Below, piece by piece: positions 1 through 64,000 of a stretch of 64,000 nucleotides of DNA (the first letter of the stretch is position 1; each line of letters opens with the position of its first letter). Origin of the DNA: Catenulispora pinistramenti. Lineage in GTDB: Bacteria > Actinomycetota > Actinomycetes > Streptomycetales > Catenulisporaceae. The notes under the pieces are model-generated. The model worked only from the letters and a program-made list of their open reading frames with translations. It made no database searches and had not been told where the DNA came from. The position numbers and the translations under genes were made by a program. The DNA is taken from positions 1 to 64,000 of the forward strand of contig NZ_JAAFYZ010000015.1 of the NCBI RefSeq assembly GCF_018274385.1, written 5' to 3'.

Positions 1-21
1 GGTGAGGGGCTGAAGATTTTC

Positions 22-62
22 GAGGGCTGACTTCCGGTCGACACGACCGGAAGTCAGCCCTC
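22..62 (-). terminator. Perfect hairpin after the TPR gene
   Basis: A 19-bp perfect inverted repeat (22-40 and 44-62) with a 3-nt ACA loop lies 25 bp past the stop of the minus-strand TPR gene. It has no long U tract on the minus strand; an A-rich run follows instead. It therefore fits a hairpin-type (L-shaped) actinobacterial terminator better than a classical intrinsic one. Confidence 0.6.
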
Positions 63-86
63 TGGCTTACCCGCGCCTCTGCCCGC

Positions 87-3000
87 TCACCGCAAGGCGT
101 CGCGAAGCTTGCGGAGCGTCGCGATCCCCTCCGAGTGCCCGGCGGCCTCGGCGTCCGCGATCGCCTTGTCGAGCCGGGCCTTGGCGGCGTCCGGCTGCTC
201 CAGCGAGCGGAACTCGATGACCGCGGCCTGCCGGATCGCGTCGAACCGGGGCGGGATCGCCGCGAACCCGGGCCGGTCGTAGAGCAGGGCGGCACGCTCC
301 AGCTGTTCGATCGCCTCCTGCGGCCGCCCCGCGGTGTTGAGCACCCAGCCGCGGGTGTAGCAGGTCTGCGCCTCGTCGACCTCGACGCTGAGGAACTGCG
401 CCTGCGCCGCCTCCGCGAACTCGACCCGCATCCGATCGGCCTGCGTGAGGTACGCGAGCGCGTCCTCGGCGCGCTCGGCCCCGAACGCGTTGATGGTCTC
501 CCCGGCCATGTCCCGCAGGGCCTCGGTCATGTCCGGGATCCGGGGCGCCACCGCGTTGGAGGCCAGTGCGCGCTCCCACGCGGCCTTGGCGCCGTCCCAG
601 TTCCGCGCCAACGCCAGCGCGCCGGCCGCCTCAGCCGCGGCAGCGGTCAGCCGCCCGGCCTCCGGCCACCCGTCGACGGCATCGGCGACGTGCAGGAACT
701 CGACGGCCGCCGCACGCGGTTCGTCCAGCGCGAGCAACCCGCGCGCGAGGTCCGCGCGGATCTGGACCATGAGCATGTCGGCGCGGGAGGGGTGCTTGGT
801 CGGCTTGGGGGTGGTGGCGCTGGAAGGTTCGTCAGCCACGGCACTGGCATCGGCGACATTCGGCTCGTCACCGGTCTTGTCACCGGTCTCGGCACTGGTC
901 TCGGCACTGGTCTCGTCACTGGTATTGGCACTGGTATCGGTATCGGTATCGCCGTCGGTAGCAAGGTCGGTGGGCGCATAGCCCCCATCCCCGCCGAGCG
1001 GAGTCTCCACCAGCGTTTCCAGCACCGCGACCGCATCCGCGGTCTGTCCCTGTGCCGCCAACGCATTACTCATCCGCCACCGCGTCTCGACCGCCCCGAA
1101 CGCGTCGCCCTCGCGGTCCAGCCGCACCGCGGCCTCGGCGAACGCCCGCACGGCGGTCGCCGGCTCGCCGCCCTGCAACGCGGTCTCGGCGAGCAGCCGG
1201 TACAGCGGCGTCAGCTCGTCGGCGTCGACCGCGGGGTGCGCCTCGGCGATGCCGGTTTGCAGCACCTGCATCGCCTCCGGGTAGCGGTCCTGGCCGGCCA
1301 GTGCCAGGCCGAGGATCATGCGGGAGCGGTGCAGGCGCCAGGGCCAGCCGAGGTCGGTGAAGGTCTGGAGTGCGTGCCGGGCCAGCGGTTCGGCGGCTTT
1401 GGGGTCCTCGTGGGTGGCGTCGTACTCGGCGACCGCCTCCATCACCAGCGCCAGCCGCTCGGGGGCGTTGAGGCCGGTGCCCTCGCGGACCATCCGCTCG
1501 GCCTCGGCGCGGAAGACGGCGAGCCAGCGTTCGCGGTCGGCCGGGGCGGCGGCGTGGATGGCCGCGTTGCGGGCCGCGAAGACCCGGCTTTGGTGCACCA
1601 CCAGCTTCTGTACCTGTGCGTCGGCGAGGTACTCGGCCGCGCCGCCGTCGGCCAGCAGCGTGTCGATCTGCCCGAGCAGCGCGTTCAGTTCCGGCCACGC
1701 CTGTTCGGCGACGACCGCCGCGTCAGTGTCCTGATCCCCGCGGTTGGCCTTGTTCCACTGCACCCGGGCCAGGGACGCGATCCTGCGGTCCGGCCGGTCC
1801 GCACGCTCGTAGCACGCGGCGGCCTCCAGGAAGTGCGTGTCGATCGCGTCCCAGTCCCGTTCCCGGTGTGCCCGGCCGGCCCGCTCGGTCGCGATCTCCC
1901 CGCGCAGTACGTCGGTCACCAGGTCGGCATCCGCGCCGTCGACCCGCTCCAGCAACGAGTCCCACAACCGCCGCGAGTCCGGATGGAACTGCCGGTCCAG
2001 CCGCAGCGTCTCGGCGACCAGGGCGGCGAAGTCGTCCGGGACCGCCGTTTCAGGAGCCTGCGACGCCGCGGCAGCCGAGCCCGCCGAAGGCACCGAAAGC
2101 GCTGTCTGAGCACCCTCCAACACCGCCGCCCGCACCCCGAGGTTCAGTTCGGCGACCAACGGCTGCTCGGCCAGCTGCTCCGCCCGCCGCCCCGACATGG
2201 TCGCGTTCCCGTTCCGCGCGTCGAAGCGCGCCACCAGCGCGTCCGCGTCCGCGGCGACCGACTCCAGCAGCTCGGTGACCGTCCACTCCCGTCCCAGCGG
2301 TCCGCCGCAGGGCGTGTCGGCGTGCCCGGCCGCGACCAGCCGGCGCAGCAGCACCTCGACCTTGGTCAGGAACTCCAGCCGGGACAACGGCGCGGACGTG
2401 AAGCCGAACAACGCACGGTTCTGCGACAGCAGCTCCAGGCCACGGGCCTGGTTCCCGGTCAGCGCACAGAACTCCAGGTGCCGGCCGACCAGCGCCAGGT
2501 ACGCCTCGCGCCCCCGCACCGCCCGGTACGAAGCCAGGTGCGCTCCGCGCGCCTCGTCGGTCCGCCCCAACCGCACCAGCGGCAGCAGCGCCGCCGTCTG
2601 GCTGGCGTGCGGCTCCTCGTCGCATGTGTTGCGACCGTCCAGCGTCGCCTCCAGCTCGGCCATCCCGAGCTCGTCCTGGCCGAGCCCGAAGTGGTACTCG
2701 GCCCGGGACCGGGCTTCGCAGGCCTCGCAGTCGCTCATCCGGGTCCGGCCGCGCGTGGCCCACAGTTCGTAGGCCAGCTCCTCACCCTCGCCGAGGTGCT
2801 GCGCCAGCGAGTACAGCTGCCCGTAGACCGGCTGCAACCCGTAGTCGGCGGCCTCGTAGCGCTTGCGCATCTCGCCGATCCAGCCGCGGATCGCGGCCAG
2901 CGGCACGTCCGGGGTGGTGAGCAGGCCGGCACCGACCCACTTGAAATACCAGAAGACGCGGTGCGCCTCCCAGTCGTCGAACGCCTTCGGGTTGCGGTCC

Positions 3001-3230
3001 CACAACCGCAGCAGCCGCGCGAACACCACCGGGTACTTCACCCGCTCGCCGCTGCCGTGGTAGGAGCTCATCAGCTCGACCAGCGCGGTGGCCGTCACCT
3101 CGTCGTCGCCGAAGACCTCGGCCTCGTCGGCGATCTCCTCGGCGATCGCGGCCTTGGCCCGGCCGTCGGCCCGCTCGCGGTTCTCGCGCAGCGCGCCGAA
3201 GAACTCCTCCTTCGTGCCGAACCCGCTCAC
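87..3230 (-). CDS. Large tetratricopeptide-repeat protein coupled to HSP90
   Basis: A 1047-residue cytoplasmic protein, mostly amphipathic helices with TPR-like spacing (for example the A-x-x-Y-x-x-A segments in the second half). It has no signal peptide or membrane segment, and I see no catalytic motif. Its GTG start overlaps the TGA of the HSP90 gene by four bases (3227-3230), so translation is almost certainly coupled and the two products probably work together. TPR proteins are typical HSP90 co-chaperones in eukaryotes; that role here is inference. A Thr/Asp/Glu-rich linker encoded at about 850-960 consists of imperfect 12-bp tandem repeats. It splits the protein into a larger N-terminal part and a TPR-rich C-terminal part. 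Confidence 0.8.
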   Translation of the reverse strand: MSGFGTKEEFFGALRENRERADGRAKAAIAEEIADEAEVFGDDEVTATALVELMSSYHGSGERVKYPVVFARLLRLWDRNPKAFDDWEAHRVFWYFKWVGAGLLTTPDVPLAAIRGWIGEMRKRYEAADYGLQPVYGQLYSLAQHLGEGEELAYELWATRGRTRMSDCEACEARSRAEYHFGLGQDELGMAELEATLDGRNTCDEEPHASQTAALLPLVRLGRTDEARGAHLASYRAVRGREAYLALVGRHLEFCALTGNQARGLELLSQNRALFGFTSAPLSRLEFLTKVEVLLRRLVAAGHADTPCGGPLGREWTVTELLESVAADADALVARFDARNGNATMSGRRAEQLAEQPLVAELNLGVRAAVLEGAQTALSVPSAGSAAAASQAPETAVPDDFAALVAETLRLDRQFHPDSRRLWDSLLERVDGADADLVTDVLRGEIATERAGRAHRERDWDAIDTHFLEAAACYERADRPDRRIASLARVQWNKANRGDQDTDAAVVAEQAWPELNALLGQIDTLLADGGAAEYLADAQVQKLVVHQSRVFAARNAAIHAAAPADRERWLAVFRAEAERMVREGTGLNAPERLALVMEAVAEYDATHEDPKAAEPLARHALQTFTDLGWPWRLHRSRMILGLALAGQDRYPEAMQVLQTGIAEAHPAVDADELTPLYRLLAETALQGGEPATAVRAFAEAAVRLDREGDAFGAVETRWRMSNALAAQGQTADAVAVLETLVETPLGGDGGYAPTDLATDGDTDTDTSANTSDETSAETSAETGDKTGDEPNVADASAVADEPSSATTPKPTKHPSRADMLMVQIRADLARGLLALDEPRAAAVEFLHVADAVDGWPEAGRLTAAAAEAAGALALARNWDGAKAAWERALASNAVAPRIPDMTEALRDMAGETINAFGAERAEDALAYLTQADRMRVEFAEAAQAQFLSVEVDEAQTCYTRGWVLNTAGRPQEAIEQLERAALLYDRPGFAAIPPRFDAIRQAAVIEFRSLEQPDAAKARLDKAIADAEAAGHSEGIATLRKLRDALR

Positions 3231-5149
3231 ACGTCACCCCGGCTGTCGGAGGCAGTGCCCGCCGCGGAGCCGCCGCCGGAGCCGCCGGATCCCCCCGCGC
3301 CGCCCGCGCCGCCGACGCCGCCGGAGCCGCCGGCCGCCTGCGCCGCGAACTCCAACAGCCCGATGAACGACCGGTTCAGCAGCGCGTGGTCGCTCGGCCG
3401 CAGCGGACGCCGCGACATCAGCAGCGCCTGCCCGTACAGCGCCTCGATCGCGGTCTGCGACAGGTGCGGGTCCGCGATGTCCGCGATCTTGCGGATCAGG
3501 GGATTGAGATGGTTGACGATCAGCTGCGCCCGCGGTGCCGAGGACCCCAGCGAACCCAGGATCCCGGCCCACAGCTCGTCGGCGTCCGCCGACAGCTCCG
3601 CGCGCCGCCGCTCGTGCCGGGCCTCGCGGTTGTCGACCAGCATGGCCGGCACGCCGACCGGCTGGAACGAGCGCAGCGCGACGTCGGTGTCGAACTTGTC
3701 GCACACCGCCCGGGCCCGGGCCAGGAACGCCGCCGCGGCGAGTTCGGCCGCCGGATCCACGGTGTCCAGGTGCGCGCTGACCGTCTCCGGGTCCAGATCC
3801 GCGACCGTCACGCCCGGCCGCACCTCCGGCAGCCGGTGAACCAGCTCCCTGTCATACACGTAGCCGCCGTTGACGACGCCCAGCCCGGCCGAGGCCGCGA
3901 TCGGCGCCACCTGCCGGAACTCCTCGACCGACTGCGTCACCAGCACCACCGGGTGCGCGCGGGCGAACTCGTCCAGGCTGACGTTGCCGTCGGTGGTCTC
4001 GAACGGCAGCCACGGCAGCAGCAGCGCCAGCAGCTTGTCGTCGTAGCGGGCCAGCGCCTTGACCGCCAGGTGGTGCACGTCGATGAAGCGCCGCAGCAGC
4101 GTCAGGTCCGAGGCCGCCAGCCCGACCAGCCACTCGCGGATCCGCTCGCCGATCGCGTCGCGCACCGCGGCCAGCGTCTCGTCCTCGTACAGCGCCTCGC
4201 GCGAAGCCGTCGGCCGCAGCCCGGTGGTGTCCACGACGCAGGACACGAAGAAGGCCCAGTCCGGCACCAGTTCGGCCGCCGAGTCCGACAGCAGCATGCC
4301 CTTGAGGTGGACCCGGTGTCCGGAGCGCTTCGTGGGGTGCACCGGGGTGGGCAGCACGAACGCCACGCCCTTCAACCCGACCAGCGGCAGGTCCAGGTCG
4401 ATGGTGTCCAGCGGGGCGAAGTCGAACGTCGACTTGGCGTAGCCGGCCAGCGCCTCGCGCCGGGCCAGCGGCGAGCCGTACGGCCGGTCCCACACCGGCG
4501 GGGTATCGTTGACCTTGCTGACGTCGCCGTGCCGGTCCACGATCTCCACGTCGTAGCGCAGCAGCGAGCCGAAGTGCCGGGCCAGGCGCAGCACCCGGTT
4601 CGGCTCCAGCCACTCGCTGCCGTCGCCGCGGGGCACCAGCGTGACGGTGGTGCCGGGCTCGGCGACGGTGCCCGGTGGCAGGGTCTTGATCTGGTACGTG
4701 CCGTCGCTGCGGCCGCGCCACTCCACGGCCGGGGCGTTCGCGTCCCGGGCGCTGCGCGAGACCACGGTGATCTCGTCGGCCACCACGAAACAGGCCAGCA
4801 GGCCGATACCGAACTGGCCGATGAAGTCCTGGCGGGCCGCCGACAGGTCCAGGCCGCCGTCCTCGGCGCGCTTGGAGGAACGGCCGATGGTCGCCAGGAA
4901 GGTGTGCACGTCGGCCTCGGTCAGCCCGACGCCGGAGTCCTCGACCCGGATCCCGCCGTCGACGCCGGTCCGGATCCGGATCCGGGCCGGGGCCGAGGAG
5001 TCCAGCATGCGCCGCGCCGTGATGGCGTCGACGGCGTTCTGCATCAGTTCCCGCAGATACACCTTCGGGGAGGAGTAGAGGTGGTGGGAGAGCAGGTCGA
5101 CCAGTCCGCGCAGGTCGACTTGGAAGGTGTGGCCGGGCTCGGTGCTCAC
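3227..5149 (-). CDS. HSP90-family chaperone (HtpG-like)
   Basis: A 640-residue GHKL-ATPase chaperone. The Bergerat-fold motifs are intact: RELMQNAVDA (residues 33-42, with the Mg-binding Asn), DSGVGL (71-76) and GQFGIGLLACF (111-121). Middle and C-terminal HSP90 domains follow. The length matches bacterial HtpG, but the sequence is the divergent actinobacterial 'HSP90 family protein' type, and it ends in an unusual Gly/Ser-rich tail of about 35 residues. It starts with GTG behind an AGGGGA ribosome site, 12 bp after the upstream gene at 5162-6244, and overlaps the TPR gene downstream. The three genes therefore form one operon. Clients are unknown. Confidence 0.93.
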   Translation of the reverse strand: MSTEPGHTFQVDLRGLVDLLSHHLYSSPKVYLRELMQNAVDAITARRMLDSSAPARIRIRTGVDGGIRVEDSGVGLTEADVHTFLATIGRSSKRAEDGGLDLSAARQDFIGQFGIGLLACFVVADEITVVSRSARDANAPAVEWRGRSDGTYQIKTLPPGTVAEPGTTVTLVPRGDGSEWLEPNRVLRLARHFGSLLRYDVEIVDRHGDVSKVNDTPPVWDRPYGSPLARREALAGYAKSTFDFAPLDTIDLDLPLVGLKGVAFVLPTPVHPTKRSGHRVHLKGMLLSDSAAELVPDWAFFVSCVVDTTGLRPTASREALYEDETLAAVRDAIGERIREWLVGLAASDLTLLRRFIDVHHLAVKALARYDDKLLALLLPWLPFETTDGNVSLDEFARAHPVVLVTQSVEEFRQVAPIAASAGLGVVNGGYVYDRELVHRLPEVRPGVTVADLDPETVSAHLDTVDPAAELAAAAFLARARAVCDKFDTDVALRSFQPVGVPAMLVDNREARHERRRAELSADADELWAGILGSLGSSAPRAQLIVNHLNPLIRKIADIADPHLSQTAIEALYGQALLMSRRPLRPSDHALLNRSFIGLLEFAAQAAGGSGGVGGAGGAGGSGGSGGGSAAGTASDSRGDV

Positions 5150-5161
5150 GTGTCGTGTCCC

Positions 5162-6244
5162 CTACTTCTTCCGTTTCTTGACGCAGTCCTGCCGGGCCAC
5201 CGCGAACACCCGCTCGGGGTCGCCACGGTAGCGCCACGGGGCCTTGGTGGCGTGGTCTGCGATCCGCTCGAACAGCCGGCCCGCCGAGTCCTTGTCGTCC
5301 GCGAGCCAGAAGGCCATCGCGAAGGTGTTCAGCGCGGTGTACGGCGAGGAGGTCGGGGCGAAGGCCGGGTGGAACACCGAGGCGTCCGCGGCCCGGCGCA
5401 GGTCCTGGACCACGGCCGCGTCCCGGATGTAGACGTCGTCCGGGCCCTGCTCCAGATCCAGCCAGTGCTCCAGGTGCGCCTGCGCGACGAGCTCGCCGAG
5501 CCCGCTGCCGGGCGGGGCGGCGTCGAAGACCTTCGTGGCGAACGCGTGCATCGCCTCGTGCGAGCCGCCCCACTTCGCGCACAGCTGCTGCAACATCTGG
5601 CGGTGCAGGCCGACGTGGCCGGGCGCGCGCTTGATCCCGGCTTCGAAGCGGCGGCGGGTGACGTCGGCGCCGTGTTCCAGGCCGCGGCTGGTCACACACA
5701 GGGTGTACCAGGGCGCGGCGTTGGCGGGGTCGAGTTCGACGGCGGTGTAGAGGTACTCCTCGGCGACGCGCAGCCGATCGTGGAAGACCTTGAACTGCTC
5801 CTCGGAGACCTGCGAGGCGCGATAGCCGGTGCGTGCCTCCCAGGCCCACGCCGAGTGCCGGGCGCCGGCCACGGTCAGCGCCAGCGGATCGGACGGGAGC
5901 TGGTTCGGGAGCTTGAGCAGGAAGTCGCCGCCGAGGTCTTCGATGTTGCCTATGAGAAAGGTGAGGCGTTCGAAGTCATCGCGGTCGCGGACCGGCCGCA
6001 GGATCTCCTCGACCGTCGGCCAGTCGGTGATCCGCGCGGCCTGGCGCAGCGCGGCGAGCTCGGGATCGCCGTGCGACCGGTCGATCGGCACCGGCTTGAT
6101 CGCCTCGGTCTCGGAAGGCCTGCGGGCCCGGGCCCGCGCCGCGGCCTTCCTGCCCCGCTTGCCGCCATAACCCTTGGACAACCCGCGGATGACGGACACG
6201 GCGGCCACGGCGGCTATCGCCATGGTCGGGATGCTCGACGTCAA
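5162..6244 (-). CDS. TPR-like protein with N-terminal hydrophobic segment, first gene of HSP90 operon
   Basis: A 360-residue protein. A short hydrophobic N-terminus (about residues 8-18) and a Lys/Arg-rich stretch (24-42) are followed by a helical body with TPR-like pairs, such as the segment around WYTLCVTSRGLEHGAD. The body resembles DUF4034-type proteins that follow a unit's work over ranked elements. The TTG start at 6244 is chosen because a GGAGGGG ribosome site sits 8 nt upstream; an in-frame ATG lies at 6223. It ends in a basic KKRKK tail. It is 12 bp upstream of HSP90 and presumably co-transcribed with it. Function is not recognised. Confidence 0.7.
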   Translation of the reverse strand: MTSSIPTMAIAAVAAVSVIRGLSKGYGGKRGRKAAARARARRPSETEAIKPVPIDRSHGDPELAALRQAARITDWPTVEEILRPVRDRDDFERLTFLIGNIEDLGGDFLLKLPNQLPSDPLALTVAGARHSAWAWEARTGYRASQVSEEQFKVFHDRLRVAEEYLYTAVELDPANAAPWYTLCVTSRGLEHGADVTRRRFEAGIKRAPGHVGLHRQMLQQLCAKWGGSHEAMHAFATKVFDAAPPGSGLGELVAQAHLEHWLDLEQGPDDVYIRDAAVVQDLRRAADASVFHPAFAPTSSPYTALNTFAMAFWLADDKDSAGRLFERIADHATKAPWRYRGDPERVFAVARQDCVKKRKK

Positions 6245-6427
6245 AGTGTGATCCCCTCCGTTGGACCGGTCCGGCGCGGTTCACGGCCCGGCACGGCTAC
6301 GGTAGCCGACCGGACCGTCAGTGCGGTAACCGGTTCGGCGGCTGCGCCGCAGGTCAGCTCTGCGGGTCGGGGGCCGGGACGCGCATCGCGACGGGGCTGG
6401 GGGAACGTCAGTGCGGACCCGGCTCGG

Positions 6428-6433
6428 TAGGCT
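6428..6433 (+). promoter_or_regulatory. -10 box for leaderless mRNA (TAGGCT)
   Basis: TAGGCT ends 6 nt before the GTG at 6440, so transcription would begin at the start codon. No ribosome site is visible. The same layout recurs across the window. Confidence 0.6.
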
Positions 6434-6439
6434 GGCGGC

Positions 6440-7045
6440 GTGGCGACGGGGGAGGATGTTCTCAGGGACCTGTCGAGCCTGTCGCAGACGTGGCGCGAGC
6501 GGATGGGGGATCGGCCGCCGATCGCGCACGAATTCCCGACGGAGCACCGCGATCGGTGGGTGCGGTTCCACAGCCTGCCGGAGTCGAAGCGGTACGCGAG
6601 CGACGCGGCCGAGCGGCGGACGATCCTGGAGCGGCACTACGCGGTACTCGGTGAGTTGTTCGGCGGCGAGGACGTCTTCATCATGACGTCGACGTGGTCG
6701 ACCACGCCGGAGCCGGAGCCGCGAGACCGGCTCGATCTCCGGATCAACCCGGGGAGCGTGCTGTGGTGGTCCTTCTTGTCCGAGGACGATTCGAACCCTG
6801 ATCTCGTGGTCCACACGCACGTCTATGTGGCGTGGACCGGTTGGTCCGCCGGGAGCCTGAATCGACTGTTGAGCGCGGTCGCGGAGTACCGGGCCGGCAA
6901 CGTGGTGATCGGTGACCGCCGGCTGCGTCGCCTGTACCTCCCCTACGACGGCGGCGCCGACGTGCTGGCCGTCGACTCCGCCGAACGCGACGTACTGCGC
7001 GACCGGCACTCGGCCTGGCTGTCCGGACACCCGTCCGGCAGGTAG
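6440..7045 (+). CDS. DUF3885-like protein
   Basis: A 201-residue soluble protein with the segment RFHSLPESKRYASD (about residues 34-47) followed by a 'R..IL.RH..VL.ELF' helix. This pattern is typical of the DUF3885 family, which is of unknown function and often found near toxin immunity loci. A Trp-rich middle (VLWWSF, YVAWTGW) follows. No catalytic motif or signal is seen. The GTG start is supported by the -10 box 6 nt upstream. It is divergent from the HSP90 operon and is not obviously linked to its neighbours. Family assignment is from memory of the motif. Confidence 0.65.
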   Translation: MATGEDVLRDLSSLSQTWRERMGDRPPIAHEFPTEHRDRWVRFHSLPESKRYASDAAERRTILERHYAVLGELFGGEDVFIMTSTWSTTPEPEPRDRLDLRINPGSVLWWSFLSEDDSNPDLVVHTHVYVAWTGWSAGSLNRLLSAVAEYRAGNVVIGDRRLRRLYLPYDGGADVLAVDSAERDVLRDRHSAWLSGHPSGR

Positions 7046-7120
7046 CGCCGACTGGCTCGCGGGGCCTCCGCCACGCGGCACTACCCAGTTCGCGGGTCTT
7101 CCGCAAAGCACGCGAATCTG

Positions 7121-7126
7121 TAGCCT
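7121..7126 (+). promoter_or_regulatory. -10 box for leaderless mRNA (TAGCCT)
   Basis: TAGCCT lies 7 nt before the GTG at 7134. It decides the start of the following gene in favour of this GTG over the ATG at 7149. Confidence 0.55.
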
Positions 7127-7133
7127 GACACGC

Positions 7134-8633
7134 GTGGCCGACTATCGCATGCGCCGTCGCGCTTTCCTCGCCGCTTCCGCAACGACCGCCGCCTCCGCCG
7201 CCGCGTTCAGCACCCTCGGGGTGTCCGCCGCCAACGCCGACTACACCACGACTGTCGATCCCGGCACGTCGTGGGGTACGTGGGAGGGGTGGGGCACCTC
7301 GCTGGCGTGGTGGGCCAAGGCCTTCGGGAACCGCGACGACATCGCAGACATCTTCTTCACCCTGAACTCCGCGCCCTACAACGGATCCACGCTGCCCGGC
7401 CTGGGCCTGAACATCGTGCGCTACAACGCCGGCGCCTGCAGCGGGAACTCCATCGGCGGGACGACGATGGTGAAGGGTGCCGCCGTGCTGCCGACCCGGC
7501 AGATGGAGGGTTACTGGCTCGACTGGTACTCGGCGGATCCGGCGTCCGCCAGCTGGAACTGGTACGTCGACGCGCCGCAGCGGAACATGCTGTGGAAGGC
7601 GCGCGATCGCGGGGTGAACCACTTCGAGCTGTTCTCCAACTCGCCGATGTGGTGGATGTGCTACAACCACAACCCTTCGGGCTCGGCCGACGGGACCTCG
7701 GACAACCTCCAGTCGTGGAACTACCAGCAGCACGCCGTGTATCTGGCGACGATCGCCAAGTACGCGCACGACAACTGGGGCTTCCAGTTCACCTCGGTCG
7801 AGGCCTTCAACGAGCCGATCTCCGGGTGGTGGAAGGCCGACACCAGCTCGCAGGAGGGCTGCCACTTCGACGTCTCGACCCAGCAGACGGTCATCAACTA
7901 CCTGCGCGCGGAGCTGAACAGCCGCGGCTTGGGCGGGGCGCTGCTCGCTGCCTCCGACGAGAACACCTACGACCAGGCCCGGGCCACGTTCCTGGGTCTG
8001 GACGGCACCGCGCAGGGCAACGTCGGGAAGATCAACACGCACGGCTACCAGTACGGCGGCGGACGCCGGGACCTGCTCTACGCCACCGCGAAGTCGGCCG
8101 GCAAGGTGCTCTGGAACTCCGAGTACGGCGAGGGCGACGCCACCGGCTTGTCGCTGGCGAGCAACCTGAACCTGGACCTCACCTGGCTGCATCCCACGGC
8201 CTGGGTCTACTGGCAGGTGCTCGACGGCGGCGGCTGGGGCGCGATCCAGTGCGACGAGGCGGCCGGCACCATCGGCGCGGTCAACACCAAGTACTACGTC
8301 CTGGCGCAGTTCACCCGGCACATCCGGCCCGGCATGCAGCTCATCGACAGCGGCGACCACAACTCGGTGGCCGCCTACGACGCCGCGAACCACAAGCTGG
8401 TCATCGTCAGCACCAACTACGGCACCGGGCAGTACATCGACTTCGACCTGTCGAAGTTCGGCACGGTCACCGGGTCCGGCGGGAACGGGCTGGTCAGCCG
8501 TTGGGCGACGCAGACCGGGGGCGGGGACGCGTACACGTACCACGCCGACACCTTCCTGCACGGCAAGGTGTTCTGGTCGTACTTCTCGCCGAACACGGTG
8601 CAGTCATTCGAGATCGACGGGGTCTATCTGTAG
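7134..8633 (+). CDS. Secreted GH30 endo-beta-1,6-galactanase-like glycosidase
   Basis: A 499-residue protein (494 from the ATG at 7149) with a Tat-type leader (RRRAFLAAS, then a hydrophobic stretch ending near SAANA). The mature part begins with the GH30-like W-G-T-W-E-G-W-G-T-S-L-A-W strand. The acid/base Glu is in EAFNEP (about residue 227) and the nucleophile in NSEYG (about residue 330), with many surface Trp residues. These are features of GH30 enzymes that cleave beta-1,6-galactan side chains of arabinogalactan proteins. A small beta-sandwich follows the barrel. Secretion fits extracellular attack on plant polymer, which would feed the glycan locus at 13-26 kb; that link is inference. 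The stop codon lies inside a 17-bp tandem duplication. Confidence 0.85.
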   Translation: MADYRMRRRAFLAASATTAASAAAFSTLGVSAANADYTTTVDPGTSWGTWEGWGTSLAWWAKAFGNRDDIADIFFTLNSAPYNGSTLPGLGLNIVRYNAGACSGNSIGGTTMVKGAAVLPTRQMEGYWLDWYSADPASASWNWYVDAPQRNMLWKARDRGVNHFELFSNSPMWWMCYNHNPSGSADGTSDNLQSWNYQQHAVYLATIAKYAHDNWGFQFTSVEAFNEPISGWWKADTSSQEGCHFDVSTQQTVINYLRAELNSRGLGGALLAASDENTYDQARATFLGLDGTAQGNVGKINTHGYQYGGGRRDLLYATAKSAGKVLWNSEYGEGDATGLSLASNLNLDLTWLHPTAWVYWQVLDGGGWGAIQCDEAAGTIGAVNTKYYVLAQFTRHIRPGMQLIDSGDHNSVAAYDAANHKLVIVSTNYGTGQYIDFDLSKFGTVTGSGGNGLVSRWATQTGGGDAYTYHADTFLHGKVFWSYFSPNTVQSFEIDGVYL

Positions 8634-8649
8634 ACGGGGTCTATCGGTA
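8616..8649. repeat. 17-bp tandem duplication across the GH30 stop codon
   Basis: Two adjacent 17-bp copies (8616-8632, 8633-8649) differ at one base. The first contains the last codons and most of the stop of the GH30 gene; the second lies just beyond it. It reads as a recent local duplication. Confidence 0.8.
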
Positions 8650-8680
8650 GCCGAGATCCCTCACCACGCCACCGGAGCCC

Positions 8681-10642
<1,962 letters not shown>

Positions 10643-10648
10643 GCCAGG

Positions 10649-10654
10649 AGTCTA
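10649..10654 (-). promoter_or_regulatory. -10 box for leaderless recQ mRNA (TAGACT)
   Basis: On the minus strand TAGACT ends 6 nt before the recQ ATG at 10642. Confidence 0.55.
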
Positions 10655-10893
10655 CGGAGGTGGATGGGGCGGGGCCGGAAGGTTGGGCCTTTTGCCAGGT
10701 CGGGGCCATCCTCGCCCGGAGTCGGTCCCCGGCCCGGGCCGGCAGCGCCTCGTGCGGTCGCCGCGAAGATCGCGCAGCCCCGGGCGCACGACGGCTAAGG
10801 GTCATATCAAGGGTATGCGAAATCCGTTTCCACGGCTAACCTCACCCCTAACCGCACATCCATGCCAAAACACTGAGTTGGGAGCAATTCAGC

Positions 10894-11760
10894 ATGCGCA
10901 TGAACAGGAACGGGCGAACCACAGTAGCCGCCGTCCTCATGGCCGCGGGCCTGGTCACCGCCACCGCGGGCGCCGGGCAGGCCGCAGCCGGCCACGGCCG
11001 GCAATCGGCGGGCGCGTACAGCGAAAGCGCGAGTGCGCACGCCGCGCAGGCCGGCGAGAACATGCAGTACGGCGGCGGGCCGGTCCAACTGCACCCCGTG
11101 GTCTATCTCGTGTTCTGGGGATCTCAGTGGAAGAGCGACACCAACGGGATACCCGCGTACCTGACGAGTCTGTTCCAGGGACTCGGGACGACTTCGGACA
11201 ACTGGTCCACCATCACCTCCCAGTACACCGACTCCAGCGGTCAGGGACCGAGCTTCAGCGGTGCGGTTCTCGGCGGCGTGTGGATGGACAACGCCAAGGC
11301 TGAGCCGGCCAATCCCAGTGCCAACGCCGTGGCCAGTGAGGGGAACCGGGGCGCGTCGCACTTCGGGGTGACCGGGAATGCCGACGCACAGATCGTCGTC
11401 CTCAGTGCACACGGCACGCACCCCGACGGCTGGCCGAACTCCGGTTTCTGCGCGTACCACGACTACACCGGCTCGGTGTCCTACACCAACATGCCCTACC
11501 AGCTCGACGCCCCGGCCGGCAGCCGCTGCCCGAACAGCGCGCTGGGCGGGAAGCTGGACGCGTTCAGCATCGTCGAAGGGCACGAATACGCCGAGTCGGT
11601 CACCGACCCGCAGGCCGGGAACGGCTGGGTGGCGCCGAACGGCGAGGAGATCGGCGACCAGTGTGAGAGCGACTTCCAGGCGGTGACGCTGTCCACCGGC
11701 ACCTTCGCCATGCAGCCGATCTGGAGCAACAACGCCAACGGGTGTGTGATCCATAACTGA
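10894..11760 (+). CDS. Secreted EXORDIUM-like / HExxE-type protein
   Basis: A 288-residue exported protein. A Sec-type signal peptide covers about residues 1-32 (ending GAGQAAA) behind a GGGAG ribosome site. The mature part starts YGGGPVQLHPVVYLVFWG, like the opening of plant phosphate-induced/EXORDIUM proteins. It later carries SIVEGHEYAESVTDP...GEEIGDQC, a His-Glu-x-x-Glu helix followed by the G-E-E-I-G-D-x-C strand seen in that family. Similar small secreted proteins are common in actinobacteria, usually annotated as hypothetical. The HEYAES helix resembles a metal-binding protease helix, but the third ligand of a classical HExxH is absent. Enzymatic activity is unproven. Confidence 0.75.
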   Translation: MRMNRNGRTTVAAVLMAAGLVTATAGAGQAAAGHGRQSAGAYSESASAHAAQAGENMQYGGGPVQLHPVVYLVFWGSQWKSDTNGIPAYLTSLFQGLGTTSDNWSTITSQYTDSSGQGPSFSGAVLGGVWMDNAKAEPANPSANAVASEGNRGASHFGVTGNADAQIVVLSAHGTHPDGWPNSGFCAYHDYTGSVSYTNMPYQLDAPAGSRCPNSALGGKLDAFSIVEGHEYAESVTDPQAGNGWVAPNGEEIGDQCESDFQAVTLSTGTFAMQPIWSNNANGCVIHN

Positions 11761-11993
11761 GCCCTGAAGGAGCGCGGTCCCGGCCGGTGCTGGGCCCAGG
11801 AGTAGCCGGCTCCCCCGAACCCGCCGCCGCATCGAGTACCGTGAACCTGGGGCGGCGGCGTCCCGATCAAGCGCACTCGGCGTCCCCGCAGCGGGGGCGC
11901 CGTTCCTTCGCGTCCCGGGCGGGCGGCCGGTGCCGGTACTCCGGCGGGCCGCGGTGGGCGTGTTCTTTCCGCTGGCAGCAGGAGGCGACCTTC

Positions 11994-12992
11994 TTGAACG
12001 TGACCCCGGAGTCCCGGGTCAAGCGCGCGACCATCGAGGACGTGGCAAAGCTGGCCGGGGTGTCGCGGCAGACGGTGTCTCGGGCGGTCAACGACAAGGC
12101 CGAGATCGACGCGGAGACCAAGAAACGGGTCCTGGACGCCGCGCGCAGCCTCAACTACCGGCCCAGCCGGTTCGCCCGCGGGCTGATCCGGCAGGACACC
12201 ACCACGCTCGGTCTGATCATCTCCGACATCGGCAACCCGTTCTTCCCGGAGCTGGCCTCCGGGGTGCTGCGGGCGGCGCAGGCCCGGGACTGGCAGGTCG
12301 TGCTCTACGACACCGGCGAGGACCCGGAGCGCGAGGTCCTGGCGCTGTCGACGCTGGCCGCGCAGGCCGACGTCGGGGCCGGATTCCTCACCTCGCCGGA
12401 GGTCTTCGCGCACGCCGAGCGACTCGGGGTGCCGTTCGCGGTGCTCGATCCGGGCTGGGACGCGGGCGCGGCGCCGGGCGTGGGCATCGACGTCGCCGGC
12501 GGCGTGCGGCTCGCGGTGCGGCACCTGGCTGCGGCCGGGCATCGGCGGATCGGGATGGTCGACGGCGCCGCCGACCCGCGCGACAAGCGGCGGACCAGCT
12601 TCCTGGCGGTCGCCCGGGAACTCGGGCTGGAGGTCGGCGAGGACGATGTGCAGAGCGCGCCGCGCAGCGTCGAGGGCGGGGCCGAGGCGATCGGGGTGTT
12701 GCGGGCGCGTAAGCCGGAGATCACGGCCGTGTTCGCGTACAACGACATCCTGGCGGTCGGCGCGGTGCGCGGTCTGAAGGCCGCGGGCGTGCGGGTCCCG
12801 GAGGACTTCGCGGTGGTCGGCTTCGACGGCCTGCCGTTGGGCGAGTTGGTCGAACCGCCGATCACCTCGGTGTACGTGGACATCCGGCGGATGGGCGAAC
12901 TCGCTGTCGCCGCCGCCGCCGAACTGCTGGCCGGCCGCACGCCGGAGCCGGTGGTGCTGAGCCCGGAGCTGCGGGTACGCGGCTCGGCGTGA
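11994..12992 (+). CDS. LacI-family transcriptional regulator of the glycan locus
   Basis: A 332-residue repressor. The N-terminal helix-turn-helix is ATIEDVAKLAGVSRQTVSRAV (about residues 12-32), with a hinge helix RPSRFARGL. A periplasmic-binding-type sugar sensor follows, ending with the family's FDGLPLGELVEPPITSV segment. A longer reading frame is open upstream, but the TTG at 11994 has an AGGAGG ribosome site 8 nt before it and gives the normal LacI length, so it is the chosen start. It is immediately upstream of a perfect 18-bp palindrome and the sugar ABC operon. It most likely represses that operon and responds to an oligosaccharide; the ligand is unknown. Confidence 0.92.
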   Translation: MNVTPESRVKRATIEDVAKLAGVSRQTVSRAVNDKAEIDAETKKRVLDAARSLNYRPSRFARGLIRQDTTTLGLIISDIGNPFFPELASGVLRAAQARDWQVVLYDTGEDPEREVLALSTLAAQADVGAGFLTSPEVFAHAERLGVPFAVLDPGWDAGAAPGVGIDVAGGVRLAVRHLAAAGHRRIGMVDGAADPRDKRRTSFLAVARELGLEVGEDDVQSAPRSVEGGAEAIGVLRARKPEITAVFAYNDILAVGAVRGLKAAGVRVPEDFAVVGFDGLPLGELVEPPITSVYVDIRRMGELAVAAAAELLAGRTPEPVVLSPELRVRGSA

Positions 12993-12995
12993 ATC

Positions 12996-13029
12996 GTTCA
13001 CCGAAGCCTTCGGCTACGGCAATGTGAAC
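12996..13029 (+). terminator. Possible terminator hairpin after the LacI gene
   Basis: GTTCAC (12996-13001) pairs with GTGAAC (13024-13029) around an inner palindrome CCGAAGCCTTCGG (13001-13013), right after the lacI-type stop. No U tract follows, so this is only a candidate. Confidence 0.3.
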
Positions 13030-13047
13030 GCAATCCGGTAACGCCTC

Positions 13048-13077
13048 TTGACGAGACGGTGTGAGCCGGACCACTCT
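13048..13077 (+). promoter_or_regulatory. Candidate promoter of the glycan operon
   Basis: TTGACG (13048-13053), an 18-bp spacer and CACTCT (13072-13077) sit just upstream of the operator. The -35 is good and the -10 weak. Its position relative to the palindrome fits repression by blocking the start region. Confidence 0.4.
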
Positions 13078-13080
13078 TAC

Positions 13081-13111
13081 CCCCGTGAGCGCTCCCGTGA
13101 GCGCTCACGGG
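13081..13111. promoter_or_regulatory. LacI-type operator, tandem palindrome
   Basis: A perfect 18-bp palindrome, CCCGTGAGCGCTCACGGG (13094-13111), is preceded at once by an imperfect copy of the same core (CCGTGAGCGCTCCCG, 13083-13097). A central CG and GAGC/GCTC arms are hallmarks of LacI-family operators. It sits between the LacI gene and the binding-protein gene, downstream of a candidate promoter. Confidence 0.8.
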
Positions 13112-13166
13112 CTCCGAGTGAGGCTGGGCTCGCCGGGGTTCATTCCCTAGCCCCAGGAGGCAGCGG

Positions 13167-14579
13167 ATGTTCACACGACGACACCTAGCACCGTCTTCTG
13201 TAGACACGGCGACAAACAAGGCGGCGGACGCGGCGACTGCCGACTCCGCCCCGGGCAGCGGCGGCTCCGGCCGCCGACGGCGCCGCCCGGCCCTGCCGCG
13301 GTTCGCCGCGCTGGCCGCGGGCGCCGCCCTGGCCCTGTCCGCCTGCTCGGCGGCCGGCGGCTCGTCCTCCTCCAGCTCCGGCGGGGACAACAACACCATC
13401 ACGTTCCTGACCTTCGAGACCCCGAACCTCACCCCGGCCTATTGGGACGCGGCCATCAAGCGCGTCACCGACCAGTTCCCGGGCATGAAGGTCAAGCGCC
13501 TGGTGTCCCCGACCTCCGACCGCACCAGCTACGCCAAGCAGCTCAAGGCCTCCGGGCAGTTCCCGGACGTGATGATCGCGGTCACGCCGACCGGCTTCGC
13601 GCAGGCCGGGGACCTGTACGCCTGGCAGCCCGGCGACCTGACGCAGTTCGAGGTGCCCGACGGCGGCGCCATCGGCGGCAAGGTGTATCAGCTCCCGGCG
13701 AACACCCAGACCATCCCGATGGTCTACTACCGCAAGTCGATGTTCGCCAAGGCCGGCATCACCGCCACGCCGACCACCTACCAGCAGATGCTCGACGACT
13801 CGGCCAAGCTCAAGGCCGCCGGGGTCCTGCCGTTCCAGGTCGGCGGCGGCTCCGACGCCTTCGCCGCGGTACTGCCGCTGTCGGCCACGGTCGCCACCCA
13901 GGTCTACCGCCAGGATCCGAACTGGCTAGTCGAGCGGCACACGAACCAGGTGAAGTTCTCCGACCCGGACTTCGTCGACGCGTTGCAGCGGGTCGGCGAC
14001 CTGGCCGCCAAGGGCTACATCGACCGCTCCGGCCTGTCCCGCAACTACGCCGACAGCCAGAAGGCGTTCCTGGACGGCAGCGGCGCGATGTACCCGATGG
14101 GCATCTGGTTCGCCTCGGCCGCCGACGCCAGCCCGATCAAGGACGACATCGGCGTGTTCGCCTGGCCCACCGACGACGGCAAGCTCGTCATGCCCGCCTA
14201 CACCGGCGGCGGCCTGGAGGTCAGCGCGCACGCCAAGAACCTGGACATGGCCAAGAAGTTCGCGCTGGCCTTCCAGCTGGACAAGCAGAACCTGGACAAC
14301 AACGTGCTCAGCGACGCGCTGTTCCCGGCGATCAAGGGCTACACCCCGCCGTCGACCACCGGCCCGGTGTTCAACGAGTCCTACCAGCTGTACCAGCAGG
14401 CCAAGACCAGCGGCACCGTCGTCAAGGCGTTCAGCTGGGAGGCCGGCGACGACGCGCTGCTGCCGGGGATGGTCGACGTGGTCTACGGCGCGGTCGAGGA
14501 CGTGATGCTCGGCAAGAAGTCGGCCAAGGACGCGGCGTCCTATCTGGACTCCGAGTGGGCCAAGCAGTCGTCGGACTGA
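13167..14579 (+). CDS. Carbohydrate ABC transporter substrate-binding lipoprotein
   Basis: A 470-residue family 1 (MalE-type) solute-binding protein. It has a long basic n-region, a hydrophobic stretch and lipobox LSAC with Cys60, so it is anchored to the outer face of the membrane. The mature part has typical features: TPTTYQQML, a GGGLEVSAHAKNLDMAKKFALAF helix, and a C-terminal DVMLGKKSAKDAASYLDSEW helix. An AGGAGG ribosome site precedes the ATG. It is the first gene of the operon behind the LacI operator and delivers sugar to the two permeases at 21-23 kb. It is separated from the next gene by a hairpin and short repeats that may set its expression level. Confidence 0.93.
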   Translation: MFTRRHLAPSSVDTATNKAADAATADSAPGSGGSGRRRRRPALPRFAALAAGAALALSACSAAGGSSSSSSGGDNNTITFLTFETPNLTPAYWDAAIKRVTDQFPGMKVKRLVSPTSDRTSYAKQLKASGQFPDVMIAVTPTGFAQAGDLYAWQPGDLTQFEVPDGGAIGGKVYQLPANTQTIPMVYYRKSMFAKAGITATPTTYQQMLDDSAKLKAAGVLPFQVGGGSDAFAAVLPLSATVATQVYRQDPNWLVERHTNQVKFSDPDFVDALQRVGDLAAKGYIDRSGLSRNYADSQKAFLDGSGAMYPMGIWFASAADASPIKDDIGVFAWPTDDGKLVMPAYTGGGLEVSAHAKNLDMAKKFALAFQLDKQNLDNNVLSDALFPAIKGYTPPSTTGPVFNESYQLYQQAKTSGTVVKAFSWEAGDDALLPGMVDVVYGAVEDVMLGKKSAKDAASYLDSEWAKQSSD

Positions 14580-14588
14580 GCGGTCGAC

Positions 14589-14619
14589 CAGAGCCCTGGA
14601 CCCCGAACCCAGGGCTCTG
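14589..14619 (+). terminator. Attenuator-like hairpin after the binding-protein gene
   Basis: An 11-bp perfect stem (14589-14599 with 14609-14619) with a 9-nt loop starts 10 bp after the stop. In ABC operons such stems often reduce read-through or protect the binding-protein message, keeping that protein in excess over the permeases; here this is inference. Confidence 0.5.
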
Positions 14620-14680
14620 CGTCGTGAACCAGGGCTCTGTGCCTCGGACCAGGACTCTGCGCATTGAACCAGCACTCTGA
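14601..14680. repeat. Four 20-bp imperfect tandem repeats
   Basis: The core CTCTG recurs at 14615, 14635, 14655 and 14675, an exact 20-bp period. It is embedded in a consensus close to GAACCAGGGCTCTGcGcctt. The first unit also forms the 3' arm of the hairpin. The array fills the gap between the binding-protein gene and the ThuA gene. Confidence 0.85.
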
Positions 14681-14693
14681 GAGGAATTCCGCA

Positions 14694-15422
14694 GTGCGGA
14701 TACTCGTGTTCAACGAGAACCACCACGAACTGACCCGCCCCGAGATCGCCGAACGCTACCCGCTGGGTATCCACGGCACCGTCGCCGCGGCCCTGGTCGA
14801 GCGGCTCGGCCCCGCGGCCGACATCACCACCGCGACCCAGGACCAGCCCGGCTACGGCCTGACCCGCGAAGCCGTCGAGGACACCGACGTCCTCATCTGG
14901 TGGAGCCACCTGCTGCACGCCGAGATGGACGACGTGACCGTGGACCGGATCCGCCGCCGGGTGCTCGACGGCATGGGCCTGGTGGTCCTGCACTCCGGCG
15001 CCGGCTCGAAGCTGTTCACCTCGCTGATGGGCACCAGCTGCGACCGCCGCTGGCGGCACGGCGAGGACCGGCACCTGGTCTGGACGGTCAAGCCCGGCCA
15101 CCCGATCGCCGCCGGGATCCCGCAGCCGCTGGTGATCCCGCACGACGAGATGTACGGCGAGCCCTTCGACATCCCGGACCCGGACGAGCTGGTGTTCCTG
15201 TCCTCGTTCAGCGGCGGCGAGGTGTTCCGCAGCGGCGCCTGCTTCACCCGCGGGGCCGGGCGGATCTTCTACTTCGGCGCCGGGGACCAGGAATGCCCGG
15301 TCTACCACCAGAAGGAGGTGCAGGACGTGATCGCCAACGCCGTGCGCTGGGCCGCGCCGACCGGCCCGATCGGCGAGTACTTCGTGGACGAGCCCTCGCC
15401 GGTCGGGTGGTGGGAGCGATGA
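14694..15422 (+). CDS. ThuA-like domain protein (trehalose-utilisation family)
   Basis: A 242-residue cytoplasmic protein with the ThuA fold (class I glutamine-amidotransferase-like). It shows VRILVFNENHHE at the N-terminus, a central DVLIWWSHLLHAEMDD strand-turn, GLVVLHSG (the 'nucleophile elbow' region without the amidotransferase Cys), and a C-terminal RIFYFGAGDQECPVYHQKEVQDVIANAV. ThuA proteins act with Gfo/Idh/MocA oxidoreductases in sugar catabolism, possibly through 3-keto-glycosides. The GTG at 14694 is chosen because of the GAGAGGA ribosome site; an ATG further upstream lacks one. Its stop overlaps the next start (ATGA). Confidence 0.9.
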   Translation: MRILVFNENHHELTRPEIAERYPLGIHGTVAAALVERLGPAADITTATQDQPGYGLTREAVEDTDVLIWWSHLLHAEMDDVTVDRIRRRVLDGMGLVVLHSGAGSKLFTSLMGTSCDRRWRHGEDRHLVWTVKPGHPIAAGIPQPLVIPHDEMYGEPFDIPDPDELVFLSSFSGGEVFRSGACFTRGAGRIFYFGAGDQECPVYHQKEVQDVIANAVRWAAPTGPIGEYFVDEPSPVGWWER

Positions 15423-16468
15423 GCGGGTTCGCCACGGTCAGCACGCCGGGACCGCTGCGCGCGGTCATCGTCGGCGCCGGGTTCATGGGCCGGAACTGGG
15501 CCCGGGAGATCGCCCGGCAGGCCGACACCGAACTGGTCGGCTGGGTGGACCTGGACGAGGCCGCGCTGCGGGAGGCGGTGAAGGAGGCCGGGTCCGACGC
15601 GCCGGGGAACATCACGATCGGCACCGACCTGACCGCGCTGCTGGCCGAGCTCGCCCCGGACATCGTGTTCAACAGCTCCCCGCCGGCCGCGCACCGGTCG
15701 GTCACCGCATCAGCCCTCGAACACGGCTGCGCGGTCCTGTCCGAGAAGCCGATGGCCATGACGCTGGCCGAGGCCCGGGAACTGGTCGCGGTGTCCGAGC
15801 GCACCGGACGGCTGCTCGCGGTCACCCAGGACCGGCGCCAGCTCGCCGGTACCAGGGCACTGATAGACGCGGCCCGTCGGCTGGCCCCGCTCACCCGCCT
15901 GGAGATCGACTTCCGTCTCCCGCACCGCGCCGGCCCCTACGTCCACCTCTGGGACGAGCCGCTGCTGCGCGAGATGGCCATCCACCTGTTCGACGCGGCG
16001 CGCGCCGTCACCGGCGCCGACGCGCAGTCAGTGTTCTGCAACGCCTACCAGACGCCCTGGTCCTGGTACCCGGGCAACGACTCGGCCGAGGCCCTGTTCC
16101 AGATGGACGACGGCCTGCACTTCGCCTTCACCGGCTGCTGGACCGCGCGCTCGGACTTCACGTCCTGGACCGGCCGCTGGTACCTGGAAGGTGCCAACGG
16201 CTCGGTCAGCTGGGACGGCCTCGGCGCGCCGGTGCTCACCCCGGCACGCGGGGAAGGCGAGCCGGAACCGGCGTCCGAGACGCTGCCGGTCGCGCCGCAG
16301 TCGCCGGAGTTCCCGGGCTTGGCCGAGGTCCTGGCCGGATTCGTGCACGCGCTGCGTACCGGCGAAGCCCCGGACGGCGAGTGCCACGACAACCTGCGCA
16401 GCCTGGCCATGGTCGAGGCCGCCGTGGCCTCGGCCCAGTACGGACAAGTCGTCATCGTCGAGAACTGA
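15419..16468 (+). CDS. Gfo/Idh/MocA-family oxidoreductase
   Basis: A 349-residue NAD(P)-dependent sugar dehydrogenase. The Rossmann motif VIVGAGFMGRNWA is at about residues 17-29. The family's EKPMA motif (catalytic Lys in SEKPMAMTL) is near 100. A C-terminal alpha/beta domain follows, with HLFDAARAVTG and a substrate-site tail. The ATG overlaps the ThuA stop by four bases, so the two are coupled. Together with ThuA it probably oxidises or reduces a hydroxyl of the imported sugar; the exact substrate is unknown. A longer upstream extension in the same frame lies inside the ThuA gene and is rejected. Confidence 0.92.
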   Translation: MSGFATVSTPGPLRAVIVGAGFMGRNWAREIARQADTELVGWVDLDEAALREAVKEAGSDAPGNITIGTDLTALLAELAPDIVFNSSPPAAHRSVTASALEHGCAVLSEKPMAMTLAEARELVAVSERTGRLLAVTQDRRQLAGTRALIDAARRLAPLTRLEIDFRLPHRAGPYVHLWDEPLLREMAIHLFDAARAVTGADAQSVFCNAYQTPWSWYPGNDSAEALFQMDDGLHFAFTGCWTARSDFTSWTGRWYLEGANGSVSWDGLGAPVLTPARGEGEPEPASETLPVAPQSPEFPGLAEVLAGFVHALRTGEAPDGECHDNLRSLAMVEAAVASAQYGQVVIVEN

Positions 16469-16501
16469 TATCCGCACCGCGTCAGATAGGGAGAACAGCT
16501 C

Positions 16502-18934
16502 ATGACCTCCACCATCAGCCGCCGCTCCGTGATCGCCGCGACGGCCGGGGCCGCCGGCGCGGCTTCCGTCACCGGTGTCGCGTTCGCAGCACCGGCTTCG
16601 GCGAGTACGAACACGCCAGGAAACCTTTCACCTGACTGCGGATCCGGATCCGGGGTGCGCTGGGAGGACGTCCGGCGCCAGCTGGCCGCGGCGAACCCGC
16701 GGGTGAGCGCGCCGATCCAGAAGGTCGTCACGAACAAGTACACGCCGGGCATGCTGTTGGGCAACGGCGACATCGGCGTGGTCGTCGGCGATTCCTCGGT
16801 CGCGCAGCAGAGCTTCCACTTCGGCAAGAGCGATTTCTGGGGCAACAACCGCAAGACGGCGAGCCCGCTGTCCTGGCAGAACTCGATCCTGCCGGTCGGG
16901 GCGCTCACCGTCGCCGTGTCCGGCGCCACGCCGGCGGCCAGCGGCTACTCGATGGTCACCGACATCGGGACCGCTCAGGTCACGTCGGTGCTGCCGTTCG
17001 CGGGCAGCACCCTCACCCTGAACTCCTGGACCGCCGACCACGACAACGTCCTGATCACCGAGCTCTCTTCGGCGGCCGGCGATGCCGACCTCACCCTGAA
17101 CGCCGGCGTGGTGTTGCCGAACGACCCGGCCTATCCGTCGGCGGCCGGCGTCACCGGCGGAGCGCTGTGGCTGACCCGGCAGAACAACGCCGTCGGCTAC
17201 GGCGACGTCAGCTACAAGGCGTCCGTGGCGTCGGCGACCGTCGTCCTGGGCGGTTCGTTCACCGCGCCGAGCTCCACGGCGACCACAGCGGCCGGCACGT
17301 TCGTGCTGCGCGGAGGCGGCCGAGCGGTCCTGCTGACCGTCTTCCGCTCGCACGGCCAGGACCTCTCCGACACCAGCCCGGTGCCGACCCCGGACCAGCT
17401 GCGCGACCAGGCGATCGCGGCGGCGGCGTCGATGCGCGACCGGTGGCTCCGCGATGCGCGGGCCGTGCACCACGCCTACTGGACCGACTTCTGGACCCGG
17501 TCCAGCGTGGTGCTCGGCGACTCGCAGCTGGAGACGTACTACTTCAACGCGCAGTATGTGCTGGGCAGTGGTACGCGCTCCGGTGTGCACAACCCGCCGT
17601 CGCTATGGGCCGCCTGGACCACCAACGACACCCCGAACTGGGGCGGCCGCTACTTCCTGAACTACAACGAGGAAGCGCTGTACTACGGCGCCTTCTCCTC
17701 CAACCACGCCGAGCTGTCCGAGTCGTATCGGCGGATGATCCTCAACGAGGTGGCCTGGCAGCGCAACACCACCCACAACGCCGGGTATCAGGGCACGGCG
17801 TTCCAGCGGAGCCTTCCGCCCTTCCACCTGTACCAGACGCCTCCGGCGCCGGTCCCGGTCGCGGCGACGAAGAACTACTCGAAGCTGCCCGCCGACCAGA
17901 AGTCCAACGGCACCTTCGGCGCGCTGCCGCTGATCTGGCACTGGGAGTACACCCGGGACCTCGACTATCTACGCACCGAGCTCTACCCGCTGTTGAAGGA
18001 ACTCGACGCGTTCTGGCGGGACTTCGCGGTCTGGGACGGCACCCGCTGGATCTTCCAGCACACCTCCGCGCACGAAGGCGGTGACGACACCAACCCGAAC
18101 CTGGACCTCGGGTTCGCGCGGAAGGTCATCAATACCCTGCTGGACACGTCGGTGGTGCTCGGTGTGGATGCCGATCTGCGACCGGCTTGGACGGACTTCC
18201 TCGCCAAGCTGAGCGCGTACCCGACCGGTACCTACAACGGCGTCACCGTCTTCTACACCGGCGAGATCATCAACAACCCCGGGCTGCCCGACACCTTCGA
18301 ACCCGGCAACCAGCCGATCAACATGGAAGGCGTCATCTTCCCCGGCGAGCAGTGCTCGATCGGCGGCGACGCGATGCTGCTCCAGTACGCCAACAACTCC
18401 CTGACCCAGATGAACTCGTGGGGAGTCACGCCGGGCGGCAACTCCAACAACGGCTTCTGCAAGGAGTTCGTCATCGCGGCCCGCGTCGGCTGGCCGGCCG
18501 AGGACCTGTTCCAGAAGCTCAAGGCCTCCATCGCCTACCTGTGGCGGCCCAGCAACAACACGGTCTTCCAAGGCGGCGGCGGGGTCGAGACCACCGGCAC
18601 CACCGAGGCGCTGAACTCGATGCTGATGCAGAGCGAGGACGGCGTGATCCGAGTCTTCCCGTGCTGGCCGGCGGCGCGCGACGCGTCGTTCACGCTCCAG
18701 GCCAAGGGCGCGTTCCTGGTCGGCGCGGCACAGCGGGGCGGGAAGGTCGGCCAGGTCCGGCTGCACAGCCGGGTCGGCGGGGACGCCACGCTCCAGCTGC
18801 CGTGGAACACCGGGTCGGCGCAGATCGTCGACGAGTCGCACGGCGGTCGGGTCTCGGCTTCGTCGTCCGGTGGCCGGGTCACCTGGCGCACCGAGGCCGG
18901 CCACACCTACCGCGTCACCCCGAAGGGACGGTGA
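16502..18934 (+). CDS. Tat-exported GH95-like glycosidase, copy 1
   Basis: An 810-residue protein with a Tat leader (S-R-R-S-V-I-A at residues 6-12, hydrophobic to about 38). An N-terminal beta-sandwich starts near LGNGDIGVVVGDSS. The central (alpha/alpha)6 barrel shows NWGGRYFLNYNEEALYYGAF and PLIWHWEYTRDLDYL. The C-terminal domain contains LNSMLMQSEDGVIRVFPCWP. This order and these anchors match GH95 (alpha-L-fucosidase/galactosidase) proteins. However, the usual catalytic-acid region (S-P-S-T-S-P-E-N in GH95) reads TSAHEGGDDTN here, so substrate and even family are uncertain. A GGGAG ribosome site precedes the ATG. It is followed 8 bp later by a close paralogue. Confidence 0.75.
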   Translation: MTSTISRRSVIAATAGAAGAASVTGVAFAAPASASTNTPGNLSPDCGSGSGVRWEDVRRQLAAANPRVSAPIQKVVTNKYTPGMLLGNGDIGVVVGDSSVAQQSFHFGKSDFWGNNRKTASPLSWQNSILPVGALTVAVSGATPAASGYSMVTDIGTAQVTSVLPFAGSTLTLNSWTADHDNVLITELSSAAGDADLTLNAGVVLPNDPAYPSAAGVTGGALWLTRQNNAVGYGDVSYKASVASATVVLGGSFTAPSSTATTAAGTFVLRGGGRAVLLTVFRSHGQDLSDTSPVPTPDQLRDQAIAAAASMRDRWLRDARAVHHAYWTDFWTRSSVVLGDSQLETYYFNAQYVLGSGTRSGVHNPPSLWAAWTTNDTPNWGGRYFLNYNEEALYYGAFSSNHAELSESYRRMILNEVAWQRNTTHNAGYQGTAFQRSLPPFHLYQTPPAPVPVAATKNYSKLPADQKSNGTFGALPLIWHWEYTRDLDYLRTELYPLLKELDAFWRDFAVWDGTRWIFQHTSAHEGGDDTNPNLDLGFARKVINTLLDTSVVLGVDADLRPAWTDFLAKLSAYPTGTYNGVTVFYTGEIINNPGLPDTFEPGNQPINMEGVIFPGEQCSIGGDAMLLQYANNSLTQMNSWGVTPGGNSNNGFCKEFVIAARVGWPAEDLFQKLKASIAYLWRPSNNTVFQGGGGVETTGTTEALNSMLMQSEDGVIRVFPCWPAARDASFTLQAKGAFLVGAAQRGGKVGQVRLHSRVGGDATLQLPWNTGSAQIVDESHGGRVSASSSGGRVTWRTEAGHTYRVTPKGR

Positions 18935-18942
18935 GCAGGACA

Positions 18943-21405
18943 ATGGCTACCAACGGAAATGCGCGCATCGGTCGGCGCGCGCTGATCGGCGGCGCTGCCG
19001 CCGGGGTCGGTGCGGTCTTGGTGGGGACGGCTGCCGAGCAGGCGAGCGCGGCCGGCTCTCGGAGCGCCGGTGTGGTCGGCGCGGTCGGCGCGGGACGCGC
19101 GGCCGGTACGTCGGCCGCCTCCGGCATCAGCTGGCCGGCGGTCCAAGCCCAACTCGCGGCTGTGAACCCGCACGTCACCAAGCCCATATCGGGCGTCGTC
19201 ACCAACAAGTACACGACCGGCATGCTGCTCGGCAACGGTGACCTGGGCGTCGTGGTCGGTGACTCCTCGGCCACCCAGCAGACCTTCGCCTTCGGCAAGA
19301 GCGACTTCTGGGGCGACGACCGCAAGAGCACGAGCCCGCTCAGTTGGCAGAACTCCATCCTGCCGATCGGGAAGCTGACGGTCGCGGCCTCCGGCGCCAG
19401 CGCGGCGTCCAGCGGCTACTCGATGACCACGGATCTGGCCGGGGCCGCGGTCACGACGGTGCTCGCGCTGTCGAACGCCACGGTCACGATGAAGTCGTGG
19501 ACGGCCGACAACGACAGCGTCCTGATCACGCAGCTGTCGTCCAAGTCGGGGAGCTCTTCGGTCACGCTGGCCGCGACCGTCACGCTCCCGGTCGACAAGG
19601 CCTATCCGTCCGGTTCGGGCTCGATCAACGGCACGCAGCTGTGGCTGACCCGACAGAACAACTCCTCGGGTAACGGCAACGTCAGCCTGCAGGCCACCGC
19701 CGCCTCGGCGACTCAGCTCGTCGGTGCCAAGTTCACGAAGACCAGCGGCACGAAGACGTCGTCACAGACCTCTGCCACCGGAACGTTCACGCTGGCCGGC
19801 GGGGCGACCGCGACGCTGGTGACCGTCTTCCGCTCCCACGCGCAGGACGTGTCCGACCCGACAACCGCGCCGACCCCGACGCAGCTGCGTGATCAGGCGG
19901 TCAGCGCGGCCGCGGCCGTCGACGCGTCGTGGGTCTCCAGCGCCGCGGGCACGCACGCCGCGTTCTGGCAGGACTTCTGGACGCAGTCCAACGTCGTGGT
20001 CGGCGACTCGCAGTTGGAGGCGTACTACTTCAACGCGCAGTACGTGCTGGGCAGCGCGACCCGCTCGGGCGCCCCGACAGCGCCGTCGCTGTGGGCCCAG
20101 TGGCTCACCAACGACACGCCGAACTGGGGCGGCCGCTACTTCCTGAACTACAACGAGGAGGCGCTGTACTACGGCGCCTTCTCCTCCAACCACGCCGACC
20201 TGTCCGAGCCCTACCGCCGCGTCATCTACAACGAGGTGCCGTGGCAGCGGAACACCACCCATGGCGCGGGATATCAGGGCACGGCGTTCCAACGGAGCAT
20301 GACGCCGTTCCACCTCTATGAGAAACAGCCCGCAACGGCTCCGGTCGCGTCCACGAAGGACTACACGAAGCTGCCCGCCGACCAGAAGTCCAACGCCACC
20401 TTCGCGGCGCTGCCGCTGATCTGGCACTGGGAGTACACCAGGGACACCGCCTACCTCCAGACGCAGCTGTATCCGCTGCTGAAGGAACTGGACGCGTTCT
20501 GGCGCGACTTCGCGGTGTGGGACGGCAAGCGCTGGGTGTTCGAGCACTCCTCGGCGCACGAGGGCGGCGACGACACCAACCCGAACCTGGACCTCGGGTT
20601 CGCGCGCAAGGTCGTCAACACTCTGCTGGAGACCTCGGCGATCCTCGGTGTGGACGCGAACATGCAGTCCACGTGGCAGAGCTTCCTGGCCAAGCTCAGC
20701 GCGTACCCGACCGGCACCTACAACGGCGTCACGGTCTTCTACACCGCCGAGGTCATCAACAACCCGAGCCTGCCGGACAAGTTCGAGCCCGGGAACCAGC
20801 CGATCAACATGGAAGGCGTGATCTTCCCCGGCGAGCAGTGCTCGATCGGCGGGGACGCCAACCTGTTGCAGTACGCGATCAACTCCCTGACTCAGATGAA
20901 CTCCTGGGGCGTGACGTCGGGAGGCAACTCCAACAACGGCTTCCCCAAGGAGTTCACCATCGCGGCCCGCGCCGGGTGGCCCGCCGACGATCTCGTCGAC
21001 AAGTTCAAGGCCTCGATCGCGTATCTGTGGCGGGCCGGCAACGACACCGACTTCCAAGGCGGCGGCGGGATCGAGACCTCCGGGTCGATCGAGACGCTGA
21101 ACTCGATGCTGATGCAGAGCGAGGGCGGCGCCATCCGGGTCTTCCCGTGCTGGCCGACCTCGCAGGACGCGTCGTTCACGCTGCTGGCCAAGGGCGCGTT
21201 CCTGGTGAACAGCGCCGTCAGCGGCGGCACCGTCGCCTCGGTCGGGATCACCAGCCAGGCCGGCGGGAACGCCACGCTGGTCCTGCCCTGGACCGGCGGC
21301 ACGGCGACCGTCACCGCCGACGGAACCTCCGTCCCCGTCACCGTTTCCGGTGGTCGGGCCACCTTCGCCACTACGGCGGGCACCACGTACAAGGTCACCC
21401 CATGA
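18943..21405 (+). CDS. Tat-exported GH95-like glycosidase, copy 2
   Basis: An 820-residue paralogue of the preceding protein, with the same domains and well over half of residues identical by eye, highest in the barrel. It has its own Tat leader (GRRALIGG) and an Ala/Gly-rich spacer. The start is the ATG at 18943 behind AGCAGGA; a much longer open frame upstream lies inside copy 1 and is rejected. All motifs listed for copy 1 are kept, including SAHEGGDDTN. It ends in an extra small Thr/Ser-rich beta domain. Its stop overlaps the first permease (ATGA). The tandem copies suggest divergence toward different linkages of one glycan. Confidence 0.75.
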   Translation: MATNGNARIGRRALIGGAAAGVGAVLVGTAAEQASAAGSRSAGVVGAVGAGRAAGTSAASGISWPAVQAQLAAVNPHVTKPISGVVTNKYTTGMLLGNGDLGVVVGDSSATQQTFAFGKSDFWGDDRKSTSPLSWQNSILPIGKLTVAASGASAASSGYSMTTDLAGAAVTTVLALSNATVTMKSWTADNDSVLITQLSSKSGSSSVTLAATVTLPVDKAYPSGSGSINGTQLWLTRQNNSSGNGNVSLQATAASATQLVGAKFTKTSGTKTSSQTSATGTFTLAGGATATLVTVFRSHAQDVSDPTTAPTPTQLRDQAVSAAAAVDASWVSSAAGTHAAFWQDFWTQSNVVVGDSQLEAYYFNAQYVLGSATRSGAPTAPSLWAQWLTNDTPNWGGRYFLNYNEEALYYGAFSSNHADLSEPYRRVIYNEVPWQRNTTHGAGYQGTAFQRSMTPFHLYEKQPATAPVASTKDYTKLPADQKSNATFAALPLIWHWEYTRDTAYLQTQLYPLLKELDAFWRDFAVWDGKRWVFEHSSAHEGGDDTNPNLDLGFARKVVNTLLETSAILGVDANMQSTWQSFLAKLSAYPTGTYNGVTVFYTAEVINNPSLPDKFEPGNQPINMEGVIFPGEQCSIGGDANLLQYAINSLTQMNSWGVTSGGNSNNGFPKEFTIAARAGWPADDLVDKFKASIAYLWRAGNDTDFQGGGGIETSGSIETLNSMLMQSEGGAIRVFPCWPTSQDASFTLLAKGAFLVNSAVSGGTVASVGITSQAGGNATLVLPWTGGTATVTADGTSVPVTVSGGRATFATTAGTTYKVTP

Positions 21406-22337
21406 CATCCATGCAAGGCTCATTACGGGGGTCCAGCCAGGGTTCCCGGCAAAGCACGAAGAACCGGCGCTCGAACCTGGGGTACTTCCTCGGGTTCGGC
21501 GCGCCGGGGCTGTTCTTCTACGCGTGTTTCGTGTTCGCGCCGCTGGTGCTGAGCCTCGGCTACAGCTTCACCAACGCGGACGCGTTCGCGCCGCACACGA
21601 AGTTCACCGGGCTGCACAACTACGTGAAGCTGCTCGGCGACCCGGACTTCCGGATGGAGGTCCGGGTCACCACGATCCTCACGCTGATCATCGTGATCGT
21701 GCCGAACGTCGCAGGGCTGGCGATCGCGGTACTGCTGAACCGGCAGGGCCGGCTCTACCGCGCGCTGCGGACGGTGTTCTTCGTGCCGGTCGTGCTCAGT
21801 TCCGTGGTGGTCTCCGTGGTGTGGCAGGCGATGCTCACCGACGGCGGGCTGCTGGACACGGTGCTGGGCTCGATGGGGGTGAAGCATCCGCCGGGCTGGC
21901 TGTCCGATCCGTCGATCGCGCTGTATTCGGTGGGATCGATCGCGAGTTGGCAGCTGCTCGGGTTCTGCACGGTCGTGTATCTGGCCGGGCTGCAGGGCGT
22001 GCCGGACGAACTGCTGGAAGCGGCGGCGATCGACGGGGCCGGGAAGTGGACCCGGTTCCGGCGGGTCACCTGGCCGATGCTGGCGCCCGCGCTGACCATC
22101 AACACGGTGATGCTGCTGATCACCGGGTTCAAGACCTACGACTACGTGCAGGTGATCACGCACGGCGGGCCGGGGACCGGGACGACGGCCACGGTCGCGT
22201 ACGGCGTGATCCAGACCGGGTTCACCGAGAACAAGACCGGGATGGCCTCGGCGATGGCCGTGGTGATGCTGATCATCGTCGCGGTGGTGTCGAGCGTGGC
22301 GCTGCGGCTGCTGCAACGGCGGGAGGTGGAGCTGTGA
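21402..22337 (+). CDS. Carbohydrate ABC transporter permease (MalF/UgpA type)
   Basis: A 311-residue integral membrane protein with six predicted helices. The first is at about residues 30-52 (GYFLGFGAPGLFFYACFVFAP region). The cytoplasmic EAA loop is ELLEAAAIDGAGKWTRFRRVTWPML, which docks the ATPase. The start ATG overlaps the glycosidase stop; an ATG three codons later is possible. It pairs with the next permease. Confidence 0.93.
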   Translation: MTSMQGSLRGSSQGSRQSTKNRRSNLGYFLGFGAPGLFFYACFVFAPLVLSLGYSFTNADAFAPHTKFTGLHNYVKLLGDPDFRMEVRVTTILTLIIVIVPNVAGLAIAVLLNRQGRLYRALRTVFFVPVVLSSVVVSVVWQAMLTDGGLLDTVLGSMGVKHPPGWLSDPSIALYSVGSIASWQLLGFCTVVYLAGLQGVPDELLEAAAIDGAGKWTRFRRVTWPMLAPALTINTVMLLITGFKTYDYVQVITHGGPGTGTTATVAYGVIQTGFTENKTGMASAMAVVMLIIVAVVSSVALRLLQRREVEL

Positions 22338-23236
22338 CGGCGGGAACGACAACTGAAGCGGCCGAGACGACGCCGGCGCGCGAGGCCGGGACGCATCCCG
22401 GCCGACGCGACGAGTCGCGGGCCCCGTGGGTGCGGCCGCTGGTCGCGCTGATCGTCACCGCGCTCTTCGCGGTGCCGCTGTATCTGGTCGTGGTGAACGT
22501 GTTCAAGCCCGGCGGCCATATCACCGGCTCGCCGGCGTCCATCCCGTGGCCGCCGACCCTGGACAACCTCAAGGCGACGCTGGACCGTCCGGACAACCTC
22601 TACTGGGACGGCCTGATCAACAGCGTCGAGATCACCGCGGTCTCGATCGTGGTGCTGGCGATCCTGTCCGCGATGCTCGGGCACTACCTCGCCCGGACCC
22701 GCAGCCGGTTCGCGCGGGTCATGCTGCTGGTACTGCTCGCCGGGCTGATGGTGCCACCGCAGGTGATCCTCGTGCCGGTGGTGCGGATCCTGCGGCTGAC
22801 GCACCTGATGACCACTCTCACCGGCATGGTCGCGTTCAACGTCGGGTACTACATCCCGTTCGGCGTCTTCGTCTTCGCCGGCTTCATCCGCTCGATCCCG
22901 ATCGAGCTGGAGGAGGCCGCGGCGTTGGACGGGGCCGGCCGGTGGCGCACGTTCTGGATCGTCATCTTCCCGCTGCTGCGGCCGGCGACGGCGAGCGTGC
23001 TGATCTTCCTGGGGGTGTGGATCTGGAACGACTTCCTGGATCCGCTGATCATCCTCGGACCGGTCGGCGGGACCACCGTCACCGTCGGCGTCTATCGGGC
23101 ACTCGGCGAGCACCAGTCGAACTACGGGCAGTTGTTCGGACTGATGTTCCTGGCCGCGTTGCCGGTGGTCATCTTCTACTTCCTGTTGCAGAAGCACTTC
23201 GTCAAGGGCCTGACCGGTGGCGCGGTCAAGGGCTGA
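22334..23236 (+). CDS. Carbohydrate ABC transporter permease (MalG/UgpE type)
   Basis: A 300-residue partner permease with six helices and the EAA loop ELEEAAALDGAGRWRTFWIVIFPLL. The GTG overlaps the stop of the first permease by four bases, so they are coupled. A soluble N-terminal tail of about 30 residues precedes the first helix. No ATP-binding subunit is encoded in the locus, which is usual where a shared MsiK-type ATPase energises several sugar importers. Confidence 0.93.
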   Translation: MTAGTTTEAAETTPAREAGTHPGRRDESRAPWVRPLVALIVTALFAVPLYLVVVNVFKPGGHITGSPASIPWPPTLDNLKATLDRPDNLYWDGLINSVEITAVSIVVLAILSAMLGHYLARTRSRFARVMLLVLLAGLMVPPQVILVPVVRILRLTHLMTTLTGMVAFNVGYYIPFGVFVFAGFIRSIPIELEEAAALDGAGRWRTFWIVIFPLLRPATASVLIFLGVWIWNDFLDPLIILGPVGGTTVTVGVYRALGEHQSNYGQLFGLMFLAALPVVIFYFLLQKHFVKGLTGGAVKG

Positions 23237-23245
23237 AAGGGAATC

Positions 23246-25564
23246 ATGACGCTCATTCGGTCGATTCCCGGGGCTCGGGCCTGGGTGGTGACCGCCGGCC
23301 GGTCGTGCGCGGTGTTGCGGCTGGACGATCGGGACCGGTTGTTGTCCGCGCACTGGGGACGTGCGCTGGGGGTGGAGCAGGCCGCGGCGTTGGTCGGAGT
23401 GCCGGTGGCCGTTCCGGTCGCGGCAGCTGTGGCCGGACCGGTCGGCTCGGCTTTCGGCGGCCCCGGCGGTCATGGCAGCTCCGGTGCTCTCGGAAGCTCC
23501 GGCGGTCACGGCAGCTCTGTGGGTCACGGAAGCTCCGGCGGTATCGGCGGTCCCGCAGAGGCTCCCGGCTTCGGCGCCGTCGGGCACGGCGGGGCCTGGC
23601 CGTTCGAGGAGGACGTCGACGGCCCGCTGGAACTGGCGGCCGGCGCCGCGTTCCAGTTCGGGCACGCCCAGCTCGCCGTGCGGTTCGCGGACGGCACCCG
23701 CGATCTGGAGCTGCGGTTCGTCCAGGCCTCGATCGCGGACTCCGACGACTCCGGCGACTCGGCCGAGCTCGTCCTGAGCTTCGCCGACCGGCACTATCCA
23801 CTGGCTGTGGAAAGCCGACACCGGGTTCGGAGGGGAAGCCCGGTGATCGAGCGGCGGCTGGTGTTGCGGCACACGGGAGCGTCGGGGGAGGAGCCCATCA
23901 GTGTACTGAGAGCTGACTCCGCCTCCTGGACGCTGCCGCCGCTCCCCGACTACCGGCTGAGCCAGGTGCGCGGGCGATGGTCGGCCGAAACCCGGCTGCA
24001 CCGCTCGTCACCGCCGTTCGGGGAGACGCTGCTCACCAGCCGCCGCGGCATCACCGGCCACCACGCGAACCCGTGGGTCATGGTCGACGACGGCACCGCG
24101 GGCCCGGCCCACGGCCAGGTCTTCGGATGCGCGCTGGCCTGGAGCGGGAGCTGGCAGATCACGGTCGAGCGCACGTCTGCCGACCGCACTGTCGTGGCCG
24201 CCGGGTTCGGGCACGACGGCCTGGCCTGGTCGCTGGCACCCGGGGAGGTGCTCACCACCCCGGTCAGTGCCGGGATCTGGACGGACGGCGGGTTCGACGC
24301 GGCTTCGCAGGCGTGGCACGCATACGTCCTGGACCACGTGCTGCCGCACGCCGCGGAACTGCGGCCGGTCGTCTACAACTCCTGGGAGGCGACGGGCTTC
24401 GACGTCTCATTAGAGGGACAGCTGGCACTGGCCCGGCAGGCGGCGGCGCTCGGCGTCGAACTGTTCGTCATGGACGACGGCTGGTTCGGGTCCCGGACCT
24501 CGGACCGGGCCGGCCTCGGCGACTGGTGGCCCAACCCGGACCGGTTCCCGGACGGCCTCGCGCCGCTGGCCAAGGGCGTGCGCGAGCTGGGCATGGACTT
24601 CGGGCTCTGGGTCGAGCCGGAAATGGTGAACGCGGACTCTGATCTCTACCGCGAACATCCGGATTGGGTGCTGCACCAGCCCTTTCGGCAACGGAGCGAG
24701 CATCGGAACCAGTTGGTGCTGAACCTGGCCCGGCCCGATGTGGCCGCCTGGGTGCACGAGCAGCTGGACCGGCTGGTGGCCGAGAACGACATCGGGTTCC
24801 TGAAATGGGACATGAACCGGCCGTTCACCGAGGTGGGGTGGCCGCAGGCCGGTGCCGACGGAGGCGACCTGGTGTGGCGGAGGTACGTGGAGAACCTGTA
24901 CGCCGTACTGGACAACCTGCGTGCCGCTCACCCGGCGTTGCGGATCGAGGCGTGCAGCGGCGGCGGAGGCCGGCTCGACCCGGGCATGCTGGCGCGCGTC
25001 GACCAGGTGTGGACGTCGGACAACACGGACGCGCTGGACCGGTTGGCGATCCAGGAGGGCTTCGCGCAGGTGTACCCGGCGCGGGTGATGTCGGCGTGGG
25101 TCACCGATTCGCCGAACCCGCACACCGGACGTCGGATCCCGCTGGAGTTCCGCTTCCATGTCGCGATGGCCGGCGTACTGGGGATCGGCGGCAACCTGGC
25201 GGAGTGGAGCGAGGCGGAGTCGGCCACGGCGCGCGAGATGGTGGCTGCCTATAAGCGGATCCGGCCTGTTGTGCAGCACGGGGTGCGGTACGCGCACGGC
25301 GATGCGGCGGGGGATCTGAGCGGGGTGGAGTACGTCGCGGCCGATCGCTCCGAGGCCGTGGTGTTCATCTACCGGCGCGAGCGGCGGTTCGCGCAGATCG
25401 AGCGGCCGGTGGTGCTGCGCGGGGTCGATGCCGCCGGACGGTATCGCGATGTGCGCAGCGGGATCGTGCACCACGGCGCGGTGCTGCTGAGCCGGGGGCT
25501 GCCGATGGCTTTGGGCGGCGGCGATCCGGTCAGCACGATGGTGCATTTGGTACGGGAAGGGTGA
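23246..25564 (+). CDS. GH36 alpha-galactosidase
   Basis: A 772-residue cytoplasmic-type retaining glycosidase (no signal peptide) that removes alpha-galactosyl residues from imported oligosaccharides. The order is an N-terminal beta-supersandwich, then a TIM barrel with DDGWFG, GLWVEPEMVNADSDLY, LKWDMNRPF (nucleophile Asp522) and WTSDNTDALDR (acid/base Asp592), then a C-terminal beta domain. Binding residues W-N-S-W-E and C-S-G-G-G-G-R are present. About residues 70-110 are an inserted Gly/Ser/His-rich stretch encoded by imperfect tandem repeats (about 23457-23570) not expected in GH36. An AAAGGGA ribosome site precedes the ATG, 9 bp after the permease. Confidence 0.93.
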   Translation: MTLIRSIPGARAWVVTAGRSCAVLRLDDRDRLLSAHWGRALGVEQAAALVGVPVAVPVAAAVAGPVGSAFGGPGGHGSSGALGSSGGHGSSVGHGSSGGIGGPAEAPGFGAVGHGGAWPFEEDVDGPLELAAGAAFQFGHAQLAVRFADGTRDLELRFVQASIADSDDSGDSAELVLSFADRHYPLAVESRHRVRRGSPVIERRLVLRHTGASGEEPISVLRADSASWTLPPLPDYRLSQVRGRWSAETRLHRSSPPFGETLLTSRRGITGHHANPWVMVDDGTAGPAHGQVFGCALAWSGSWQITVERTSADRTVVAAGFGHDGLAWSLAPGEVLTTPVSAGIWTDGGFDAASQAWHAYVLDHVLPHAAELRPVVYNSWEATGFDVSLEGQLALARQAAALGVELFVMDDGWFGSRTSDRAGLGDWWPNPDRFPDGLAPLAKGVRELGMDFGLWVEPEMVNADSDLYREHPDWVLHQPFRQRSEHRNQLVLNLARPDVAAWVHEQLDRLVAENDIGFLKWDMNRPFTEVGWPQAGADGGDLVWRRYVENLYAVLDNLRAAHPALRIEACSGGGGRLDPGMLARVDQVWTSDNTDALDRLAIQEGFAQVYPARVMSAWVTDSPNPHTGRRIPLEFRFHVAMAGVLGIGGNLAEWSEAESATAREMVAAYKRIRPVVQHGVRYAHGDAAGDLSGVEYVAADRSEAVVFIYRRERRFAQIERPVVLRGVDAAGRYRDVRSGIVHHGAVLLSRGLPMALGGGDPVSTMVHLVREG

Positions 25565-25594
25565 GATGGGGCTTCTGAGTAAGGGAGGATGCTG

Positions 25595-26629
25595 ATGCGC
25601 GCGGTCCAAGTGGTCGGATTCGGGCGGCCGGTCGCCGTCGTCGATCGGCCGGAGCCGAAGGTCGAGGCGCCGCAGGACGTGGTGGTCCGGATCGCCGGAG
25701 CCGGCATCTGCCGTACCGACCTGCACATTGTCGAGGGCGGGCTGGAAGCGGCGTTCAACCAGCGGCTGCCGCTGACCCTCGGCCACGAGAACGCCGGCTG
25801 GGTCGAGGCGGTCGGCACCGGCGTCCCGCACCTTGCGGTCGGCGACCCGGTGATCGTGCACCCGGCCGTCACCTGCGGGTTCTGCGACGCCTGCCGGCGC
25901 GGCGCCGACATGCACTGCGCCACCTGGCGCTTCCCCGGTGTCGACGGCTGGCCCGGCGGATACGCGGAGCTGATGCTGACGTCGGCGCGGGCGCTGGTGA
26001 AGCTGGCGCCCGGCACGTCCCCGGCCCCACTCGCCCCGTTCGCGGACGCTGGCCTGACGGCCATGCACGCGGTGCGGCGCCTGACTCCGTTCGCAGGCAC
26101 CGGCACGACAGTGGTCTGTCTCGGCTCGGGCGGCGTCGGACAGATCGCGGTCCAGCTGCTGAAGATCCTGACGCCGGCCAGGGTGGTCGTCGTGGAACCG
26201 GATGAAGCGCGAGCTCAGACCGCTTACGAACTAGGCGCGGATGAGGTCGTCACCCTTCCCGCCGAAGCCGCCGCCGACGCCGTCCTGGACCTGACCGCCG
26301 GCCACGGCGCCCAAGCCGTCCTGGACCTGGTCGGCGAAGGCGGGGTTCCGGAGCAGGCACTGCGCATGCTCGCGAAGGGCGCGGTGTACTCGATCGTGGG
26401 CTACGGCGGCGGCGTCCACATCGAGCACCTGGACATGATCAACCGCGAACTCACCATTGTCGGCAACCAGATCGGCACGCACGCGGAGCTCGGCGAGCTG
26501 ATGGCGTTGGCGGCGGCGGGGAGGGTGACGCTGGGTACTGAGACGTTCCCGTTGGAGGCTGCCGCCGAGGCGATGGCCGCTGTCGCCGCGGGGCAGGTCG
26601 GTGGCCGAGCCGTGTTGGTGCCTGAATAG
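25595..26629 (+). CDS. Zinc-dependent alcohol dehydrogenase (MDR family)
   Basis: A 344-residue medium-chain dehydrogenase. Catalytic-zinc motifs are CRTDLH and GHENAGWVEAVG. The structural-zinc Cys set is complete (C-G-F-C-D-A-C-x6-C). The NAD(P) Rossmann motif is CLGSGGVGQIAVQLL. The ATG at 25595 is preferred over that at 25589 because the GGGAGG ribosome site abuts the earlier one. It is the last gene of the locus, probably oxidising an alcohol or sugar alcohol, and is convergent with the peroxidase gene. Confidence 0.9.
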   Translation: MRAVQVVGFGRPVAVVDRPEPKVEAPQDVVVRIAGAGICRTDLHIVEGGLEAAFNQRLPLTLGHENAGWVEAVGTGVPHLAVGDPVIVHPAVTCGFCDACRRGADMHCATWRFPGVDGWPGGYAELMLTSARALVKLAPGTSPAPLAPFADAGLTAMHAVRRLTPFAGTGTTVVCLGSGGVGQIAVQLLKILTPARVVVVEPDEARAQTAYELGADEVVTLPAEAAADAVLDLTAGHGAQAVLDLVGEGGVPEQALRMLAKGAVYSIVGYGGGVHIEHLDMINRELTIVGNQIGTHAELGELMALAAAGRVTLGTETFPLEAAAEAMAAVAAGQVGGRAVLVPE

Positions 26630-26633
26630 CTCC

Positions 26634-27875
26634 TCAGCCGAACAGCGTCGATCCCAAGGCGTGCTCCGCGTCGAACCCCGGCAGGATCAAGAACGTCGCG
26701 CTGGCCGTGGTCGTGGTGAACGCCAGCAGCGCGTCGGAGTCGTCCATGTGCGTGAGGGTGGCGGTGAAGGTGTGCAGATCGTTCTGGAAGGAGATGAACA
26801 GCAGGCCGGGCTTCGGGTCGTCGATGCTGTAAGACCGGCGCAGCATGAGGCCGACGCCGACCACGTTCGCGTGCGCGCGGCGGGCGTGGGCGTCGGCGGG
26901 GATGAGGTAGCGGCCGTCGGGGGTTTTGGCGCCGAGGTCGGGGTTGCTGGCGATCGTGCCGCCGGACAGGGGGACGCCGGTGGCGCGTCGGCGGCCGAAG
27001 ACCGCTTCCTGTTCCGGGACGGACAGTGCGGCGAAGCGCGTCAGGTCCAGCTCCATGCGGCGGACGACCGCGATGGTGCCGCCGGCGACCGGTGCGGGTC
27101 CGGCCAGCCACAGGTCGCTCTGCTGCTCGGCGGTCGTGGTGGGGCCGATGATGCCGTCGATGAAGCCGAGCAGGTTGCGCGGCGCGGCGCGGCCCGGCGC
27201 CACGGGGGTGTTCGGGCCGCGGCGGGCGGACTGGCGCCAGCGTTCGGTGACCCGGGCCCCGGCCTGGTCCAGTAGCGCGGCGGCCGCGACCGGCAGTACC
27301 AGCGTGTCGCCGGCGCACAGCTGGATCAGCAGATCGCCGCCGCGGGCCTGCGGGACGATCTCTTCGCGCGAGAACTGCGGGAGGTCGGCCGAGCCGGGCA
27401 GGGCGGCGTTGGCGTTGGCGCTTGCGTCGGTGTTGTTGGTGCTGGCAGCCCCGGCTGCCGATGCCTTCCGCACCACACCGGGTCCCACGCCGACCGTGAT
27501 GGTCAGGTCCCCGGGGGCCAGACCCAGCAGCCGTGGCTCGGTCCCCGCAGTGAGTGCGAGCACTGTCTTGCCCAGCTCGGCCAGCAACGGCCCGACCGCG
27601 GCCTCGTCATCGATGTCTGCGACGACAGCCAGCAGATTCGGCTGCGCCGGCTGCGGAACGATGACGCCGGCCTGATAGCGGCCGGTCGGCGGCACCGACG
27701 TGTCAGCGGGAGTGCTCTGTGCCTGAGCGTGGGCCTGAGCCTGGGCCTGCGACGTGTCAGACGCCGCGTGAGACTGCGAATGTGCATCGCACCCCGCGGC
27801 ACCGCCGACGGCCACCACGGCCCCGGCCGTACCGAGGAAGGCGCGGCGGGACGGTTGCTGATCGGCTCGGCGCAC
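26634..27875 (-). CDS. Tat-exported DyP-type peroxidase (EfeB-like)
   Basis: A 413-residue haem peroxidase. It has a Tat leader (SRRAFLGTAG) that ends in a possible lipobox (GGAAGC). A Gln/Ala/His-rich linker (about 42-54) is followed by two ferredoxin-like halves. The family's GxxDG motif is GFIDG (237-241) with the distal Asp240. The proximal-haem region is DAHARRAHANVVGVGLMLRRSYS (His330 or His335 as ligand, Arg346). It lacks neighbouring efeU or efeO genes, so an iron-uptake role is not indicated; dye or lignin-type oxidation outside the cell is possible. The GTG start has no clear ribosome site. It is divergent from the beta-helix gene. Confidence 0.88.
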   Translation of the reverse strand: MRRADQQPSRRAFLGTAGAVVAVGGAAGCDAHSQSHAASDTSQAQAQAHAQAQSTPADTSVPPTGRYQAGVIVPQPAQPNLLAVVADIDDEAAVGPLLAELGKTVLALTAGTEPRLLGLAPGDLTITVGVGPGVVRKASAAGAASTNNTDASANANAALPGSADLPQFSREEIVPQARGGDLLIQLCAGDTLVLPVAAAALLDQAGARVTERWRQSARRGPNTPVAPGRAAPRNLLGFIDGIIGPTTTAEQQSDLWLAGPAPVAGGTIAVVRRMELDLTRFAALSVPEQEAVFGRRRATGVPLSGGTIASNPDLGAKTPDGRYLIPADAHARRAHANVVGVGLMLRRSYSIDDPKPGLLFISFQNDLHTFTATLTHMDDSDALLAFTTTTASATFLILPGFDAEHALGSTLFG

Positions 27876-27951
27876 AGCGTAGAGACTGCCATATCCGTCC
27901 GCCCGGTAGTGAATCCGAGTCCTGAGTCCATCGTTCGTGCCAGACTGAGCC

Positions 27952-29292
27952 GTGCCACATTTGGGTTTGCGCGGGAGCGCGGTGCTGGGTGTCCTGACGT
28001 TGGCGACGGCCGCGTGCGGCAGTGGTGCGAGTCATCCCGCCGGCCAGGGTCACCGCCCGGCCGGGAGCAACGTGACCATCCAGGTGCCGGCGGACGCGCC
28101 GACGATCTCCGCCGCGGTGGCACTGGCCGAGCCCGGAGACCTCGTCTTGGTCGCGCCGGGCGTCTACCACGAGACGGTGAAGATCAAGACACCTCAGATC
28201 ACGCTGCGTGGCGAATCGCGGGACAAGGTCGTCATCGACGGGCAGCTGCAACAGGCGGACGGTGTCGTGGTCACCGCGCCCGGGGTCGCGGTGGAGAACC
28301 TGACCGTCGAGAACAACACCCAGAACGGTGTGCTGGTCACCGGTTCGGCCCGGGCGGCCGCCGGGTCGCCGGAGTCCGGCGGCGACTACGACACCGGCAG
28401 CGAGCCGGTCAACTTCCTGAATTCGTTCCTGGTGTCCTACGTGACGGCGACTCGCAACGGCCTCTACGGCATCTACGCGTTCTCCGCACAGAACGGCGTC
28501 ATCGAGGACTCATACACCTCGGGCGGCGCCGACTCGGGCATCTACGTCGGCCAGTGCAAGCCGTGCCACATCGTGGTGCGGGACAACATCGCCGAGCTCA
28601 ACGCGGTCGGCTACGAGGGCACCAACGCCAGCAACGACATGTACGTCGTGGGCAACCGCCTGGTCGGCAACCGCGTCGGCCTGACCACCGACTCCGACCA
28701 CCAGGAGAAGCTGCTGCCGCAGCAGGGCGCGGTCGTGGCGGGCAACCTGGTCGCGGCCAATCAGCAGGCCGCGACGCCCGAACAGGCCGACGGCGGTTGG
28801 GGGATCGGCATCGGCATCGACGGCGGCAGCTCCAACCAGTTCCTGCACAACCGGGTCACCGGCAACGTCAACGCCGGTCTGGAGATCACCGCGACCCAGG
28901 ACGTCCCGCCGAACGACAACCAGATCCTGGACGACGTCTTCGCGGGCAACGGTCTGGACGTCGGCTGGACCTTCCCGAACGCGACCGTGGGCCAGGGCAA
29001 CTGCGTGAGCGGCACCGGCCTGGCCACGAACCCGTCCGGGCTGACCAAGACCGCGGCCTGTCCGGCCACCCACCAGACGCAGTCCCCGTCCGGCACGTGG
29101 AGCGCACCGACCCCGCCGGCCGGGATCCCGTTCACCACCGTGGCCGCCCCGCCGGTCCAGCCGCAGTTCCCGAACGCCGCCGGCGCGCCGGCCACCGTCG
29201 TCCCGGCCACGCCGACGATGCCGGACCCGGCCGGTATTCAGGTGCCGACGGCGTCGCTCCTGGCGGCTACGGCCTTGGTACAGGCTTCCTGA
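27952..29292 (+). CDS. Right-handed beta-helix (NosD/pectate-lyase-fold) lipoprotein
   Basis: A 446-residue exported protein. The signal peptide ends at lipobox LATAAC (Cys22). The body starts with VTIQVPADAPTISAAVALAEPGDLVLVAPGVYHETVKI, the standard opening of parallel beta-helix repeats, and continues with coil-like N-G-V/N-x-I repeats. A Pro/Ala-rich tail follows. The fold occurs in pectate lyases, C5-epimerases and NosD; no lyase active site is evident, so only a carbohydrate-binding or processing role is suggested. The GTG start has CAGACT five bases upstream (weak leaderless signal). Confidence 0.82.
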   Translation: MPHLGLRGSAVLGVLTLATAACGSGASHPAGQGHRPAGSNVTIQVPADAPTISAAVALAEPGDLVLVAPGVYHETVKIKTPQITLRGESRDKVVIDGQLQQADGVVVTAPGVAVENLTVENNTQNGVLVTGSARAAAGSPESGGDYDTGSEPVNFLNSFLVSYVTATRNGLYGIYAFSAQNGVIEDSYTSGGADSGIYVGQCKPCHIVVRDNIAELNAVGYEGTNASNDMYVVGNRLVGNRVGLTTDSDHQEKLLPQQGAVVAGNLVAANQQAATPEQADGGWGIGIGIDGGSSNQFLHNRVTGNVNAGLEITATQDVPPNDNQILDDVFAGNGLDVGWTFPNATVGQGNCVSGTGLATNPSGLTKTAACPATHQTQSPSGTWSAPTPPAGIPFTTVAAPPVQPQFPNAAGAPATVVPATPTMPDPAGIQVPTASLLAATALVQAS

Positions 29293-29326
29293 ATCTCGCT
29301 TTGGACGACGGGCTTACGTGACAGGC

Positions 29327-30109
29327 CTACTGGCCAGCCGTGATGACCGGGACCGGCGCGTACTTCTGTGTGTCGAACTCGATGACAGCGGGCTGCGTCG
29401 AGGACGCCACCGCGGCCTGGACCCGGTACATGGTGCCGTCCTGGCCGACCCAGTAGCGGACCGTCCCCGTCAGCCCCGATCCGGACCCGCTCTGCGCGGT
29501 CGGGCCGGTCATCACCGTGACCTGATGTCCGGCGATCTTGTCCAGGCCGACCCACATCGCGCCGTTCTGCGGCAACAGCTGCGCGTTGTCCGGCCGGTCG
29601 CTGCCCAGGTTCAACGCGATGGCCAGCGAGCTGTCCAGCGAACTGCCGGTCTGCTGGAGCTGGCGGCTGTACCAGCCGGTGGCCGGCGGTGTCGCCGGGG
29701 CGGTGGCGGGGGCGCTCGGCATCGGATCGACGAGCACTGATGTGGCCGTCCACTCGATGAGCCCGTCGCTGGACGTGTCGCGTCCGGTGCCGTGCACGAC
29801 GCCGTAGCCGAGCTTGGCGCGGTAGTCGACCGACCCGGTGATGACCAGGCCGCCGGCGTCGCCGGGTACGCTGATCGTCACCGCCCGGCCGCCGGTCTCG
29901 TAGTTGCGGAACCGGGTGATGGCCAACCGGTTCGCTTCGTCAGAAGTCAGGACCCTGGTCTTCGTGCTGGTCCCGGAGCCGCTCGCCGCGACCACGATGA
30001 CGCCGGCCGCCGCGACCGCCGCAACGCAGCCCCCCGCGATGAGCCAACGGGCCCGCGGAACGCGCCGCCCGGTGGGCGCCGGCGGCGGCACTTCTCGTGG
30101 TTTTGGCAT
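29327..30109 (-). CDS. Single-pass membrane protein of unknown function
   Basis: A 260-residue protein: a Pro/Arg-rich cytoplasmic N-terminus, one transmembrane helix at about residues 23-43 (WLIAGGCVAAVAAAGVIVVAA), then an extracellular domain rich in beta strands with an Ala/Pro linker near residue 140. It begins extracellularly with LTSDEANRLAITRFRNYE. Similar proteins are common in actinobacteria without assigned function. The ATG start is supported by a leaderless-type TAAGGT box. It is convergent with the beta-helix lipoprotein. Confidence 0.7.
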   Translation of the reverse strand: MPKPREVPPPAPTGRRVPRARWLIAGGCVAAVAAAGVIVVAASGSGTSTKTRVLTSDEANRLAITRFRNYETGGRAVTISVPGDAGGLVITGSVDYRAKLGYGVVHGTGRDTSSDGLIEWTATSVLVDPMPSAPATAPATPPATGWYSRQLQQTGSSLDSSLAIALNLGSDRPDNAQLLPQNGAMWVGLDKIAGHQVTVMTGPTAQSGSGSGLTGTVRYWVGQDGTMYRVQAAVASSTQPAVIEFDTQKYAPVPVITAGQ

Positions 30110-30115
30110 GGCCGT

Positions 30116-30121
30116 ACCTTA
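30116..30121 (-). promoter_or_regulatory. -10 box for leaderless mRNA (TAAGGT)
   Basis: On the minus strand TAAGGT ends 6 nt before the ATG at 30109; there is no ribosome site. Confidence 0.55.
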
Positions 30122-30320
30122 CGGGCACCCGGGTGCGCGGCGTGCTCGGTTCGCCATGAAACACCTGTTCGCAAGGCGTTTTCAGGGCCCGAGCGATACA
30201 ATGCTCTGATTCACTGTGGTGGTTCCGCGGCACCCGCCGGCACCGGTGCGCGTACCCGCTCGGCCACGGGCCGGGCGCCTCGAACCATTGCATCAGTACC
30301 CTGACAAAAGGATATCGGGC

Positions 30321-32915
30321 ATGAGCGAAGCCGGCAGAAAACGGGTACGGCCAGCCGCGCAGGGAGTCGGGCGGCTGGCCCGGGTGGGACTGGCGACTGC
30401 GTTGGCGGTGGGTGGCGCCACCGGGGCGATGGCGAGCGGGGCCCCGGCGGCCAGCGCGGACTCCTCCGACGGGTCCGTGACGGTCCAGGTGCTCCGGGAC
30501 TTCTTCGGGACCGGCGTCATCAACGCCACGATGGACACGCCGCAACAAGGCATGAGCGTCGATGTCGCTGACGCGGCGGGGCACCACGTCATCGGGATCA
30601 CCGACGCGACCGGCAAGTTCGTGGTGCCGGCCTCGACCGATCTGGTCGGCGGACAGTACCGGGTCGACGTGACCGTCCCGCAATCGCTGAACTACCTGCG
30701 GGCGGCTCCGGCCTCCACGCAGACCAACCACTTCGACAGCTTCACCACGTTCGTCGACGTGACCGAGGGCAAGAAGGCTTCGGTCATCACCGGCGTGTGG
30801 AACCCGGCGGACTACACGACGTCGGACCACAAGTACTACGTCCCGGTGCAGACGCCCGCCGTGACGACGAGCGGCGCTCCGAGCGACCCCGACGGCCATG
30901 CGCTGGTCGCGGTCGATCCCGCGGCGCGCGATACCTGCAAGCCGCCGACGAACTGCCCCACGACCCTCAACACGCAATCTGAGGTCGGGACCACGTGGGG
31001 CTTGGCGTACGACAAGTACCAGAGCCGCATCTTCCAGAGCGCTTTCGCGAAGCGCTATACCGTCTACGGTCCTGACGGAGGCGGCGCGATTTACACGACG
31101 CCGACCGACGGCTCGTCTGCTCCGCAGCTGTTCGCCAGGGTGCCCGACGCCGCGCCGACCGGCCACGGCCTGCTGGTCGACATGCGCAAGGACCCGGCGT
31201 TCGTGGACGTACCGGGTAAGGAGAGCGTCGGCGGTGTCGCGCTGTCCGAGGACGGCAAGACGCTGTACGCGGTGAACCTGAACACGCGCTCTCTGGTGAG
31301 CTTCGACGCGACCGGTAAGACGGCTTCGGCGCCTTTGGCGACCGTGTCGATCCCCGACCCCGGGTGCGCGGCGGATAGCGACTGGCGGCCGTTCGCTGTC
31401 AGCGCGCATGATGGCAAGCTGTACATCGGCGGCGTGTGCGACGCCGAGAGCACTCAGCAGCGCAGCGACCTCAAGGCCGTCGTGTACACATATGACGGCT
31501 CCAGTTTCAGCAAGGTGCTGACCCAGGGGCTCGACTACCAGCGGGGCCAGGTCATCAACGGGGTCTCCACCGCGCACTCCGACCACTGGAACCCGTGGAA
31601 CACCAGCCTGTCGACCTGGGACCAGCGTTTCGGCTACTCCAACGTGTACATCGATCCGCAACCGGAGCTGGCCAGCCTGGCCTTCACCCGGGACGGCTCG
31701 ATGATCCTCGGGTTCCGCGACCGGTTCATGGACGTCATCGGCGCCGGCGGCCTCGACCCGCGGCCGGGGAACAACACCCCGGAACAGGGCATGTCCGGCG
31801 GCGCCATCGACATGGCCTGCTCCGCGCCGAACGGCTATGACTGGGAGGGGACCGGCGACTGCCCCAACAACGCCACGTATGCCAATGACGGCCACAAGCC
31901 GGCCGGCGTCGTGCAGTACTTCCCCGGCGACTTCTTCGACCCGAACCACACCGGTCAGGGCGAGCACGAGGACGCGTCCCAGGGCTCGGTGGCCTACGTC
32001 CCGCAACAGGAATGGGTCGTCAGCACCGAACTCGACCCGGCCTTGCAGGTCAGCTCCGACGGCCTGGGCTACTACGACGTGAAGACCGGCGTCGGTCCCG
32101 GCCAGAACGATCCGGCGAACGGCTACCAGTTCATCGGCCCGAACGACAACGCCTTCGGCAAGGCCGGCGGCCTCGGCGACATCGCCTACACCGCGGCCAA
32201 CGCCCCGATCCAGATCGGCAACTACGTCTGGTTCGACGGCGACCACAACGGCATCCAGGACCCGCACAGCACCAACGAGGTCCCGCTGTACGACGCCACG
32301 GTGAACCTGTTGGACGCCAATGGAAAGCAGGTGGCGACCACCACGACGGACAAGGCCGGCGAGTATTACTTCGGCGGGGTGGGGGCGGCGTACCAGCTCA
32401 CTCCCGGCGCGAAGTACACGGTGGAGTTCGACGTGTGCACCGCCAAGACGGACAACGTCCCCAGCCGACCGGCGGCCACCGACCTGCGCTTCACACTCCC
32501 GCTGGCCGGCAACGACCGGGCGCACGACTCCAACGTCGTGCCGCCCACGACCGGGCAGCTGTGTGACGGGTTCGCCCCGGTGACGGCACCGGCCAACCCC
32601 GGTGGGGTCGACCACACGATCGACGCGGGCGTCTACATCCCGCCGCCGGTCCCGCCGTCGAGCCCGCCGCCGTCGACCTCGTCGTCGTCTTCTTCCTCGG
32701 CGCCGCCGACGACATCGCCGTCGTCCACGCGCTCGACGATCCCGACCACGCCGTCGACCACGCCGACCACCCCGACCGAGTCGAGCTCGGGGACGTTGGC
32801 GAAGACTGGTGTGAGCGACGCACTGCCCGAAGTGATCACCATCAGCGTCCTGCTGCTTTGTGCGGGTGCCGCGATCGCTTGGGGGAGTCGGCATCGGCAG
32901 GTCGGCCGACACTGA
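30321..32915 (+). CDS. Cell-wall-anchored SdrD_B-domain protein with LAKTG sortase signal
   Basis: An 864-residue exported surface protein. The start at 30321 has an AAAAGGA ribosome site 8 nt upstream. The signal peptide covers about residues 1-44. A large domain follows with an N-terminal prealbumin-like repeat and a middle propeller-like part. An SdrD B-type module (IGNYVWFDGDHNGIQD...DKAGEYYFGG) lies near residue 640. A Ser/Thr/Pro-rich wall-spanning stalk leads to LAKTG (826-830), a hydrophobic helix and a basic tail. LAxTG is the class E sortase signal of high-GC actinobacteria, so it should be covalently linked to peptidoglycan. No sortase gene is in the window. It may be an adhesin, but no ligand can be inferred. 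Confidence 0.88.
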   Translation: MSEAGRKRVRPAAQGVGRLARVGLATALAVGGATGAMASGAPAASADSSDGSVTVQVLRDFFGTGVINATMDTPQQGMSVDVADAAGHHVIGITDATGKFVVPASTDLVGGQYRVDVTVPQSLNYLRAAPASTQTNHFDSFTTFVDVTEGKKASVITGVWNPADYTTSDHKYYVPVQTPAVTTSGAPSDPDGHALVAVDPAARDTCKPPTNCPTTLNTQSEVGTTWGLAYDKYQSRIFQSAFAKRYTVYGPDGGGAIYTTPTDGSSAPQLFARVPDAAPTGHGLLVDMRKDPAFVDVPGKESVGGVALSEDGKTLYAVNLNTRSLVSFDATGKTASAPLATVSIPDPGCAADSDWRPFAVSAHDGKLYIGGVCDAESTQQRSDLKAVVYTYDGSSFSKVLTQGLDYQRGQVINGVSTAHSDHWNPWNTSLSTWDQRFGYSNVYIDPQPELASLAFTRDGSMILGFRDRFMDVIGAGGLDPRPGNNTPEQGMSGGAIDMACSAPNGYDWEGTGDCPNNATYANDGHKPAGVVQYFPGDFFDPNHTGQGEHEDASQGSVAYVPQQEWVVSTELDPALQVSSDGLGYYDVKTGVGPGQNDPANGYQFIGPNDNAFGKAGGLGDIAYTAANAPIQIGNYVWFDGDHNGIQDPHSTNEVPLYDATVNLLDANGKQVATTTTDKAGEYYFGGVGAAYQLTPGAKYTVEFDVCTAKTDNVPSRPAATDLRFTLPLAGNDRAHDSNVVPPTTGQLCDGFAPVTAPANPGGVDHTIDAGVYIPPPVPPSSPPPSTSSSSSSSAPPTTSPSSTRSTIPTTPSTTPTTPTESSSGTLAKTGVSDALPEVITISVLLLCAGAAIAWGSRHRQVGRH

Positions 32916-32934
32916 TTCCCGGTTGTAGAGGTCC

Positions 32935-32975
32935 GCGCCGCCCGCACTTTGAAAGTGCGGGCGGCGCGGGCTTTT
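32935..32975. terminator. Strong terminator between convergent genes
   Basis: A 16-bp perfect inverted repeat (32935-32950, 32952-32967) is followed on the plus strand by GGGCTTTT. It ends the LAKTG gene and can also stop the convergent gene at 33017. Confidence 0.85.
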
Positions 32976-33016
32976 GCCCGTCGGCGGCTCTGGGAATCAG
33001 GGGACGTTGATGAGAA

Positions 33017-34117
33017 TCAGGGGACGTTGATGACGTTCAGCGTCGGGGCGGACGACTGCGGGGTCGCAGTGGACGTGACGGCGAACAGGGTGTCGCCGGA
33101 ACGGTCCCAGGCCAGGTCGTAGACGCTGAAGCCGCCGAGCTTGTAGGTGCTGGTCGGGTTCGAGACGCCGGGCGTGAACAGGTCGACCGAGGAATCGGAC
33201 TCCAGGCCGACCGCGATCGTGCCGCTCGCGGGGGCGACGGCGACGGCGGACGGGTAGGCGCCGGTCTGGTAGGTGGCGTCCTCGGTCATCGTGTTCAGCG
33301 TCAGCTGGCTGCCGTAGTACGGCGCGCCGCAGGCCGCGACCACGTCCTTGCCGCCGGCGGTGATCGCCAGCTGCCGAAGGTTCTCGCAGCCGTCCGACTG
33401 CGTCCAGGGATTGGACGTGGCCAGCACCACGGGCGCGCCGGAGGTGACGTCGAAGGACTCGATGACGGACGGGCTGATGCCCGCGTTGCCCGCGACCAGG
33501 GTGTTCGGCGCGCTGGGCGAGGCGGCGAGTACCGGAGCGTAGTAGAAGGCTGATTCGGCGGTGGTGCCGACGGTCAGCGCTCCGGGGTCGAGCACCCCTA
33601 TCCCGGCGCTGCCCGTACTGCCGTAGCTGAACCAGATGTCGTTGCCGACGACGGCCAGGTGCTGGGGATCGTGCCCGGTCCCGGTGAAGTAGACGGCGAC
33701 CTCTTGCAGCGTGGCGGTGTTGACCGCGGCGATCTCGTCGGTGCCGCCGATCGCCGCGTAGAGGATGCCGTCCTGCCGCGACAGGGCCAGCGCGTCGGCG
33801 CCGTCGAGGGCGGGCAGCGTGGTGAGCGGCTTGCCGGCGAAGTCGGTGACCGCGACCGGGTCGGAACCCACGCCGGAGACGAAGACCTGGTGGTGGGTGG
33901 AGTCGGCGGCGATGGAGGAGAAGCCGGTCAGGGACAGGACCGTCGCGCTCGTCGGATTGGCGGTGGGGACGGAGGCGGCGGTGGTGCTGGTGGTGCTGGT
34001 GGTGCTGGTGGTGGCGCCGGCGGCGTGGGCGGCGGCCCCAGCCGGGCCGGCCATGGTGACGAGGACGGCCGCGGTGGCGGCTCCCAGGGCTCCTGCGGAC
34101 TTGAGTCGGCTACGCAA
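33017..34117 (-). CDS. Secreted beta-propeller (YncE-like) protein
   Basis: A 366-residue exported protein. A signal peptide (RLKSAGALGAATAAVLVTMAGPAGAAAHA) is followed by a Thr/Ser linker and a seven-bladed-type propeller. Its repeats read 'IAADSTHHQVFVSG', 'LALSRQDGILYAAIGG', 'LAVVGNDIWFSYG' and so on, like YncE/lactonase-fold proteins. The TTG at 34117 places the signal peptide at the very N-terminus; the frame is open far upstream but that part is Arg/Pro-rich non-coding-like sequence. A GGAAGG lies 13 nt before the TTG, a little far. No enzymatic residues are recognised. Confidence 0.7.
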   Translation of the reverse strand: MRSRLKSAGALGAATAAVLVTMAGPAGAAAHAAGATTSTTSTTSTTAASVPTANPTSATVLSLTGFSSIAADSTHHQVFVSGVGSDPVAVTDFAGKPLTTLPALDGADALALSRQDGILYAAIGGTDEIAAVNTATLQEVAVYFTGTGHDPQHLAVVGNDIWFSYGSTGSAGIGVLDPGALTVGTTAESAFYYAPVLAASPSAPNTLVAGNAGISPSVIESFDVTSGAPVVLATSNPWTQSDGCENLRQLAITAGGKDVVAACGAPYYGSQLTLNTMTEDATYQTGAYPSAVAVAPASGTIAVGLESDSSVDLFTPGVSNPTSTYKLGGFSVYDLAWDRSGDTLFAVTSTATPQSSAPTLNVINVP

Positions 34118-34677
34118 GACGGACTCGGTTCCTTCCGTTCGGATGGTGCTGCGCTCGACGGCCAAGCACGGCTTGACCTGCCCCTTTGCTGCGGGCGGGC
34201 GCAGCGTGTCGACGTTCCCTTGCGGAACCAGTTTAGTCGCAGGGTGCTGATAACGACAGCGATTTATCGAAGACTTGTTCGAGGGGAAACCCCGCTGTCG
34301 GGGTGGCCGTCGGCGTGGTTCCGCCGGTGGCCGCACGGGCTGAATCTGTGGTGCTGACGTGCGCACGGAGACCCGGCGACGAGGCGTCCCGCTCCTGACT
34401 CCGCAGGGTGCCTGGCGCGCCACTGGAGTTACCTCGCTACCCGCCCGCGCAATTAACCTTCGTCGAAGGGGTAGCGCGCGTTTGCGCAGTTCGGCACACT
34501 GGTGCGCCGGGGGTTATGCGGTCACCTTGTCGATCAGACATGCGTGCTGAGCATCACTGGGACTGTCGGGCCCCGGCAAACACAACAGTCGGAAGCAATC
34601 CACCACTAATCCGGATGGACTGCGGGGGTCACGCCATAGGCGGGGTCGACGCGGCCTATGGAGAAAGAGACTCATCG
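34118..34677. other. 560-bp divergent intergenic region
   Basis: No convincing gene on either strand. It must carry the promoters of the divergent propeller and RDD genes. One 13-bp palindrome, CCTTCGTCGAAGG, lies at 34457-34469 just after an AT-rich stretch and could be an operator. I recognise no riboswitch. Confidence 0.5.
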
Positions 34678-35226
34678 ATGACTCAGCCGCAGTACCCGGA
34701 CGCGCCCCAGCCCGGCGGACAGCAGTACTCCCCGGGCTACCAGGGCATGCCGCAGGCGCCGCCCATTCCTGCGGGCTACGGATACGGGACGCCGCAGCAG
34801 AACGTGCCGCCGGGCATGTACTACGACCCGACCTCGGAGCTCATCCTCCCGCAGGGAGTCGAGCTCGCCAGCGTCGGCCGCCGCATCGGCGCCTACTTCC
34901 TGTCCATCCTCCTGGTCGTGGTCACCCTCGGCGTCGGGTACCTCATCTGGGGCCTGGTCTCCTGGAGCAAGGGCCGCGGCCCGACACAGCAGGTCCTCGG
35001 CATGCGCTGCTGGACCCCGGCCAACGGCCGCGTGGCAGGCTGGGGCACGATGGCCCTGCGCGACATCGTCGGCGGCCTCGCCCAGGGAATCCTGGGAGCC
35101 ATCACGGGCCTCGTCTCGTTCATCCTCTTCTTGAGCAACAAGCAGCACAAGTCCCTGATGGACATGGTCGGCAGCACGGTCGTGCTCCACGACCCGAACA
35201 AGGTGCTGGACAACTGGCAGGGCTAG
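34678..35226 (+). CDS. RDD-family membrane protein
   Basis: A 182-residue protein: a Pro/Gln/Tyr-rich cytoplasmic N-terminus of about 55 residues, then an RDD domain (VGRRIGAYFLSILLVVVTLGVGY) and two to three membrane helices, with the conserved QVLGMRC and MDMVGSTVV segments. RDD proteins are of largely unknown function (some may move ions). The start is the ATG at 34678 with a GGAGAAAGAG ribosome site; an upstream in-frame extension has no such support. Confidence 0.85.
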   Translation: MTQPQYPDAPQPGGQQYSPGYQGMPQAPPIPAGYGYGTPQQNVPPGMYYDPTSELILPQGVELASVGRRIGAYFLSILLVVVTLGVGYLIWGLVSWSKGRGPTQQVLGMRCWTPANGRVAGWGTMALRDIVGGLAQGILGAITGLVSFILFLSNKQHKSLMDMVGSTVVLHDPNKVLDNWQG

Positions 35227-35353
35227 CCGCCGTCTCCGCCTAGGCGCGGAGGGGGCAGCGCATAGCACGCGGCGCGTACGACGTAGCGCTTATGACGCGG
35301 AGCGGCCTCGTGGGCCGGGTGCGGGAGTACCTGGTCGGCGGGGCCGTTTTCGT

Positions 35354-35755
35354 GTGCGTTCAAGGCGGATGCCGACGATCGGCCAGGTCGCGAGCTACCT
35401 GGGCGTGACGAACCGGGCCATCCGGCACTACCACCAGAGGGGTCTGCTGCCCGAATCCGAGCACGATCTCTCGGGCTACCGACGCTACACACCCGACGCG
35501 ATCCTCGTCCTCGCCCTCGTGAGGATCAAGACCCTGTCGGACACGGGCATCCCGCCGGCGCGGATCGAGCAGCTGATGGCAGCCGGCACGGATGAGTTCG
35601 CGGCGTCGATCGTGTCGATCGACGCGGAGACGCAGCAGCAGGTCAGGGAGCTGAAGCAGCGTCGGAAGCGGATCGCGGAGTCCGGAGAAGACGATCCACG
35701 CCGACGCTGGGCTCGCGCTGGTGGAGGTGGGAGATTCGCCGAGAAGGTTCTCTGA
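35354..35755 (+). CDS. MerR-family regulator, probably C-terminally eroded
   Basis: A 133-residue protein starting with a MerR winged-helix DNA-binding domain (IGQVASYLGVTNRAIRHYHQRGLLPESEHDLSGYRRY, about residues 8-46) and part of a dimerisation helix. After RRKRIAESGEDD the sequence becomes Arg/Gly-rich and unlike family members, which usually continue for 100 or more residues. This suggests a frameshift or replacement of the 3' end where the accessory region begins. The start may be GTG 35354 or ATG 35369. No metal or drug-binding domain remains. Confidence 0.65.
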   Translation: MRSRRMPTIGQVASYLGVTNRAIRHYHQRGLLPESEHDLSGYRRYTPDAILVLALVRIKTLSDTGIPPARIEQLMAAGTDEFAASIVSIDAETQQQVRELKQRRKRIAESGEDDPRRRWARAGGGGRFAEKVL

Positions 35756-35868
35756 CGGTCACGTCTCATCACGTCATGACGCACAAGTCGGCGAGTCGGC
35801 GAGTCGGCGTGTAGTGCGGATTGCGTGGGATGACGATCCGGACAGATGGGGCGTGGGAGGCTGGCACC

Positions 35869-36039
35869 GTGAACCGATTGGCTACCGCGACCTCGCCCTA
35901 CCTCCTCCAGCACGCCGACAACCCGGTGGACTGGCACCAATGGGGCGACGAGGCGTTCGCGGAAGCTCGCCGGCGCGACGTCCCCCTCCTCATCTCCATC
36001 GGGTATGCCGCGTGCCACTGGTGCCAACCGATGCGCTAA
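35869..36039 (+). pseudogene. 5' fragment 1 of the YyaL/DUF255 gene
   Basis: A 56-codon fragment matching the first 52 residues of the intact thioredoxin-domain protein at 40986, in the same frame ([20 protein letters not shown]... to CHWC). It then reads P-M-R-stop. A GTG start, a GGGAGG ribosome site and about 90 bp of upstream sequence resemble fragment 2. It is too short to fold as a thioredoxin. See the findings for the insertion model. Confidence 0.85.
36013..36026. repeat. Candidate att core, copy 1 (TGCCACTGGTGCCA)
   Basis: 14 bp encoding C-H-W-C, 144 nt after the fragment start codon, at exactly the point where homology to the intact gene ends. The same 14-mer marks the boundary in copies 2 and 3. 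Confidence 0.6.
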
Positions 36040-36096
36040 GTACACTAGTCGCGAAATGCTTCGTTCGGCCTGGTCAGCCCCTGATTCGCCGCGAGT

Positions 36097-36600
36097 TCAC
36101 GGCAAGTTGGCGGCGTCCAGCCGTTCGATGAGGGTCGGTTTGCGGTGATGAGTCGAGCGCAGCTCCGCAAGCCTTTCAGCGAACTGTGCGGATCGACCGC
36201 GGCGGCGACTGATCTCGGCGAGATCGATGAGCAATCGGACAGCGGGCGTCGTCCTTCTGCTTCTCGGTGAGCCCGCTGATCCAGGCTTCCATGGCAGCGT
36301 CCTGATCGGCGGCAGGCTTATCGACTATCGGCGCCGATGCCTCTGCTGCGGCCTTCAGCAGGTCTTGATTCACGCGAAGGAAGTCTGCCACCGCACGCTG
36401 GGGCGCTGTCAGCTGCGCGAGGCCCGCCGGAACAGGTGGCTCGATGCCATAGTCGTCTTCTTGACCGCCATCTGACTGGTCGTCCTCGTATTCGTCCAAG
36501 ATGTAGGAGACGCCGGCCAGCCAGGCCAGGTAGAGCGGACGCAGGTCCCCTGCAGACAGTTCGTCCCGACAACGCCTGCCCTCACTCGTACTCGCCGTCG
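36097..36600 (-). pseudogene. Frameshifted remnant of an actinobacterial protein of unknown function
   Basis: Minus-strand reading gives ELSAGDLRPLYLAWLAGV, then EPPVPAGLAQLTAPQRAVADFLRVNQDLLKAAAEAS. Near 36245 a shift of frame continues as RLLIDLAEISRRRG...LIERLDAANLP-stop at 36097. The GDLRxLYLAWL and 'AVADFLRV...DLL..AAEAS' patterns are familiar from the C-terminal region of hypothetical actinobacterial proteins. A stop lies just upstream of about 36600 and no start codon precedes the conserved part, so this is a broken C-terminal relic inside island A. Confidence 0.65.
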
Positions 36601-36646
36601 GTTAAAGGCCTGTCCAGAGTGAGAAACTCGTAGTACTGATACTCGC

Positions 36647-37273
36647 TCATCGGTTGTCCTCCAGTGAGCGAGTGGTCGATGCCGAAGCGTCGAGCAGATC
36701 GAGAAATCCGTCGACCGCTTGCCACAGATGATCCTCCGGGTACCGGCCATTGCGACTATGCGAACGCCTCCAGGCGATATCGTCCCAGCGGTCACGGATT
36801 GCGCGAAGGTGCGCCGTCGACAACTTGAGTTCGCGGGAGATCTGTTCGGCTGCGACGTCGTCATCGGCATCCGCGAGCCGGAAGGGCTCAGCGCGCCGTT
36901 CGGCCAGAGCGTCGAGCGCGGGCGTCTGGACTCCGTCCTCACGCGACCAGATGAGCATGGGCCTGCGGATCTCATGGTTGGCCACCGGCCACTCCGCCGG
37001 CCGCCACAGCCTCAGGACCGGCGCCTTGTCCAGCCTGAGCATGTGAGCCAGTGAGGTGCAGCCCGGTGGCTCGACACCCCAGGGAAGCTCCGCGGCGGGT
37101 AGTCCCATCACGAGAACGACGTTCACGTCGTCGAGATCCTCACCGGGATGATCGAGTACAGGCCCGAAGGCGTATACGGCGAAAAGCCCGTCCTCGCCGG
37201 TAAGGAGCGAGCTGGCCTTGTCGCAATCCTCGGCGATGGTGCGCAGCCGTCGAACGGCGGTGTTGTGGTGCAT
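36647..37273 (-). CDS. DUF7711-like protein of unknown function
   Basis: A 208-residue soluble protein with segments typical of a widespread actinobacterial family: YAFGPVLDHPGEDLDDVNVVLVM, LPWGVEPPG, RLDKAPVLRLWRP and GRYPEDHLWQAVDGFLDLLDA. I recall it as DUF7711, not certain of the number. The 'G.VLD....L..V.V.LV' start is faintly nucleotidyltransferase-like but lacks a clear G-S/D-x-D motif. The ATG at 37273 is chosen over an upstream one because AGGAGG lies 6 nt before it. It begins 27 bp after the ATPase gene, so the two form an operon filling island A. Confidence 0.7.
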   Translation of the reverse strand: MHHNTAVRRLRTIAEDCDKASSLLTGEDGLFAVYAFGPVLDHPGEDLDDVNVVLVMGLPAAELPWGVEPPGCTSLAHMLRLDKAPVLRLWRPAEWPVANHEIRRPMLIWSREDGVQTPALDALAERRAEPFRLADADDDVAAEQISRELKLSTAHLRAIRDRWDDIAWRRSHSRNGRYPEDHLWQAVDGFLDLLDASASTTRSLEDNR

Positions 37274-37300
37274 GGCGAACCTCCTGGAACAAGCATGCAA

Positions 37301-38572
37301 CTAACTCAGCGACCAAAAGCGTTCGAGTGGAAGAACGTGCAGGCGGTCCTCGTAGGTGTACGACCGCTGGCCGAGATTGACGACCGCCCCGCCGACGAAG
37401 GCGCTGCCGAGCCTGTCCCGTAGCAGCCGCAGTCCAGCGAAGTCGCTTCCGGTCACGGTGCCGGACGCCTTGACTTCGATTGCGGCCACGGAGCCTGCGG
37501 CGGTCTCGATGACAAGGTCGACTTCCTGGTGGTCACGCGTGCGGAAATGGGAGAACGCGACCTCCTGCTCCGCCCACCCTGCTTGCTTCATCAGTTCGTT
37601 CACAGCGAATGTCTCAACGAGGTGGCCGAACTGGGTCAGGGCCGCGGGCAGCCGACTCGACAGCTTCTGCGAGGTGAGGCCGATGAGATGAGCGGCGAGT
37701 CCCGTGTCTACGACATGGGCCTTCGCGCTGCGGATCGCGCGGTTCGCGGCTGAGCGAGTGAACGGTTCTAGGCGGTGGATGAGGAAGACAGCCTCCAAGA
37801 GCCCCAGGTAGTCCTTGACTGTCGTGGCATCCAGCCCCACGGCATCGGCGATGTTCGCGACGTTGATCACTTGTCCGGTTTGGTCGGCGAGCCTGCGCAG
37901 AATCTGAGGAAGTACCTGGCGTTGGCGGACCTTGCGGATCTCCAGGACGTCCCGCTCGATGACCAGCGTCACGAAATCACGGAACCAGCGGTCGCGAGAG
38001 CGTCCAGGGTCGCGGGCCAGTGCGAGCGGGAATCCGCCGGCGAGAATGACCTGCTCGTAGTCACTGCGCGTGGTTGTGGCGGGATCGCTGACGACGAGCG
38101 AGGCGGGATCGTTGATCAGGGCGTCGAGGGCGGTTTCCCTGACTCCTGTGATCTCGCCTTGGGACAGCGGCCACATGGTGACGACATGGGCTCGGCCGGT
38201 CAGCGACTGACCCGTGGCGGGGAGGGATCCGTACCGGGTGGATCCGGTCAGTATGAACCGTCCCGCGCGCAGGTCTTTGTTCAGCTCGGCCTTGATGGCG
38301 TCGAGAAGCTGCGGGACGTGCTGGAACTCGTCGATGCAGACCGGGGCCGGTCGGTCGGCCGCGACGAACAACTCCGGATCCGCGGCGACAGCCCGCCTGG
38401 TCGGGAGATCGTCGAGATCCAGGATCTGCACCCCTTCGGCTTCGGCGCAGGCGGCCAGGAGCGTGCTCTTGCCGACGGTGCGTGCCCCGGTCAGAACCAC
38501 CACCGGTTCGTCGGCAAGCAATTCCGCAAGGACGGGCTGAAGCTGCCGGGCGATCAGTCGCTGCTCGGCCAC
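37301..38572 (-). CDS. AAA ATPase with DUF4143 domain
   Basis: A 423-residue ATPase of the AAA_14/DUF4143 type. The Walker A is GARTVGKST (29-37) and the Walker B region is PVCIDEFQ (77-84). A sensor-like ILTGSTRYGSL follows. A winged-helix/DUF4143 region and a C-terminal PD-(D/E)xK-like stretch (HFRTRDHQEVDLVIE...AAIEVKAS) complete it. Such ATPases are frequent cargo of mobile and defence islands, with poorly known function. The GTG at 38572 has a GAGGAG ribosome site; an upstream GTG at 38626 has none. Co-transcribed with the DUF7711-like gene. Confidence 0.88.
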   Translation of the reverse strand: MAEQRLIARQLQPVLAELLADEPVVVLTGARTVGKSTLLAACAEAEGVQILDLDDLPTRRAVAADPELFVAADRPAPVCIDEFQHVPQLLDAIKAELNKDLRAGRFILTGSTRYGSLPATGQSLTGRAHVVTMWPLSQGEITGVRETALDALINDPASLVVSDPATTTRSDYEQVILAGGFPLALARDPGRSRDRWFRDFVTLVIERDVLEIRKVRQRQVLPQILRRLADQTGQVINVANIADAVGLDATTVKDYLGLLEAVFLIHRLEPFTRSAANRAIRSAKAHVVDTGLAAHLIGLTSQKLSSRLPAALTQFGHLVETFAVNELMKQAGWAEQEVAFSHFRTRDHQEVDLVIETAAGSVAAIEVKASGTVTGSDFAGLRLLRDRLGSAFVGGAVVNLGQRSYTYEDRLHVLPLERFWSLS

Positions 38573-38812
38573 GGTGCTCCTCGGATCGGTGATCTGCGGG
38601 TCCCAAGCTAGCACTTTCGCGGCCACTGAATCCCAGAACTACCGAAACAAATTTCCCAGAATTGTCGGACGTCCGATCTTCCGAACTGTCGCGACCGTGC
38701 CAGGGGTCGGCTGCTGCTCGGCACGTCATGGCCCAGGAGTCGGCAGGTCGCCGTCGGTCGGAGGCGCGACAGAATCGTGTCCCGTCTGGCTCGCATGCGG
38801 GAGGCTGGGACC

Positions 38813-38983
38813 GTGAACCGACTGGCTACCGCGACCTCGCCTTATCTGCTCCAGCACGCCGATAACCCAGTCGATTGGTGACCATGGGGCGAAGAGGTGT
38901 TCGAGGAGGCGCGGCGCAGAGATGTGCCGATTCTGCTGTCCATCGGGTACGCCGCGTGCCACTGGTGCCACCTGATGCGTTAA
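38813..38983 (+). pseudogene. 5' fragment 2 of the YyaL/DUF255 gene
   Basis: A second 171-nt copy of the gene start, same length as fragment 1 and closer to it than to the intact gene. It has an internal TGA at 38879 (codon 23), so it is not translatable through. It ends L-M-R-stop after CHWC. The ribosome site GGGAGG is kept. Confidence 0.85.
38957..38970. repeat. Candidate att core, copy 2 (TGCCACTGGTGCCA)
   Basis: Identical 14-mer at the 3' homology boundary of fragment 2, again 144 nt after its start codon. Both fragments then share the element-like end NNTGATGCGYTAAGTNNACTAGT. Confidence 0.6.
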
Positions 38984-39042
38984 GTGGACTAGTTGGTTCG
39001 GTGGAGAACCGCTTGGTAGGTCGATTCTCGGCCGTGTTGTCG

Positions 39043-40179
39043 TCAGTGGGAATATGGATCGGACAGGGTCATAGGCGTGCGAGCAATGCGAAGCGTTTGT
39101 TCGGGGAACCGTGTGCCGGCCGTGTAGTAGCGGGCGCGTGTGCGACCGACGGGTTCGAGTACTTCAGCTGTTACCAGATCTCGTAGATCACGTTGGGCCT
39201 GCTGCGTGCTGAGATTTTCGGCGTGCTCATAGCGGGAACGACGGACTCGGCCGGCCATCGCCACGTCATGGAGGGCGGACACAATCCGATCGTCGCGGCC
39301 CGTGCCCGCTGCGAAGTCCGACAACTCGGTCCACACTCGCCCTGAACGGTCGAGCCGGCCTTGTACCGTTTGAGCTTGCTGGTGGTAAGCCGTGAGGTTG
39401 AAGCGAAGCCAGCTGGAGACGTCCTGATCCGGAAGGTACTCGGCACCACGGCGTGCAAGCTCGCGGTAGTACTCCCAGGTATTGCCAGGTCGTCCCAACC
39501 ACGCCTCGATGGACGAGAATTCGGGGGCGAGAACGCCTTCGCGTGCGATCATCAGTGTCTGCAGTGACCGTGACATGCGCCCGTTGCCATCGGCCCAGGG
39601 ATGGATCGAAACCAGGTCCAGGTGTGCCATCGCCGCCCGTACAAGGGGATGGCTGTGGTCGTCCCCGTTCAGCCAATCGACGAGTTCATACATGAGACCG
39701 GGGATATCCGCCGCGTCCGGAGCTGTATAGGCGGCGATGCTGGGGTCGCGGGCATCAGTGACGTAGACGGGTCCGCGACGCCACTGCCCGGCTGGCTTCC
39801 GATTGCTGTGTCGGTGGCCTTGCAGCATCCAGTGCAGCCCGTTGAGGAGGCCCTTGCTGTAGCTGAAGTCGCCCGAATCATGCAGAGCTTGGACGTACGT
39901 CATCATCTGTTGGTAAGCGAGTGTCTCCTGGCGGTCGTCTTCGGAGACGTCAACGTCACGCTCGCCGTCGAGCAGGTCTTCGACGTCGACTGTGGAGACT
40001 TTGAAGCCTTCGATGGAGTTCGACGCCGCCACTGCGTCAGCCGTGAGGAACTTCCGCAGTCCTGCTGTCCACCTCGAGGGCGAGGAGGCTACTTGGTGCT
40101 TCAATCTGTCCCGGGCACGGTCGATCTCGCCGAGTACACGCTGGTCATCGGCGTCGAGCTTGGGTGTCGGGTACAGCAT
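39043..40179 (-). CDS. Fic-domain protein (class II, self-inhibited)
   Basis: A 378-residue protein that probably transfers AMP (or another nucleotide moiety) to a target protein. The Fic motif HPWADGNGRMSR (193-204) has the catalytic His193 and the phosphate-binding GNGR. An N-terminal inhibitory helix S-N-S-I-E-G (53-58) matches the (S/T)xxxE(G/N) motif, so activity is held in check in cis. A Fic_N-like region precedes and a C-terminal winged helix (SRYEHAENLSTQQAQRDLRDL) follows. It is 108 bp downstream of the SeqA-like/RAMA gene on the same strand. A classical separate antitoxin is not seen. Confidence 0.92.
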   Translation of the reverse strand: MLYPTPKLDADDQRVLGEIDRARDRLKHQVASSPSRWTAGLRKFLTADAVAASNSIEGFKVSTVDVEDLLDGERDVDVSEDDRQETLAYQQMMTYVQALHDSGDFSYSKGLLNGLHWMLQGHRHSNRKPAGQWRRGPVYVTDARDPSIAAYTAPDAADIPGLMYELVDWLNGDDHSHPLVRAAMAHLDLVSIHPWADGNGRMSRSLQTLMIAREGVLAPEFSSIEAWLGRPGNTWEYYRELARRGAEYLPDQDVSSWLRFNLTAYHQQAQTVQGRLDRSGRVWTELSDFAAGTGRDDRIVSALHDVAMAGRVRRSRYEHAENLSTQQAQRDLRDLVTAEVLEPVGRTRARYYTAGTRFPEQTLRIARTPMTLSDPYSH

Positions 40180-40287
40180 GCATCAATGATAGTTTGACGC
40201 AATCATTGCGTCAAACTAGGCTCGATTCCAGAACCTGCGAGGACTCGGGATGCCGGGATGGCCGTAGTCGGCCGGCGGAGTGGCCGC

Positions 40288-40680
40288 CTAGACGAGATCT
40301 CCGAGGCGCTGGCCGGTACGTTCGAGCACCCATTCTCGTGGCCCACTTGCCTCACGGCCGACGTACGCCTTCAAGGCCGGCGAAGGTTCCGCGAACCTGC
40401 GCCCGTCATCGATCTGTAGGCACCCGTCATCGGTGACCTCGGCGTAGAACGTTCGCTTCTTGCGAGGCTGGTGGTGGACCAACCGGTCTCCAGGGCGTAG
40501 TGCTCCTGACTTCAGCAGGGGAAGGAGAACGCCCGGTTTTGCCGGAGCCGTCGGTGTCGGGGGCCGGCTCAGAAGCACTCGCCGCAGCACGTCGTTGGGG
40601 TCGCGATCAGTGAACGGGATCGCGAGTGCCTGCAGGCTTGCCCAGACCTCATCGTCGATCTCGATCTTCCTTCGAGCCAT
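40288..40680 (-). CDS. SeqA-N-like plus RAMA-domain protein
   Basis: A 130-residue protein. The first 35 residues (RRKIEIDDEVWASLQALAIPFTDRDPNDVLRRVLL) look like the ribbon-helix-helix oligomerisation domain of SeqA. After a Pro linker, LLPLLKSGALRPGDRLVHH...AEVTDDGCLQIDDGRRFAEPSPALKAYVG...W resembles RAMA/DUF4357, a domain proposed to read modified DNA. The ATG at 40680 has a GGAAGG ribosome site and starts the conserved part. It lies upstream of the Fic gene in island B and downstream of a symmetric promoter region that it may bind. Domain calls are from pattern memory. Confidence 0.72.
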   Translation of the reverse strand: MARRKIEIDDEVWASLQALAIPFTDRDPNDVLRRVLLSRPPTPTAPAKPGVLLPLLKSGALRPGDRLVHHQPRKKRTFYAEVTDDGCLQIDDGRRFAEPSPALKAYVGREASGPREWVLERTGQRLGDLV

Positions 40681-40704
40681 GCTCAGCGCCTTCCTTGGTT
40701 CCTC

Positions 40705-40743
40705 TACCCTTTGAAGGTTAACGATGGCAAGCTTGCAAGGGTA
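40705..40743 (-). promoter_or_regulatory. Symmetric promoter/operator of the RAMA-Fic pair
   Basis: TACCCTT (40705-40711) and AAGGGTA (40737-40743) are inverted repeats enclosing a perfect GCAAGCTTGC palindrome (40727-40736). On the minus strand TTGCCA, an 18-nt spacer and TAGAGG overlap the repeats. This is a likely autoregulated promoter. Confidence 0.45.
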
Positions 40744-40985
40744 CGTCAAGGCTCACGCGATTCGCTGACGAGGGGTGAATGGTCGTCTGCGATGGATCGG
40801 CTCAAGGCGGTCGAAGCGTTGGCGCTAGCTAGTCCTCGTCACACGCGGGTGGCGGGGCATCGAGCGAAGCCCGCGACGAGCGCCCGTCTTGCCCACGCCA
40901 TGGCCGCGGAAAGTGCGAAACGGCTCGGTGTCTTCATGTGTCGAAGGCCAGGGTGGTGTTGAAGGGTCATGCGAGGATTGACCTC

Positions 40986-43124
40986 ATGAACCGGCTCGCG
41001 AACGCCACTTCCCCCTACCTCCTCCAGCACGCCGACAACCCCGTCGACTGGTACCAATGGGGCGATGAGGCGTTCGCCGAGGCGCGGCGCCGGGATGTTC
41101 CACTCCTCATCTCCATCGGCTACGCCGCGTGCCACTGGTGCCATGTGATGGCGCACGAGAGCTTCGAGGATGAGGCGATCGCGGCGTTGATGAATGAGAA
41201 GTACGTGTGTGTGAAGGTGGATCGGGAGGAGCGGCCTGATGTGGATGCCGTCTATATGGCGGCTACGCAGGCGATGACGGGGGGTGGGGGGTGGCCGATG
41301 ACGGTGTTCGCCACGCCGGAGGGGAAGCCTTTTCAGGCCGGCACGTACTATCCGCCGGTGGCTCGGCATGGGTTGCCTTCGTTCCGGCAGTTGTTGGTGG
41401 CCGTGGATCGTGCCTGGGGTGATATCCGGGACGATGTGGTGCGGGCCGGGGATGGGCTGGTTGCGGAGTTGGCGCACAATGCGCGGATCGTGGCTGGGGC
41501 GGATGGGGTGCCGGATGCCGGGGTGTTGGGTGGTGCGGTTGGGGTTTTGTTGCGGGAGTTCGATGCCGAGCGGGGCGGGTTCGGGGGTGCGCCGAAGTTT
41601 CCGCCGTCGATGACGTTGGAGCAGTTGCTGCGGCATCATGCGCGGACCGGGGATGTGGACGCGCTCGCGATGGTGTTGCGGACGTGTGAGGCGATGGCGC
41701 GGGGCGGCATCTACGACCAGCTCGGCGGGGGGTTCGCGCGCTACTCCGTGGACAATGCGTGGGTGGTGCCGCACTTCGAGAAGATGCTGTATGACAATGC
41801 CCTGCTTCTCCGCGCCTACCTGCATCTGCGTCGGGCGACCGGTGACGCGGTGGCGTTGCGTGTCGTCGGCCAGACCGCCGACTGGATGCTGCGGGAGCTG
41901 TGGCTGGGAGGCGCGGGCGGTGGGTTCGCCTCCTCGCTCGACGCCGACACGGACGGGGTCGAGGGCAAGTTCTACGCCTGGGACGCCGATCAGTTGGTCG
42001 ATGTCCTCGGTGAGGAGGACGGGGCCTGGGCCGCGGAAGTCTTCAATGTGACGGCCGAGGGCACCTTCGAGCACGGCCTGTCCGTCCTGCAACTGTTGCA
42101 GGAGCCTGATGATGTGGGCCGGTTTGAGCGCGTGCGCGGTCGGCTGTTCGAGGCGCGCCGCGACCAGCGCACGGCGCCGGGCCGGGACGACAAGGTCGTG
42201 GCGGCGTGGAACGGGCTCGCGGTGGCGGCGTTGGCCGAGGCCGGGGCGTTGACCGGGCGGCCGGAGTTGGTGGCGGCGGCGCGACAGACTGCTGAGATGC
42301 TGGAGCGCGTCCACTGGGACGACAAGGCGGGACGGCTGACGCGCACCTCGCGCGACGGCGTTGCGGGCAGCCAGAATCCGGGCGTGCTGGAGGACTACGC
42401 CAACGTCGCCGAGGGCCTTCTCGCGCTGTACGGGGTGACCGGCGAGCCGCGCTGGTTCGCGTTCGCGGGCCGGTTGTTGGACGTCGTCCTCGACGAGTTC
42501 CGCGATGAATCAGGCCTCTTCTATGACACCGCCGCCGATGCCGAGGCCCTGATCTTCCGGCCGGCGGATCCGACCGACAACGCCTCGCCCGCCGGTACCT
42601 CCGCCGCGGCCGGTGCCCTGCTGACCTACGCCGCGCTTACCGGTTCGGGACGCCATCGCGAGGCCGCGGAGCAGGCGCTGCGCTTCACCGGTGCGCTGGC
42701 CGAGAAGGCGCCGAGGTTCGCGGGCTGGGGGCTGGCGGTCGCCGAGGCCGTGGCGGACGGGCCGCGTGAGGTGGCGATCGTGGGCGAGTGGGGTGCGGGG
42801 ACGTCGGGGACGTCAAACGGCGCTGGGACGGACAAGGGCGAGAGGACAGCTCAGGGCGACGGCACCGACGCAGCCGGCAGCGCCGACGAATCCCCCAGCA
42901 GCCAGGCCTTCCGCGCCCTGCACCAGATCGTCTTCGCCAGCAACGCCCCGGGCCTGGTCATCGCGGTGACCCCGCCGGTCGGGACGGCGGCCGGCGAAAG
43001 CCTCCCGGAACTGCTCAGCGGCCGGCCCACCATCAACGGTGAACCGGCCGCGTACGTCTGCCGTGGCTTCGTATGTCAGACCCCGACGACAGTCCTCTCA
43101 GAGCTGGCGGTACAGCTGCGCTAG
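40986..43124 (+). CDS. Thioredoxin-domain protein (YyaL/DUF255, SPATA20 family), intact copy
   Basis: A 712-residue protein. An N-terminal thioredoxin-like domain has CHWC at residues 49-52, and the family's [16 protein letters not shown] and [10 protein letters not shown] segments. A six-hairpin (alpha/alpha)6 barrel follows ([36 protein letters not shown]). Function is not firmly known. A hydrophilic 40-residue insertion ([19 protein letters not shown] region) lies near residue 605. The ATG is chosen by alignment with the two fragments; the frame is open 16 codons upstream. Its upstream sequence differs from that of the fragments. Its stop overlaps the convergent gene at 43121. Confidence 0.92.
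41130..41143. repeat. Candidate att core, copy 3, inside the intact gene
   Basis: Third TGCCACTGGTGCCA, at codons 49-53 of the intact gene. Here the reading frame continues (V-M-A-H-E-S-F) instead of stopping. Confidence 0.6.
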
Positions 43125-44047
43125 TTCTTGCCGGAGCTGGAGGCTGGGTGACCAGCCTTCTGCTGCGAATCACTCCCCTTGCCCGCGCTGGGCACATGCA
43201 GCGCCGGCGAAGGGGGCACCGACGCGATCGCCTTGTTCCACACCGGCGACTGCACGACCTTCGTCGTCTGATCCACCGTCAGCGGCAGCGCCGAGGCGGT
43301 GGTGCCGCCCTTCTCCTGGGCCTGGTTGAGGACCTGGAAGTCGACCATGATGCCGTCGGTGCGGTACCAGGAGACTTCGATCCGCTTCGAGGTCGGGTCG
43401 CCGTTTCCCGCCGGCCACTCGGGCCCGTTGAATATCTCCAGGTGCGAGCCGTCGGGCAGGTTCTGTACGGAGAAGTACGGCGGCAGCGAGCCGTTCGGGT
43501 CCTGCCAGGGCTCGCGGTTGACGACCAGCGAGACGCTGCCGACCCCGGCCGGGTAGCTGACCCGCAGGGTGGCGAAGGGCCCGCCGGCATCGCCCGTCCC
43601 GGCCTTGTACAGCACTTTCTCGTCGCTGAAGTGGTACGGCTGCAACGTCTGCTCCAGCCACGTCACCATGTCGTCGCCGCTCACCGGCGGCGCGGCCGGG
43701 GTGGTCGGGGTGGTTGGGGTGCCCGGGCTGCTCGGGTCGCCCGGCGCGCCAGCCGCGGGGGACGTCGGCGCGGCGAGCGCGCCGTCGTCTGAGGAACTGT
43801 GCGACAAGGCGGCCGATCCGGCCGAGACGCTCGTCCCCGAACCGCCGTCGCCGCCGTGGCCGGGGACGATCATCGCCACCGCGCCGAACACCGCGGCCAC
43901 GCCGAGCGTCGCGCCGGAGATCTGGGAGATGCGGCGGGTGCGGCGCTTGCGCACCCCCCGCTCGATACCGCCGGCGGTCAGCTCGCCGACGTTGGGGTGC
44001 AGGTCCTGCATCGCGGTGCGCATGACACCGGCCAAGTCTTCAGGCAT
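43121..44047 (-). CDS. Membrane partner (possible anti-sigma factor) of the SigE-type sigma factor
   Basis: A 308-residue protein: a cytoplasmic N-terminus of about 45 residues ([39 protein letters not shown]), one membrane helix ([19 protein letters not shown]), a Gly/Ser/Pro-rich linker and an extracellular domain with [11 protein letters not shown]. The layout and the place 40 bp after a SigE-family gene are typical of the membrane proteins paired with these sigma factors. No zinc-binding HxxxCxxC is present, so anti-sigma activity is inference. The ATG at 44047 has a GAAGGA ribosome site. Its stop shares the CTAG of the yyaL-like gene end. Confidence 0.75.
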
Positions 44048-44087
44048 GTCAGCTTCCTTCTTTCTCGGAGCCACAGGGTGCTGATTC

Positions 44088-44588
44088 TCAGGTGAGGGCG
44101 AGATCCGGAAGCAGATCACCCAGCGAGCCCCGCAGCCGGGCCAGGGCCCGGTTGGTGCGGGTGCGCACCGCGCCGGAGCTGGCGCCCATGATGTGCGCCA
44201 CCTCCTCGACGCTGCGGTCCTCCCAGAACCGCAGGACCAGCACGGCGCGGTCCTTGGCAGGCAGGGCCGCCAGGCCCTCCAGCAAGGTCACGCGCAGGGA
44301 GGCGTCCGCCTCGTGGAACTCGGCCTCCGGCAGCCGGGACGAGGGCAGCTCCCGGGAGCTGCGCTTGCGCCGGGCCGAGATGAACGTCCGGGTCAGCACG
44401 GTCTGCGCGTAGGCGTCCGGGTTCTCGATGCGCCGCTTGCGCCCCCACACCGCGTAGACCTTGCCCAGCGTCTCCTGGACCAGGTCCTCGGCTTGGTGCC
44501 AGTCCCCGCTCATCAGGTACGCGGTACGGAACAGGTGTGGGGTCCGCGCCGAGGCGAACTCCAGGAACTCATCGTCGTGCTTCGCCAT
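44088..44588 (-). CDS. SigE-family RNA polymerase sigma factor (ECF type)
   Basis: A 166-residue ECF sigma factor. Region 2 is DDEFLEFASARTPHLFRTAYLMSGDWHQAEDLVQETLGKVY (about 4-45). Region 4 is LAALPAKDRAVLVLRFWEDRSVEEVAHIMGASSGAVRTRTNRALARLR (about 103-150). Regions 1 and 3 are absent, as in the ECF class. The start ATG at 44588 matches family N-termini (MAKHDDEF); ATG 44618 is also possible. It is followed by its probable membrane regulator. Its regulon is not visible here. Confidence 0.92.
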   Translation of the reverse strand: MAKHDDEFLEFASARTPHLFRTAYLMSGDWHQAEDLVQETLGKVYAVWGRKRRIENPDAYAQTVLTRTFISARRKRSSRELPSSRLPEAEFHEADASLRVTLLEGLAALPAKDRAVLVLRFWEDRSVEEVAHIMGASSGAVRTRTNRALARLRGSLGDLLPDLALT

Positions 44589-44913
44589 GGGCCACCCCGC
44601 GCTTCCCTCGTCGAACATTCCACCCGTACCGACGCCGGGCCTGCGGTCCGTGTTACAGACACTTCAATGCGTATTTCTACGTCGCCTGACGGATCAGGCC
44701 TCTGGTGCCCCGCGCCTACATTGGAGCCCGGCGCCGGAACAGGCAGCTGGCGCCGATGAACGCGTTCAGAACGATGCCACGAGAACCACTCATGCCGTAC
44801 GGAACCGGGGTGTGGCCCGGCCCGAGACGCCGCGACGAGTGGCGACGACGAGGGCGGTGCGACGCTCGAGTCGTCCAAGATCGACCCGGCATAGATAAAT
44901 AGACAAATTCACA

Positions 44914-44950
44914 GAGAGACGGTCACGGAGAGACGGTCACTGAGAGAAAC
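44914..44950. repeat. 14-bp tandem repeats
   Basis: GAGAGACGGTCAC plus one base at 44914 and 44928, and a truncated third copy from 44942, directly after an AT-rich stretch. Confidence 0.8.
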
Positions 44951-45131
44951 CTTCGAGAAGTCGTCGCGAGGGTCAACGGCGTCCCGTGTGTGGACGGGTG
45001 CCGGTACCCGCGCTGGCTGGTGAAAGGACTGAAGGGCTAGAAGGAACTGGAGATTGCGGTGAAGCCGCGCGTGTGGCGCGCACACTGATCGACACAGGTC
45101 TCGCAGACCTCCCTGGGGGGACCAGGGGGCA

Positions 45132-45166
45132 GGGCCGGGCGTTCGCTGATGGCGAACGCCCGGCCC
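45132..45166. terminator. 15-bp perfect hairpin
   Basis: 45132-45146 pairs perfectly with 45152-45166 around a TGATG loop. It lies 56 bp before the start at 45223 with no U tract. It could be a terminator-like insulator, or the structured end of an unseen transcript. Confidence 0.45.
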
Positions 45167-45222
45167 TCAGTCGTGTCCCCGGGAACCTGTCGCAGTCGAT
45201 GTAATCGTGTAATCGTGGATAC

Positions 45223-45786
45223 ATGAGTACACGGGAAGAACTGATCGAGAAGACGCGAGGGTGGTTCACGGGACGGCTGCCGGAGGACCTGTTCGAGGGC
45301 GCGCCGGAGGTCACCGTCGACCGTGAGGAGATCACGGTGGTCGGGCGGATACCGGAGCCCACATATGCCGAAGGCGCTTCGGAGGCGGAGAAGGCCGCCG
45401 CCGTCGAAGGCCGCATCAAGGAGTTCCGGGAGCGCACACGCGAGGCGCGGATGGCCGTGGCCCGGGACGCGGAGCACAAGTTCAGGCGCAAGGTCTCCTG
45501 GGGCGTGCGGTGCGGGGACCAGGGGCGGTTGTACACGCACCTGTCCGTGCCGGTGATGACCCGGCTGAAGCAGCCCGAGCGCGCGTTGCTGGACACCTTG
45601 GTGGACGGCGGTGTGGCGCGCAGTAGGAGCGAGGCGCTGGCCTGGTGCGTACGGCTCGTGGAGAAGCACGCCGGCGACTGGGTCGGCGACCTGCGGGACG
45701 CGATGCGCAAGGTCGAGGAGGTCCGGGAAACCGGGCCGGACCGTGATGGCGGACAGGCGGACGACGGCGGGCACGGGGACGCCTAG
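45223..45786 (+). CDS. Conserved actinobacterial protein of unknown function
   Basis: A 187-residue, charged soluble protein. The first half (TREELIEKTRGWFTGRLPEDLFEGAPEVTVDREEITVVGRIPEP) is a small alpha/beta unit. A coiled-coil-like segment (EFRERTREARMAVARDAEHKFRRKVSWGV) and a C-terminal ribbon-helix-helix-like part (LDTLVDGGVARSRSEALAWCVRLVEKHA) follow, so DNA binding is possible. I recall near-identical proteins throughout actinobacteria without assigned function. TAATCG lies 7 nt before the ATG after a short direct repeat, so a leaderless start is likely. Confidence 0.75.
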   Translation: MSTREELIEKTRGWFTGRLPEDLFEGAPEVTVDREEITVVGRIPEPTYAEGASEAEKAAAVEGRIKEFRERTREARMAVARDAEHKFRRKVSWGVRCGDQGRLYTHLSVPVMTRLKQPERALLDTLVDGGVARSRSEALAWCVRLVEKHAGDWVGDLRDAMRKVEEVRETGPDRDGGQADDGGHGDA

Positions 45787-45907
45787 TCTCCTGGGTCGGG
45801 GCTAGACATCGGGGGAGTTCCACGGCGCGCGCTGCCGCCTTGGGGGCAGCTCATTACGGTTCGCTGAACAGCGGCGTCGCATGGGGTGCGGCGCCGCTTT
45901 CGGCGTC

Positions 45908-45913
45908 TAGCGT
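45908..45913 (+). promoter_or_regulatory. -10 box for leaderless mRNA (TAGCGT)
   Basis: TAGCGT ends 7 nt before the ATG at 45921 and selects it over an in-frame start 81 bp upstream. Confidence 0.6.
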
Positions 45914-45920
45914 CGGCGGC

Positions 45921-46931
45921 ATGAGGGTTCTGGTCACCGGTTCCGCCGGGTTCATCGGGTCGCACGTCGTCGAGGCGCTGACGGCGGCCGGGCACGAGGT
46001 CCAGACGTTGGACCTGGTGGACGGCGCCGACGTGCGGGAGGCCGACGAGGTCCGCAGGGCACTGCGAGGGGTGGACGCGGTCTGCCATCAGGCGGCGAAG
46101 GTCGGCCTGGACCGGACGGTCGCCGACGCGCCGGATTACGTGTCCCACAACGGCTTCGGGACGTCTATCCTGTTGGCCGGGATGGCCGAGACGGGAGTGC
46201 GGGCGCTGGTCTTCGCCTCGTCCATGGTCGTCTACGGCGAAGGCCGGTACGAGTGTCCCGAGCACGGCTGGGTCCGTCCCGGCCCGCGCCGCGAGGACGA
46301 TCTGATCGCAGGGTCCTTCGAACCGCCGTGCCCGATCTGCGCAGAGCCGCTGGCCCCCGGTCTGGTCGGTGAGGACGCACCGCTGGACCCACGCAACGTT
46401 TACGCCGCCTCGAAAGTGATGACCGAGCACCTGGCGGCTTCGTGGGTGCGGCTGGCCGACGGCGTCCGGGCCGTGGCCCTGCGCTATCACAACGTCTACG
46501 GCCCCCGGCTGCCGCGCGATACGCCCTACGCGGGAGTCGCGGCACTGTTCCGCTCGGCCCTGCTGCGGGGCGAGGCGCCGGCGGTGTTCGAGGACGGCGG
46601 CCAGCGGCGGGATTTCGTGCACGTACGGGACGTCGCTACCGCGAACGTGGCGGCGCTGGAGTGGGCTTTCGAGGCGGCCGGACGCGGGACCAGTGAGCTG
46701 CGAGCCTACAACGTCGGCAGCGGAACGCCGCGCACCGTCGGGGAGATGGCCGCCGAACTGGCGCGCGCGATGGCCGGTCCGGCGCCGGTGGTGACCGGCG
46801 GCTACCGGCTCGGGGACGTCCGGCACATCACGGCGTCCAGCGCCCGGATCCGCGACGAACTCGGCTGGCGGCCGGGGGTCGGCTTCGCCGACGGGATGGC
46901 GGAGTTCGCGCTAACCCATTCGCTCGCCTAG
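45921..46931 (+). CDS. NAD-dependent epimerase/dehydratase (extended SDR)
   Basis: A 336-residue short-chain dehydrogenase acting on nucleotide sugars. The NAD-binding motif is VTGSAGFIGSHVVEAL (5-20), followed by DLVDGADVR and the HQAAKVGLDRTV loop. The active site is S-S-M-V-V-Y-G with Y-A-A-S-K. The substrate loop is YHNVYGPRLPRDTPYAGVAALF, then GGQRRDFVHVRDVA. A Cys-containing insertion (YECPEHGW...PPCPICAEPL) between the Ser and Tyr motifs looks zinc-ribbon-like and is typical of one actinobacterial subgroup. No glycosyltransferases are nearby, so the pathway is unknown. Confidence 0.9.
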   Translation: MRVLVTGSAGFIGSHVVEALTAAGHEVQTLDLVDGADVREADEVRRALRGVDAVCHQAAKVGLDRTVADAPDYVSHNGFGTSILLAGMAETGVRALVFASSMVVYGEGRYECPEHGWVRPGPRREDDLIAGSFEPPCPICAEPLAPGLVGEDAPLDPRNVYAASKVMTEHLAASWVRLADGVRAVALRYHNVYGPRLPRDTPYAGVAALFRSALLRGEAPAVFEDGGQRRDFVHVRDVATANVAALEWAFEAAGRGTSELRAYNVGSGTPRTVGEMAAELARAMAGPAPVVTGGYRLGDVRHITASSARIRDELGWRPGVGFADGMAEFALTHSLA

Positions 46932-46968
46932 CGCGCCGTTCGCGCGGCCGGTGCCCAAGCTTGGTGCT

Positions 46969-47337
46969 ATGAGTACTGACTACAGCGGCGGCCAGGACCC
47001 TGCGAACAGCGTGATGGTGAGCACGATGAACGACCTGCCCGGCTTCCGGATCGAACGGGTGTTGGGCGAGTGCTTCGGGCTGACGGTCCGCGCGCGCAAC
47101 ATCGGCAGCTCGTTCGGGTCGGCGATGAAGTCGCTGAAGGGCGGCGAGCTGAAGGGGCAGACGAAGATGCTCGTCGACAGCCGGATGGAGGCGATGGCCC
47201 GGCTGACCGAGGAAGCTGCGAACCGGGGCGGGAACGCCGTGCTGGCGATGCGGTTCGAGACCTCGCCGGGTGAGCTCGGGACTGAGATCTGTGCTTACGG
47301 GACCGCGTGCGTGGCCAGTCCGCTCAACCAGGGCTAG
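46969..47337 (+). CDS. YbjQ/UPF0145 family protein
   Basis: A 122-residue homologue of YbjQ, a pentamer-forming family annotated as heavy-metal-binding without proven role. The signature is FRIERVLGECFGLTVRARNIGSSFGSAMKSLKGGELKG...RMEAMARLTEEAANRGGNAVLAMRFET. The ATG at 46969 is preferred; CAAGCT 7 nt upstream may be its -10 box. Confidence 0.88.
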   Translation: MSTDYSGGQDPANSVMVSTMNDLPGFRIERVLGECFGLTVRARNIGSSFGSAMKSLKGGELKGQTKMLVDSRMEAMARLTEEAANRGGNAVLAMRFETSPGELGTEICAYGTACVASPLNQG

Positions 47338-47361
47338 AGGCAGAGCCAGAGACCAGTGCTC

Positions 47362-47409
47362 CAGGGCCAGGGTCAGGGTCAGGGTCAGGGTCAGGGTCAG
47401 GGCCAGGGC
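47362..47409. repeat. Hexanucleotide tandem repeat (CAGGGT/C)8
   Basis: Eight uninterrupted 6-bp units: one CAGGGC, five CAGGGT and two CAGGGC. They lie between the convergent YbjQ and DUF1707 genes. Confidence 0.95.
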
Positions 47410-47429
47410 CAAGAACCGGCCTGGAAGGG

Positions 47430-48089
47430 CTAACGCCCGAGGAACTTGCCGAGCTTCTTCGGCTTGGGATACCGCACCGAGACCTCGCCGAACAACGCGA
47501 TCCCGCGCAGCACCACGACCGGCGAGTCCGGGGTGATCGGCACGTCGCCGGCGGCGTTGCGGTCCGAGCCGCTGCGCGACCCGAAGACCGCGGTGCCCTC
47601 GTCCCGCACCACGACGCCGTGCGGCACCTTGATCTCGATCGAGCCGAACACCGCGTTCGCGACGATGACCACCTCGCGCTGGGTCAGCACCGCCTCCCGC
47701 AGGTCGATCGTGACCTGGCCGAAGATCGCCGCGGCGGTGGTCTGGGACGGCACCAGCCAGCGTCCGCCGCGCTTCTGCTCGGCGAAGACCGCGGTGACGC
47801 TGGAGCCCGGCGCGTACTCGGCGGGCATCGTCGGAATCGGGCCGCCCGGGCCCGGCACGGGGGACGCGGTGTGGGTGTGGCGCTGCGGCAGGTCCGACAG
47901 CAACGGCGTCAGTTCGCCGAGGGTCTTGGCCTGGTACGTGCGGTCCAGGCGCTCGTTGTGCTCTTCGACGTCCAGACGGCCCTCGGCGTAGGCCTCCCGG
48001 AGGGCTTCGGCCACGCGGTCCCGGTCGGCGTCGGAGGCGCGCATGGTGTTGTGGGGATCGTTGGCCGGAAAAGCTGCGGGCACGCTCAC
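47430..48089 (-). CDS. DUF1707 domain protein with LiaF-like C-terminus
   Basis: A 219-residue protein. DUF1707 (MRASDADRDRVAEALREAYAEGRLDVEEHNERLDRTYQAKTLGELTPLLSDLP, about residues 16-68) is followed by a beta-strand-rich half (FGQVTIDLREA..., ANAVFGSIEIKVPHGV, LRGIALFGEVSVRYP) like the LiaF/cell-envelope-stress C-terminal domain. No membrane helix is present. The GTG at 48089 is chosen because a perfect TATAGT box lies 7 nt upstream; a GTG three codons earlier overlaps that box. Confidence 0.85.
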   Translation of the reverse strand: MSVPAAFPANDPHNTMRASDADRDRVAEALREAYAEGRLDVEEHNERLDRTYQAKTLGELTPLLSDLPQRHTHTASPVPGPGGPIPTMPAEYAPGSSVTAVFAEQKRGGRWLVPSQTTAAAIFGQVTIDLREAVLTQREVVIVANAVFGSIEIKVPHGVVVRDEGTAVFGSRSGSDRNAAGDVPITPDSPVVVLRGIALFGEVSVRYPKPKKLGKFLGR

Positions 48090-48096
48090 CTTGTGC

Positions 48097-48102
48097 ACTA
48101 TA
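48097..48102 (-). promoter_or_regulatory. -10 box for leaderless mRNA (TATAGT)
   Basis: On the minus strand TATAGT ends 7 nt before the GTG at 48089; it is the strongest of the series. Confidence 0.7.
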
Positions 48103-48212
48103 CGCGGGGCGATCGTGGGAGGGGCTTGTCGGCGGCAGGCTCGGCGAGGTCGGTGGGCTTGACGGGGCCGGCGGCCTCAGCGGAGTGGCGAGGCCCGGAT
48201 CTGAGGCGTCGC

Positions 48213-48917
48213 CTACTCTTCAGCGCTTGTCTCGACGTTCAGCGAGGCCTCCCGCACGGCCGCCTCGGGGTCCCCGGCGCGCACGGCGTCCAGCAGGGTG
48301 CTGTGCCCGGCGACGAGGAACCGGTCGAAGTCGGTGCGCAGCGCCCGGTCGTACAGAACAGTGCGCAGCGCGCTGCCGATCTCCAGATAGAGGTCGAGCA
48401 GCAGGGGGTTCCCGGCGGCGGCGACCATCGCGGTGTGGAAGTGCGCGTCCGCCTCGACCCACTCGTCGACCCACGAGGTGTCGCCCGGGCTGGCCTTCTC
48501 GACCTTGCGCGCCGCGACGTCGCGGGCGGCCAGGGCGTCCGAGCACGCGTCGAGGTCGGCGGCGTCGGCCCGGCCGGCGGCCAGCCGCGCGGCCTCGACC
48601 TCGATGGCGCGGCGGACTTCCTGCACGTGGTCGTGCGTCGTGGCCTGGATCTCGCGGCGCAGCGCACCGGAGAGCTCGCTTCGGGCCCGGACGTACGTCC
48701 CGTCACCGCGGCGCACCTCCAGCAACCCGGCGTGCGCCAGCGCCCGCACCGCTTCGCGGACCGTGCCGCGCCCCACGTTCAGGGCCTCGACCAGCTCCGG
48801 TTCGGTGGGGATGCGGGCGTCCACGGGCCAGGCGCCGCTGCTGATCTGTTCGCGGAGCTTGTCGATGACTTCGTCGACCAGGGAGCCGCGCTGGATGCCG
48901 GTGAGTCCGTTCGCCAC
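48213..48917 (-). CDS. GntR/FadR-type transcriptional regulator (FCD domain)
   Basis: A 234-residue regulator. The winged helix (LREQISSGAWPVDARIPTEPELVEALNVGRGTVREAVRALAHAGLLEVRRGDGTYV, about 21-76) is followed by the all-helical FCD sensor with metal-site residues (EADAHFHTAMVAAAGN, AGHSTLLDAVRAGD). It sits 12 bp after the MFS gene on the same strand and likely regulates it in response to an organic acid or similar ligand. Confidence 0.92.
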   Translation of the reverse strand: MANGLTGIQRGSLVDEVIDKLREQISSGAWPVDARIPTEPELVEALNVGRGTVREAVRALAHAGLLEVRRGDGTYVRARSELSGALRREIQATTHDHVQEVRRAIEVEAARLAAGRADAADLDACSDALAARDVAARKVEKASPGDTSWVDEWVEADAHFHTAMVAAAGNPLLLDLYLEIGSALRTVLYDRALRTDFDRFLVAGHSTLLDAVRAGDPEAAVREASLNVETSAEE

Positions 48918-48929
48918 GACGGCAGTCTT

Positions 48930-50387
48930 TCAGTTCGCGGCCGGGGCCATCGAGTCGGAGTCCCCGGACTCGCTGATCAATGTGCCGCGCTTGGGTGACC
49001 CCACGTAGGCCGCGACCACTCCCTGGGCCAGCACCACGACCACCATGATGGCCAGCGGGACGGTCCAGCTGTGCAGCGCGTGGCCCAGGATGCCGAACAT
49101 GATCGGGCCCATCGCGGCGATGAGATAGCCGGCCGACTGGGAGAACGCGGACAGCGCCGCGGTGCCGGCCGGGGTGCCGCCGCGCAGCCCGATCATCGTC
49201 AGTACCAGGGGGAAGGCGGCCATGCCGACGCCGATCAGGACCGCGGCCAGGTAGGCCAGCGAGCCCGGGGCGACGATCAGGGTGCCGAAGCCGAGCGCGA
49301 AGACCACGCCGAGGGACATGGCCAGCAGCCGCTGGCTGCGCAGCCGGGCGGCGGTCAGCGGCACGATGAACGACAGCGGCGCGTTGACCGCGAACGTCAC
49401 GCTCAGCACGGTGCCGGCGGCGGCCGAGGACATGCCGTGGTCGTGCAGCACGCTCGGGATCCAGCCCATGACCACGTAGCCGGACATGCTCTGCAGCCCG
49501 AAGGCGACGGTCATGGCCCAGGCCAGCTTGGACTTGGCCAGCGACTTCAGCGGGATGTGCGGCGCCTGCGCGGCGGTGCTGACCGTGCGGTCGTGGCGGC
49601 GGCGGTGCGGGTGGCTGGCCATCCACAGCGCCAGACCGGCCAGGGCCGGGATCGTCCAGAACTCCAGGCCGCCGGACGGGCCGCCGAGGGTGTCGGACAG
49701 CGGGACGGCGATACCCGCGGCGACGGTCGAGCCCAGGGCGATCATCGTGGAGTAGATGCCGGTGATGGCGCCGATCCGGTGCGGGAAGTAGGTGCGCACC
49801 ACGACCGGCAGCAGGACGTTGCCCAGCGCGATGCCGATGCCGGCCAGGACCGAACCGGCCAGCAGGCCCGGGACGTCCGGGATGCCGCGGACCGCGGAGC
49901 CGGCGACCAGGACCGCCAGGCTCGCGGCCAGGACGGATCCGGCGCCGTGCCGCCGGGCCAGCCAGGAGCCGGCGGGACCGGCGAAGGCGAAGATCACGAC
50001 CCAGAGCGTGGGGAGCAGGGTGACGACGCCGGCCCCGAGGTGCAGGCGGTCGCGGAGCTGGTCCAGCAGCGGGCCGGTGGAGGAGACGCCGAGCCGCAGG
50101 TTGGCCGCGACCAGGATGATCCCGGCCAGGATCAGCGCGCCGCCGGCCAGGCGCTGCTGGTCGCGTTCCCCGGGTTCGGCCGGTTCGGTGGGCTCGCCGA
50201 GGCGCTCGATGGTTTCGAGGGCTCCGGTGGTTTTGAGAGCCCCGGTGCTTTCGAGGGCTCCCGCGCTTTTGACGGCTCCCGCGGTCTCAAGGCTTTCGAC
50301 GAGCTCGGCGGGACCGTCGTGGCCGTCGTGGCCGGTGCGGCGGTGCTTGCCCCGGGACGCGCCGGGCCGCTCGAGCGATATCGTCAT
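48930..50387 (-). CDS. MFS transporter, CynX/NimT (cyanate-type) family
   Basis: A 485-residue permease with twelve predicted helices. LAGGALILAGIILVAANLRLGVSSTGPLLDQLRDRL starts the membrane part near residue 85, in the pattern of CynX-type carriers. The cytoplasmic N-terminus carries imperfect seven-residue repeats (ETAGAVKS, AGALEST, GALKTT, GALETIE), encoded at about 50205-50300. The ATG at 50387 is fixed by a TACCAT box 7 nt upstream. Substrate unknown; cyanate or nitroimidazole-type transport should not be assumed. Operon with the GntR regulator; divergent from fumarase. Confidence 0.88.
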   Translation of the reverse strand: MTISLERPGASRGKHRRTGHDGHDGPAELVESLETAGAVKSAGALESTGALKTTGALETIERLGEPTEPAEPGERDQQRLAGGALILAGIILVAANLRLGVSSTGPLLDQLRDRLHLGAGVVTLLPTLWVVIFAFAGPAGSWLARRHGAGSVLAASLAVLVAGSAVRGIPDVPGLLAGSVLAGIGIALGNVLLPVVVRTYFPHRIGAITGIYSTMIALGSTVAAGIAVPLSDTLGGPSGGLEFWTIPALAGLALWMASHPHRRRHDRTVSTAAQAPHIPLKSLAKSKLAWAMTVAFGLQSMSGYVVMGWIPSVLHDHGMSSAAAGTVLSVTFAVNAPLSFIVPLTAARLRSQRLLAMSLGVVFALGFGTLIVAPGSLAYLAAVLIGVGMAAFPLVLTMIGLRGGTPAGTAALSAFSQSAGYLIAAMGPIMFGILGHALHSWTVPLAIMVVVVLAQGVVAAYVGSPKRGTLISESGDSDSMAPAAN

Positions 50388-50394
50388 GCGTCCG

Positions 50395-50400
50395 ATGGTA
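50395..50400 (-). promoter_or_regulatory. -10 box for leaderless mRNA (TACCAT)
   Basis: On the minus strand it ends 7 nt before the MFS ATG at 50387, divergent from the fumarase promoter about 85 bp away. Confidence 0.6.
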
Positions 50401-50479
50401 AGACGTATGATGTTTAGCGGCAACTTCGCGTGCGGCGGGTGTGGCACACGGCACAAGCAGGGGCTCCGTGGGGCGTGAG

Positions 50480-50485
50480 TACGCT
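50480..50485 (+). promoter_or_regulatory. -10 box for leaderless fumarase mRNA (TACGCT)
   Basis: TACGCT ends 6 nt before the ATG at 50492; it selects that ATG over an in-frame start 51 bp upstream. Confidence 0.6.
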
Positions 50486-50491
50486 GGGGAC

Positions 50492-52144
<1,653 letters not shown>

Positions 52145-52147
52145 GAC

Positions 52148-52654
52148 GTGGCAGCCGAAGCCATAGCGGAACCACTCGTCCTGGTCCTGCGGCCAGGGCA
52201 GCGAAAGCGGCTCCTGGCCTATGCCCTGGGATGTGTGCTCGTCGCCGTAGTGTGCGCTGTCATCAGTGCCCTGCAAGGCGTCGGTCACAACGGTGGGCGG
52301 TCTGGCTACTTCGTGCCGATCCTGGCCGTGGTCGCGGCCGTGAACGCGGTGTTCCTGGTGGACACCGCGTTCGGCCGCACGGTTGTCGACCAGGAAGGCG
52401 TCACCTTGTGGCGTCCCCTTCGCCGCCGCATCGTGCGCTGGGACGACGTCGATGCTTTCGAGCAGAAGGAGTCGGGAGACGGCGACGTCAGTCGGGTCCT
52501 GCTGCGCACCGGTTCCGGCCGGCGGCGTGTGCTGCCGGCGCCGATGAACGCGTCGTGGGGGCTGGACAACGATCTGGGCGCGGAGGTTCGCGAATTGCGG
52601 GCGCGGCTGGCGATGGTTCGTGGCGAAGTCGGGGTGGGTGGCCGTTCCGCTTAG
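52148..52654 (+). CDS. Membrane protein with bacterial PH-like domain
   Basis: A 168-residue protein with two membrane helices (about 23-42 and 54-71), followed by a compact beta domain VVDQEGVTLWRPLRRRIVRWDDVDAFEQKESG...VLLRTGSGRRRVLPAPM. This is the usual pattern of actinobacterial PH-domain membrane proteins. It begins with GTG 3 bp after fumarase, so it is co-transcribed, though a functional link is not evident. Confidence 0.78.
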   Translation: MAAEAIAEPLVLVLRPGQRKRLLAYALGCVLVAVVCAVISALQGVGHNGGRSGYFVPILAVVAAVNAVFLVDTAFGRTVVDQEGVTLWRPLRRRIVRWDDVDAFEQKESGDGDVSRVLLRTGSGRRRVLPAPMNASWGLDNDLGAEVRELRARLAMVRGEVGVGGRSA

Positions 52655-52686
52655 GTAGATGGCTGATTAGGTGGATGGCTGCTGAG

Positions 52687-53481
52687 CTACTGCCTTCGTG
52701 CCATCGCCGCTTCGAGGATCGCCCGCGCGTGTGCTTCGGCGACTGCCTCGTCGTTGAGGAGATAGGGCGGGCAGGTCTGCGCCGGAGGCTGGGCGTCGGC
52801 TTGGACCGGAGGCTGGGCGTCGGCTTGGACCGGAGGCTGGGCGTCGGTCGCAGGCCGGGCGTCGGCCGGGGGCTGGCTGTCGCTGCCGGCCAGAGCCGCG
52901 ATGAGCTCGGGGATCTGGTCGGCGCCGAGGTGGTGCGGGCGGAGTTCGGTCAGGCCGGTGAAGACGAAGGCCACCTGGTTCTCGCCCGGGGTGTAGCGGA
53001 ATTCGTAGTCTGCGAAACCCGCGACCGCGCCGCCGATTTCGTTCCCGGTCTCGGTGGAGCTGCCGCGGGCGGTGCCGCGGGTTAGCGCGGCGCCCATGAC
53101 TTCGGCGTCCTGGCCGCGCCGGGCGTTGGGGCGGGCGAGGAAGGGGCAGGTGAAGGCGGCGAAGAGCATGCAGATGCGGTGGCCGGGTGCCTCGGGGGAG
53201 GGCGCCTTGTTGGCGACGCTGCGGCCGGCGGCCTGGGCCGCGACCAGCGCCTCTGTTTCGGCGGCCGCTATCACGCGGTAGACCGGGCCGGGGGGCATCG
53301 GGGTGCCGCAGATCGAGCAGCGGCGCTCGACCGCGCAGATCAGGGAGCGGGCGGCGCTGGTGATGGCGAACGTCGGGTGGCCTTCGGGATCGCGCGGCGT
53401 GATGGCCGGGGTCGGGTAGCCGCGGGCATCGTGCGGCAGGGCGGCTATCGCGGGCGGCACCGGGATCGCGCGGGGCGTCAT
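52687..53481 (-). CDS. Hypothetical protein with CxxC zinc-like motif and tandem-repeat tail
   Basis: A 264-residue soluble protein. A C-x-x-C-G motif (RRCSICGTPMPPGPVYRV, about residues 54-72) and later HRICMLFAAFTCPFLARPNAR suggest a metal-binding knuckle. A mixed alpha/beta part (ADYEFRYTPGENQVAFVFTGL) is followed by a repetitive Gln/Ala/Pro tail and a C-terminal helix (EAVAEAHARAILEAAMARR). I recognise the N-terminal pattern from unassigned actinobacterial proteins only. Convergent with the PH-domain gene. Confidence 0.7.
   Translation of the reverse strand: MTPRAIPVPPAIAALPHDARGYPTPAITPRDPEGHPTFAITSAARSLICAVERRCSICGTPMPPGPVYRVIAAAETEALVAAQAAGRSVANKAPSPEAPGHRICMLFAAFTCPFLARPNARRGQDAEVMGAALTRGTARGSSTETGNEIGGAVAGFADYEFRYTPGENQVAFVFTGLTELRPHHLGADQIPELIAALAGSDSQPPADARPATDAQPPVQADAQPPVQADAQPPAQTCPPYLLNDEAVAEAHARAILEAAMARRQ
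52782..52853. repeat. Three 24-bp in-frame tandem repeats
   Basis: Units at 52782, 52806 and 52830; the first two are identical and the third diverges at its end. They encode eight-residue Q-A-D-A-Q-P-P-V blocks of the gene at 52687-53481. Confidence 0.95.
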
Positions 53482-53619
53482 GGCGCTATTGAAGCACCGG
53501 CGCGGTGACTGTGGGGCGTGATCAAGTGCGCGGTACGTGGCGGTAGCATCACGAAACGGTCATCACCGCGCAAAAGTTGATAACTGATCGGCAACAACCC
53601 TTGGCGTTTCAGCCATTTC

Positions 53620-54750
53620 TCAGCATGATTTGCTGGTGGGTCGGAGCTGGCGCTTCACCTGGGGCGGGGACTGATGAAGCGCCAGCTCCGCTCGCCGTTT
53701 TCCGGGCGGTGCGGGGAAGCGGCTCTGAGTCGGGGCGGTCACCATCGGCATTGGACGTACCATCCGCTCCGGCTGCACCAGCCGCACCGGCAACCGCGCG
53801 GCCGAGACCGCGTCCCGCATCGCCGCCGCCAGCCCGCCGAACTCCTCGGCGCGCGCCGACGACGACCGGTGGACCAGCCCGATCCGCCGCGAAGGCGCCG
53901 TCCCGTCGAAGCGCCGCGCCTCCAGACCCGACCCGGCGCGGGCGTCCACGGCGACCGCCGTCTCCGGCAGCAGTGTCACGCCGATCCCGCCGGCCACCAG
54001 CTGGACCAGCGTCGACAGCGAGGCTGCCCGCGTCGCCCCGGAGTCGGTGACGCCGACCTCGGTGCACACGTCCAGCGCCTGGTCTCGCAGGCAGTGGCCT
54101 TCTTCCAGCAGCAGGATCTCGTGTTCCTTGAGCACCGCACGCGAGACCGGTCCGTCCCCGGCGGGCAGCGTGTGCTCGGGCGCGACGACCAAGAAGTCCT
54201 CGTCATAAAGCGCCAGTTCCTCAACGCCCGCCGGCCCGGCCGGCAACGCCAGCAGCCCGAGGTCCAGCCGGCCGGTCGCTATCCCGTCGAGCAGTACTGC
54301 CGTCTGCTCCTCGTGCACGAACAGATCCAAGTCCGGGAACCGCTTCTTCAACGGCCGCAGCAGCGCTGGAAGCAGATACGGCGCCAACGTCGGGATCACC
54401 CCGACCTTCACCGTCCCGGTGAACGGCTGACGCGCCGCGGCCGCTTCCTCGACCAGGTCGTCCATCGCCGCCAGCACCCGCTGGGCGTGCCGCGCCACCC
54501 GCTCCCCGGACGGCGTCAGCAGCACCTTCCGCGTGGTGCGCTCGACGAGCCGGGTCCCCAGGTTCTCCTCCAGCGCCGCGATCGCGCCGGACAGCGCCGG
54601 CTGGCTCATCCCGAGCATCGCGGCCGAGTCCCGGAAGTGCAGATGCTCGGCGACCGTCGCGAAGGCCTTGAGCTGGGCGATGGTCGGGGTGCGGAGCGGG
54701 GTGCGGAGGGACGTGGCGGTATTTGAGCGCGGCAGGGCGCGGACAGGCAC
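53620..54750 (-). CDS. oxyR: OxyR-type LysR regulator (peroxide sensor)
   Basis: A 376-residue LysR-family activator. The helix-turn-helix (LKAFATVAEHLHFRDSAAMLGMSQPALSGAIAALEENLG) lies at about 27-65. The sensor domain contains EGHCLRDQALDVC with Cys220 and Cys229, nine residues apart exactly like the redox pair of E. coli OxyR. The GTG start has a GGAG ribosome site. It carries about 22 extra N-terminal residues and a C-terminal extension of about 50 residues rich in Pro/Arg ending in Cys, not typical of OxyR. ahpC or katA, the usual neighbours, are absent. Confidence 0.9.
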   Translation of the reverse strand: MPVRALPRSNTATSLRTPLRTPTIAQLKAFATVAEHLHFRDSAAMLGMSQPALSGAIAALEENLGTRLVERTTRKVLLTPSGERVARHAQRVLAAMDDLVEEAAAARQPFTGTVKVGVIPTLAPYLLPALLRPLKKRFPDLDLFVHEEQTAVLLDGIATGRLDLGLLALPAGPAGVEELALYDEDFLVVAPEHTLPAGDGPVSRAVLKEHEILLLEEGHCLRDQALDVCTEVGVTDSGATRAASLSTLVQLVAGGIGVTLLPETAVAVDARAGSGLEARRFDGTAPSRRIGLVHRSSSARAEEFGGLAAAMRDAVSAARLPVRLVQPERMVRPMPMVTAPTQSRFPAPPGKRRAELALHQSPPQVKRQLRPTSKSC

Positions 54751-54781
54751 AGCGGTGCTCCAGGCATGCGCGGTTGCGATT

Positions 54782-54798
54782 GATAGACGAACTTTATC
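54782..54798. promoter_or_regulatory. Possible OxyR autoregulatory site
   Basis: GATA-N9-TATC in an AT-rich patch 32 bp upstream of the oxyR start. OxyR sites are AT-rich with ATAG/CTAT half-sites, so this is a candidate only. Confidence 0.35.
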
Positions 54799-54828
54799 GC
54801 GGTATGCGCATTGTTCGGCGCGCGGTGA

Positions 54829-55476
54829 TCAATCGCCTGGGCGGCTGGAGTCCAGGCGGCCGGAGTCCGGGCGACTGGAGTCCGGGCGGCTGGAGTCCGG
54901 CCGCACCAGCGACGCCAGCAGCTCCCGGTAGTGCTCGAACCCCGGATCGTCGGCGTCCGCCTCCTTCGCGGCCTCGTCCCAGCGCCGCAGCCGCACGGCG
55001 TCCGCCGAGTGCGGATCGGCCTCGAACGCCGCGACCTCCTCGGCCGACATCGGACCGCCCTGCACCGACAGCGTGTAGACCGAGGCGGCGGACAGCTTGG
55101 CGAAGTACCCCGGCTCGACCGCGCACAGGTAGCGCTTGGCGGCGACGTGCATCCGCACCGGCTCGGTGACCTCCGGCCCGAACCACCCCGCGAGCCAGTC
55201 CGCGCCCTGGTGGCTGTGCCGGTTGTCGCGGCCGGCCATCAGGTCCCGGCCGTGCACGGCGCCGGTGAAGTGGCCGACGTCGTGCAGCAGCGCGGCCGCG
55301 ACGAGCGTCGGTGCCGCGCCGTCCCGCTCGGCCAGCGCCGCCGCCTGGAGCATGTGCTGGGCCTGGGTGACCGCCTCGCCGAGGTATTCGGCGCCGCCCT
55401 CGCCGGTGAACAGGGCGGCGATCCGGTCCACGACGGCCTCGGGGGCGTCGGCTGCTTCAGGGGTGTTCGCGCTCAC
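54829..55476 (-). CDS. HD-domain phosphohydrolase-like protein
   Basis: A 215-residue protein of the small HD group often annotated as phosphonate-catabolism-associated or predicted HD phosphohydrolase. The HD pair is LLHDVGHFTG (about residue 66), with metal-site residues GADWLAGWFGPEVTEPVRMHVAAKRYL. The GTG at 55476 is preferred over 55494 because TACCGT lies 7 nt upstream. The last 25 residues are a five-residue repeat (R-P-D-S-S) from a 15-bp tandem array and are unlikely to be part of the fold. Confidence 0.82.
   Translation of the reverse strand: MSANTPEAADAPEAVVDRIAALFTGEGGAEYLGEAVTQAQHMLQAAALAERDGAAPTLVAAALLHDVGHFTGAVHGRDLMAGRDNRHSHQGADWLAGWFGPEVTEPVRMHVAAKRYLCAVEPGYFAKLSAASVYTLSVQGGPMSAEEVAAFEADPHSADAVRLRRWDEAAKEADADDPGFEHYRELLASLVRPDSSRPDSSRPDSGRLDSSRPGD
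54842..54901. repeat. Four 15-bp in-frame tandem repeats
   Basis: Units start at 54842, 54857, 54872 and 54887 with consensus CGGCTGGAGTCCGGG; they encode the repetitive tail of the HD-domain protein. Confidence 0.95.
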
Positions 55477-55483
55477 TCTCCGA

Positions 55484-55489
55484 ACGGTA
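55484..55489 (-). promoter_or_regulatory. -10 box for leaderless mRNA (TACCGT)
   Basis: On the minus strand TACCGT ends 7 nt before the GTG at 55476. Confidence 0.55.
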
Positions 55490-55537
55490 GCCACCGGCCG
55501 ACGTGCGGCGTAACCAACGATCGGCCTATGGCGGCCA

Positions 55538-56182
55538 TCAAGCAGATGTACGGAGGGCAGCCATGAAAGCCGCGGCCCGCCGGGTGATCTCCTCCCAGTC
55601 CCCGGCCATCACGACGTCCGGCGGCACCACATCAGTACCCGCACACACCGCGAGCGCCCCCTGCGCCAGGAAGTCGGCGGCGTTGCCCGCGTTGACGCCG
55701 CCGGAGGCCACCAACGGCAGTCCCGGATACGGCCCGCGCAGGTCCTTGAAGTAGCCGGGGCCGAAAGCCTTGGCCGGGAAGATCTTCACGGCCGCGGTGC
55801 CGAGGTCCAGGGCGGTCGCGACCTCGGTCGGGGTCAGCGCCCCGAGCACGACCGGGATCCCGGCGCCGTGCGCGGCCTCGGCGACCTCCGGCCGCAGGCC
55901 CGGGGTGACGAGGAACGACACGCCGGCGTCGATCGCGTCCTTCGCCTGCTCGGCGGTCAGCACGGTCCCGGCGCCTATGCGGTGCCCGGCGGCGACGGCG
56001 GCCCGAAGGTGCGGGACCACGTTCGGCGTGCTGAACGTGAGCTCGGTATAGGTGATGCCGCCGGCGGCCAGCGCCGCGCACAGAGCCGGTGCGTCAGGGA
56101 TCGAAGGTGCCCGGACCACGGCTATGACCGGTTCGGCGGCCAGGGCTTCGCGGAACTCCGGGTGCGGAAGGTCGAAAATCAT
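55538..56182 (-). CDS. eda: KDPG/KHG aldolase
   Basis: A 214-residue class I aldolase that splits 2-keto-3-deoxy-6-phosphogluconate into pyruvate and glyceraldehyde 3-phosphate (or acts on hydroxy-oxoglutarate). The Schiff-base Lys133 is in TAAVKIFPA, the proton-relay Glu47 in TYTELTF, and phosphate-binding turns are GAGTVL and SGGVNAGN. Its start overlaps the stop of the deacylase gene by four bases, so it is translated with it. It follows the KDG kinase logic of the divergent operon: kinase product to aldolase. Confidence 0.94.
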   Translation of the reverse strand: MIFDLPHPEFREALAAEPVIAVVRAPSIPDAPALCAALAAGGITYTELTFSTPNVVPHLRAAVAAGHRIGAGTVLTAEQAKDAIDAGVSFLVTPGLRPEVAEAAHGAGIPVVLGALTPTEVATALDLGTAAVKIFPAKAFGPGYFKDLRGPYPGLPLVASGGVNAGNAADFLAQGALAVCAGTDVVPPDVVMAGDWEEITRRAAAFMAALRTSA

Positions 56183-57801
56183 AAGGCTGATACCCCCTGC
56201 TCGTCTCGTCGCAGCGCCCGGCCCGGGAGCGCTCCGGTGGGCCTGCCGTCGGTCACCACCGACACGCCGTTGACCAGCACCTCGACGATCCCCTCGGCGG
56301 CCCGGCGCGGCTCTTCGAACGTCGCGGCGTCGCGCACGGTCCGTGGATCGAACAGCACGAGATCCGCGTGGTGGCCGACCCGGACCAGACCGCGCCGGTC
56401 CAGGCGCAGCCGTCGGGCCGGGCGGCCGGTCATCCGCGCGACGGTCTCCTCCAGCGTCAGTACTTTGAGATCGCGGCTGTAGTGGCCGAGATAGCGCGGG
56501 AACGTGCCCCAGGCCCGGGGATGCGGACGGGCCCCGACCAGCAGGCCGTCACTGCCGACCGTGTGCGTGCGGTGCCGCATGATGGCCCGCACGTTCTCCT
56601 CGTTGCCGACGTGGTGCAGGATCGAGGTGCCGAGCCGGTCCTCGCGCAACAGGTCGAAGAACACCTCGGTGCCGGTCACGGCCCGGGCCGCCGCGATCTG
56701 GGCCACGTTCTGCCCGACGACGCCGGCCAGCGCGGGGTCGCGGACGCCGGAGATCTGGATGGTCCGCCAGTCGATGACCATGCCGTGGTTGCCGTCGCTG
56801 CCGCGGTCCTCGACATCGCGCCGGATCCGCTCCCGGGACGCCGGATCCGCCAGGCGCGCCAGCGTCGCGTCCGGGCCGCCTTCGGCGGACCAGCTCGGCA
56901 GCAGCGCGGCCAGGGTCGTGGAGCCCGGTAGATAGGGGTAGGTGTCCAGGCTGATGTCGCAGCCCTCTGCCAAGGCCGCGTCGACCAGTTCCAGGAACTT
57001 GGCGGCGCGGCCGGCGTTGACGCTGAAGTTCATGGTGGCGTGCGCCAGGTGCAGCGGGCAGCCGGAGCGGCGCGAGATCTCGATCATCTCGGCGTAGCCG
57101 CCCAGCGCCCCCGCGCCGTAGGAGCGTTGGTGCGGCGAGTGGTAGCCGCCGTACGCGGCCACGACTTCGCAGAGCTCGATCAGCTCATCAGTGCTCGCAT
57201 ACATGCCCGGGGTGTAGGACAGCCCGCTGGACATGCCGACCGCGCCTTCGCGCATCCCCTGTGCGACCAGTTCCCGCATGCGGTTCAGCTCGGCGCGGCT
57301 CGGCTCGCGGTTCTCCCAGCCCATCGCGAGCATGCGGACCGAGCCGTGCGGGACCAGGTAGCAGGCGTTCACCGCGATACCCTGATCCAGCCGGTCGAGG
57401 TATTCGCCGACCGTGCGCCAGTTCCAGTCGAAGTCGTCGGGATCGCCGTTCCAGCCGGCGATCTGGCGGCGTAGCGCGGGCCGGGTGGTGTCGTCGGCCG
57501 GGGCGTAGGACAGGCCGTCCTGGCCGAGGACTTCGCAGGTGACGCCCTGCGTGACGCGCGAGGGGTGGTCGCGCTCGACAAGTGTGCGCAGGTCGGAGTG
57601 CGCGTGCATGTCGATGAAGCCGGGTGCCAGGACCAGGCCGTCGGCGTCGATGGTCCGCGCCGCGGCCGACCGCCCCGGCGCGGTGTCCGCGGCCGTGATG
57701 ACGCCGGTGATGACGCCGTCTGCGACGGTGACGTCGGCGCGGAAGCGGTCGGCCCCGGTGCCGTCCACGACGGTCGCGCCGCGCAGGAGCAGGTCTGCCA
57801 T
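56179..57801 (-). CDS. N-acyl-D-amino-acid deacylase (amidohydrolase)
   Basis: A 540-residue metal-dependent enzyme releasing D-amino acids from N-acyl forms. The metal site is GFIDMHAHSD (His66, His68), TQGVTCEV with the Cys89 ligand typical of D-aminoacylases, and further His in HSPHQRSYG, LHLAHAT and SILHHVGNEENV. A final Asp sits in THTVGSDGLLVG. The C-terminal beta domain is LVRVGHHADLVLFDPRTV. Its first base pair touches the end of the upstream PLP enzyme gene (57801) and its end overlaps eda, forming a tight three-gene operon. Confidence 0.93.
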   Translation of the reverse strand: MADLLLRGATVVDGTGADRFRADVTVADGVITGVITAADTAPGRSAAARTIDADGLVLAPGFIDMHAHSDLRTLVERDHPSRVTQGVTCEVLGQDGLSYAPADDTTRPALRRQIAGWNGDPDDFDWNWRTVGEYLDRLDQGIAVNACYLVPHGSVRMLAMGWENREPSRAELNRMRELVAQGMREGAVGMSSGLSYTPGMYASTDELIELCEVVAAYGGYHSPHQRSYGAGALGGYAEMIEISRRSGCPLHLAHATMNFSVNAGRAAKFLELVDAALAEGCDISLDTYPYLPGSTTLAALLPSWSAEGGPDATLARLADPASRERIRRDVEDRGSDGNHGMVIDWRTIQISGVRDPALAGVVGQNVAQIAAARAVTGTEVFFDLLREDRLGTSILHHVGNEENVRAIMRHRTHTVGSDGLLVGARPHPRAWGTFPRYLGHYSRDLKVLTLEETVARMTGRPARRLRLDRRGLVRVGHHADLVLFDPRTVRDAATFEEPRRAAEGIVEVLVNGVSVVTDGRPTGALPGRALRRDEQGVSAL

Positions 57802-59153
57802 CAGAAGAACGTCCTCACCAGATCGACGACCTTCGGGTCGGCGCTGTCGGCGTCATCGAGGACGGGGATCAGCGTCCACTTGTCGAGCGCCGTGCACGGA
57901 TGCGACAGGCCCAAGCGGATGACGGCGCCGATCGGTGCGCTGGTGGCGGCGTCGCGGAGGAAGGTGTGCTGGTCGTTCATGGCCGTGACGACGCCGCGGG
58001 CCGGTGCGGTGTCGGGCGTCGGTCCGGTGCCCCGGACGAGCTGCGGCACCGGCAGACCTTCGTCGAACGGCAGGTCGCGCTTTCCGGCGTCCAGGAGCCA
58101 GAGCTGCGGCTCGGGGTGGGAGACGACGCGGGCCCAGCCGTGCATCGCCGATCGGAAGCGTCCGCTGTCGGTGTCCGTTGCGGTGCGGGCGAGCGGGGAG
58201 ACGCCGCGGTAGTAGCCGTCGTCGTGAATGACGTAGGCGCCGGCGCGCACGACGACTTCGGCCGCTGATTCACTGACCGCCGGGACCAGGACCTCGGCGA
58301 CCAGATCGAAGTAAGCGCTGCCGCCGGCTGTGACGATGGAGTGCTCGGTCTCGTAGGCCGGGGCCAGGCGCCGGTGCAGATCGGCGAGGTCCCGGAGGTA
58401 GGCGCGGACGGTGTCGAGGCTTTCGGGGGCGGTGTCGTGGGCCAGGGAGCCTTCGTATCCTGCGACACCGGCGAGACGCAGCGTCGGCGCGGCGTGGACG
58501 GCCTTCGCGATGTCTTCGGCCTCTGCGATGCTCCGCGCCCCGGTCCGGCCGCCCTCGCCGCCGAGCTCGACCACGACCTCGATCGGGCGGTCGGTCTCGG
58601 GATCGGAGCCCCTGCCGACACCCGCGGCTTGTAGCGCCTCGTCCATCAGGGTGACGGTCCGCACCGAATCGGCCCACGAGACGAAAGCGAAGTCCGGATC
58701 GGCGGCCAGCTCGCCGGCGATCCACGCCAGCCCCGCCGGATCGACAAGGGCGTTGGCGAGCATCAGGCGCTGGACGCCGAAGGCGCGCGCGACGTGCAGC
58801 TGCGGGAGGTTGGCCAGCGTGATGCCGACCGCGCCGGCGTCCAGCTGCGCCTGCCAGAGCGCGGGCGCCATCGTGGTCTTGCCGTGCGGCGCGAGCCCGA
58901 CGCCGGCTTCGTGGCACCAGGCGGCCATCGTGCGCAGGTTGTGGTCCAGGGCGCCGGCGTCGAGGGTGAGGAGCGGGGTGCCGAGGTCGGACAGGTGCGG
59001 GGACGAGGCGAGGTAGGCGCGCGTGGTCCGGCCCCAGGCTTCGGGCGGCAGGGCTTTGAATCGCCAGTCCAGGTGCTCATCGGCGAGAGCGCAGACGGCG
59101 GTCCGATCGATGCCGGCGGTCGCGGTGCGAGTGCCGAACGTCTGGTGGGCCAT
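57801..59153 (-). CDS. D-serine dehydratase-like / amino-acid deaminase (fold III PLP enzyme)
   Basis: A 450-residue protein with an alanine-racemase-type PLP barrel and a C-terminal zinc-bearing domain. The PLP lysine is Lys92 in APHGKTTMAP. The H-x-C pair LSHPC (His418, Cys420) matches the zinc ligands of eukaryotic-type D-serine dehydratase, so conversion of a D-amino acid to keto acid plus ammonia is likely. The ATG at 59153 is selected by the GGAGGTGA ribosome site; an upstream extension has no support. It is the first gene of the minus-strand operon and would use the D-amino acids freed by the deacylase. Confidence 0.88.
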   Translation of the reverse strand: MAHQTFGTRTATAGIDRTAVCALADEHLDWRFKALPPEAWGRTTRAYLASSPHLSDLGTPLLTLDAGALDHNLRTMAAWCHEAGVGLAPHGKTTMAPALWQAQLDAGAVGITLANLPQLHVARAFGVQRLMLANALVDPAGLAWIAGELAADPDFAFVSWADSVRTVTLMDEALQAAGVGRGSDPETDRPIEVVVELGGEGGRTGARSIAEAEDIAKAVHAAPTLRLAGVAGYEGSLAHDTAPESLDTVRAYLRDLADLHRRLAPAYETEHSIVTAGGSAYFDLVAEVLVPAVSESAAEVVVRAGAYVIHDDGYYRGVSPLARTATDTDSGRFRSAMHGWARVVSHPEPQLWLLDAGKRDLPFDEGLPVPQLVRGTGPTPDTAPARGVVTAMNDQHTFLRDAATSAPIGAVIRLGLSHPCTALDKWTLIPVLDDADSADPKVVDLVRTFF

Positions 59154-59180
59154 CCCTGCGTCACCTCCACTGCCTGGGGC

Positions 59181-59208
59181 GTTGCAATATATGCAACGGA
59201 CGTTGCAT
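59181..59208. promoter_or_regulatory. GTTGCA/TGCAAC operator in divergent promoter
   Basis: GTTGCA (59181), TGCAAC (59192-59197) and GTTGCA (59202) form an inverted repeat, with a 5-bp AT centre, plus a third half-site. It lies between the two divergent operons, overlaps the plus-strand -35 box, and is a likely site for the IclR regulator at 60529. Confidence 0.65.
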
Positions 59209-59231
59209 ATGCTGTACTTCGGTTCTAGCAT
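59203..59231 (+). promoter_or_regulatory. Promoter of the KDG kinase operon
   Basis: TTGCAT (59203-59208), a 17-bp spacer and TAGCAT (59226-59231), with the -35 inside the third operator half-site. Confidence 0.6.
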
Positions 59232-59278
59232 TCCAGCCGAAGGGCGGTCAACGCTGGACGAGACGACGGGACCGACGG

Positions 59279-60340
59279 ATGGCTGGGGAAGCGCGAGTGC
59301 CAGGGCAGGGCGCGGGGTCCGGTGCGCCGTGGGCGGTGTGCATCGGCGAATCGATGGCCGCGCTGTTGCCGGACGCGCCCGGCCCCCTGGACGGCGTCGA
59401 GTCGTTCGCGGTGTCGGCCGGCGGCGCGGAGTCGAACGTGGCGTGCGCGCTGCGTGCGCTGGGCGTGCCGAGCGCGTGGGTCAGCCGGGTCGGCGCCGAC
59501 GGGTTCGGCCGGCGGCTGGTCGGCGAGGTGACACGGCACGGCGTCGACACCTCGGGGGTCGCGGTCGACGCGGCGCGCCCGACCGGGTTGTATCTGAAGG
59601 AGACCGGCGGCTCGGCACGGGCGGGAGACCTCGGCACCGGTCGCAGCAGACTGCATTACTACCGGGCCGGGTCGGCGGCGTCGGCGATGTCGGCGGCGAC
59701 GCTGCGCGAGCCCGCGGTGGCACGGCTGGTGGACGGCGCGCGACTCGTGCACCTGACCGGGATCACGCCGGCGCTGTCGGAGACGTGCCTGGAGATGGTG
59801 CGGGCACTGCTGGAGGCGCCGCGCGGCGACCGATTGGTGAGCTTCGACCTGAACTGGCGGCCGGTGCTGTGGCGCGACCGCGACGCCGGGGTGCTGCGCG
59901 AGTTCGTGAACGCGGCGGACGTCGCGCTCCTTGGTGCGGACGAGGCCGAACTCGCCTTCGGCACCGGCGATCCGGCGGAACTCAGGGAACTGTTTCCCGG
60001 CCCGGCGACGATCGTGGTGAAGGATGCCGAGCGCGTGGTCACCGCGCTGACCGCGGACGGCGCGGTGTCGGAGCCGGCGCTCACGGTGGACGTGGTCGAG
60101 CCCACCGGCGCCGGCGACGCCTTCGCCGCCGGCTATCTGGCCGGCACGCTGCACGGCTACGACCAGCGCCGACGTCTGCGCATGGGCCACCTGGCCGCCG
60201 CCTCGGCGCTGGTGGCGCACGGCGACGTCGGGGAGCTCGGCGACCTGACCACCGCCGAGCTGCTGGACGCGTCCGAGGAGCAGTGGCGCGCGACGCGCAT
60301 CTCGGCCGACGGCACGGTGATCGGGGCGGTGCGGACGTGA
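59279..60340 (+). CDS. 2-keto-3-deoxygluconate kinase-type PfkB sugar kinase
   Basis: A 353-residue ribokinase-family enzyme. The N-terminal pattern CIGESMAALLP...GGAESNVACALRALG contains the sugar-binding GG motif. SFDLNWRPVLWRD and the C-terminal VVEPTGAGDAFAAGYL with catalytic Asp complete the active site. The ESM-A-x-L-x-P start and NWRP pattern are those of KdgK. It would phosphorylate KDG to KDPG, the substrate of the divergently encoded aldolase. The ATG lies about 50 bp after its promoter; the first 16 residues are a disordered leader. Confidence 0.88.
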   Translation: MAGEARVPGQGAGSGAPWAVCIGESMAALLPDAPGPLDGVESFAVSAGGAESNVACALRALGVPSAWVSRVGADGFGRRLVGEVTRHGVDTSGVAVDAARPTGLYLKETGGSARAGDLGTGRSRLHYYRAGSAASAMSAATLREPAVARLVDGARLVHLTGITPALSETCLEMVRALLEAPRGDRLVSFDLNWRPVLWRDRDAGVLREFVNAADVALLGADEAELAFGTGDPAELRELFPGPATIVVKDAERVVTALTADGAVSEPALTVDVVEPTGAGDAFAAGYLAGTLHGYDQRRRLRMGHLAAASALVAHGDVGELGDLTTAELLDASEEQWRATRISADGTVIGAVRT

Positions 60341-60368
60341 TGGTGCGGACGTGATGGTGCGGGCGAGA
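60327..60368. repeat. Three 14-bp tandem repeats at the kinase stop codon
   Basis: Units at 60327, 60341 and 60355; the stop of the kinase gene ends the first unit, so the array looks like duplication of the 3' end. Confidence 0.9.
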
Positions 60369-60528
60369 TGAGGCGGAGGATGGTGCGGCGGGTGCGGGTG
60401 ATGACGGCGCGGCGAGCCTTTTCGGCAGAGCTTCCGGGGCGATCGGCCTGCTCCGTCGACCGGGTGCCGAGCCTTTCTGGCAGTTCCGCCACGGCGCTCA
60501 GTCCGGTCAGCGGGAGGGTGAGGGTCCC

Positions 60529-61269
60529 ATGACCCAGACCGTCACCCGCGCGCTCCGCCTCCTCGCCGAGCTCGGCGAGGGCGAGCGCTCGCTCGACCAG
60601 CTGGCCGAGGTGATCGGCGTGCACAAGACCACCGCGCTGCGGCTGCTCCAGTCGCTCGAGGAGGACCGCTTCGTCCACCGCGACGCCGAGTACCGCTACC
60701 ACCTAGGCGCCGGGCTGTTCGCGCTGGCCAGCCTCGCGCTGGAACAGAGGAGCATCCGCCGGATCGCCGCGCCGCATCTGGCGGCGCTGAACGCGGCGAC
60801 CGGACAGACCGTGCACCTGGCCGCGTATGAGGGCGGCGAGGTCGTCTACATCGACAAGTACGACTCGCGGCACAAGGTGCGCATGTACTCGCGCATCGGT
60901 CTGCGGGCCGGGTTGCACAACACCGCGGTGGCGAAGGTGCTGCTGGCCGATCTGCCGGTGGCCGAGCGGCGCCGGGTGGTGGCCGGGATCGAGTTCGTGC
61001 CGCACACGCCGAACACCATCACGTCGGCGCCGCAGCTACTCGCGGAGCTGGAAGCGGTGGCCGCGCAGGGATGGGCCCAGGATCACGCCGAGCACGAGAC
61101 GTTCATCAACTGCGTCGGCGCACCGGTGCGGGACGCGTCCGGGCGGGCCGTGGCCGCGGTGTCGATCTCGGTTCCGGACATCGTCTTGAACTACGAACAG
61201 GTGCTGGAACTGTTGCCCCAGTTGACGGACACGGTTCGAGCCATCTCGGCTGACGCCGGCGCCCCATGA
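60529..61269 (+). CDS. IclR-family transcriptional regulator
   Basis: A 246-residue regulator. The winged helix (VTRALRLLAELGEGERSLDQLAEVIGVHKTTALRLLQSLEEDRFVHRD) lies at about 4-52. The GAF-like ligand domain has HLAAYEGGEVVYIDKYDS, RIGLRAGLHNTAVAKVLLA and INCVGAPVRDASGRAVAAVSIS. It is co-oriented with the KDG kinase and RidA genes and is the best candidate to bind the GTTGCA/TGCAAC sites. A GGGAGGG ribosome site is present but somewhat far from the ATG. Confidence 0.92.
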   Translation: MTQTVTRALRLLAELGEGERSLDQLAEVIGVHKTTALRLLQSLEEDRFVHRDAEYRYHLGAGLFALASLALEQRSIRRIAAPHLAALNAATGQTVHLAAYEGGEVVYIDKYDSRHKVRMYSRIGLRAGLHNTAVAKVLLADLPVAERRRVVAGIEFVPHTPNTITSAPQLLAELEAVAAQGWAQDHAEHETFINCVGAPVRDASGRAVAAVSISVPDIVLNYEQVLELLPQLTDTVRAISADAGAP

Positions 61270-61321
61270 CTTAACCCTTCCTGACCGACAGAACCATCCG
61301 CGAAAGAAAGTGAGCCCCCTG

Positions 61322-61732
61322 ATGACCTCCTCGAAGACCGAGATCCGCACTGACGGCGCCCCGGCCCCGATGCCGGTGTTCTCCCAAGGCGTGCGGAAGG
61401 GCCCGATCCTGCAGGTGTCCGGCCAGGGCGGCGAGGACCCGGCGACCGGCGAGTACGTGGCGCCCGGCGACGTGAAGGCGCAGACCGCGCGCACGCTGCT
61501 GAACGTGAAGGCGATCATCGAGGCCGGCGGCGGCACCGTCGACGACATCGTGATGTTGCGCGTCTACCTCACCACGCGCGAGCACTTCGCGGCGATGAAC
61601 GAGGCGTACGCGGAGTTCCTGGCCGCGAACCTCGCCGCCGACGGCGTGAAGCCGAGCCGGACCACGGTCTTCGTGGAGCTGCCGAAGGAGTCGATGCTGG
61701 TCGAGATCGACGCGTTGGCGGTCGTCGCCTGA
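61322..61732 (+). CDS. RidA-family enamine/imine deaminase
   Basis: A 136-residue trimeric hydrolase that removes reactive 2-aminoacrylate-type intermediates from PLP enzymes. It shows the family's QVSGQGGEDPATGEYVAPGDVKAQTARTLLNVKAI, the active-site Arg in VMLRVYLT, and the closing TTVFVELPKESMLVEIDALAVV. It closes the plus-strand set; its presence supports dehydratase chemistry in the divergent operon. A GTG at 61310 is an alternative start. Confidence 0.92.
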   Translation: MTSSKTEIRTDGAPAPMPVFSQGVRKGPILQVSGQGGEDPATGEYVAPGDVKAQTARTLLNVKAIIEAGGGTVDDIVMLRVYLTTREHFAAMNEAYAEFLAANLAADGVKPSRTTVFVELPKESMLVEIDALAVVA

Positions 61733-61791
61733 GGCGGCTTCATGGCCGGCGCGTGACACCGGAACCTGATTGAGAATCAGGGTTCGAGTTC

Positions 61792-61828
61792 GGGGCTGTG
61801 CGGTGATGGACGCGCAGCCCCAAGCTCT
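61792..61828 (+). terminator. Terminator after ridA
   Basis: An 11-bp stem (61792-61802 with 61811-61821, one G-U pair) followed by AAGCTCTTT, 60 bp after the ridA stop. Confidence 0.6.
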
Positions 61829-61973
61829 TTGGCGAGCAGCGAGACGTCGTCAACGAACACGGTCGCCATCGTGGCGTTCCGGGGCGGCGCGGGGCGTGCG
61901 TAGAAACACGTATTTCGCTACTGACGTTCGGGTTGAGGTAGTCGCGGGGCTCTTCGGCCTGAGGTTCGCTGGC

Positions 61974-61979
61974 TACGGT
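61974..61979 (+). promoter_or_regulatory. -10 box for leaderless mRNA (TACGGT)
   Basis: TACGGT ends 8 nt before the ATG at 61988; no ribosome site is visible. Confidence 0.55.
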
Positions 61980-61987
61980 GTTGGGTC

Positions 61988-62728
61988 ATGGCCGACCCGA
62001 TTGTTCCGAATCCCATGGACCCGCTGACGCCGCCCACAGAGCCCGGCGGGTTCGTGCCCCCGGGATCGCCCGCGCCGTTCGCGCCGCCTATGCCACCGGT
62101 GCCACCCGCGAGGGCCGGTTCACCGCTCCGCTCCCCGGTCGTCGCCGGTGTGGTGGGGCTGGTGGTCGGCGCGGTCGTGGTGGGCGTGCCGTGGTTGCTG
62201 ACGTCGTCGAGCTCAAGCCCCTTCGGCGCGGACAAGAGCGCGCTGACCGCTCCGGCGTCGATCGGCGCGTTCACCCCCATGGTGAAGAACTCGAAGACCC
62301 CGGCGGCGACCCTCAAGACGATGGAGGAATCCGCCACGGTTGGTGCCAAGAATCTGTCAGCCGCGTATGGCGGTGCCGCGGCGGTCTCGCAGGAGTATTC
62401 GGATGCGGGGCTTGAGAACTACGTGGTGTTGGAGGCGGTGCGCGCGCAGAGCCCGATCCCGTACGTCCCCTACGAGGACGCGCACGCGCTCGGGATGGAC
62501 AAGCCGGAACAGGAGATCGATACGTTCGGGCAGGTGCACTGCCTGATCGCGAACATCCCGGTCGCGGTGGGCCAGGCGGCGCAGCCGAACGGCACCAGCG
62601 CCGTCACGTGTGAACGCACGTCCGCACACCTGACAGTACGGCTGCGCTTCGGCGGCGACGGAGACGTGATGCACTCGCCGCAGCAGGCCGCGGCGCTGGT
62701 GGACACCGCGTGGGGAGAGCTTTCGTAG
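61988..62728 (+). CDS. Single-pass membrane protein, Pro-rich N-terminus
   Basis: A 246-residue protein: a cytoplasmic Pro-rich segment (about 1-48), one helix (VVAGVVGLVVGAVVVGVPWLL, about 51-71), then an extracellular domain with paired Cys (QVHCLIAN, AVTCERTS), probably a disulfide. The visible layout resembles small membrane partners of serine/threonine kinases, but no function is recognised. It is convergent with the kinase gene. Confidence 0.7.
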   Translation: MADPIVPNPMDPLTPPTEPGGFVPPGSPAPFAPPMPPVPPARAGSPLRSPVVAGVVGLVVGAVVVGVPWLLTSSSSSPFGADKSALTAPASIGAFTPMVKNSKTPAATLKTMEESATVGAKNLSAAYGGAAAVSQEYSDAGLENYVVLEAVRAQSPIPYVPYEDAHALGMDKPEQEIDTFGQVHCLIANIPVAVGQAAQPNGTSAVTCERTSAHLTVRLRFGGDGDVMHSPQQAAALVDTAWGELS

Positions 62729-62743
62729 CCGTGGATCGCGGGT

Positions 62744-64000
<1,257 letters not shown>

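Follow-up and report, generated by a model that had tools for sequence, protein, structure and literature searches.

Soil actinobacteria appear to insert genomic islands repeatedly at one spot in a thioredoxin-like DUF255 gene, with a spare front end that keeps the gene readable in Catenulispora pinistramenti; this is the best reading of the sequences compared here. Within the window, the whole 64,000-nt stretch of DNA analyzed (NZ_JAAFYZ010000015.1, positions 1 to 64,000), the DUF255 locus is probably a tandem array of two islands integrated site-specifically in the CHWC codons of the gene, each replacing its 5' end. Serial integration of this kind would account best for the following arrangement.

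35869..36012, + strand: displaced 5' end of DUF255 (fragment 1), codons 1-48; PF03190 match, model positions 2-56
36013..36026, + strand: core 14-mer TGCCACTGGTGCCA, codons C-H-W-C, junction 1; homology to the intact gene stops here
36027..36051, + strand: tail 1, element left end, attachment-arm-like, with a stop codon (TAA) inside
36176..36499, - strand: remnant of a 432-aa protein, family not assigned; deletions relative to the G012 island in the alignment
36647..37300, - strand: DUF7711 protein, 217 aa; PF24821, E 2.5e-67
37301..38626, - strand: AAA_14/DUF4143 ATPase; PF13635, E 3.9e-43; PF13173, E 8.9e-23
38773..38812, + strand: right end of island A, putative promoter (by position) of the replacement 5' end
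38813..38956, + strand: second 5' fragment of DUF255 (fragment 2), in-frame TGA at codon 23
38957..38970, + strand: core 14-mer, junction 2
38971..38995, + strand: tail 2
39043..40179, - strand: Fic-family protein, SoFic-like; PF02661, E 1.1e-15; PADLOC SoFic, E 5.8e-47
40288..40749, - strand: RAMA-domain protein; PF18755, E 6.2e-11; PDC-S14, E 2.1e-5
40986..43124, + strand: intact DUF255/Thioredox_DsbH gene; PF03190, E 6.6e-73; core at 41130-41143

Re-checking of the coordinates returned the three gene starts, the 14-mer 144 nt after the start, the 171-nt fragments, and the stop codons as given in a preliminary description of this DNA, from which the in-frame TGA of fragment 2 (38879-38881) was absent. 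A repeat family of 195 nt is represented at 35855, 38799, and 40972. Over nt 1-158, fragment 1 is 85% identical to the intact gene, and fragment 2 is 80% identical to the intact gene and 81% to fragment 1. Where the codons of fragment 1 depart from those of the intact gene, synonymous changes predominate (20 against 3), which is what a once-working gene start should show; for fragment 2, the corresponding figures are 17 and 9. About 90 bp of shared upstream sequence had also been described, which holds only in part, as the ungapped similarity is patchy (60% at -90..-60, 30% at -60..-30, and 63% at -30..0).

Comparison of related loci shows, at the level of DNA sequence, a fixed junction, a tail common to different cargoes, exchanged 5' ends, an uninterrupted counterpart, and horizontal movement of cargo. 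The 11.46-Mb genome contains exactly three copies of the 14-mer, every one at the DUF255 locus, and a single copy of its backward control pattern. Over the 30 nt that finish with the 14-mer, identity of the fragments to intact genes is 0.84-0.91; it falls to 0.56 across the following 6 nt and to 0.22-0.37 after that, a sharp boundary that bears out the end of homology described earlier and speaks against an imprecise one. Across 33 fragment pairs with different cargo (classes assigned by hand, G005 pairs left out), tail identity is 0.70-0.80 for 24 nt and then 0.19-0.33; the TAAGT..ACTAGT tail previously recognized in both window fragments is a genuine part of this 24-nt conserved stretch. By sequence, the islands would thus be bounded by attL on the left, formed by core plus tail, and by attR on the right, where the gene is rejoined at the core. 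Moreover, core and tail 2 are 87% identical to their counterpart at the left end of the G011 Fic island, and the fragments preceding these two left ends (window and G011) are 72-78% identical in a gapped alignment; a 50% figure for these ends reflects indel misalignment and was not used. The tail pattern had no match in viral contigs, either in its Catenulispora form or in the form found in the f2 genomes of a related order. Fragment DNA matched DUF255-like sequence in 7 plasmid and 1 phage records; the 'Bacteriophage sp.' match was rejected, as the scaffold (4.5 kb, unannotated) breaks off within the matching stretch.

Within Catenulispora, 11 DUF255 fragments were found in 7 of 10 genomes. 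Those of G005, G007 (fragment 1), G009, and G012 (fragment 1) are truncated or decayed and were left out of the fragment identity comparisons, and the values for G011 fragment 1 (39-47%) were ignored as indel misalignment. It had been proposed that related genomes lacking an island be compared, and an uninterrupted site, with the fragment-2 context running into an intact gene, is present in both G005 and G011. In G011, the ATPase gene, promoter region, and intact gene are colinear with the ATPase gene and promoter region of island A and fragment 2 (78-96% identity in 50-nt windows up to gene nt ~164, then random). The 38773..38812 segment is colinear with the stretch preceding the intact G011 gene, and a 98% block common to the window and G012 stops near it. 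G005 agrees with the G011 context, but part of the stretch before the start is missing. Judging from these alignments, the two loci are the natural unfilled counterpart of the fragment-2 site.

The gene starts themselves have, on comparative grounds, been swapped between species. Fragment 2 of G011 shares 93% identity with the intact start of G013 and 82% with that of its own gene, and fragments are therefore not the simple copies of the resident gene that ordinary tandem duplicates would be. Differences are concentrated at the 5' end between G000 and G006 (13/158 versus 6/382 at the 3' end, p 3.7e-4) and between G000 and G005 (36/158 versus 42/382, p 6.9e-4). Such a 5' excess was seen in 12 of 36 genus pairs (p<0.05, uncorrected), while 22 had no significant difference and two (G006-G007 and G007-G008) differed in the opposite direction; all six control pairs from fragment-free genera were less divergent at the 5' end. 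Cargo also appears to have moved horizontally: G000 and G012 share cargo at 98.2% identity over 2206 nt and, from the gene start on, are 79.5% identical over 3481 nt. Cargo order is reshuffled between species of the genus, and the 5' copies are alike within G007 and within G012, which indicates that gene conversion acts as well.

Repeated integration at the CHWC codons with a replacement promoter region and 5' end, as suggested in the preliminary description, is supported by this comparison. The right end of an incoming element would carry a promoter region and the first 52 or so codons of DUF255, as far as the core. Exchange at that point would displace the resident 5' end, leaving it behind on the left as a fragment joined to the element arm (the tail), and would connect the imported 5' end to the remaining gene; in the window and the genus, this connection is in frame. 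Fragment 1 would then be the oldest displaced start, and fragment 2 the start that came with island A and was pushed aside when island B arrived. The recombining enzyme may be a tyrosine integrase of the type encoded in G133, and the window islands may be integrase-less relatives, reshuffled by homologous recombination and possibly mobilized by a passing integrase.

No recombinase had been visible at first sight, and none was found in the window islands, the CHWC islands of the genus, or those of the f2 genomes. Pfam scans for recombinase families covered 27 of the 52 ORF clusters of the genus loci, and tblastn with two recombinases, sensitive only to their relatives, gave no match in genus islands. 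Among the proteins scanned, neither integration nor conjugation genes were recognized; another recombinase in an unscanned or short ORF is possible (the ORF floor was 70 aa, or 80-90 aa in later scans, and ORFs failing a GC3 filter were left out). Beyond the genus, G133 encodes a 468-aa probable tyrosine integrase, divergent, about 0.1 kb upstream of DUF255 (PF00589, E 8.8e-6; 26.0 bits, just below the curated cut-off of 27.1), which had no match among solved structures at E<=1 and in which, by eye, one usual active-site histidine is replaced. G133 also contains a CHWC fragment with a G072/G014-like tail, on a different contig from the integrase, and an N-terminal integrase remnant occupies the same place beside DUF255 in G014, a member of another family. 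The integrase is represented by this one genome and one remnant, both outside the family of the genus and with a different tail.

Fragments ending at the CHWC codons were found in seven actinobacterial families (six besides that of Catenulispora) among the matches listed, and in the other families the same codons are followed by other tails. In this PF03190 survey, genomes with at least two matches were searched again, and junctions were read in 6 of 11 re-run genomes; G047, where the sequence continues as gene, was not counted, and the match table held no CHWC-ended fragment for G098, G099, G100, G203, or G228. Twelve of 16 f2 fragments end at model positions 51-58 (p 3e-13 for uniform ends, the range being picked post hoc). 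This set omits G479 (model 2-121, a serine-recombinase element), the second matches of G477, G472, G462, and G513 (split gene starts), the short matches of G441 (1-22) and G453 (1-26, about 48 kb away), G407 (paralogue-like), G422 (94-156), and weak matches starting at about model 8-28 and running past 80. Five f2 genomes have a similar gene start (83-93% identical, the 3' part 71-82%). After it come an arm of 13-17 nt and the sequence CAYTGGTGYCA, an order that suggests an 11-bp core (CACTGGTGCCA) flanked by an arm on each side; in G520, this type of right end (start plus arm) is present as a displaced fragment. The view that the host gene stays functional fits the window, where, as in the genus, swapped 5' ends are in frame behind a putative promoter, but fails in five f2 genomes (G462, G472, G477, G513, and G739), where the remaining gene is in a different reading frame from the imported start and DUF255 is hence not restored.

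Many islands carry candidate anti-phage defence genes, as identified by sequence family, and the cargo is probably selected for phage defence. The ATPase of island A corresponds to the PADLOC candidate defence family PDC-S01 (E 4.3e-153), and all nine DUF7711 matches in 14 family genomes lie on DUF255-locus contigs. Outside the genus, cargo includes type I-E CRISPR-Cas and Gabija genes, matched by family only. Against the PDB, three large G012 ORFs from outside the family scans gave matches to a GntR-type regulator, a phospholipase C, and a chitin-binding module. The unassigned 432-aa protein is longer in related islands, with full-length relatives in G006, G007, and G009; its distant relatives on plasmids (27 records) and on one viral contig were considered as a pointer to a carrier and gave no clue.

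Other explanations of the array can be weighed against serial integration. Present-day mobilization of non-autonomous islands in trans, by an integrase whose gene lies elsewhere in the cell, is a minority possibility that would agree with the conservation of the tail in islands without an integrase and with the exchange of cargo between species at 98% identity. It sits poorly with the lack of a free tail site in the 14 family genomes beyond control level: the tail pattern matched off-locus three times, each with 3 mismatches, which means nothing given that the reversed control yielded 5 matches at <=3 mismatches. Moreover, the G133/G014 integrase peptide had no match in the window's own genome, the one genus genome covered by this result. 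Decayed integrase elements are at least as likely, because a probable integrase or its remnant lies beside DUF255 in other families.

Somewhat less probable still is that the tail and the 5' duplicate go back to a single ancient insertion or a few of them, and that the islands have since spread purely by homologous recombination and gene conversion, acting between 5' copies of roughly 160 nt and the flanks of the gene with no recombinase at work. The missing recombinase in all seven fragment-bearing genus genomes, the like 5' copies of G007 and G012, and the reshuffled cargo would be expected under such spread; different cargoes abutting the same 24-nt tail, same-codon junctions that carry different tails in other families, the right-hand arm that precedes the core in five f2 genomes, and the G133 integrase would all be left unexplained. 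A large serine recombinase in f2 genomes, all nine of whose homologues at >=78% identity lie within 0.7 kb upstream of DUF255, is a very improbable maker of the CHWC junction, since the left junction of its elements falls at codon ~268 (PHFEK) with a different tail, and no homologue at E<=1e-60 was found in 10 genus genomes. Least probable of all is that the gene start underwent ordinary tandem duplication and that intergenic insertions followed; the fragments and gene do stand in tandem in one orientation, but the common end point and foreign tail across many species, the fragments nearer to other species' genes than to their own, and the clustered f2 ends argue against it.

With serial site-specific integration as the preferred reading, it may be suggested tentatively that the CHWC active-site codons are a class-wide docking site of a little-known tyrosine-integrase lineage, whose integrase-free derivatives serve as exchangeable defence cassettes, each regenerating the site with its replacement gene start, so that the array could go on growing and the host gene is usually kept. 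If actinobacteria stack candidate defence genes at one exact address, the neighbourhood of DUF255 would be a place to search for new systems. The first 52 codons and promoter region of a gene would be repeatedly exchangeable, and Streptomyces-like bacteria would possess a natural integration platform that replaces 5' ends and regenerates itself; its candidate integrase might become a genetic tool.

A literature search found no paper on an element using the DUF255 gene. Defence islands and integration hotspots are a general concept, and the window islands resemble them in that their cargo matches known or candidate defence families, whereas they differ in the sharp junction within coding sequence, the 5' replacement, and the occurrence in seven families. 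SXT/R391 ICEs (prfC) and IMEVchUSA3 (dusA) likewise insert at the 5' end of a gene, with their own integrase, and conjugate or are mobilized by conjugative plasmids; the window islands differ in the lack of a detected recombinase, the arrays, and a target that is the CHWC motif of DUF255, and no integrase gene of the SXT/prfC type was found inside the elements of the window and genus. As regards an integron cassette array, each unit in the window array is bounded by a gene-start copy. According to PMC5704250, CIMEs lack integration genes, have att-like flanks, and are stacked at one site with successive att copies; the window islands are similar to such ICE-IME accretion arrays in all three respects, except that an integrase-bearing relative at the same site was encountered only in another family (G133) and that the repeated site is a gene start rather than a gene end. 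The best interpretation of the window islands is CIME-like accretion in which the 5' end is replaced, as in SXT/prfC.

The intact DUF255/Thioredox_DsbH gene of the window (PF03190, E 6.6e-73) is preceded by displaced copies of its own start, and comparison of this locus among genomes revealed a fixed junction at the CHWC codons, a shared arm beyond it, an uninterrupted counterpart, exchanged gene starts and horizontally moving cargo. The three gene-start copies of the preliminary description were confirmed on the window sequence, together with their coordinates, their stop codons and the 144-nt spacing between the start codon and the 14-mer formed by the CHWC codons. This 14-mer occurs three times in the whole 11.46-Mb genome (G000), every time at the DUF255 locus, and fragment 2 is interrupted at codon 23 by an in-frame TGA. 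The locus is organized as follows:

35354-35755, MerR-type regulator gene, immediately left of fragment 1 (the sole member of its cluster among ORFs selected from the genus loci)
from 35869, fragment 1, displaced DUF255 gene start
between fragments 1 and 2, island A, with DUF7711 (profile match) and a DUF4143/AAA_14 ATPase (PADLOC PDC-S01, E 4.3e-153)
from 38813, fragment 2, displaced DUF255 gene start
between fragment 2 and the intact gene, Fic island (SoFic, E 5.8e-47)
40986-43124, forward strand, intact DUF255 gene
also in the window, a RAMA domain (profile match)

A PF03190 search covered 14 genomes retrieved for this family, 10 from Catenulispora and four from other genera. Fragments upstream of a full copy were present in seven genus genomes (G000, G005, G006, G007, G009, G011 and G012), and a full copy alone was found in two (G008 and G013) and in all four genomes of the other genera; this search detected no DUF255 gene in G010, which is 77% complete. 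G006 also has a further, strongly diverged gene-start copy upstream of an RDD gene (L037, oriented 12443-12601; 45% protein identity), perhaps left from an earlier layer of the array.

The 11 fragments of the seven genomes share a common end point. Their mean identity to intact genes was 0.84-0.91 over the 30 nt reaching the end of the 14-mer, and fell to 0.56 in the first 6 nt past it, 0.35 in the following 6 and 0.22-0.37 thereafter. Among 33 fragment pairs with different kinds of cargo (G005 excluded), identity was 0.70-0.80 across the 24 nt past the 14-mer, a tail approximating TGATGCGYTAAGNNCACTAGTCG, and dropped to 0.19-0.33 beyond it. The same short arm thus abuts different cargoes, as expected of an attachment site. 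With up to three mismatches allowed, the tail pattern gave 12 matches in the 14 family genomes, nine at the DUF255 locus and three elsewhere with three mismatches each, and the reversed control gave five. It gave no match in 393 other genomes of a class-level draw that listed no further member of the genus.

In the window, the DUF4143 ATPase and a promoter region lead into fragment 2 and then the Fic island, while their G011 counterparts run into the intact DUF255 gene. The two stretches are 78-96% identical per 50 nt up to approximately nt 164 of the gene, with no alignment afterwards, and G005 shows the same picture as G011 without part of the stretch preceding the gene start. The Fic island was therefore inserted into a gene start that is still uninterrupted in congeners.

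The window and G011 have Fic islands that are 84-98% identical in the gene body, but the fragments preceding them are only 72-78% identical. The island A cargo is 98.2% identical to that of G012 over 2206 nt, compared with 79.5% over 3481 nt from the gene start onward, indicating recent horizontal exchange. Between intact genes, G000 and G006 differ at 13/158 positions of the 5' end versus 6/382 of the 3' part (p 3.7e-4), and G000 and G005 at 36/158 versus 42/382 (p 6.9e-4). Such a 5' excess appeared in 12 of 36 non-independent genus pairs at an uncorrected p<0.05, with none in 22 and the reverse in two; in control pairs from fragment-free genera, the 5' end was less divergent in 6/6. Fragment 2 of G011 shares 93% identity with the intact start in G013 and 82% with that of G011 itself. 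These two group together in a tree of 158 columns (82/98), where fragment 2 of the window joins the intact gene starts carried by G011 and G005 (94/91, 91/97), but strong support is limited to one of the 17 inner branches, with 11 others open.

Judged by family matches, the cargo at the CHWC junction includes candidate defence genes, and some islands include genes without a defence match. In other genomes, the matches include:

G579, L131:1644-9737, type I-E CRISPR-Cas (Cas3e, Cas8e, Cas11e, Cas7e and a Cas6-type PF08798 protein), flanked by a CHWC fragment and the intact gene
G739, GajA and GajB of Gabija, PglX/type IIG, HEC-01
G464, GmrSD_N
G398, Uma2 (PDC-S03)
G435, PIN-domain gene
G072, TOTE primase-helicase
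G012, Schlafen-type helicase and RHS/WXG100 protein

A cargo protein of 432-456 aa (G006, L037:1335-2705, forward strand) had no Pfam, PADLOC or NCBIfam match, and distant relatives of it are plasmid-borne in Actinobacteria, cyanobacteria and Acinetobacter.

Beyond the genus, an order-level survey of 215 genomes, in which 30 with at least two PF03190 matches and one without were re-run, identified 5' fragments in 14 genomes, all from genus g4 (apparently Streptomyces) of family f2. Twelve of 16 f2 fragments end at model positions 51-58, a range picked post hoc (p 3e-13 if ends were uniformly distributed), and a sequence alignment of 11 fragments shows identity to intact genes dropping from 0.91 to 0.22 where the 14-mer ends. 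The f2 tail is distinct from that of Catenulispora; the pattern of its commonest form occurred at seven places in 6/391 genomes (control 0), adding G579 and G739. Outside the order, 256 genomes were surveyed and 11 with at least two PF03190 matches were examined further: fragments stop at the core or a few nt off in G072, G014, G154 and G110, one further CHWC fragment occurs in G133, and none was found in the other six. Altogether, CHWC-ended fragments occur in seven families, including f1 and f2.

Five f2 genomes (G462, G472, G477, G513 and G739) share a recognisable start type, 83-93% identical over 150 nt; the 420 nt of gene sequence after it are 71-82% identical. The start reaches TGCCAC, an insert (e.g., TTAGCTTCCGGTAATT) comes next, and the gene resumes with CAYTGGTGYCA:

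L091, L130, L161, L162 and L163, insert of 13-17 nt within the DUF255 gene, between TGCCAC and CAYTGGTGYCA

This insert probably represents an element's right arm. The reading frame is broken there in all five, which shows that DUF255 is not always preserved upon integration. G520 has the same right end in a displaced fragment that precedes its intact gene, and together these cases suggest an 11-bp core flanked on both sides by an arm.

No recombinase was found in genus or f2 islands by tblastn with two recombinases and by family scans covering 27 of 52 ORF clusters at the genus loci. In G014, the opposite strand immediately upstream of the intact gene encodes a 42-aa peptide that resembles an integrase N-terminus. 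It had no plasmid or phage match and matched 2/394 class genomes, G014 itself and G133. The latter encodes a 468-aa protein, probably a tyrosine integrase (PF00589, E 8.8e-6, 26.0 bits against a cut-off of 27.1). On contig C78 its gene is downstream of hsdM, hsdS and hsdR (a type I restriction system) and lies some 0.1 kb upstream of, and divergent from, a DUF255 start located at the contig end. Contig C125 of G133 opens with a CHWC-terminated fragment and also carries AbiEi; its tail resembles the G072 and G014 tails (ungapped identity 61-71% across 56 nt, then 57-61% across the following 54), and all three contain GCAGGTCAG. The two contigs are presumed to be linked. By eye, the integrase contains GGLRLGE, NLRHHAAT and HYVRAG of the tyrosine-recombinase type, one usual histidine being replaced. 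Among plasmids its sole match was weak (25% over 61%, Iamia); phages and viral contigs gave nothing, and no homologue of solved structure matched it at E<=1.

In addition, a different recombinase accompanies DUF255 in f2:

L090:3291-4952 (reverse strand), L114-L120 and L080, large serine recombinase family (PF00239, PF07508) beside DUF255

In 9/9 genomes with a homologue at least 78% identical, it sits no more than 0.7 kb upstream of DUF255. Homologues at E<=1e-60 occur in 19/215 genomes, and those at most 49% identical are away from DUF255 wherever its position was listed. Old 5' remnants stop at codon ~268, directly before the recombinase gene (evident from blastn for G479 and G422 among seven tested, and on visual inspection for G436 and G238). 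Codon ~268 is a second integration site in DUF255, with a different junction and the same strategy. A compact serine-recombinase element of roughly 3 kb is present in G479.

A tyrosine integrase of the G133 type may have made, or may still make, the CHWC junction; the window islands would have lost their integrase or never carried one, and homologous recombination between gene starts could reshuffle the array. A literature search, with subscription papers mostly outside it, returned no paper on DUF255 as an integration site, which is weak evidence of absence; two papers in which both query words occur deal, by title, with E. coli. Among known systems, the 5' end of prfC offers an insertion case for comparison (PMC4344509), and CIMEs and accretion are defined in PMC5704250.
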